A stretch of DNA of 27,444 bases from a virus. The position numbers and the translations under genes were made by a program. The notes beneath the pieces are model-generated. The model saw nothing but the letters and a program-made list of their open reading frames with translations, did not search any database and had not been told where the DNA came from. Below are positions 1 to 27,444 of this stretch, piece after piece. The stretch lies in IMG/VR virus record IMGVR_UViG_3300025314_000082, positions 1 through 27,444 of that record, one strand, 5' to 3'. Each line of letters starts with the position of its first letter. Position 1 is the stretch's first letter.

Positions 1-2
1 CA

Positions 3-194
3 AAAGATGTTATAACATTATTCACCCCAGGAGAAGAAATCGAGTTATGTGTTATAACATTAGAAGAAAAAGCAGAGGAAGTTATAACAAAACAGCCCGA
101 AAACGTTATAACAACTCCTCAAGAAGAGGATAAGGTTATAACAAAGAAAAGATTGGTATTTAATGAGAAAAAAGGGATTTACGAACCAGCATGA
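3..194 (+). CDS. C-terminal part of an unidentified protein with five VIT repeats
   Basis: An open frame runs in from the left edge and ends at TGA 192-194, overlapping the ATG of the next gene. The 63 visible residues are charged (many E and K) and contain the tripeptide V-I-T five times, each encoded by GTTATAACA. No catalytic motif is visible and I do not recognise the family. Its place two genes before the terminase large subunit is where a terminase small subunit or another packaging-side gene often lies, but that is inference from position only. The gene start lies outside the window. It could equally be the tail of a replication or regulatory protein, because low-complexity linkers encoding DNA repeats also occur there. 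Confidence 0.6.
   Translation, partial: KDVITLFTPGEEIELCVITLEEKAEEVITKQPENVITTPQEEDKVITKKRLVFNEKKGIYEPA
9..142. repeat. Five copies of the 8-bp palindrome GTTATAAC
   Basis: GTTATAAC occurs at 9-16, 51-58, 81-88, 105-112 and 135-142. The site is its own reverse complement and each copy is followed by A. Start-to-start spacings are 42, 30, 24 and 30 bp, all multiples of three, so every copy reads V-I-T in the coding frame. I did not see the exact octamer elsewhere in the window. It could be a protein-level linker repeat, a cluster of DNA-binding sites (terminase recognition, operator or origin iterons), or both. Confidence 0.85.
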
Positions 195-385
195 AAATCC
201 CAGTTCCCAGGCACATAGCCCCGGCGTTTGAGCCAATGGGAATGTGGAAGAGAGTATTTATGCCATCTTCAAAAACATACCAAGGTTCGGGAAATGGAAG
301 GAGTGTCTGCGATATCTGCAAAAAGAGCTACGAATTTCGGCTCAAGGTAAATTACGAAGATAGAATATGCAAGCATGATTTATGA
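191..385 (+). CDS. Small Cys/His protein, possible zinc finger, upstream of terL
   Basis: A 64-residue protein whose ATG overlaps the preceding TGA and whose end overlaps the terminase start by 11 nt, which fits translational coupling. C40-x2-C43 and C60-x-H62 could bind one zinc ion. The N-terminal half is rich in Pro, Met and aromatic residues with no recognised domain. Small zinc-binding proteins next to terminases can be HNH-type packaging partners, but no HNH core is present here. Function unknown; the start is supported by the overlap, as no strong ribosome-binding site is visible. Confidence 0.6.
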   Translation: MKIPVPRHIAPAFEPMGMWKRVFMPSSKTYQGSGNGRSVCDICKKSYEFRLKVNYEDRICKHDL

Positions 386-1697
386 CGAAAATCTCCAGAA
401 ATTTATCGGCTGGAAACCGCATAAAAACCAGCAAAAGATATTGGATTGTTACAAGGGCGGAGCGGAAAAGATTGTCATCGCTGCAGGGGTAAGATGGGGG
501 AAATCGAGCGTATCCGCGTATATAGCTCTTAAAACTTTTTTGGAAGGAATTGAGGCGATAAAAGAAAGAAAACGGGACAGCGTAAAGATTTGGATTGTTG
601 CTCCCACATACGAGCTTACCCAGAAGGTGTTTTCGTACATTGTAAAGTGGTACTTGCTTGTTGATCCTGACGCATCCAACAGAATTTCTTATAGGCCCAT
701 ACCGCAGATTAAGGTGTCGGAAGGGATATGGATTCAGGGGAAGTCCGCGACAGAACCACATTCTTTGTTAGGAGAAGAATTGGACTTGGTTGTGTTCGAT
801 GAAGCCGCAATTACCACAAAAGACATATGGGAGACGTATTTGTCCGCTCGCCTCATTTCGCGGGATGGAAAGATAATCTTCATATCCACTCCGTTCGGGC
901 AGAACTGGTTTTGGAGAGAGTACGAGAAAGCGAAGTTGCAAGGTTCGGCTTTTAATTTTACGACATTGGATAACCCTACGATAGAGAATCCTGCAAGAGT
1001 AAAGGAATTGGAGAAAGAACTCCCTTCGCAGGTGTACAAACAGAACTACCTTGCTTCTTTCTTGCCTGATGCCGCATCGGTGTTCTCCACGGTGCATGAG
1101 ATTGTGAAAGACGATTCCCTGGCGGATGTGAAAAAAGACCATAAATATGTGATGGGGGTGGACGTAGGGAAGCATGAGGATTACATGGCTCTCTGCGTGA
1201 TAGACGCTTTCAACAACAACGTGGTGTATGCGGAACGCTCCAAGGATATTTTGTACAATTTGCAAAAGCCAAGAATCAAAGGGGTGGCACAGAGGTACAA
1301 CAACGCAAGGATTATCATTGATTCTACCGCAGTGGGAGAGCCCATATGTGATGATTTGATGAGAGAAGGGCTGTTCGTCATCACCGATTACAAGTTTTCT
1401 GGGAAATCCAAAGCGGCGTTAGTTGAGAAAGGGATTGTGTTCATTGAACAGAAAAAAGTATTCATCCCCCCAGACGAGATTTCGGGAGTCCCTCTGGTAA
1501 TGGAATTGTCTGCGTATGGGTATAACTTGACGGATAGCGGGAACGTAACGTATGGGGCTCCTCACGGATTGCATGACGACATGGCTACCGCTTTCTTGCT
1601 TGCAGTATGGGGACTTCATGGGAAAGCTACGGTTAAGAGTCCGCTCCAAAGACAGCTTGAAAAAGTAAATCGGACGACAGTGGAAAGTTTCATCTAA
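375..1697 (+). CDS. terL: Terminase large subunit (DNA-packaging ATPase/nuclease)
   Basis: A 440-residue protein of normal length for the family. It docks on the portal, pumps DNA into the prohead using ATP and cuts the concatemer. The ATPase half shows a Walker A loop GVRWGKSS (38-45), a Walker B with catalytic glutamate LVVFDEAA (138-145) and a coupling motif STP (171-173). The RNase H-like nuclease half shows its acidic residues at D263 (GVDVGKHEDY), D316 (IIIDSTAVGEP) and D401/D402 (HDDMATAFLLA). It follows a small Cys/His gene with an 11-nt overlap, and its stop touches the portal start, the usual packaging order. The protein looks intact. No strong Shine-Dalgarno sequence precedes the ATG, suggesting coupling to upstream translation. 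Confidence 0.95.
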   Translation: MIYDENLQKFIGWKPHKNQQKILDCYKGGAEKIVIAAGVRWGKSSVSAYIALKTFLEGIEAIKERKRDSVKIWIVAPTYELTQKVFSYIVKWYLLVDPDASNRISYRPIPQIKVSEGIWIQGKSATEPHSLLGEELDLVVFDEAAITTKDIWETYLSARLISRDGKIIFISTPFGQNWFWREYEKAKLQGSAFNFTTLDNPTIENPARVKELEKELPSQVYKQNYLASFLPDAASVFSTVHEIVKDDSLADVKKDHKYVMGVDVGKHEDYMALCVIDAFNNNVVYAERSKDILYNLQKPRIKGVAQRYNNARIIIDSTAVGEPICDDLMREGLFVITDYKFSGKSKAALVEKGIVFIEQKKVFIPPDEISGVPLVMELSAYGYNLTDSGNVTYGAPHGLHDDMATAFLLAVWGLHGKATVKSPLQRQLEKVNRTTVESFI

Positions 1698-3413
1698 ATG
1701 GCTGAAATTTCAGAGACAATAAATAAGAAGCTGCAGATATATGACCAAGTTCAGGTTGAAACCAACCCTACTTTTGCACGCAAGCAACGGGACATTTTAG
1801 AGTTGATTGACTTTTACTGGATGAACCGATTTCGGGATTCGGGAAACGACAGTACGGGATTTAAAAAAGCGTTTTTCAACGTGATTACTCCTCCGACAGA
1901 AGTGTCGGCAAAGATGATTGATTTTGACACCAAAGATATCAGGATAATCGCCGAGGACGGACAAAGTTTTTATCCGGCATGGATGATGGGAAAAGACCTG
2001 AAAATCTGGATGAAAGACCAGAAAAACAGTACGGGGCAGAGATTCGGACAGTTTTTGAACCAAATTGTGTTAGTGTATCCAAAGTATGGGCACTTATTGG
2101 CGAAAAAAGCTAAGAATTCAGTCCATTTGGTGCCCATTAAGAACATACGGAACCAACCAGACGCTATTTCTATACTAGCTTCTGATTTAATTATTGAAGA
2201 ACACAAGTACACTCCTTATCAGTTGCACCAACAGGGGTGGGACAAAGTGGAAAAAGTCATCGAGGAGTACGAAGACGAAGGATTTGTGAAAGTCTTGGAG
2301 TGCCACGGAGATGTAGGCTCTTCCTACAACTACTATATCTTACCAGAAGGCGGAAAAGATAAGGACATAATGTTTTTTGACAACATAAACCGAGAAGATT
2401 TGTACAAAGAAGTGAAATGGGACAACATTCCAGGACGTGCTATGGGCAGGGGGCAGCCAGAGCGCTTGTTTGAGGCGCAAATAGCCAAGAACCAGCAAGA
2501 ATACTGGATGAGAAGCGGTCAGAGATGGTCTTCAAAGCACATTTTCCAGACAAAAGACGATACTACGGCTCGAAACCTTATTAACCAGATAGAAAATGGA
2601 GAAGTTTTGACTGTATTATCGGAAATCACACCAATTTCGGTAGAAGAGCGTAATCTGCCTGCCTATAACTGGTTGGACAACAAATGGGACAAGCATATAC
2701 AAGAGCTTACGTTTTCTTACAACCAGATGAAGGGAGAACGTCCGCCTGCGGGGACTCCTCTTGGCACATCAGTGTTGCAGACGAACCTTGCGACTCAATA
2801 CTTCGACCTTAAAAGAGAGGAATTGGGAATGTTCTTAAAAGATATTCTCTATGATTGGGTTTTGCCAGAGTTCAAAAAGCAAAAAAAGAATGTGCATAGT
2901 TTGATGCTCCGTGGAGAGTTTGAAGAAGAAGAACTCGATAGGTTGAGAGGGTTATTATTGACGAATAGGACAAACAAATCAATCCTGAGATACATCGCCA
3001 ACAATATGCGGATTCCTTCCGTACAGGAATCGGAACTGTTCAAATCTATCGAGAAAGAAAGTATCGGTAAATTAAAAGAAATTGAAATCCCAAAAGATTA
3101 CTATAAGGATTTGAAGTACAAGATAGATATTATTTTGACGAATGAACAGATTGATGTTTCCGCTCGTCTCACAACGCTCCAGACGATACTGCAGATTATA
3201 GGTTCTAACCCAACGATTCTGCGGGAGCCGAGAACAAGAAAAGTCTTTTACAAGATGATTGATTTGGCAGGATTTTCTCCGATAGACTTTGAATCCCAGG
3301 ATGTGCAGTCGCCGGAAGAAGCTATTGGAGGGATGGCAGAAATGGGAGGGTCTATAGCCCGTCCGCAACAAATGGCATCTTCATCACAAGCAACATTTCC
3401 AATGTCAGTATGA
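1698..3413 (+). CDS. Portal protein
   Basis: A 571-residue protein starting directly after the terL stop. Portals form the dodecameric ring at one capsid vertex through which DNA passes. Support comes from position, length, the all-helical ends and a central mixed region. An NVITPPTEVSAKMIDF segment near residue 60 resembles the N-terminal portal helix found in phages with this gene order, and the stretch around FSYNQMKGERPPAGTPLGTS resembles the segment before the long portal helix. The C-terminal 35 residues are low in complexity (Gly, Met, Gln, Ser), as often seen in the barrel or tail of portals. Its stop overlaps the next ATG (ATGA). It could be distant from the best-known portal families, so the call relies partly on context. 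Confidence 0.82.
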   Translation: MAEISETINKKLQIYDQVQVETNPTFARKQRDILELIDFYWMNRFRDSGNDSTGFKKAFFNVITPPTEVSAKMIDFDTKDIRIIAEDGQSFYPAWMMGKDLKIWMKDQKNSTGQRFGQFLNQIVLVYPKYGHLLAKKAKNSVHLVPIKNIRNQPDAISILASDLIIEEHKYTPYQLHQQGWDKVEKVIEEYEDEGFVKVLECHGDVGSSYNYYILPEGGKDKDIMFFDNINREDLYKEVKWDNIPGRAMGRGQPERLFEAQIAKNQQEYWMRSGQRWSSKHIFQTKDDTTARNLINQIENGEVLTVLSEITPISVEERNLPAYNWLDNKWDKHIQELTFSYNQMKGERPPAGTPLGTSVLQTNLATQYFDLKREELGMFLKDILYDWVLPEFKKQKKNVHSLMLRGEFEEEELDRLRGLLLTNRTNKSILRYIANNMRIPSVQESELFKSIEKESIGKLKEIEIPKDYYKDLKYKIDIILTNEQIDVSARLTTLQTILQIIGSNPTILREPRTRKVFYKMIDLAGFSPIDFESQDVQSPEEAIGGMAEMGGSIARPQQMASSSQATFPMSV

Positions 3414-3634
3414 AGCTCACCAACAGTGAAGAAGATTTCTTAAAAGCACACAAGGAAACACTGTCTAAGATTTTTCGGGCAAGGATTGAGGAGTTGAAAG
3501 AAGATATGGTGTTGGAAGAAAAGCCAGAAGAGCGTGAAAAGATACGGGAGTTGGTTATAGAGTTCAAGAGATGGATTACGGATATTGGAATTATCACTAA
3601 CGAAAAAGAGCCAATAAAAGACACGGGGATATAG
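3410..3634 (+). CDS. Small charged helical protein after the portal
   Basis: A 74-residue protein with an ATGA overlap with the portal gene, so it is likely translated by coupling. It is almost entirely charged helix (many E, K and R) with no cysteine, signal or membrane segment. No family is recognised. Its position suggests a small head-assembly or portal-associated factor, but nothing in the sequence proves this. Confidence 0.7.
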   Translation: MKLTNSEEDFLKAHKETLSKIFRARIEELKEDMVLEEKPEEREKIRELVIEFKRWITDIGIITNEKEPIKDTGI

Positions 3635-3659
3635 GTCGATAACAAATCAAACAATTATT

Positions 3660-3980
3660 ATGGAATATCCAACAAAAGGTGGTTATGAATTTAACACATT
3701 CGCTACCACTGCGGTAACGCTTTCAACAACTTCTTCTGGCACAATTTTAGCCGCAAATTCTACTAGGATTTATGCCAGAGTTACAAATCCAGATTCAAGT
3801 ACAAGGTCAAGATTGACTATATGGCTTGGAGAACCAGCATTTAAGACATCGGGAATTTTTCTGGATAGAGGTCAGTCTTGGGAAACGGACAGAGAAAGGC
3901 TTTGGAGAGGTTCTATCACGGGGATTAACAACACGGTGACAGCTATCAAGGTAATAGTTACGGAAGGTTATACCGCATAA
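3660..3980 (+). CDS. Small beta-rich virion protein, decoration-like
   Basis: A 106-residue protein rich in Thr, Ser, Val and Ile in an alternating pattern expected for a beta sandwich. The order 'ANSTRIYARVTNPDSS' - 'WLGEPAF' - 'GIFLDRGQSWE' - 'VIVTEG' resembles small virion proteins from phage structural modules. There is no signal peptide or cysteine. It lies between portal and fibre-like genes, so a minor head or tail part is likely. Exact role unknown. Confidence 0.7.
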   Translation: MEYPTKGGYEFNTFATTAVTLSTTSSGTILAANSTRIYARVTNPDSSTRSRLTIWLGEPAFKTSGIFLDRGQSWETDRERLWRGSITGINNTVTAIKVIVTEGYTA

Positions 3981-3981
3981 T

Positions 3982-4134
3982 ATGCCAGAAGCCTTTGAGA
4001 AGTGTGCAAATAGGGGGGGTCGCATAAGAACAAAAACTCTCGGAAAAGGGAAGTATATGCATATCTGCTTTATGGGAGGGAAGAGTTTCGCCGGCGAAGT
4101 GAAAACTAAAAAAAGAGTATTTAAGAAGGTGTAA
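3982..4134 (+). CDS. 50-residue basic protein
   Basis: A small gene starting one base after the preceding stop and ending just before the next ATG. The translation is very basic (many K and R), with C8 and C29, M26 and a KTLGKGKYMHICFMGG core. It carries a run of seven G at 4013-4019, encoding Arg-Gly-Gly. Tight packing with both neighbours supports it being real. I know of no assigned function; nucleic-acid binding or head-associated roles are possible from charge alone. Confidence 0.65.
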   Translation: MPEAFEKCANRGGRIRTKTLGKGKYMHICFMGGKSFAGEVKTKKRVFKKV

Positions 4135-4135
4135 T

Positions 4136-4180
4136 ATGTCAAAACATTCATACCCAAAACCAAAGAAGAAAAAGAAATGA
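4136..4180 (+). CDS. 14-residue Lys/Pro peptide MSKHSYPKPKKKKK
   Basis: A tiny frame with ATG one base after the preceding stop and TGA overlapping the next ATG (ATGA at 4177-4180). The peptide is almost only Lys, Pro and aromatic/His residues. The perfect fit between its neighbours and absence of spare bases suggest a real microprotein or a coupling peptide that hands ribosomes to the next gene. It could also be chance spacing. Confidence 0.4.
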   Translation: MSKHSYPKPKKKKK

Positions 4181-4782
4181 CAATCCGTGAATATAAAGAG
4201 TTGAAGCGGCAGATTGATAAAATCCTTCAGAAGATGGAGGAGGAGGCTTTGGAACAGGGGATAGTGATTGCTTCTCAAGAGTTCCAGGATTTTCTGCAAC
4301 AGGCGAGAGTAGAACTTTTGAACCGCAGAGGAATTAGTGTAGAGGAATTTGAGAGTTTTGAGGGTGAAAGAAAGCGCGAGAAGAAAGAAAAGTTGCAATC
4401 TTTTGTTAAGGAATTGTTTGGAGAAAAGGGCGATAAGGGAGATAAGGGTGAAAAAGGGGAACGAGGAGAAAAGGGAGAGGAAGGAAAACCTGGGAAAAGT
4501 CCCTTCACTCCAGCTCAAGAGAGAAAGATTTTAGAGCATATTGCCGTCCAACATTTTACTAAGGAGGAAGCAGAAGATTTGATAGGGAGAGCATTTATGA
4601 TGCACGAAAGAAGAATGAAAGAATTTGAAAAAGATATGAAAAAAGAGTTGGAGAATACAAAAAAGAATTTAGAAAAGAAAGTCGAGGTATTGCAAGAAAG
4701 ACAAGGCGATATTCCAAAGATTACCGTAAGCACAATAGAACCAATGTCGCCTGAAACTGGAGATATTTGGGTAACTGTATAA
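4177..4782 (+). CDS. Collagen-like, coiled-coil virion protein
   Basis: A 201-residue protein. Residues 1-80 are charged helix; about residues 82-109 form nine or so Gly-X-Y triplets (GEKGDKGDKGEKGERG and on), the collagen pattern; residues 110-180 are again charged helix with heptad-like spacing; the end (ITVSTIEPMSPETGDIWVTV) resembles the short beta ends of phage tail and fibre proteins. Collagen-like stretches in phages form trimeric rods, so a trimeric fibre or whisker is likely. Its ATG overlaps the preceding stop and its stop abuts the next ATG. It may be the shaft or adaptor for the long beta-repeat protein two genes on. Confidence in a structural role is good; exact location on the virion is unknown. 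Confidence 0.8.
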   Translation: MTIREYKELKRQIDKILQKMEEEALEQGIVIASQEFQDFLQQARVELLNRRGISVEEFESFEGERKREKKEKLQSFVKELFGEKGDKGDKGEKGERGEKGEEGKPGKSPFTPAQERKILEHIAVQHFTKEEAEDLIGRAFMMHERRMKEFEKDMKKELENTKKNLEKKVEVLQERQGDIPKITVSTIEPMSPETGDIWVTV

Positions 4783-5307
4783 ATGAAAAACAGAGCAATT
4801 TCAGATAAAATAGATGCTGTATTCCGTTTCAGAGAAGAGGAGTTGAGGAAACTTGCTCCGCTTTGGGGAGGGGATACGCTAACTCAAGAGGAGTACGTTA
4901 GTATTTCTGGGATTTTATCTGCTGTACATTCATATTTTCTCGCAAAAGAAAGTGCAGACCCAGATATGGATTGGTATTCGGATATTGACGAACTAACTGG
5001 TTTGCCAAAATACAATGGAGAGAAAAAAGGGGAAAACAAAATTATTTTGTTTGGAGCTGACGCTTTAGCTTCAAGGAAAAGGCAGATTCGTTGGCTTGTA
5101 AATAAATATAAGACAACATACGGGAATATCAAACCCGCAGTATTTTCTATTTACAAAAAAGGTATTACAGCGCAACAGATGGATAGCACTATAAGAAATT
5201 TAGTGATGGATTCAGTTGGGGTTAACTTAGCAGCAAAAAAACCTCAATGTACTTTAGAGAATGTTGCAGATAGTTTATATAATTATGAGGAAACTTTAAA
5301 TGGCTAG
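4783..5307 (+). CDS. Unrecognised 174-residue protein between fibre-like genes
   Basis: The gene starts directly after the preceding stop and overlaps the next start by 8 nt. The product is soluble, mixed helix, without signal, membrane or metal motifs. An acidic stretch (ADPDMDWYSDIDEL) lies near residues 58-71 and the C-terminal 60 residues are helical. I do not recognise a family. Co-translation with two fibre-like proteins suggests an assembly factor or minor virion part, but this is inference. Confidence 0.75.
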   Translation: MKNRAISDKIDAVFRFREEELRKLAPLWGGDTLTQEEYVSISGILSAVHSYFLAKESADPDMDWYSDIDELTGLPKYNGEKKGENKIILFGADALASRKRQIRWLVNKYKTTYGNIKPAVFSIYKKGITAQQMDSTIRNLVMDSVGVNLAAKKPQCTLENVADSLYNYEETLNG

Positions 5308-7081
5308 AGGTATCGTAAAACCATATACGAACTGGGTTGATATAGCATATACAGCTAATAGCAGTTATCAGGACATTGATGTTTCAGGAACGGTAGCGGC
5401 AGGAGCCACGATGGTACAGCTGTTTTTGGATACTAACGCTTCTTCGAATCCTACTGTTGGGATAAGGAAGAATGGTTCAACGCAGGATATACTTTTTGAT
5501 GTAGCGGCAGAAAGTTCCGCTGCGTATGTGTGGGTGGCTTTGGACGCGAATGGCATATTTGAGCTTAAATCTGATGAAGCAATAGCAAATGTGTATTTAA
5601 TAGCCGAAACAGATTCAGATGTGGTTGGTTTAGATCCCTGGGTTGATGTTTCTCCGACTGCGGGTTCTTGGCAAACAATCAATTCAGCGAGCGTTCCAGA
5701 TACTGCCGTAGCAGTAATGAACCATCTTATCAATACAAGTACAACAACAATTCTTCAGGTTGCGGTACGCCACGGAGATTCTACTGACGCGAGGCAAGCA
5801 AACTGGGATTTAGATATAAAAGGTGGAACAAGTGCAGTAACGGGATTAAATGTCTCTGGGGAATTTGATGGCTTTAGAGAAGCTACGACAGGGAGGATTT
5901 ATGTAACAGGATATATTGCTTCTGGTGCTACGGGACATACGAATGTCGCAAATGCTACAAATGTAAGCCAAGCAACCACAGGAGCGTGGACAGACTTGGA
6001 TTTAACCGCGAATACTTCCGCTACCGCAGACTATGTGATTATTGAGATGACATCAGTTGGGGTAAATACCAACGCTCTATTAAGAGAGAATGGTTCTACG
6101 CTTGATTTAACTTCATCTGGGACTCCATGGGTAATTGCAGGTCAGACAAGAGTATTGGTCGTTTCAATGGATGTAGCGCAAGTCCTCGAGTATTATATTG
6201 ACACTGCAAACCTTGATTTCTATATTCGAGGGTATGGAGGGCCAGAGGCTGCGGGAGCACAAACAATTACTTCCACGGAAGCTATCGCTTTATCCCAAAT
6301 TATGTCTGCTCCAGCCCGCTGGCGTTATTCAACAACAAATACTCTCGCTTTATCGGAAACGATTTCGTTCAAACAGTTTCTTTTTATAACTGCAACAGAA
6401 ATAGTAAGTCTGTCAGACAGCATTGTGGCAACGCTTAAAAGACATCTAATAAGCGCATTAGAAACAATATCTTTAGTAGAGAGTTTCGCAGTCAGATTTT
6501 TAAGAGGAGTAATTACGAAGTTGGAGAGTATAACTTTAGTGGAAACAGCATCGTTAGCAATAAAAAGATTTACCGTGGCAGTTAGTGAGACGATTGCTTT
6601 AGTAGATAGTATCACTGCGACTATTAAGAGACGAATAATTCAGGCAAGCGAGACGATTGCTCTCGTGGAAAGTTCTGCCGTTTCGCTAATACGGCGCACT
6701 CTTACTGCCTTAGAGAGCATATCTTTGCAAGAATCATTTTCGATAACCAAGATTGGTGAGGCAGTAAGCATAGCAATAATAGAAACACTTGCTTTGGTAG
6801 AAAGCGTAACAACATTTGTTCCACGATATATCTTAAGCAAAATAGATAGCATAGTGCTAGAGAGTTCTACCAGTGTTCAGGAGATTACGATAGCAATCCC
6901 ACCCACAGAAGAAGGAGGATTCCCGTGGTGGAAAATCTGGGCAAGACCGAAAATAGTGAAGATAAATGTGTGGAATGGGTTTGATTGGAAACCGCTAAGG
7001 TTAAAAATGTACATCAATAAAGATTGGCAGGATAAAACGATAAAAGTATATGATGGCAGAAATTGGATAGTAGTAAATTAA
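5300..7081 (+). CDS. Long receptor-binding/tail-fibre-like protein with 21-residue repeats
   Basis: A 593-residue protein. Residues 1 to about 310 appear as three beta domains of roughly 100 residues, each rich in Thr, Ala, Val and Gly, with repeated phrases such as 'VGIRKNGSTQDIL' and 'LLRENGSTLDLT'. Residues about 320-533 contain eight or nine tandem repeats near 21 residues long, core ETIALVES followed by a basic patch (IKRR, LIRR, LKRH). The last 50 residues are Trp-rich short strands (VWNGFDW, YINKDW, VYDGRNW), a pattern seen at the ends of phage fibre proteins. No signal or membrane segment is visible. The same ES-I-x-L repeat occurs in the LamG-like protein at 14904. A role in host attachment is inferred, not shown. 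Confidence 0.8.
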   Translation: MARGIVKPYTNWVDIAYTANSSYQDIDVSGTVAAGATMVQLFLDTNASSNPTVGIRKNGSTQDILFDVAAESSAAYVWVALDANGIFELKSDEAIANVYLIAETDSDVVGLDPWVDVSPTAGSWQTINSASVPDTAVAVMNHLINTSTTTILQVAVRHGDSTDARQANWDLDIKGGTSAVTGLNVSGEFDGFREATTGRIYVTGYIASGATGHTNVANATNVSQATTGAWTDLDLTANTSATADYVIIEMTSVGVNTNALLRENGSTLDLTSSGTPWVIAGQTRVLVVSMDVAQVLEYYIDTANLDFYIRGYGGPEAAGAQTITSTEAIALSQIMSAPARWRYSTTNTLALSETISFKQFLFITATEIVSLSDSIVATLKRHLISALETISLVESFAVRFLRGVITKLESITLVETASLAIKRFTVAVSETIALVDSITATIKRRIIQASETIALVESSAVSLIRRTLTALESISLQESFSITKIGEAVSIAIIETLALVESVTTFVPRYILSKIDSIVLESSTSVQEITIAIPPTEEGGFPWWKIWARPKIVKINVWNGFDWKPLRLKMYINKDWQDKTIKVYDGRNWIVVN

Positions 7082-7144
7082 AAAGTCGTTTGGGCACAAA
7101 ACGCCCTGTAAAAAGCCAATGAAATCAAGACTAAACTTGTAAAA

Positions 7145-7696
7145 ATGGATAACGAATTGGAGACCCCAACTCCTGAATTGGGGGGAGAGGAAACTCCTGA
7201 AAATCCAAACGGGGAGGAGATCCCAGAAACTCCTGCGGCAGAAAAGCCAGAGGAAAAATCAAAGGAATTGCAGTCAGCTCTCGCGCAAAAAGAGCACTTT
7301 AGAAAGAAAGTTGGAACTCTTGAAAAACAGCTTAAATCTAAAGGGAATGAGCCAGAAGAATGGATTACCACTAATGACCCGTTGGAAGTAGTCCGTCTCG
7401 GCAAGGCACTGAACAATTATTCCGAAGAGGAGACCGAATTCATTATTCGGAACGCTTCTACTAAGGATATTGACGGTATCTTAAAGGCCGAAAAAGATTC
7501 AATGGTTCAAGCTGCAATACAGTCAACACGGGAAAAGGTCGCGAGAGAAAGTAAAGTGCCCGAACCTTCTTCTCCCTTTAACACCACAAGTGATGTGGAT
7601 GTTCAAAAGGTGATTAAGGAAGGAAGAGTTGAACAGCAGGTAGCAAAACAGATGGAAGAACTTTTGAAGAAAGAAGGAAGAGAAGGCGGGATTTAA
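7145..7696 (+). CDS. Capsid scaffold protein
   Basis: A 183-residue, highly charged, cysteine-free protein placed just before the major capsid gene. Residues 1-40 are acidic and rich in Pro, Glu and Thr; residues 42-65 form a coiled coil; the C-terminal third is charged helix ending KQMEELLKKEGREGGI. This composition and position match phage scaffold proteins, which shape the prohead and then leave. No protease motif is visible, so scaffold exit without self-cleavage is more likely. A 63-bp gap precedes it, with only a weak GGGC/GCCC inverted pair. Confidence 0.82.
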   Translation: MDNELETPTPELGGEETPENPNGEEIPETPAAEKPEEKSKELQSALAQKEHFRKKVGTLEKQLKSKGNEPEEWITTNDPLEVVRLGKALNNYSEEETEFIIRNASTKDIDGILKAEKDSMVQAAIQSTREKVARESKVPEPSSPFNTTSDVDVQKVIKEGRVEQQVAKQMEELLKKEGREGGI

Positions 7697-7699
7697 CAT

Positions 7700-8590
7700 A
7701 TGGCAGGAGGTACGAATTATAGGCCCTTCGCACCCGAGGTTTGGTCGAGTTATGTAAAAGTGTACTTCAAGGAGAGATTGACAGCAGCTCAATTCTTCAT
7801 GAACTTTTCAGATGAGCTGAAAGGTGGCGGAGACACAATTACATTGCCGTCCCTTACCACAGGGCCAGCAGTAGGGTCTTTCACGACAACCACTGGAGCA
7901 ATTTCTGACTTCGTTGTTGTAGAGACAAGAACTACCCTAACGATCAATAACTGGAAGTATTCTTCAAAGAAATTTTCAGACTTTGAATGGGGTAGGATTG
8001 CTTCTAAGTACAACCTTCAGAATATGTATCTTCGGGAGGATATTGCCTACCGGTTGGCAGAAAACTTGGATGCTACGATTCTTACTGATTTGAGAAACAT
8101 GAACTTTAGGACTGGAACATCGTTAGTTTCGATGAACAATACTACTGTTCAGGAAGCAGTGAGAATCTCGCATTCAGGAAGTATGCCGCAACCGGATATG
8201 GCATTCTTCATCCATCCGAACGTATTCTTTGGGCAACTGTTGAGAAGGAATCAATACTACGATGCGAGTATCTTCGGAAAAGCAGTAATCTCCGATGGAT
8301 TCTCCCCTGTAGCAAATCTGTATGGATACCCAGTGTATCTATCCCTCAATGTGCCAACAGGTAGCGGTATTGGAGGTGATGGATATCCATCGACCGCCAA
8401 GATTAACGCATTGGTTCATAAGAGAGCCATTGTGTATGCTATCGGAAACATTGACGGTATGGGTGTAGGCCCACGGCTTGCTACGATGCCAGTCGCAGAT
8501 GCAAAGGCGTTCCGAGTAATCGGAGACCTAGCGTATGGTATTTCAGACTTGGACAAGAATGCAGGAGTGAAGATGGTAACTGTACAATAA
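7700..8590 (+). CDS. Major capsid protein, probable HK97 fold
   Basis: A 296-residue protein directly after the scaffold gene. The order of segments (N-terminal APEVWSSYVKVYFKERLTAAQF, then GGGDTITLPSL, a long helix around LAENLDATILTDLRN, the phrase PDMAFFIHPNVFFGQLL, then a glycine-rich GYPVYLSLNV segment) fits the HK97-type capsid layout of N-arm, E-loop, P-domain spine helix and A-domain. No long N-terminal delta domain is present, consistent with a separate scaffold gene. Followed by a strong inverted-repeat element instead of a closely spaced gene, which may set high, separate expression of the capsid gene. Confidence 0.87.
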   Translation: MAGGTNYRPFAPEVWSSYVKVYFKERLTAAQFFMNFSDELKGGGDTITLPSLTTGPAVGSFTTTTGAISDFVVVETRTTLTINNWKYSSKKFSDFEWGRIASKYNLQNMYLREDIAYRLAENLDATILTDLRNMNFRTGTSLVSMNNTTVQEAVRISHSGSMPQPDMAFFIHPNVFFGQLLRRNQYYDASIFGKAVISDGFSPVANLYGYPVYLSLNVPTGSGIGGDGYPSTAKINALVHKRAIVYAIGNIDGMGVGPRLATMPVADAKAFRVIGDLAYGISDLDKNAGVKMVTVQ

Positions 8591-8602
8591 GAAGTAACGG
8601 TG

Positions 8603-8660
8603 CTGGACGACTTGGCTCTTGTAGTCATTCTGCTTGAGCCAAGTCCAGAATGACGTCCAG
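8603..8660 (+). promoter_or_regulatory. Interleaved inverted-repeat element after the capsid gene
   Basis: Three perfect complementary pairs are interleaved: A 8603-8609 with 8654-8660 (7 bp), B 8609-8618 with 8636-8645 (10 bp) and C 8624-8632 with 8646-8654 (9 bp). The order A-B-C-B'-C'-A' is that of an H-type pseudoknot closed by an outer stem. The gap between B' and C' is 0-1 nt, too short to span a full 10-bp helix, so B and C are more likely alternative hairpins, or form a partial knot. A T-poor tail (TTCTTAAAAATTT) follows, so ordinary intrinsic termination is not certain. It could terminate or process the capsid message, or be a footprint of the adjacent HNH gene. Confidence 0.75.
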
Positions 8661-8676
8661 TTCTTAAAAATTTAAT

Positions 8677-9027
8677 ATGGTAACGAATACGAAAGAGTAT
8701 TATCGCCGTTGGGAGAAGAATAATCCAGATAAAGTTAAAGCTAAAAGGAAAAGATATATAGAAAAGCATAAAGAAAGATTGTATGCCTATAATCGTAAAC
8801 TTCAGAAGAAACAAAGTGTTGAAAGAAAGATAAAAAAGGCAAAACAAGAATGTTCGATTTGTGGATTTAATAGATATTTAGAAAGTTGTCATATGGTTCC
8901 AAAATGCAAGGGTGGAAAAGAATGTATGTGGCTTTGCCCTAATCATCATAAGCTATATGATAATCAACTATTATATCAAGGAGAGAAAGAGATGCTTGAA
9001 GAGAAATTGTTGAAAATAAAAGTTTAG
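8677..9027 (+). CDS. Free-standing HNH endonuclease
   Basis: A 116-residue protein. Residues 1-55 are very basic and rich in K, R and Y, a probable DNA-binding part. The nuclease core shows C59-x2-C62, H72 in a CHMVPK motif, and LCPNHH with C87, H90 and H91, matching a beta-beta-alpha metal fold with structural zinc. Such genes in phages are often mobile homing endonucleases; packaging-linked HNH proteins also exist but usually sit beside terS/terL. Here it lies between capsid and glycan genes, directly after an inverted-repeat element. Codon usage is more A-rich than its neighbours, in keeping with recent arrival. Confidence 0.87.
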   Translation: MVTNTKEYYRRWEKNNPDKVKAKRKRYIEKHKERLYAYNRKLQKKQSVERKIKKAKQECSICGFNRYLESCHMVPKCKGGKECMWLCPNHHKLYDNQLLYQGEKEMLEEKLLKIKV

Positions 9028-9028
9028 T

Positions 9029-9946
9029 ATGAGAATTACATATTTCGGCAGGTTTAACGGGGAATATCCCGAAAGACATATTTCCAAAGCTCTTAAAAAG
9101 AAACATCAAGTAATTGAAATTGATGTTGAAAAAGGAGACGTAAGGGAATTGGTAAAACAGGCGAATAAATCAGATATGCTGTTATTCCACAACGCAGGTA
9201 TGGACTTAGGAATAGAACAGGATATAGGAAAACTTCCTTTCTATATGGGTTTAAGTGGGTTATACCAGCTTTTAGAGAAAATCCCCTGTAAAAAGGTGAT
9301 GTGGTATTTGGACAGAGTTGTAGGATTTGGAGAGGAATATATGGCTACCATACTTCCTTCTGTAGATTACGCTTTTCTGAATGATGATACATGGGTTAGA
9401 AGGCATACATGGGAAAACATTTACTGTCTTCACGAAGGAACGCATAAAAGAGAACTTGGTAAGTACAGGGAAGATTTAGCTTGTGATGTAGCGTTTATAG
9501 GGAAGGTATACGGTGGAAGGCAGGAAATAATATCAAAGTTGAAGTTAGCGTTAGGGAAGAAGTTTAGAATGTTTGATGGAAAAGATTTTGATGATATATG
9601 CCAGTCGGCGAAGATTGTGTTCGTGCCAAAGTGGGGAATGAATGACTTTTACTGGGATAATGATGTTTATAGGGTATTATCTTCCGGCGGATTTCTTCTC
9701 CATCCAAGATTGCATGGATTGAAAGAATCAGGGGTTGATGAAGGAGCGCACTTTGTGGGGTATAGCTTAGAAGAAGAACTTGGTGCAGCATTAGATTTCT
9801 TCTTGAAACCAGAGAACGCAGAAAAGAGGAAACAAGTCGCGCAACAAGGTAGGGACTATGTCTTATCTTTTCATACTTGGGATAAAAGAGTTGAACAAAT
9901 GTTGAGTGTAATAAAAGATAACCTTGCAAAATCCAATGCGAGTTAG
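9029..9946 (+). CDS. GT-B glycosyltransferase, CgeB/Glyco_trans_1_2-like
   Basis: A 305-residue protein. The N-terminal half begins MRITYFGRF and has Rossmann-like strands; the C-terminal half carries VYRVLSSGGFLLHPR, then VDEGAHFVGYSLEEELGAAL and QGRDYVLSFHTWDKRVEQML, a layout typical of the C-terminal nucleotide-sugar domain of CgeB-type glycosyltransferases. Those enzymes move a sugar from a nucleotide donor to a protein or glycan; donor and acceptor cannot be read here. It starts one base after the HNH stop region and overlaps the next gene by 11 nt, making it the first gene of the glycan cassette. Confidence 0.85.
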   Translation: MRITYFGRFNGEYPERHISKALKKKHQVIEIDVEKGDVRELVKQANKSDMLLFHNAGMDLGIEQDIGKLPFYMGLSGLYQLLEKIPCKKVMWYLDRVVGFGEEYMATILPSVDYAFLNDDTWVRRHTWENIYCLHEGTHKRELGKYREDLACDVAFIGKVYGGRQEIISKLKLALGKKFRMFDGKDFDDICQSAKIVFVPKWGMNDFYWDNDVYRVLSSGGFLLHPRLHGLKESGVDEGAHFVGYSLEEELGAALDFFLKPENAEKRKQVAQQGRDYVLSFHTWDKRVEQMLSVIKDNLAKSNAS

Positions 9947-10787
9947 AACAAGTTTAAGCGTAGTGAACTTCAAGGATAAGATAAAGGAAGTTTGGAAGTT
10001 GGAAGAGTGGCAGGGGCATAATGACACAGATAAGGATTTGCTTTTCTTCGGACTATATACCAAACATGATTATGACGCATTGTATTACCTACCTGAAGGA
10101 GTGAAAGTAAACGTATTTTGGTGCGGTTCTGACATCTTAAATGCTTTAGATAATTTAGAATGGCAGAGAATACTTAAACTATATCCAGACGCAAAGCATT
10201 ATTGTGAAACTGAAGTGGAAGCTGAAAACCTTAAAAAGATTGGTATTGAAGCTAAGGTAGTTCCTTCATTCTTGGAGAATGAGGATAGTTTCCCACTGGC
10301 GTATAACCATTCTGTGGATCCTCATGTTTGGATGTGCGCTCATCCAGAGAGGGAGATAGAATATGGAGTTGATATGATGTACGCGATGGCAAGAAAATTT
10401 CCAACCTACACATTCCACATTTACGGAATTTTTGACTGGAATATGGAGGAGAAACCAAGAAATGTACTTTTTCACGGGCAGATACCAAATGAGCAGCTGA
10501 ACAAGGAAATACGTCAGTATCAATGCGGATTTAGAGGAAATGCCCACGAAGGGTTAAGCGAGGTGATAGTGAAGGCACTTTTAATGGGGCAATACTGTAT
10601 ATCGCTTATGAAGTTCCCATACACTTGGAACTATCAAACAGAAGAAGAACTGGAAAAACTGATGGAAAAACTAAAGGACACGAAAGATTGGAATCACGAA
10701 GGCAGAAAGTCTATTAAGGGAAGCCTGAATAAATTTCCTTGGATGGGATTCGTACATAATCTGAAAAAAACGGTTAAAGAATTATGA
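9936..10787 (+). CDS. GT-B glycosyltransferase, GT4-like
   Basis: A 283-residue protein from the ATG at 9936; an upstream TTG at 9924 would add four residues but the ATG fits the overlap better. The middle has NVFWCGSDIL, and the C-terminal half FHIYGIFDWN, VLFHGQIPNEQLNKEIRQYQ and NAHEGLSEVIVKALLMGQYCIS. This is the donor-binding region of GT4-like enzymes, with the conserved glutamate in the EGLSEV motif. Acts in the cytoplasm on a nucleotide sugar and an unknown acceptor. Overlaps both neighbours (11 nt upstream, ATGA downstream), so co-translation is expected. Confidence 0.82.
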   Translation: MRVRTSLSVVNFKDKIKEVWKLEEWQGHNDTDKDLLFFGLYTKHDYDALYYLPEGVKVNVFWCGSDILNALDNLEWQRILKLYPDAKHYCETEVEAENLKKIGIEAKVVPSFLENEDSFPLAYNHSVDPHVWMCAHPEREIEYGVDMMYAMARKFPTYTFHIYGIFDWNMEEKPRNVLFHGQIPNEQLNKEIRQYQCGFRGNAHEGLSEVIVKALLMGQYCISLMKFPYTWNYQTEEELEKLMEKLKDTKDWNHEGRKSIKGSLNKFPWMGFVHNLKKTVKEL

Positions 10788-11464
10788 TACGAGAGATAGA
10801 GTCGCTTTACCTTTATGCTAAAGGATTTGAAAAGGAATTTGAGGATTATGCCCAGGAGATTATCGCAGAAAAGGGAGTAAAAACTGAAGATGGATATACT
10901 TGTTATGTAGATGAAAACATTAAAATAGCGCGGTTAATTCCAAAAGATAAGATGGTGGTGGATGTCGGTTGTTCGTTTGGGCTCCAGCATATTTTGTATC
11001 AAGACCACAAGGGATATATCGGGATTCAGAAATTCAAAGATGGGATAAATGCTGACCATTGGTACAGACCGAAGTTCAAAGTATTCACCAAAAATGCACA
11101 GATTATAGAGGGGATGCTAAAAGATGTTTATGGAAAGCTGGGAATTACGGAAGAAAATCAAGATGAGTTCTATGGATTAGCAAATCATAGCTTATGGCAT
11201 GACCTAAGCGACAACAAAGAAGACATTGAGATATTCCAAAGGTTGTTCCCGAATAACTATTACGCCACTGATGAAACGGGAGTGGTAATAAGATACGAAA
11301 TTATGGCTCGACCTAAAGGAGTAAAAAACAAACCAAAAGAAAACACGAGCAAACCTGCTGACGTAGAAATAGAGATAAAAACTGATTGTAATCATGTTTG
11401 GAGTTCAAACATGGGTGGGAGTAAAAGATATGTTTGTCCTGGATGCGGAAGACAATCGGATTGA
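10784..11464 (+). CDS. SAM-methyltransferase-like protein with C-terminal zinc ribbon
   Basis: A 226-residue protein. After a helical start, residues about 58-68 read VVDVGCSFGLQ, a class I methyltransferase motif I for SAM binding. Later motifs are weak, so activity is uncertain. A basic linker (RPKGVKNKPKENTSKP) near residues 177-190 leads to a C-terminal Cys/His end: CNHVW followed by CPGCGRQ, which could bind zinc. The ATG overlaps the previous stop. The 3' end overlaps the following acetyltransferase gene by 35 nt. It may methylate a sugar or recognise a protein acceptor through the zinc part; this is inference from cassette context. Confidence 0.7.
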   Translation: MIREIESLYLYAKGFEKEFEDYAQEIIAEKGVKTEDGYTCYVDENIKIARLIPKDKMVVDVGCSFGLQHILYQDHKGYIGIQKFKDGINADHWYRPKFKVFTKNAQIIEGMLKDVYGKLGITEENQDEFYGLANHSLWHDLSDNKEDIEIFQRLFPNNYYATDETGVVIRYEIMARPKGVKNKPKENTSKPADVEIEIKTDCNHVWSSNMGGSKRYVCPGCGRQSD

Positions 11465-11750
11465 AGCGGTAAAAGACGGACGAGTGATAGGTTACTTGAA
11501 TTATGTAGCAAGAGATGACTACATTGAACAACATCAGATTTTCGTGGAAGAGAAAGAGCGTAGAAAGGGAATCGCAGAAGGACTCTTAAAAGAATTGATA
11601 AAAGTAGCAAAACAAAAGAAGGTAAATAAGATAGGAGTAATCGCAACGCCAGACCCAGAAAGAGAAGTTTTCGGAAAGTGGCTGGTGAGAATGGGATTCA
11701 AGCCAACTGGAGAAGAAGGTAATAGACCGCAATGGATACTGAAAATATAA
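11430..11750 (+). CDS. GNAT-family N-acetyltransferase
   Basis: A 106-residue protein, short but complete for a minimal GNAT domain. It shows beta strands with GRVIGYLNYV, then the acetyl-CoA pyrophosphate loop as EKERRKGIAEGLLKELI (R/Q-x2-G-x-A/G pattern), a strand KIGVIATPD and the closing WLVRMGFKPTGE. I chose the ATG at 11430 because GGGAG lies 7 nt upstream; an in-frame ATG at 11394 has no such site and would deepen the overlap. It would transfer acetyl from acetyl-CoA to an amine, plausibly an amino sugar of the glycan made by its neighbours. Overlaps both neighbours. Confidence 0.85.
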   Translation: MFVLDAEDNRIEAVKDGRVIGYLNYVARDDYIEQHQIFVEEKERRKGIAEGLLKELIKVAKQKKVNKIGVIATPDPEREVFGKWLVRMGFKPTGEEGNRPQWILKI

Positions 11751-12229
11751 AATGGCCATATCATAATCACAGGAAGTTAGTCTTTGACAGAGTGAAGAAA
11801 TTTAATCCTGAAAGCATTTTAGAGGCAGGTTGTTGTTGGGGAGGTAACTTGGAATGGATGGTTGAAGAATATCCCAATGTGAAATTATGGGGTTGCGATA
11901 CAGTTGAAGATTTTATAAAAAAAGCTAAGGGTCTTTTCCCGCAGATAAAGTTTGAAGTGGCTGACATCCGCAATATGCCCTATCCAGATAAAAGCATGGA
12001 TGTAACAATAGCTGATATGGTTCTTTACTTCTTTGATGCAAATTCGTTAGAAGAGGCTATCAGTGAACTAAAGAGAGTTACTAAAAAGGCAATTATTATC
12101 TCCGATATGGATAAGGACAAATTCAAAAGGTATATTCCCCAAGATACTGATTTTGAAAGAGTTAATTGGGCAGCAGGAATTCCTGAAGCAAATGATGATT
12201 GGAGGTTTGTGTTTACTTTACCGGTATGA
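11732..12229 (+). CDS. Class I SAM-dependent methyltransferase
   Basis: A 165-residue protein with the full Methyltransf_11 pattern: motif I ILEAGCCWGGNL near residues 29-40, an acidic strand end GCDTVEDF, then FEVADIRNMPYPDKSMDVTIADMVLYF, and a later VTKKAIIISD strand. Length is minimal for the fold. It likely methylates a small molecule or sugar; O-methylation that caps glycans is one use in polysaccharide clusters. Its start lies 19 nt inside the acetyltransferase gene and its stop overlaps the next ATG (ATGA). Confidence 0.88.
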   Translation: MDTENIKWPYHNHRKLVFDRVKKFNPESILEAGCCWGGNLEWMVEEYPNVKLWGCDTVEDFIKKAKGLFPQIKFEVADIRNMPYPDKSMDVTIADMVLYFFDANSLEEAISELKRVTKKAIIISDMDKDKFKRYIPQDTDFERVNWAAGIPEANDDWRFVFTLPV

Positions 12230-12999
12230 AGAAAATACATTTAATTTATGTTCCTTTTACTGGACTTGGAATTCAAGAGTTTAAGGGGAATAGTTGGTAT
12301 GAATATAGGGCTAACTTATTTGAAAAGTATGTTTTACAATCACTTAAAAACCAAACTGAAAAAGATTTTGTCCTTTGGATTTCGTTTCGTGCGGAGGAAA
12401 AAGAAAACCCTACAACGCATAGAATTCAAAGAGCGATTGAAAACGCGGGAATCGAATACGTCTTAACATTTAATGGTATAATGATGTGGGATGATAGAGG
12501 AACTTGGCACAACGATACCTTGAAAGAACGGATGGAGAAGTCCTTAAAGGAGGTTCAAGAAAAGACAGGGCAGGCGGATTGGGTGTACAAAACAGATTTG
12601 GGTTCAGATGATATGTTTTCAGCAGAAGCAGTAGCGGAGATACAAGCTCAAGAGCCGAAAGAGAGAAAAGCATTGTACTATCTGAATGGATATGTATTCG
12701 ATATGGAGAATCAAAGGGTAGCTGAATGGAACAGAGAAACATCATGTTCCAAGTACACGATTATTTATCCTTATGAGACATTCTTTAATGCAGAGAAGCA
12801 TCTAAAATACATAGAAGGATTGGAAAGCCATGAGTTCATACCAAAAGTGTTTAATGCTATCCAGTTGTCTGACAGAAGATACATGTGCGGAGTGCACGGA
12901 GGAAATATATCGACCTCGTGGAACAACCCAGAGCGGGGAAGACAATTCAATGACATTGAAAAATTAGAAATCCTTAAACAATTTGGTATTCATGAATAA
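12226..12999 (+). CDS. Putative rhamnosyltransferase-type glycosyltransferase
   Basis: A 257-residue protein from ATG 12226, which overlaps the preceding TGA; a TTG at 12199 would be an unlikely alternative. The N-terminus MKKIHLIYVPFTGLG is followed by a segment with KYVLQSLKNQTEKDFVLWIS, a phrase of the putative rhamnosyltransferase family (PF11316), and KTDLGSDDMFS contains an Asp-rich nucleotide-sugar/metal motif. The sugar itself cannot be inferred from sequence. No membrane segment, so a soluble cytoplasmic enzyme. Overlaps the next gene by 8 nt. Confidence 0.8.
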   Translation: MKKIHLIYVPFTGLGIQEFKGNSWYEYRANLFEKYVLQSLKNQTEKDFVLWISFRAEEKENPTTHRIQRAIENAGIEYVLTFNGIMMWDDRGTWHNDTLKERMEKSLKEVQEKTGQADWVYKTDLGSDDMFSAEAVAEIQAQEPKERKALYYLNGYVFDMENQRVAEWNRETSCSKYTIIYPYETFFNAEKHLKYIEGLESHEFIPKVFNAIQLSDRRYMCGVHGGNISTSWNNPERGRQFNDIEKLEILKQFGIHE

Positions 13000-13612
13000 G
13001 AACAAGAAAATCTTTGTAGCAGTGCTTAATCAAGGTGAAATTCGTATCGAGCTTTCCGCTTTTCTTCATGATCTTCCATTCCAAGGGAAATATGACACAT
13101 TTGTAACTTATCCGAACGAGAAACCAATTTCCAATAATAGAAACAAAATAGTACAGGAATTTTTATTAAAAAAAGAGTTTGATTATTTGATGATGGTGGA
13201 TTCTGATATTGTACCGCCAAAGAACGTATTAAATCTTGTTGATTTCCAAAAAGATGTTATCTCTCCCGTATGCTTCATTTATCAGCAAAACACTGTAGCT
13301 CCGCTAATACTCATGAGAAATAGAGAGGGAACGTATCAACCCGCACATTTTCAAGGATATGAAGGCTTAGTGGAGGTGGATGCCGTAGGAACAGGATGTA
13401 TGATACTTTCAAGAAAGGTCTTAGAAGAAGTACAATCTCCATTTTCAGATGTGTTTGATTCACAAGGAATCCGAAGGTATGGAATGGATATAGCATTTTG
13501 CAAGAGAGCGCAAGACAAAGGATACAAGATATATTGTCATTTGGATTATATTGCAAAACACTATGTGGGAATGGATTTGTCGTATGTTTATAAGTCGTTA
13601 ATGCCAACCTAA
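12992..13612 (+). CDS. GT-A glycosyltransferase (GT2-like)
   Basis: A 206-residue protein starting at ATG 12992 (a TTG at 12983 is less likely). FDYLMMVDSDIVPP carries the DxD-type motif that holds the metal and nucleotide sugar. VDAVGTGCMILSRKVLE and RYGMDIAFCKRAQDKGYKIY match the acceptor-side and catalytic region of small phage and bacterial GT-A enzymes. It is the last gene of the cassette; its stop touches the start of the adaptor gene, so the cassette sits inside the late operon and would be made with virion proteins. Confidence 0.85.
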   Translation: MNKNKKIFVAVLNQGEIRIELSAFLHDLPFQGKYDTFVTYPNEKPISNNRNKIVQEFLLKKEFDYLMMVDSDIVPPKNVLNLVDFQKDVISPVCFIYQQNTVAPLILMRNREGTYQPAHFQGYEGLVEVDAVGTGCMILSRKVLEEVQSPFSDVFDSQGIRRYGMDIAFCKRAQDKGYKIYCHLDYIAKHYVGMDLSYVYKSLMPT

Positions 13613-14347
13613 ATGCGTTTTTCGGACACGAGTACCAAAACAGGGATGCTTCAAATGTGTGAAGATTTGTTGGGGTATAACAATGGACAAATTACCGATT
13701 CCAGTAATTTGAAGCAGCGATTTACTCGCCTCATAAACGATAGATACAATCAAGTTTCCAATAAGATATGGAAAATGGTTGGCGATTGGGAGTTTGATGA
13801 CACCAACCAGACTACTTTGCCCATTGCTACTGCTGACTTAGTAGCTAACCAACAGGATTATGAGCTTCCTTCTTCTGCCCAAAAGTTAGAACGCGTAGAA
13901 GTGAAGAACCAAGATGGAGATTATGTTGTTATTGACCCGATTGATAAAAGCCAGATTCCTGATATTGCTTTAACAGAATACTATGAGGATTCTGGTATGC
14001 CTCTTTGTTATGATGTAGTAGGAAGATCGCTTGTACTTTATCCAGCCCCAGGGACTGGATATGTAACCTTAACAGATGGATTAAAAGTATATGTTTCAAG
14101 GGATGTAATTCAGTTCAACGCAACTGCTACAACTCAAGAGCCAGGTTTTGCAAAACAATTCCATCGAATTCTTCCTGTTGGAGCTTGTATGGATTTTGCG
14201 GTGGGAAGGCAAATGTTCAATAGTGTGAATTCTTTGAATATACTCTTAAAAGAAGTAGAAACCGATATGAATGAATTTTATGCAAGAAGGCATAGGAATC
14301 CAGATTCAAACCCACGGATACGGCCCAACGATGAGGGAATGTATTAA
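13613..14347 (+). CDS. Head-tail adaptor-like structural protein
   Basis: A 244-residue protein. It begins with a helical part (SNLKQRFTRLINDRYNQVSNKIW), then a beta region with YELPSSAQKLERVEVKNQDGDYV, PIDKSQIPDIALTEYYEDSGMPLCYDVVGRSLVLYPAP and LKVYVSRDV, and ends with helix. This helix-then-beta layout, especially the 'LERVEVK..DG' and 'G..L.LYPAP' phrases, is seen in phage adaptor/connector proteins that sit below the portal. It follows the glycan cassette without a gap. The exact family is uncertain. Confidence 0.65.
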   Translation: MRFSDTSTKTGMLQMCEDLLGYNNGQITDSSNLKQRFTRLINDRYNQVSNKIWKMVGDWEFDDTNQTTLPIATADLVANQQDYELPSSAQKLERVEVKNQDGDYVVIDPIDKSQIPDIALTEYYEDSGMPLCYDVVGRSLVLYPAPGTGYVTLTDGLKVYVSRDVIQFNATATTQEPGFAKQFHRILPVGACMDFAVGRQMFNSVNSLNILLKEVETDMNEFYARRHRNPDSNPRIRPNDEGMY

Positions 14348-14377
14348 AGGTCGCGATAATAAAACAAACAAAATACA

Positions 14378-14857
14378 ATGAATTTAAGAGGAGCAAAACA
14401 AATTTCGGTGAGAGGAATAGTTACGTTAAGACAGATTGAGCGAAAGACTGGAAAGGTGTTGTCTGAAGAAACATTCAGCAACACAATTACAAACATGGGG
14501 ATAGACCAGGTTGCAGGATTGATTAACGGACAAAGGGCTTCCGTATTCGACACGATTCAGTTGGGAACTTCAGGAACGGCAGCAGTAGTAGGAGATATAG
14601 CATTGAAGGCTGTAATCTCTATTGGGTCTTTATCGCCCGCGGGAGCAACCGCTACACAGGTAACCACGGATACAACCAACGATACGGCAAAGCTCTTGCA
14701 TACCTTTAGTGCGACTGCTTCTTATACAGTAAAGGAAGTAGCGATTGCGACTTCAGCTTCATCAGCAAGGATTCTTGGCAGGACAACGAACTTCACGGCG
14801 AAAGCATTGGATAACGGTTCTGATTTGCAGGTATCGTATTCCATAGATGTTGACTAG
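14378..14857 (+). CDS. Small tail/fibre-associated virion protein
   Basis: A 159-residue beta-rich protein without cysteine. The order GIVTLRQIERKTGKVLSEE, then FSNTITNMGIDQVAGLING, then FDTIQLGTSGTAAVVGDIAL and YTVKEVAIATS resembles a widespread phage tail or fibre protein type with the same sequence of phrases. A 30-bp gap separates it from the adaptor gene. It is placed before a LamG-like protein, which fits a tail-tip role. Function on the virion is inferred. Confidence 0.72.
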   Translation: MNLRGAKQISVRGIVTLRQIERKTGKVLSEETFSNTITNMGIDQVAGLINGQRASVFDTIQLGTSGTAAVVGDIALKAVISIGSLSPAGATATQVTTDTTNDTAKLLHTFSATASYTVKEVAIATSASSARILGRTTNFTAKALDNGSDLQVSYSIDVD

Positions 14858-14903
14858 CCAGCAAAAATGAAACAGTTTGAAAATAATTGCTGGTTTTCTA
14901 AGC

Positions 14904-15800
14904 ATGGCTATCATACTTCAAGACAATTTTGATTCTTACGCTGATGGGGATTTGAATGCACAAGGAGGTTGGTCGGGAAATGCTGGATTTGATGTTCAGG
15001 GGACAACAGTCCAATCAGGAGCAAAAGCGATTAAATTTACAGTAAGCGGGATAACAAATGTTGATATAACGAATACTGGAACTTCGATTTCTGATGGGAG
15101 TATATCTTGTTATTTGAGGAAATCGAGCGTTTCTGATGCGGATGATTCAAGCCAGTTTAATCTTTTAACGGTGACGCAGGCAAATGCTATTCTCCTTAGA
15201 TTTTTTGGAAACAGAATAGATGTTTTTGACCAAGGGATAGCAGATTGGTTTACCGTAAAATCCAATTTACTCGCTGATGTTTGGTATTTGATTGAAATAG
15301 AATGGCATAGTTCTCCGAGTTATCAGATGAGAATGCGTATTGATGGAGATAGTTGGACTGCTTGGAAAACTCCTCAAGCTGATGGGCCTTATAATACCGT
15401 TCAACTTGAAGTTTCTGCCGATACTGCGGCTGATTATTTTTGGGATACCGTAGTAAATTCGCTCAATCAGAGGGAATCAATTACTTTGGCAACAGAAAGT
15501 ACCTCTTTCTTATTCAAGAGATTTCAACTGAATATCCAAGATACAGTAGCGCTTGCTTCAGAAAGTATCTCTATTATAAGAAGAAGTTTAGAGATAGTAG
15601 TAAGCGATGCCATAAATTTAGTAACTGGAATAGTCAATTTGGATTTAAGAGAAAACGCCAGGATACTTTGGACTTTTTTAAGTAAAAATGTTACTTCTTG
15701 GACACATCAATCAAAGTCTGCGAGTCCTTCTTGGACACATCAATCAAAGTCTGCGAGTCCTTCTTGGACTTGGGAAGATAAGCATGAGATTACGGGTTAA
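14904..15800 (+). CDS. LamG/concanavalin-like fibre protein with ES-I-x-L repeats
   Basis: A 298-residue protein using the ATG at 14904; a TTG at 14877 is less likely. Residues about 5-185 fit a concanavalin A-like jelly roll: DNFDSYADGDLNAQGGWSG, then alternating strands, WYLIEIEWHSS and MRIDGDSWTAW. Such domains often bind carbohydrate. Residues about 190-250 carry two to three copies of the repeat seen in the 5300-7081 protein (ESITLATES, DTVALASES). The end has an 11-residue tandem repeat, SWTHQSKSASP, encoded by a perfect 33-bp repeat. It probably contributes to host recognition. Its stop is followed directly by the next ATG. Confidence 0.75.
   Translation: MAIILQDNFDSYADGDLNAQGGWSGNAGFDVQGTTVQSGAKAIKFTVSGITNVDITNTGTSISDGSISCYLRKSSVSDADDSSQFNLLTVTQANAILLRFFGNRIDVFDQGIADWFTVKSNLLADVWYLIEIEWHSSPSYQMRMRIDGDSWTAWKTPQADGPYNTVQLEVSADTAADYFWDTVVNSLNQRESITLATESTSFLFKRFQLNIQDTVALASESISIIRRSLEIVVSDAINLVTGIVNLDLRENARILWTFLSKNVTSWTHQSKSASPSWTHQSKSASPSWTWEDKHEITG
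15695..15768 (+). repeat. Perfect 33-bp tandem repeat in the LamG-like gene
   Basis: Two identical 33-bp units (15695-15727 and 15728-15760) are followed by a partial third copy (8 bp). The unit encodes SWTHQSKSASP. Base identity without silent changes indicates recent duplication or ongoing slippage. Confidence 0.9.
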
Positions 15801-17321
15801 ATGGCAAAGATAGACATAACAAATTTCTTTAGCGGCATTTCCTTCTCGGATAGAATAGGTAAAGAAGGTTCCTTTTTCATTGGAAAATCAGTCAATTTAT
15901 TCAATCCTTCACATTACGGGTATATGTGTCCTGGGCCAGAAAGCGTTTTGATAACTAATACGATTTCAGAAGTAAACGCAAAATCGGTAATAGATGATTT
16001 CAACAAAAAGATGTATTTTGCAGATACCGCAGGAAGAATTATGGAGGTAAGTACTGTTACTAATTTGGCGACATTCGGGACAGTTTTCCCCCATACTGTT
16101 TCTCCTCATGGGGCACACGCTGGCCCTGCCAAGATAACGGATTTAGTTATTTATAACATTGGGACAGATTTAGACAGGTTAATGTATGCTTGGAATGATG
16201 GTGTTGATGGAGATATAGGAGCATACAATATATCTGCTGGTAGCTTTGATGACGATTATATGTCCACCGTTCCTTCAGGAGCTGGTGTATTAGACCGAGT
16301 ACAACCACATCCTATGTTGCAATGGGGAGAGAATGGTTTTCTTTATATCGTAGATGGAGGGGATATAGAAGCATTTGATGGGAAGAATTCTGTATTTACC
16401 GAAAATAAACTTCAACTTCCTTTAGGCTATCTTGCGTATGCTTTGTTTGACGCGGGAGAGTTTCTTGGGATATGTGCAAGAAAAATAATGGTGGATTACG
16501 GTACAGATTATAGCGGACTTTTCACTGGACAAAATGTAGTTTTCTTTTGGGATGGAACTTCACCTAATTTTAACCGTAGAATTCCAATAGACGACCCTGT
16601 AGTGAAAGCTGCATTCAACCTAAATAATGAACTTCTTCTTTTCACTATAGACCACAATAAAAAAGGCGTTATTAAGAACTTTGATGGGAATAGGTTTAAT
16701 ATGATTCAGGTATTGGAGAATAATGTTTCTGGCGAGAGTTCAGGACACTATCCAACCAGTCATGGTTCCGTAGGGTTCTTTAGAAATTCTCTTTTGATAG
16801 GAGAGAAGAATCATGGTAATTTGTTTCTTTATGGTTCTCCAGAAATCGGAGTCCCCAAGTCGCTTTCTAATCCAATATCTTTTGTGAGTACATCTACGCA
16901 AATAGGAGCACCCATAACTGGAAGCGCTGGGATTGTATATTTCACTGCTTGGAATGGTTCTGTGGGCAGTATAAGGAGAGCCGATATGACCAGTGTTGAT
17001 TCTGCGAGAATGCAGTATAAATCTCTATACTATGAGTTTCCCCAAAGAACAAGAATAAACTATGTTAAGTTATATTTCAAAGCATTGGCAAGTGGACAGG
17101 GAGATGACGTATTGCTTGACTTAGATTATGGAGATAGGCAGATTCATATTGGCAACATCTCCTACGCAGGGGATGGAGTGATAACCTCAAAGAAATTGAC
17201 GATTACCCCAGATAACCAAATATGTGATAATTTTAGGGTTTTTATACGCCCAGATGAAGGAGCGGGGATAAAATACGGGAGGATTGAGGTTGATTATGAG
17301 ATTCTTGAAAAAGATATATGA
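15801..17321 (+). CDS. Large beta-rich tail hub/stabilisation-like protein
   Basis: A 506-residue protein made almost wholly of short strands. Repeated phrases suggest blades of a beta propeller: MYFADTAGRIMEVS, LMYAWNDGVDGDIGAYN, GFLYIVDGGDIEAFDG, ELLLFTIDHNKKGVIKNFDG and GIVYFTAWNGSVGSIRRAD. The C-terminal 120 residues (YYEFPQRTRINYVKLYFKAL, then a beta sandwich) look like a separate domain. Phages with short tails commonly have such large beta proteins that plug or stabilise the tail hub. No enzyme motif visible. It begins right after the preceding stop and overlaps the next gene with ATGA. Confidence 0.68.
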   Translation: MAKIDITNFFSGISFSDRIGKEGSFFIGKSVNLFNPSHYGYMCPGPESVLITNTISEVNAKSVIDDFNKKMYFADTAGRIMEVSTVTNLATFGTVFPHTVSPHGAHAGPAKITDLVIYNIGTDLDRLMYAWNDGVDGDIGAYNISAGSFDDDYMSTVPSGAGVLDRVQPHPMLQWGENGFLYIVDGGDIEAFDGKNSVFTENKLQLPLGYLAYALFDAGEFLGICARKIMVDYGTDYSGLFTGQNVVFFWDGTSPNFNRRIPIDDPVVKAAFNLNNELLLFTIDHNKKGVIKNFDGNRFNMIQVLENNVSGESSGHYPTSHGSVGFFRNSLLIGEKNHGNLFLYGSPEIGVPKSLSNPISFVSTSTQIGAPITGSAGIVYFTAWNGSVGSIRRADMTSVDSARMQYKSLYYEFPQRTRINYVKLYFKALASGQGDDVLLDLDYGDRQIHIGNISYAGDGVITSKKLTITPDNQICDNFRVFIRPDEGAGIKYGRIEVDYEILEKDI

Positions 17322-17560
17322 GAGTCTTCACAAATACATCAGGGCAAACACAGATAGATTATTTGAAACAAGAAGAACAGAAATCTGCTCCTGTTATTCC
17401 CATCCAAGACCAAATGAGAATACGGAAATTGTATGGTGGTCTTCCCATTTATGCAACTAATTCTGATATAAGCCCAAAAGTCGGAGAAGTATTTTTAAGA
17501 ACAGGCAAACGCCTTTGTGCGAGATTTGAAGGAATTACTGTTTCGGTGAGTTTAAGTTGA
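17318..17560 (+). CDS. Small protein after the hub gene
   Basis: An 80-residue protein with an ATGA overlap with the hub-like gene. A helical Gln/Glu-rich N-terminus is followed by a beta end (GEVFLRTGKRLCARFEGITVSVSLS). No recognised family. Coupled translation suggests a small virion part or chaperone for the larger protein. A 56-bp A+T-rich gap follows it with no promoter that I could support. Confidence 0.7.
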   Translation: MRVFTNTSGQTQIDYLKQEEQKSAPVIPIQDQMRIRKLYGGLPIYATNSDISPKVGEVFLRTGKRLCARFEGITVSVSLS

Positions 17561-17616
17561 TTCCAAATTTTGTATGATTTCTTTATATAAAAGTAAAGTC
17601 AAGCTAACTTAATAGT

Positions 17617-18954
17617 ATGGCTATACCTCAAGAAGTATTACAATCGTTAGACGAACAATTAAAGTCGGTACGCCAACAGGCGGAAACTTTATCACAAACA
17701 GTGAAAACCTCTGCTGAAAAAGGTTTGCTTTCTGCTGGAGATTTGAAAGATGAAACAGCAATAAATCTGCCAGAAGTTTCAACGAATGTGGCAGGAAGTT
17801 CTGCGGATAACATTAACAATCAAGCCATTACGAGCTTGGCTTCCGCAACTTCACAGGATGAATTCTTGAAAGCTCAACAGGAACTATTTTCGGAACAGCA
17901 AAAAGCTCTGCAAGAAGGAAGGGAAGCCCAGACATCTCTTTTGGAAGGATTCAAGAAGTTGTTTACAGATAGGAAAGAACAAGAAGAACAGGTAAGGGCA
18001 TTGCAAGAAGAATTCCAAATTCCAGAAAACCAAGCTCAGATACGAACACTTATCCCTGAAATTGGTGCGTTGAATCTTGAGTTATTAAATATGAAGATAG
18101 CTCAACTTAAAGAAACCACTGCAATCCAAGAGAATCCCCAATACTCTGTTGGGTTCGCAGGCAGAGAGACAAACAGAGTAGCGCGAGAACATACATTCAG
18201 ACAGATGGGCGTATCTGCGGAGATTGGAGCTAAAACAATGGTATTGGACGCTTTGCGTGGCAATGTAGAAACCGCACGAAATCTTGTAGGGGATATTGTG
18301 TCTGCTATGCAGTATGATGACATATTAAGATTATCTGAACTTAAAACATTCTACAGCTTTAACAAAGATTTTATTGATGGATTAGAAAAAGACCAGAAGG
18401 ATACATTAGATAACATTCGGGATTATTGGGATAGCAAAGTAGAAAATGATAGGCAGGAGTTGGAAGCAAAACTTAATCTTGGAGTGCGAGCCGCGGAAAA
18501 CGGAGTGAATCTTGGGCTTGGAGCGAACGATTACAAGACAATGAGTTTGGAAGATGTTACGGAGTTATTTGGAAGGAAAGTTGGAGCTGTTATTGGTGCA
18601 AGATTTGAGACTAAGTTTGGGACTTTATTCACTAAAACTCAACAGAATAAAGGAGCTTCTAACGCTGGCCTTCCATTAGAGGAATTTCAGGGGCTTGAAT
18701 ATGACGTACAAAACTATTTTGTGAATAGCACGAAAACTGAATTAGAAGCGTTGAATGAGGTGTTTACGGGGATAAAAGATGGGAAAGAAAATCCGGAAGA
18801 TGTAAAGAGCGAAATTGATAATAGCAATATCCCCCCCGCAGTAAAAGAATACCTAAAATCAAGGATTGACGCAGTTGCTCCTACTGGGAAAAACACAGAA
18901 AGTTTTTGGCAGGCATTTTGGAAAGGAGTTACAAGACCATTATTCAATAAATAA
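17617..18954 (+). CDS. Long coiled protein, probable internal virion/ejection protein
   Basis: A 445-residue, cysteine-free, mostly helical protein. Residues 1-110 are rich in Gln, Ala and Ser with heptad-like spacing, residues 100-165 are strongly coiled, and a long charged helix (WDSKVENDRQELEAKLNLG) lies near residue 270. There is no signal peptide or membrane helix. A run of seven C (18830-18836) encodes Pro-Pro. Large helical proteins placed after the tail genes and before lysis genes in short-tailed phages are often ejected into the host with DNA. This role is inferred from position and composition. Confidence 0.65.
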   Translation: MAIPQEVLQSLDEQLKSVRQQAETLSQTVKTSAEKGLLSAGDLKDETAINLPEVSTNVAGSSADNINNQAITSLASATSQDEFLKAQQELFSEQQKALQEGREAQTSLLEGFKKLFTDRKEQEEQVRALQEEFQIPENQAQIRTLIPEIGALNLELLNMKIAQLKETTAIQENPQYSVGFAGRETNRVAREHTFRQMGVSAEIGAKTMVLDALRGNVETARNLVGDIVSAMQYDDILRLSELKTFYSFNKDFIDGLEKDQKDTLDNIRDYWDSKVENDRQELEAKLNLGVRAAENGVNLGLGANDYKTMSLEDVTELFGRKVGAVIGARFETKFGTLFTKTQQNKGASNAGLPLEEFQGLEYDVQNYFVNSTKTELEALNEVFTGIKDGKENPEDVKSEIDNSNIPPAVKEYLKSRIDAVAPTGKNTESFWQAFWKGVTRPLFNK

Positions 18955-20838
18955 ATGGTTACCGCAACTCAAAACAGATTCAGCAGATTAAAGTATGAGG
19001 AAGAAAAGGCAAAAAAGAAAGCAGATTTTGCTGAAAGCCCTTTGGGTTTAACTTTGGGTACAATTAGGGGATGGCCTAAGGCTGCTTTAGAAGTAAGGCA
19101 AAAAGTTGCTGATGTTTTACAAACATTTGCTCCAACTCCAGAGGAAGCAAAAAAACAAGGCCTTATCCAAATTCCTGGAACAAATACATACTTCGACCCC
19201 CTTGGGGTTATGGGAGGGTTGAAAAGAGTTGGGGGAAAAGTAACCCAAGAAATAATACAACAGGTTGATACCCCTCTTTCAAAACTCATAATTGCAATTA
19301 AGTCTGCTGGCAAACCAAGAGCAGAGCTAGAAGCAATATACGCCGTAGAACGAGCAAAAAGAGCCGGTGAGATTTCTGGTATCTTTGCTAAAGAAGAAGG
19401 ACAAGTTGGATTCCAAAAAGCTCTTGGAGCATTGAAAGGAGAACTAGCACCCAAAAAACCAACCTTTGAAGCACTACAACTTAATCAGAATGATATTGAT
19501 AATTTGGCAAACTCTATTCAATCTCATAAATATCTTGAACCATTTGAAAAAATAGCTGCTTGGGATGGATTGAGAAAAATCCTTACTGGTGAAATTCCAC
19601 AACCAAGCCAACTTTCTCTTTTAGAGGATGTTTTCGGGAAAGAATTTGCAACAGAAGTTCTTAAAAGGGGTGGGATTAGTATTAAAAATCTTATCGTAGA
19701 AGGAGTAAACATTCCTCGTACGGCAATTACTGGGCTGGATGCTTCTGCCGTATTACGACAATCAGTAATTTTAACAACTACAAAACCCAAACTAGCTACG
19801 AAAGCATTTGGAGAAATGTTCAGACAAACATTCTCTCAAAAGAACTTCGAGGAATGGCTTAAAGTTTTACCAGAACATCCTCTCTACAAAGAAATGAAAT
19901 CTGCTGGTTTGTATATTGCAGACCCCACGCGAGCTACGGGAGGATTACAAGCGAGAGAAGAACAATTTATAGGAGGATTCATTAAAAAACTTCCTTTGCT
20001 CGGAGGAGTTTATCGAGCGAGTGAACGCTCTTTTGTGAGCTATCTCAATAAATTGAGAGTTGATGTATTTTCACAAATGGTTAATCAGCTTCAGAAAGAA
20101 GGTATTGCTACCCCTGAAAATTTACAATCAGTAGCTCGTTTTGTGAATAACGCAAGTGGAAGAGGAGATTTACCTGCTTTTCAACGTGCGGCTACAGAGT
20201 TAAGTACGGTGCTATTTTCTCCTCGTTTGATTGCTGCAAGATTTAATATGTTAAATCCCATTTGGTATTCAAAACTTACTCCTCCAGTAAGGAAAGAAGC
20301 AATAAAAACAATGGGACAGTTTATCGGGACTGGGATGACTGCACTTGGCTTAATAAAATTAGCCGGCGGAGAAAATGTTTCTGTTGAAGCAGACCCACGA
20401 AGTACAGATTTTGGTAAGATACGAATTGGAAACGCTCGGTGGGATATATGGGGTGGCTTCCAGCAATGGGTTCGTGTATTTACTCAACTTGCTACTGGGG
20501 AAAGAAAAACAGCTAAGGGAGACATTGTGAAGTTAAATGAAAAAGAGTTCCCTTTCGAATCTCGTCTTGATGTTGCGGAAAGATTTATCCGTGGGAAATT
20601 AGCTCCTGTTCCATCGCTTGCCCTTGAGCTTTTAGAAGGACAGAAATTATTTGGAGAGAAATTAGATTTGAAAAGAGAATCATTGGAGAATATAATTCCA
20701 CTTTATCTGCAAGACATCGGAGAAGCAATAAAAGAAATTGGCCCAGAAGCTATATTTTCAGCAGGAATTCCTGCATTTTTCGGAGTTGGATTTCAGGTAT
20801 ATCAGGAGAAAAGAGCAAAGAATAGATTTAACCGCTAA
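18955..20838 (+). CDS. Large internal virion protein, polyvalent-protein-like C-terminus
   Basis: A 627-residue protein that starts right after the preceding stop. The N-terminal third is helical and charged. The C-terminal part contains RSTDFGKIRIGNARWDIWGGFQQWVRVFTQL in overlapping shorter phrases (IRIGNARWDIWGGFQ, WVRVFTQLATG), then RGKLAPVPSLALELLEGQ and IPLYLQDIGEAIKE, ending with a hydrophobic IPAFFGVGFQVY. This order resembles the LPD38-type domain of large phage polyvalent or ejection proteins. A weak membrane-like stretch (GTGMTALGLIKLAGG) is near residue 460. It probably enters the cell with DNA or helps cross the membrane; that is inference. It is the last gene of the long + strand virion operon. 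Confidence 0.68.
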   Translation: MVTATQNRFSRLKYEEEKAKKKADFAESPLGLTLGTIRGWPKAALEVRQKVADVLQTFAPTPEEAKKQGLIQIPGTNTYFDPLGVMGGLKRVGGKVTQEIIQQVDTPLSKLIIAIKSAGKPRAELEAIYAVERAKRAGEISGIFAKEEGQVGFQKALGALKGELAPKKPTFEALQLNQNDIDNLANSIQSHKYLEPFEKIAAWDGLRKILTGEIPQPSQLSLLEDVFGKEFATEVLKRGGISIKNLIVEGVNIPRTAITGLDASAVLRQSVILTTTKPKLATKAFGEMFRQTFSQKNFEEWLKVLPEHPLYKEMKSAGLYIADPTRATGGLQAREEQFIGGFIKKLPLLGGVYRASERSFVSYLNKLRVDVFSQMVNQLQKEGIATPENLQSVARFVNNASGRGDLPAFQRAATELSTVLFSPRLIAARFNMLNPIWYSKLTPPVRKEAIKTMGQFIGTGMTALGLIKLAGGENVSVEADPRSTDFGKIRIGNARWDIWGGFQQWVRVFTQLATGERKTAKGDIVKLNEKEFPFESRLDVAERFIRGKLAPVPSLALELLEGQKLFGEKLDLKRESLENIIPLYLQDIGEAIKEIGPEAIFSAGIPAFFGVGFQVYQEKRAKNRFNR

Positions 20839-20976
20839 GGAAGTTCTCTATCATTTAGCGAACAGTATTCAGGAGTTTCTTGAGAACATTTACCAGAAGG
20901 AAAACCATTCGCAAGAATATCAAACACAAAGAATATGAGTATTGCTCCACCTATTGAAAAGAGAAAGATTTTCATA

Positions 20977-21480
20977 CTACTCACACATAATATGCCCCTT
21001 AGGATAATTTATTTCGACTACAAACATACATTGAGAAGGTTCTTGTGCTGGCGCATAAATATCTTCATAGTAAGGTGCTCCAGGATGGGTTTTCAACCAC
21101 AATTCTTTGTATTCATTGATAAGACGATTATATTTTTCGGCAAGCTCTTCGTAAGAATCAATGGTAGTAAGTTTGTACACTTCTGGCTTAAACTCATTAA
21201 AAGCTATTTCCCATTGTGCTATTTCAGCTTGCAGGCGCATAATATCGGAATTCCCAATAGGAATCTCGATAATCTTTTCTATGGGTACTTGTACATATCT
21301 TACTTTCTCCACAGGTTTTTCAACAGTTTTTTCCACTATCTTTTCTACAGGAATTTCGACAATCTTTTCAACAATCTGCGGTTCACAAATCAAGTCTTTC
21401 TGAAACCAACCAAAAGGATCCCACCAAGATGCGGAGGCGAATAAAGCGAAAAATAAAGCTAAAATGATAAGATATTTCAT
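20977..21480 (-). CDS. Exported or membrane-anchored protein with VEK repeats
   Basis: A 167-residue protein, the only minus-strand gene within the late block. Residues 1-18 (MKYLIILALFFALFASAS) form a signal peptide or membrane anchor with a likely cut after ASA. Residues 33-70 repeat V-E-K/I-P motifs (VEKIVEIPVEKIVEK), suggesting an extended periplasmic or surface stalk. The rest is helical with two Cys near the end (SQCMF, HIMCE). The opposite frame at 20935-21444 is an F-rich shadow. Possible roles include a spanin-like or superinfection-exclusion protein; no specific family was recognised. It is convergent with the ejection-like gene and divergent from the next gene. Confidence 0.8.
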   Translation of the reverse strand: MKYLIILALFFALFASASWWDPFGWFQKDLICEPQIVEKIVEIPVEKIVEKTVEKPVEKVRYVQVPIEKIIEIPIGNSDIMRLQAEIAQWEIAFNEFKPEVYKLTTIDSYEELAEKYNRLINEYKELWLKTHPGAPYYEDIYAPAQEPSQCMFVVEINYPKGHIMCE

Positions 21481-21488
21481 ATACCACT

Positions 21489-21517
21489 CGTTACACTAAT
21501 TTTAATCTCTTGTCAAG
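21489..21517 (-). promoter_or_regulatory. Candidate promoter for the minus-strand exported protein
   Basis: Read on the minus strand, a perfect TTGACA at 21512-21517 is followed 17 nt later by TAACGA (21489-21494). The -10 match is poor. If used, transcription would begin about 2 nt before the ATG, giving a nearly leaderless message. The -35 lies just before and partly touches the start region of the divergent + strand gene (ATG 21519). Confidence 0.3.
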
Positions 21518-21518
21518 T

Positions 21519-21779
21519 ATGCCCGACCCCATCTTAGAAATTCTTAAATACGCCACGCCCTCCGCAGTCGTTTTGCTGTTTTTATGGAAAATAATGGTTC
21601 CTTGGTCTGACTACTGGCTTAATGCAAAAGGTGCGGGTAAGTTGGAAAAGAGAGTAAATAATATAGAGAATAATGACCTGCACTCTTTTCACGAGTTCAA
21701 ACAAGAGATGAGAGAACGAGTGGGAAAATTGGAAACAGATGTTGCGTTCATAAAAGGACGGCTAAACGGACATACATAG
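21519..21779 (+). CDS. One-TM coiled protein, holin- or spanin-like
   Basis: An 86-residue protein from ATG 21519; an in-frame TTG at 21510 would add three residues. A single hydrophobic segment lies at about residues 13-27 (PSAVVLLFLWKIMVP), followed by a charged coiled region ending KLETDVAFIKGRLNGH, which resembles small phage membrane proteins of the XhlA type. It may take part in lysis or membrane anchoring. It diverges from the exported protein and ends shortly before a structured G+C-richer segment. The holin at 24545 is a better holin candidate, so this is likely an accessory protein. Confidence 0.7.
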   Translation: MPDPILEILKYATPSAVVLLFLWKIMVPWSDYWLNAKGAGKLEKRVNNIENNDLHSFHEFKQEMRERVGKLETDVAFIKGRLNGHT

Positions 21780-21830
21780 CCCTTTCCCGTCCGCTCTATG
21801 CGGGGCGGAAATTCAGCGTTCTTTCAATGT

Positions 21831-21918
21831 TTTCGGCTGATGGGGATTAGCTGAAAGGGGGAAGACGCTGGTGCAGTCCGTCCACTCGCCAGTAGTACTG
21901 CTGGACTGGTGGGCGGGC
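21831..21918 (+). promoter_or_regulatory. Inverted repeats upstream of the zinc-ribbon genes
   Basis: TTTCGGCT (21831-21838) can pair with AGCTGAAA (21849-21856), with one G-U. Next, an imperfect 16-bp palindrome at 21889-21904 (CCAG-T-AGTACT-G-CTGG) lies between CAGTCC and GGACTG arms. The segment has no gene and precedes a perfect Shine-Dalgarno sequence at 21937-21944. It could be a structured 5' leader or an operator; no T-tract for intrinsic termination is visible. Confidence 0.4.
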
Positions 21919-21948
21919 GGGAGAAGGTTAGCACATAAAGGAGGTAAG

Positions 21949-22176
21949 ATGGATTGTCAGCACGAGAAGATGGGAAAGATGCTGTGGGACAGGTCAAGAA
22001 GCCCAGATATGGATATACGCCTGCCAGTTGCTTTTGTGGAATACTGCGTATTCTGCGGGACTTTGCTTTCTTACAACAATCTGAAAGTAAAGGAAAGAAC
22101 AGATGGTCGTGTTTTGCAAAGCGTGCCCCAAGTGCGGAGGAGCCCTGACTACGGAGAAGTTCAAGACAAGGTCTGA
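21949..22176 (+). CDS. Zinc-ribbon microprotein 1
   Basis: A 75-residue protein preceded by AAAGGAGG 4 nt before the ATG, the best ribosome-binding site in this area. C3-x-H5 and C33-x2-C36 (MDCQH, CVFCG) could bind one zinc. The C-terminal 23 residues overlap the next gene in another frame and look unstructured. The function is unknown; a phage-encoded transcription or host-takeover factor is possible but unproven. The base composition is richer in G+C than in the flanking virion genes. Confidence 0.55.
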   Translation: MDCQHEKMGKMLWDRSRSPDMDIRLPVAFVEYCVFCGTLLSYNNLKVKERTDGRVLQSVPQVRRSPDYGEVQDKV

Positions 22177-22291
22177 CCTGTACTGTATGAACTGCGGATA
22201 CCGAAAGGTTCTCGCAGTCAGGGAGGTACAAGATGCTCGTAGTACTACACAAGAAATGCAAAGGAGTGGCGGAGCTCGTTTCGCCTTCTGA
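22103..22291 (+). CDS. Zinc-ribbon microprotein 2
   Basis: A 62-residue protein with the classical pattern C8-x2-C11-G-G and C28-x2-C31-G-Y, plus an extra C5. An AAAGGAAAG site stands just upstream of the ATG. It starts 74 nt inside the previous gene and ends 59 nt inside the next, in different frames. Zinc ribbons of this form often bind nucleic acid or RNA polymerase. The C-terminus after residue 45 is low in structure. Confidence 0.6.
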   Translation: MVVFCKACPKCGGALTTEKFKTRSDLYCMNCGYRKVLAVREVQDARSTTQEMQRSGGARFAF

Positions 22292-22538
22292 AGGGTGGCT
22301 CTGCCACCAGTGCGGAGCAGTCATACCTTATCAGGAGTCGCGGAGCGAGCTTGACCCGAAGAACATACCAAAGTCAATAGTGCAAGACCCACCATACATC
22401 CTTGAGAACTATGTGAGCGTGCTGGAGGAAAGTGATGGAAACCGTGCAGGCGTGCCTTGTAGGGGAGAAAACGATACTGGAGACGAAGATCCCGACAGAG
22501 ATGCTTGCGGGCCTGATGGGCAACCGCACCCACCCTGA
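22233..22538 (+). CDS. Zinc-ribbon microprotein 3
   Basis: A 101-residue protein with a strong GGGAGGT site 5 nt before the ATG. H6-x2-C9 and C24-x2-C27 (HKKC, CHQCG) could bind zinc. The middle (DPKNIPKSIVQDPPYILENYVSVLEE) is well formed; the last 34 residues overlap the next gene and are acidic and Pro-rich. Either the long overlap is genuine or the annotated end has been extended by a frameshift. The gene is part of a chain of four overlapping frames. Confidence 0.55.
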   Translation: MLVVLHKKCKGVAELVSPSEGWLCHQCGAVIPYQESRSELDPKNIPKSIVQDPPYILENYVSVLEESDGNRAGVPCRGENDTGDEDPDRDACGPDGQPHPP

Positions 22539-22668
22539 CGGAGGTCTGAAACCAGGCATCTGCCTGAAATTCACCCTACTGAACCCCCAGAAAAAGGAAG
22601 TGGAGTTCATTGCTCACGATGTCTGGTTTGACAGATGTGTCGTGCCGATACCCTTCTACCTCTCGTAG
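22435..22668 (+). CDS. Small beta-rich protein at the end of the zinc-ribbon chain
   Basis: A 77-residue protein with GGAGG 6 nt before the ATG at 22435. It appears as strands with no zinc motif: CLVGEKTILETKIPTEML, GICLKFTLLN and VEFIAHDVWFDRCVVPIPFYLS. It overlaps the preceding frame by 104 nt. No family recognised. The stop is followed at once by a CCCGCC/GGCGGG hairpin. Confidence 0.6.
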   Translation: METVQACLVGEKTILETKIPTEMLAGLMGNRTHPDGGLKPGICLKFTLLNPQKKEVEFIAHDVWFDRCVVPIPFYLS

Positions 22669-22672
22669 AATG

Positions 22673-22740
22673 CCCGCCTTGGGCGGGTCAGAATAGGGCG
22701 GGGAAAGAAGCATAGTGTAGTTAGTACGCTTTCTCCGCCC
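22673..22740 (+). promoter_or_regulatory. Two adjacent G+C-rich hairpins
   Basis: CCCGCC (22673-22678) pairs with GGCGGG (22682-22687) across a 3-nt loop directly after a gene stop. Then GGGCGGGGAAAG (22696-22707) pairs with CTTTCTCCGCCC (22729-22740), 12 bp with one G-U, around a 21-nt loop. No T-tract follows, so canonical intrinsic termination is not supported; attenuation, message protection or processing are alternatives. Confidence 0.6.
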
Positions 22741-22749
22741 GATGATAAT

Positions 22750-22896
22750 ATGAAAACATTTTTTCTTCTTGTGTTGCTCTGCGGAATAGTGCTCGGATTT
22801 TCCCTATTGACCTTGTTGAGCATAAACAGGATTGACGGATTGCAGGAAGATTTCAGCAAAATGGGAGAGAAGAAAAAAAGAGAACGGCAAGAATGA
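22750..22896 (+). CDS. 48-residue single-membrane-span protein
   Basis: ATG 22750 to TGA 22894-22896. The N-terminal half (MKTFFLLVLLCGIVLGFSLL) is one hydrophobic helix and the C-terminal half is charged (KMGEKKKRERQE), so an N-out or N-in single-span protein with a cytoplasmic or periplasmic basic tail. The Cys in LLVLLCG lacks a proper lipobox. Too short to assign; small phage membrane proteins of this type can be lysis helpers. A run of eight C follows the stop. Confidence 0.55.
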   Translation: MKTFFLLVLLCGIVLGFSLLTLLSINRIDGLQEDFSKMGEKKKRERQE

Positions 22897-22942
22897 GTCC
22901 CCCCCCACCCGACAATAACTTCTTAAAAGTTATCGCAAAGGA

Positions 22943-23209
22943 ATGAAAATAAAAACAGATAAACTTGTGTGCATAAAATGGAGAGATGCCTTCCATCCCG
23001 AAAACTGCAACTGGTGGGGATTTGAAGAGTTGGAAGATTTCGTAAAGTCGCAGGAGTTCATTGCCTACAATGTCGGCTGGGTAGTGCACGAAGATAAAGA
23101 AATGCTTACGATTTGTTCTATGACTGCCGGTGATGGAAAGAGCGTGAGTCACATACAGCGCATACCTAAAGGATGCATAATTGAAAGGAAAAAGATAAAA
23201 ACCCAATGA
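22943..23209 (+). CDS. Small conserved-type phage protein
   Basis: An 88-residue protein. CIKWRDAFHPENCNWWGFEELEDF in overlapping short phrases (KWRDAFHPENCNWW, FEELEDFV) followed by YNVGWVVHEDKEMLTICSM and HIQRIPKGCI matches a kind of small phage protein I have seen without assigned function. It is mixed alpha/beta, with no zinc pairing pattern. A hairpin (ATAACTT 22915-22921 with AAGTTAT 22927-22933) lies in the 46-bp gap before it. The stop overlaps the next ATG. Confidence 0.72.
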   Translation: MKIKTDKLVCIKWRDAFHPENCNWWGFEELEDFVKSQEFIAYNVGWVVHEDKEMLTICSMTAGDGKSVSHIQRIPKGCIIERKKIKTQ

Positions 23210-23682
23210 AACAAAAAGCAGTAATAGGAACATTCCACCAGACAAACCCAGAAATGGTGAGATACCTACTAAGTAAAACACCTATTGAGGGAAGTACGTT
23301 GGATGCTGGAAGTGGTCAAAACAAGGTATGGTTTAACCAATTAAAAGGCGAAAAATATGAATGTGAAATAGATGACGGTTGTGATTTCTTTGAATGGGAT
23401 AAAAAGGTGGATTGGGTGGTTGGTAATCCACCATATCACGAAAGCTGGAAGTTCACCGAGAAAGCTCTCGTGGTAGCAAATAAAGGTGTAGCGTGGCTCT
23501 TGAACAACCAAGCATTAAACTCTCACTTCACGCCACGAAGATTACAAAGAATATCCGAATTAAGATTTTACTATTCAAAGATAATCGTGGTAGCAGATAA
23601 GCGTTGGTTTGGCAGATACTATTACCTAATGCTTGAAAAAGATAAGAATAGTTTTGTAGAATGGAACATAAAAACTTTCTAA
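23206..23682 (+). CDS. Small DNA adenine methyltransferase-like protein
   Basis: A 158-residue protein. TLDAGSGQNKVW (31-42) carries SAM motif I DxGxG, and DWVVGNPPYHESW contains NPPY at 74-77, the catalytic motif IV of amino-methyltransferases that modify adenine N6 or cytosine N4. It is much shorter than ordinary restriction-associated methylases and lacks a visible target-recognition domain. No restriction enzyme gene is adjacent, so an orphan methylase that guards phage DNA is likely; a modified RNA or protein methylase is the main alternative. Its ATG overlaps the previous stop. Confidence 0.75.
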   Translation: MKQKAVIGTFHQTNPEMVRYLLSKTPIEGSTLDAGSGQNKVWFNQLKGEKYECEIDDGCDFFEWDKKVDWVVGNPPYHESWKFTEKALVVANKGVAWLLNNQALNSHFTPRRLQRISELRFYYSKIIVVADKRWFGRYYYLMLEKDKNSFVEWNIKTF

Positions 23683-23686
23683 TCCA

Positions 23687-23842
23687 ATGAAACATATGAA
23701 ATATAGAAAAACTTGGAAAACATTTTGGCTGAATATCTGGCATACTTTCGCAGGACATCCAAAAGAAGTTTGTGAAAAGGTCGGCGCGTTAAGTGTAAGG
23801 TGTAAGTGTGGAGAATTTATATCATTATCAGATTATTATTAA
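23687..23842 (+). CDS. 51-residue small Cys-containing protein
   Basis: ATG 23687 to TAA 23840-23842, four bases after the methyltransferase stop. The translation begins MKHMKYRKTWKTFWLN, has an aromatic middle (FWLNIWHTFAGH) and C29, C39 and C41 in VCEKVGALSVRCKCGEF, a reduced zinc-ribbon pattern with H25 as possible fourth ligand. Too short to assign function. Evidence is packing, composition and Cys pattern. Confidence 0.5.
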   Translation: MKHMKYRKTWKTFWLNIWHTFAGHPKEVCEKVGALSVRCKCGEFISLSDYY

Positions 23843-23867
23843 CCCCTATCGCAACGGATTAACGAAC

Positions 23868-23896
23868 TTGAACTTTATTATCTGCCGATTTATAAC
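23868..23896 (+). promoter_or_regulatory. Candidate sigma70-type promoter before the endolysin
   Basis: TTGAAC (23868-23873) and TATAAC (23891-23896) are separated by exactly 17 bp. Predicted initiation, about 7 nt on, falls at the gene's second ATG (23902), so the message would be leaderless. The -35 matches 4 of 6 consensus bases and the -10 matches 5 of 6. It could be chance. Confidence 0.35.
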
Positions 23897-23898
23897 CA

Positions 23899-24543
23899 AT
23901 GATGAAACTCTATAGGCCATTACAGTCAAATACACTAAGTCAAGGATTTGGAGAGAACAAAGTTTGTATATACCCAGATGGTCGTCTTGTCTTGAATTTT
24001 GGAAAAACTTGCCCTATCTATACAGAAAGCGTGTATAAAAAGTACGGAATGATTGCTCACAACGGACAAGATTGGGGATGCTGGTACGGAGAACCAATTT
24101 ACCATTCGGGAGAGTTTTCGGGTATAATGAAAACGGAGGTTGATAACGCGGGGGGGGTAGGAGTGGATATTATCTCCAAAGAAAAAGTGTTTATGTACAA
24201 GGGAAATCCCACTTATGTGAAACTCCGCTATTGGCACTTGAAGTCAGTGGTGGGATTTGACGGCAAGGAGATAAAGGAAGGAGATTTGATAGGATATGGC
24301 GATTCTACGGGCGTTTCTACGGGTAACCACCTCCACTGGGCTTTTAAGCCCTGCAACGCCTCTGGGGGCAACGTGGACGGCCAGAATGGATATTTTGGGG
24401 CGATTGACCAAGCCCCATATTTCGTGGATATGTTCGTGCTGGACGCCGTGCAGAAAAAGCAAGAGGTGTTTTCTACGATTGACTATGTGAGGAAGGCGTT
24501 GTTTGGCATAAAGGTCGCTTTGGATAAGTTAATGGGAAAATAA
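23899..24543 (+). CDS. M23-family peptidoglycan endopeptidase (endolysin)
   Basis: A 214-residue protein. The M23 zinc ligands appear as H54-x3-D58 in MIAHNGQDWG and H146 in GNHLHWAF (H144-L-H146). Between them, YWHLKSVV, KEIKEGDLIGYGDSTGVSTG matches the conserved strand and G-x-T-G part. These enzymes cut the peptide cross-links of peptidoglycan. No signal peptide is present, so a holin would be needed for export. A run of eight G at 24150-24157 lies within the gene. The gene is followed one base later by the holin, a normal lysis pair. A second ATG at 23902 is an equally possible start. Confidence 0.9.
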   Translation: MMKLYRPLQSNTLSQGFGENKVCIYPDGRLVLNFGKTCPIYTESVYKKYGMIAHNGQDWGCWYGEPIYHSGEFSGIMKTEVDNAGGVGVDIISKEKVFMYKGNPTYVKLRYWHLKSVVGFDGKEIKEGDLIGYGDSTGVSTGNHLHWAFKPCNASGGNVDGQNGYFGAIDQAPYFVDMFVLDAVQKKQEVFSTIDYVRKALFGIKVALDKLMGK

Positions 24544-24544
24544 A

Positions 24545-24787
24545 ATGGAAATCATAGAAACATCAACATTTCTGTACAGATCGGAAGTTGCGGGAATCGT
24601 GGTGGAAGCGGTCAAACAAATAGGCAAAATTCCTTCTTCTTTTCTTCCGCTTCTTTCCCTCGCAGTAGGAACTGGAGTGGGGCTCGTGTTTGACCTATCC
24701 CTTATCGGCGGGCTCACGGGATTTGTGGCCGGAGCTTCGGCTTCGGGGATTTACGATGTGGTGAAAAAAAGCGTGTTGCAGAAATGA
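24545..24787 (+). CDS. Holin, two membrane spans
   Basis: An 80-residue protein with two hydrophobic stretches, SSFLPLLSLAVGTGVGLVFD (about 31-50) and LIGGLTGFVAGASASGIYDV (about 53-72), and a basic end (KKSVLQK). It starts one base after the endolysin stop. This size, topology and placement fit a phage holin that opens the inner membrane for the endolysin. The stop overlaps the next gene's ATG (ATGA). Confidence 0.88.
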   Translation: MEIIETSTFLYRSEVAGIVVEAVKQIGKIPSSFLPLLSLAVGTGVGLVFDLSLIGGLTGFVAGASASGIYDVVKKSVLQK

Positions 24788-24984
24788 AACCTCCTAAATG
24801 CCCGATCTGCGGGAAAGATACGACTCTTGACGAATCAACTTCTAATGACACAATCCATGATTTTGCGAGAATGCACTTAAATTGCGCTTTGGGAGGAAAT
24901 AACGAAGAAGAAAAAGATGCAATACGATTACAAGACAACGGAGAAGATTTGGAAAGCGAGTCTGAAGGGAACGACAGTGGCTGA
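24784..24984 (+). CDS. Zinc-ribbon protein after the holin
   Basis: A 66-residue protein with CPICG (C6, C9) and HLNC (H31, C34), a CxxC-HxxC zinc site. The C-terminal 28 residues are strongly acidic (EEEKDAIRLQDNGEDLESES). ATGA overlap with the holin gene shows coupled translation. The end overlaps the following HTH gene by 68 nt in another frame. Function unknown; transcriptional regulation or lysis timing are possible but unproven. Confidence 0.65.
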   Translation: MKPPKCPICGKDTTLDESTSNDTIHDFARMHLNCALGGNNEEEKDAIRLQDNGEDLESESEGNDSG

Positions 24985-25096
24985 TATTGCGAAAAAGTAT
25001 AAAGTAAATAGAAAAAATGTCGGAAAATGGGTTCCGAAGTTTTTGATGGAAAGAAAAGAAAGGTCGCTGCAAATTGATACCACAAAAAAACTATGA
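24917..25096 (+). CDS. 59-residue helix-turn-helix protein
   Basis: ATG 24917 to TGA 25094-25096. The centre, TVADIAKKYKVNRKNVGKWV, is a clear helix-turn-helix of the kind found in small DNA-binding or transposase-like proteins (short helix, turn at Y-K-V, recognition helix N-R-K-N-V). Ends are basic. No dimerisation or effector domain is visible. GAAG-type ribosome site only. It begins inside the zinc-ribbon gene and its stop overlaps the next ATG (ATGA), so it is likely co-translated. Possible role: late regulator of the hairpin-rich region just downstream. Confidence 0.55.
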   Translation: MQYDYKTTEKIWKASLKGTTVADIAKKYKVNRKNVGKWVPKFLMERKERSLQIDTTKKL

Positions 25097-25173
25097 TTGA
25101 TGTACAAGGCGAACCGCAGACGCCCGACACGCCTGAGGAAGGGGTTGACGAGGAGCAAAAGGAAAGCATATAA
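25093..25173 (+). CDS. 26-residue acidic peptide
   Basis: A short frame with ATGA overlap with the HTH gene and TAATG contact with a further 15-residue frame (25173-25220). It is acidic and Pro/Thr/Glu-rich (GEPQTPDTPEEGVDEE). The overlaps favour translation; no function can be given. Very small frames like this also occur by chance. Confidence 0.35.
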   Translation: MIDVQGEPQTPDTPEEGVDEEQKESI

Positions 25174-25220
25174 TGAAAGATTGCGAGGTAAGTTACCCTT
25201 TGAGTAGCGCCCTGCCGTGA
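25173..25220 (+). CDS. 15-residue peptide MKDCEVSYPLSSALP
   Basis: ATG shares its first base with the preceding TAA (TAATG), and the frame ends at TGA 25218-25220. The fit to the neighbour is the only support. It lies at the end of the operon before the hairpin-rich segment. Function unknown. Confidence 0.25.
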   Translation: MKDCEVSYPLSSALP

Positions 25221-25242
25221 AAAAAGGTTATTCTGCCTTTGC

Positions 25243-25388
25243 GAGAGGTTCGCACAACCTCTCAAACCCGCCCTTGGATATAGGGTTGCAGGCGAGTCCC
25301 GCGACAAAACATCCCGGTGCAAGGATGGCGGGACTCGGTAATATGCAAACAGAAACAGCAAAAACCGCCCTTGTGGGGCGGTTTTTGC
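25243..25388 (+). ncRNA. Tandem hairpin segment ending in an intrinsic terminator
   Basis: Four stems follow one another. H1: GAGAGGTT 25243-25250 with AACCTCTC 25256-25263, 5-nt loop. H2 (weak): AACCC 25265-25269 with GGGTT near 25282-25286. H3: CGAGTCCCGC 25293-25302 with GCGGGACTCG 25328-25337, enclosing CATCC 25310-25314 with GGATG 25323-25327. H4: the terminator at 25358-25388. No credible gene crosses it. It may be a structured 3' tail of the lysis transcript, or a small RNA released from it. No known RNA family was recognised. Confidence 0.45.
25358..25388 (+). terminator. Strong bidirectional intrinsic terminator
   Basis: A perfect 13-bp inverted repeat (GCAAAAACCGCCC 25358-25370 with GGGCGGTTTTTGC 25376-25388) with a 5-nt loop. 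The G+C-rich core is followed by TTTTT on the + strand and, read the other way, also by TTTTT. It would end the lysis operon, and could block transcription from the other side. Confidence 0.92.
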
Positions 25389-25405
25389 ATGGGGTTAGAA
25401 AGGGG

Positions 25406-25435
25406 TTGACGAAGGGAAAGAAGCAGAGATATAAT
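25406..25435 (+). promoter_or_regulatory. Near-consensus sigma70-type promoter
   Basis: TTGACG (25406-25411, 5/6) and perfect TATAAT (25430-25435) with an 18-bp spacer, just downstream of a strong terminator. Predicted start about 25442. No convincing coding frame follows for at least 200 bp on the + strand, so its product is probably an untranslated RNA. Confidence 0.7.
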
Positions 25436-25441
25436 AAAAAT

Positions 25442-25575
25442 GCAGAGATAAAGCCTGAGTAAGGCAATAAGCTGTGGTTTCATAAGCGAGGCGCGTATTG
25501 GACACAACTTTATCAGAGTTGCTACTATTTATTAGCTCAGGTCCACGGACACGCGCCCCACTTATGGAGGCTTAG
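25442..25575 (+). ncRNA. Candidate structured non-coding RNA
   Basis: Nested perfect pairs fold one element: P1 CATAAG 25481-25486/CTTATG 25561-25566; P2 GGCGCGT 25490-25496/ACGCGCC 25551-25557; P3 TGGAC 25499-25503/GTCCA 25541-25545; P4 CAACT 25505-25509/AGTTG 25517-25521 with a 7-nt loop. A 19-nt strand (25522-25540) stays free inside; its CTCAG (25536-25540) can pair with CTGAG (25455-25459) in a pseudoknot. AAGCCT 25451-25456 can also pair with AGGCTT 25568-25573, closing the whole structure. Expressed from the promoter at 25406-25435. No known RNA family was recognised. Confidence 0.5.
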
Positions 25576-25595
25576 TGAGTGGGAACGCGGTTTTA

Positions 25596-25635
25596 CTTAC
25601 CAAAACCCCTTGCGGTCAGACAAGGGGGTGGTAAG
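25596..25635 (-). terminator. Terminator for the minus-strand basic protein gene
   Basis: CTTACC 25596-25601 with GGTAAG 25630-25635 encloses CCCCTTG 25606-25612 with CAAGGGG 25621-25627 (8-nt loop). Read on the minus strand, the 7-bp stem is followed by TTTT, a short intrinsic terminator 10 bp past the stop of the gene ending at 25645. It also lies at the end of the convergent RNA transcript. Confidence 0.6.
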
Positions 25636-25644
25636 ATGGAGTTG

Positions 25645-25974
25645 CTACGCTTCCTTCGGGGGCGTGGCTTTTGCTTCTACGGATTTATTGTAGGCATTCA
25701 ACGCCCATTGCTTCGCTCGTTGCCTTCTCGCAAACCCTACTCGCTTCACAATTTTGTATCCTCCGAGCTTTCCCATCGATTTGATGTAGCGGTAGATGCC
25801 CGCCACATATCGAGAACCACTTTTGTGTTTTATTTTCTCGGTAGTCCAAAAGTACCTGTCTTTGGTGGTACGATTCGAGAAGTACCGATAGGATGCCTGT
25901 GTTCGTGCAAGCATATTCCGCAAGTAGGGATCCTCGGCAATGGCTTTGTTGATTATATCAATTGGATTAATCAT
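25645..25974 (-). CDS. Basic minus-strand protein, function unknown
   Basis: A 109-residue protein, strongly basic and rich in K, R and Y, without cysteine. The first 25 residues are helical (INPIDIINKAIAEDPYLRNML); the C-terminal half (GGYKIVKRVGFARRQRAKQWALNAYNK) resembles short basic ends of phage proteins of unknown role. It has its own extended -10 promoter and terminator, so it is controlled separately from the + strand operons. DNA or RNA binding is plausible from charge only. The + strand frame opposite it (25579-26331) is a shadow. Confidence 0.75.
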   Translation of the reverse strand: MINPIDIINKAIAEDPYLRNMLARTQASYRYFSNRTTKDRYFWTTEKIKHKSGSRYVAGIYRYIKSMGKLGGYKIVKRVGFARRQRAKQWALNAYNKSVEAKATPPKEA

Positions 25975-26034
25975 ATTCTTTTTTCAAAGAACGCTGACCC
26001 GTTCTGGCCGGGAGGATTTTATCTGCCTCCTATC

Positions 26035-26046
26035 CTAATTATATCA
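26035..26046 (-). promoter_or_regulatory. Extended -10 promoter for the basic protein gene
   Basis: On the minus strand TGATATAAT (TATAAT at 26038-26043 preceded by TG and one base) is a perfect extended -10. No good -35 is present at 17-18 bp. The leader of about 57 nt contains GGAGG/CCTCC (26011-26015/26026-26030) and two overlapping pairs, AGAAC/GTTCT (25988-25992/26001-26005) and CCCG/CGGG (25998-26001/26009-26012), which may affect translation. Confidence 0.55.
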
Positions 26047-26228
26047 TACGGCTTCTGGAGAACTTTCGAAAATGGGGCAGAAAACAGAATTTTTAGGCTC
26101 CTCTTGACAAGGGTACCTTGCTTTTTTAAGGCAGAAATTTTTGATCGAAAAAATAATTTAGGGCAGAGTTTGAAAAAGTTTGTGTTCAAAAAAGCCTCCG
26201 AAACAAAAACGCTTCTGATTAAAAGGTA

Positions 26229-26349
26229 TCGAAAATCTGTGGATAGCCCGTTTGCAAACGAGGTCGAGGCCCCCCTTTTTTGGTACACGATTTTTGCACA
26301 CCATAAGGAGAAAATTGCAGGGGTTGAATAAAGTCTAGCCTGTGGATAA
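26229..26349. other. Origin-like region with DnaA-box-like sites and a palindrome
   Basis: In the 429-bp gap between divergent genes lie TGTGGATAG (26238-26246, one mismatch) and TGTGGATAA (26341-26349, exact), both the complement of the DnaA box TTATCCACA. A perfect 12-bp palindrome CGTTTGCAAACG is at 26249-26260, two bases from the first box. T- and A-tracts lie to the left (26121-26200), and a CAAGG-GTA-CCTTG inverted repeat at 26108-26120 follows a TTGACA. A replisome-organizer-like gene follows. An origin or regulatory control site is likely; both rest on pattern only. Confidence 0.5.
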
Positions 26350-26366
26350 CTCTGGTTGGGAGGGGG

Positions 26367-26394
26367 TTGACACTATGTCTGGGTATGGAATAAT
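26367..26394 (+). promoter_or_regulatory. Promoter for the replication genes
   Basis: A perfect TTGACA (26367-26372), 16-bp spacer and AATAAT (26389-26394, 5/6). It lies 17 bp after the exact DnaA-box-like site, so that protein bound there could control it. Initiation near 26401 is just before the ATG at 26404, leaving out the GGAG at 26395-26398 unless starts are upstream. Confidence 0.65.
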
Positions 26395-26403
26395 GGAGAT
26401 ACT

Positions 26404-26520
26404 ATGGCGAGGATCGATGGACAATTCAATAAATTTATTGACCGAAAGGGTCTCGCAATAAACAAGGTTTTCATCGAACCTTCGCCAGTTGTGAGGCCCT
26501 TTTGGTTCGTAATGCTATGA
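26404..26520 (+). CDS. 38-residue leader gene before the replication protein
   Basis: ATG 26404 to TGA 26518-26520, overlapping the ATG of the next gene (ATGA). GGAG lies 5 nt before the start. The peptide is MARIDGQFNKFIDRKG at the start and ends in a hydrophobic PVVRPFWFVML. The fit between promoter and next gene supports real translation. It may couple translation of the replication protein or be a small regulator; no family was recognised. Confidence 0.5.
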   Translation: MARIDGQFNKFIDRKGLAINKVFIEPSPVVRPFWFVML

Positions 26521-27074
26521 CTCGTAAAAGAATGATTGACCCAAAAATCTGGGAAGACCCAGGGTTCAACAGACTATCTATACAGGCAAGATTGCTATTT
26601 ATAGGAATGTTTAGCAACGCTGACGATGACGGATATTTGAGAGGAGACGAAGGAAGTCTTAAGAGATTGATATTTGGTTTTGACGAAGTGAAGAAAGAGG
26701 ATATGGGGACGTGGATAATAGAAGTTGAAGCAATGGGAAGCGTACATTTTTTTGAAGAAAACAACGAAAAGTACGTCCATTTAATAAACTGGGAAAAATA
26801 CCAGAAGCAACAAAAAGACAGAAGAATACCATCTACATATCCTTTGTGTAGCAAATGCTTAGCACTTGCTGACGCAAGTAAGTTAAGTAAAGTTAAGTTA
26901 AGTAAAGTTAAGTTAAGAGAAGATAAGAAGAGAAGAGATGTTTCTTCTTCTAAAAAAATGTACTATGACGGGTTAGAGGTACGGAAGGCACAAAACAAGT
27001 TATGGGTTATCCCAAAAGATGGGGGTAAATGGTTAGAGTTCGCGGGAAATGAAAAAGATATAAGAATAGAGTAA
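26517..27074 (+). CDS. Replisome-organizer-like replication protein
   Basis: A 185-residue protein from ATG 26517, which overlaps the leader stop. The N-terminal 95 residues (MIDPKIWEDPGFNRLSIQARLLFIG, in phrases IDPKIWEDPGFNRLS and ARLLFIGMFSNADDDGYLRG, then VHLINWEKYQKQQ) match the winged-helix N-terminal part of phage replisome organizers that open the origin. A Lys/Ser/Leu-rich linker (SKLSKVKLSKVKLRED) is encoded by 15-bp repeats. The C-terminal part is short; no helicase-loader or DnaD-like domain is clear. It follows an origin-like region, as in many phages. A frameshift at the repeat or a shortened C-terminus remains possible. Confidence 0.75.
   Translation: MTRKRMIDPKIWEDPGFNRLSIQARLLFIGMFSNADDDGYLRGDEGSLKRLIFGFDEVKKEDMGTWIIEVEAMGSVHFFEENNEKYVHLINWEKYQKQQKDRRIPSTYPLCSKCLALADASKLSKVKLSKVKLREDKKRRDVSSSKKMYYDGLEVRKAQNKLWVIPKDGGKWLEFAGNEKDIRIE
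26880..26917. repeat. 15-bp tandem repeats inside the replication gene
   Basis: AAGTTAAGTAAAGTT is repeated exactly at 26880-26894 and 26895-26909, with an 8-bp third copy to 26917. The unit keeps the reading frame (Lys/Leu/Ser/Val). A+T-rich iterons within initiator genes are known in phages such as lambda, where the origin lies in gene O; an equivalent role here is inference. Confidence 0.85.
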
Positions 27075-27076
27075 AT

Positions 27077-27444
27077 ATGAAGGAGGAATATGAGGAATAT
27101 CTCGAATATCTTAAAAGCGACCACTGGAAAAGTTTTAGGAAGGAGACTTTAAGAAAAAGGATTCAATGTCAGTGGTGTGGTACAAAGAAAAATTTAAACA
27201 TTCATCATAAACATTATAGGACGATTGGAAGAGAACAAAACGGAGATGTGATTGTTTTATGCCAGAATTGTCATATCAATGCCTCCTATGGATGGTATCC
27301 TTTCAAGTTCATAAAAAGCTATTGCTTAGAAAGAAGATTCTATAATTATTGGAAACACGATAAAGAAAGAATCTTAACGTTTGAATGGATGTCTGTTACC
27401 AAGGAAGGGGGAGGAAAATACTACAGTATGATTCTATCCCAATG
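27077..27444 (+). CDS. HNH endonuclease, 3' end outside the window
   Basis: A frame open from ATG 27077 to the window edge (122 residues seen). The HNH core shows C31-x2-C34 (CQWCGTKKNLNIHHKHY), the HHxH motif at H43, H44 and H46, and LCQNCH (C62, C65, H66), with the same zinc-and-nuclease layout as the enzyme at 8677. The C-terminal part (KSYCLERRFYNYWKHDKERI) is aromatic and basic. The start is 2 bp after the replication gene stop. Beside the replication genes it may be a homing endonuclease or a nuclease in recombination or packaging. The final bases could be the start of TGA. Confidence 0.85.
   Translation, partial: MKEEYEEYLEYLKSDHWKSFRKETLRKRIQCQWCGTKKNLNIHHKHYRTIGREQNGDVIVLCQNCHINASYGWYPFKFIKSYCLERRFYNYWKHDKERILTFEWMSVTKEGGGKYYSMILSQ

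Follow-up and report, generated by a model that had tools for sequence, protein, structure and literature searches.

The 27,444-base virus record analysed here (the window) derives from an uncultivated bacterial virus, and the gap between its lysis genes and its replication gene, which contains no recognised genes, holds two promoter-to-terminator units. Judged from its sequence, the second of these units, which would produce a folded RNA that we call RNA2, is likely to be a real transcription unit. Our preferred explanation, to which we give not quite even credence, is that the two units, P1-RNA1-T1 and P2-RNA2-T2, are tandem small-RNA genes with a regulatory function exerted by base pairing; the base-pairing role itself is put forward tentatively. 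RNA1 and RNA2 match no described family, and comparable RNA pairs are already known in other phages. The region comprises the following features (all coordinates are those of the window):

23899-24543, endolysin-like peptidase (lysin), upstream of the RNA units
24545-24787, holin, just upstream of the RNA units
25093-25173, acidic 26-codon ORF (MIDVQGEPQTPDTPEEGVDEEQKESI) with coding-like codon use, its end overlapping P1
25145-25174, plus strand, promoter P1 (TTGACG-18-TATAAT), upstream of RNA1
25181-25390, plus strand, RNA1, a predicted structured untranslated transcript of about 210 nt, the tandem twin of RNA2
25358-25388, both strands, terminator T1 (GCAAAAACCGCCC/GGGCGGTTTTTGC), bidirectional by sequence
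25406-25435, plus strand, promoter P2 (TTGACG-18-TATAAT), upstream of RNA2
25442-25672, plus strand, RNA2, a predicted structured untranslated transcript of about 230 nt
25453-25465, plus strand, 5' hairpin of RNA2 (GCCT/AGGC), whose loop CTGAG can pair with 25536-25540
25478-25569, both strands, main hairpin of RNA2, with helices of 6, 7, 5 and 5-7 bp
25596-25635, both strands, second domain of RNA2, CTTACCA/TGGTAAG around CCCCTTG/CAAGGGG
25644-25668, plus strand, terminator T2 of RNA2, with a UUC/UUCG loop followed by TTTTGCTT
25645-25974, minus strand, convergent 109-aa ORF, its last codons inside T2
26367-26394, plus strand, promoter P3, upstream of the replication-initiation gene
26517-27074, ORF of the replication-initiation protein (family phrog_1408)

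The gene order in the window leads from the terminase via the major head and tail-type proteins to the lysis genes. Two or three very small ORFs lie between the holin and the small-RNA region, and an HNH endonuclease gene is found directly downstream of the replication-initiation gene. The only close relatives of this phage are near-identical contigs, all of which stop before the small-RNA region.

The three promoters P1, P2 and P3 are all located on the plus strand, match at least 11 of the 12 consensus bases and fall within 1.44 kb (25101-26540). Promoters of this quality are expected 0.02 times in this interval and 1.1 times across the whole 27-kb window, and three of them within 1.44 kb were obtained in none of 300 shuffles. 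All three share a G-rich upstream box. Furthermore, the P1 and P2 blocks constitute a gap-free direct repeat of 43 nt, 74% identical and 261 nt apart. This repeat is not due to the hexamers alone, because 20 of the 31 positions outside them agree, a value reached by only 4 of 100,000 random window pairs. The initial annotation had described a near-consensus promoter right after a strong terminator, and this is borne out: P2 matches 11 of the 12 consensus bases, and the terminator just upstream of it is T1, the 3' end of the RNA1 unit.

We infer the start of RNA2 to lie about 7 nt past the -10 box and take its end from T2, whose plus-strand stem includes three G.U pairs. The RNA is thus predicted to reach about 25672 and not to end at 25640, as had been assumed in the initial annotation, which did not list T2. 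Within the main hairpin, all the nested stems of 6, 7, 5 and 5 bp that had been claimed are present, namely CATAAG/CTTATG, GGCGCGT/ACGCGCC, TGGAC/GTCCA and CAACT/AGTTG, and a 19-nt strand (25522-25540) ends in CTCAG, which is complementary to CTGAG at 25455-25459. On the plus strand, the fold of RNA2 has a z-score of -4.5 with the terminator and of -3.2 for the body without it (25442-25640), with none of 200 dinucleotide shuffles being as good in the first case and none of 200 shuffles in the second. Codon scores are near zero or negative in every frame of RNA2, in agreement with the earlier view that the region lacks a credible gene. A 250-aa plus-strand ORF (25579-26331) was rejected as an antisense shadow, as it scores -0.23 per codon where it overlaps the convergent ORF. 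The proposal of an independent phage small RNA therefore stands as regards promoter, missing coding signal, fold and terminator, but this RNA is the second of two units and, as described below, it is not isolated.

The first unit resembles the second at its beginning. Past the -10 boxes, the initial 45 nt or so of the two RNAs align in register, as happens in about 1 of 200 shuffles, whereas the bodies of the two RNAs show no significant similarity (a fraction of 0.27 of the shuffles was as good). We think that the P1 and P2 promoters and the RNA starts were probably duplicated, and that the remainder of the two RNAs either has diverged or was never related. The z-score of RNA1 ranges from -4.4 to -4.8 with its terminator and is about -2.8 for the body alone. 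A frame spanning RNA1 (25217-25462) is mildly coding-like (+0.10 per codon); the 81-aa ORF over RNA1 was nevertheless rejected as a gene, as searches of Pfam, NCBIfam, phages and plasmids yielded no match for it. The leader of P3 has no homology to either RNA.

At its 3' end, RNA2 is not isolated from any gene, contrary to the initial annotation. Because T2 sits in the last codons of the convergent ORF, the predicted RNA contains 28 nt (25645-25672) of this minus-strand ORF, and its overlap with the convergent message is at least that long. The codon score of the ORF is slightly positive (+0.02 per codon), which lends it weak support; no relatives of it were found, and its predicted structure is of low confidence (pLDDT 57). 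The main hairpin has a folding energy of -31.9 kcal/mol on the plus strand versus -41.0 kcal/mol on the minus strand. On the latter it forms an uninterrupted 18-bp helix including three G.U pairs, because each of the plus-strand interruptions (25487/25560, 25489/25558 and 25497/25550) is an A.C mismatch. In view of this more stable minus-strand fold, the constraint possibly acts on the convergent transcript, and the selected structure may belong to that transcript; the plus-strand case for RNA2 rests on P2 and T2.

Taken to its conclusion, this would mean that selection maintains the 3' part of the 109-aa gene's transcript, through the main hairpin to T1, and that RNA2 is antisense or incidental. 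We regard this as unlikely, albeit deserving of serious attention. It would account for the three A.C interruptions of the main helix that become G.U pairs on the minus strand, for the z-score of -6.1 on the minus strand versus -3.2 on the plus strand over 25442-25640 (199 nt), and for the z-score of -7.3 of the minus-strand stretch from the end of the convergent ORF to T1. However, no good minus-strand promoter lies nearby, and P2 and T2 indicate that the plus strand is used. Moreover, the core of the second domain followed by TTTT (minus strand, 25627-25606) resembles a terminator for the convergent ORF, and this hairpin may end the transcript before the main hairpin.

An explanation in terms of ordinary punctuation appears to us just as unlikely. 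Here, the promoter/terminator pairs, together with convergent terminators, would serve as insulation for late operon, convergent gene and origin, and the transcripts would be folded but functionless. A sister contig (L003), which is 99.99% identical to the window and reaches 2.1 kb further left, is of relevance in this context. At L003:1286-1393 it has a perfect promoter (TTGACA-18-TATAAT), a leader of about 75 nt with a hairpin, and an intrinsic terminator, followed by a small terminase ORF (L003 1416-1796, named by eye). By its sequence, this unit is late-promoter-like and arranged in the manner of a late promoter under antitermination control. Such an arrangement of promoter, leader and terminator before the small terminase, as in an antitermination-controlled late operon, speaks for the punctuation explanation, as do the several hairpins that read as terminators and a z-score of just -2.8 for the RNA1 body. 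On the other hand, the main hairpin of RNA2 is no terminator, and two near-consensus promoters driving RNAs that terminate ahead of any gene on their own strand would be a costly form of insulation.

The statement in the initial annotation that no known family could be recognised agrees with our searches. Rfam yielded no match on either strand at gathering scores and chance-level matches only at a relaxed threshold (E up to 5), and a search for tRNAs and tmRNAs found none. A blastn search of 50,697 phage and 72,556 plasmid records found no relative of the RNA, its only match being a terminator-like stretch of 35 bases in a Salmonella plasmid. Likewise, searches of viral contigs via the lysin, the convergent ORF, the terminase (as single sequence and as profile) and the replication protein revealed no relative of the RNA, but returned the same phage as well as fragments that encode terminases of 23-49% identity and lack the small-RNA region. 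Three scans with exact patterns of RNA2 and RNA1 returned 4, 0 and 1 matches: in the four RNA2 matches the RNA does not continue past the pattern, and the single RNA1 match is L047. A covariance model of RNA2 had no match in 19 related records and, in 16 sources including the window, matched the window alone. In bacterial genomes, the terminase profile gave one remote match, and no host was assigned. Separately, the terminal 77 nt of a 38-kb viral contig (L040:4978-5054; IMGVR_UViG_3300009285_001483) are identical to 26794-26870 of the window; joined to unrelated sequence, they probably represent a chimeric assembly end.

Several known phage RNAs are nonetheless similar in their layout. Lambdoid phages possess pairs of small RNAs in the interval that separates their lysis genes from the late promoter, for example AsxR/EcOnc27 and AgvB/EcOnc06, and some of these lysis-proximal RNAs are sponges or antisense pairs, with one dyad including an antisense pair (PMC7873438). 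As in these dyads, the two RNAs predicted here would lie side by side near lysis genes; they have no sequence relation to the lambdoid RNAs. Unlike in the lambdoid dyads, the RNA1 and RNA2 units point in the same direction and both have a promoter and a terminator of their own, and we infer their order relative to the late promoter, as the genome is not closed. The 6S RNA of phage lambda is about 200 nt long. This leader of the lambda PR' promoter, together with StxS, which derives from it, is similar in combining a strong host-type promoter, an untranslated RNA and an intrinsic terminator; that it is made without phage activators is counted as a further likeness (PMC7873438). Unlike the PR' leader, neither RNA1 nor RNA2 immediately precedes the late operon, a place that is taken by the unit at L003:1286-1393. 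Lambda OOP is likewise a short RNA delimited by a promoter and a terminator close to the replication region, where it runs across a gene on the opposite strand and may act as antisense to it, but it is 77 nt long and its overlap is with cII (PMC12197685), whereas RNA2 measures about 230 nt, has a strong fold and reaches no further than the 3' end of the opposing ORF. The overlap with an opposing gene that characterizes cis-antisense RNAs of the OOP type is thus also present in predicted RNA2 (28 nt). Some of the GOLLD, ROOL and OLE RNAs, too, occur in phages. These structured bacterial non-coding RNAs are far larger and conserved (PMC12286853), and the RNAs described here have no Rfam match.

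In our preferred explanation, RNA2 would be the second small-RNA gene in a gap flanked by the lysis genes on one side and the origin/replication-initiation region on the other, and the host RNA polymerase would produce the transcripts of about 210 and 230 nt independently of the late operon. Both transcripts would act as regulatory RNAs via base pairing. Within the window, the one perfect complement of RNA2 would be the 3' end of the 109-aa gene's mRNA (at least 28 nt), with a larger overlap if the convergent mRNA extended to T1; host messages would be equally possible partners. We favour this dyad of small-RNA genes because the layout is the best guide, with the RNA units placed after the lysis genes and a late-promoter-like unit in L003. 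Against it stand the lack of relatives, the better fold of the main hairpin on the minus strand, the dissimilar bodies, the mildly coding-like frame across RNA1 and the fact that no target emerged beyond chance. In this last test, which counted all phage genes, the pairing of phage messages with two accessible segments of RNA1 and RNA2 was no better than chance (91 of 200 and 33 of 200 shuffles were as good). Phage genomes from metagenomes usually receive protein annotation only, and this region indicates that promoter-driven folded RNA genes can occupy the lysis-replication gap in phages that are distant from the models. If transcription were confirmed, the known range of lysis-proximal small-RNA dyads would be broader.

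A bolder proposal is that the tandem duplicates represent a new, pseudoknotted RNA family that controls the switch between replication and lysis, and that RNA2 and the convergent transcript have mutually complementary folds reminiscent of plasmid copy-number control. We consider this improbable. The elements on which the initial annotation had based a pseudoknot and a three-way switch do exist, as 25451-25465 has three mutually competing partners, i.e. the hairpin GCCT/AGGC, CTGAG:CTCAG and AAGCC:GGCTT. Pairings of this kind are, however, often supplied by chance: a 5-bp match in the pseudoknot geometry arises in 14-15% of cases, both in shuffles and in real window sequence of the same geometry, so neither the pseudoknot nor the switch is established. 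The two RNAs do provide a lead in that the aligned 6-mers CCTGAG (RNA2) and TTTGAG (RNA1) are each exactly complemented downstream, by CTCAGG at 25536 and CTCAAA at 25261, which would amount to two compensatory pairs between RNA1 and RNA2. It is a lead only, since the probability of each complement is about 4% and the selection was post hoc, and in RNA1 the partner of TTTGAG is also claimed by a stable hairpin. With a chance of about 15% for the 5-bp match and no ribozyme or riboswitch match in Rfam, a pseudoknotted switch or ribozyme-like RNA with alternative pairings of 25451-25465 is very improbable.

Two further features are located around P3, downstream of the RNA units:

26238-26349, minus strand, origin-like stretch; DnaA boxes at 26341-26349 (perfect, TTATCCACA) and 26238-26246 (near match)
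26440-26507, plus strand, leader hairpin of 20 bp with five G.U pairs (z-score of -4.6), between P3 and the replication-initiation ORF

The stretch 26200-26360, just before P3 and the replication gene, is AT-rich and origin-like; across the whole window, the count of DnaA boxes is not above chance. In the leader, a stem GGCGAGG.TCGATG / CATCGA.CCTTCGCC (about 26406-26420 with 26473-26487) would cross the 20-bp hairpin. A leader switch controlling the replication gene (26395-26516) is conceivable, and it is perhaps a better switch candidate than RNA2.

In a fold scan of the whole window, the end of RNA1 together with its terminator (-6.4 on the plus strand and -7.1 on the minus strand) is among the strongest stretches, as are the leader of the replication gene (-5.8) and the 3' part of RNA2 (-4.4). 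Two other plus-strand stretches, 21761-21920 (z-score of -5.9) and 8561-8720 (-5.1), also fold strongly. Finally, positions 1-160 fold unusually well on both strands and contain at least five copies of a repeated GTTATAAC motif; these copies fall within the terminal part of a small ORF starting MTKIKAKLRRIGNSYGVILPKDVI, which is AbrB-like by eye and located just upstream of the terminase genes.
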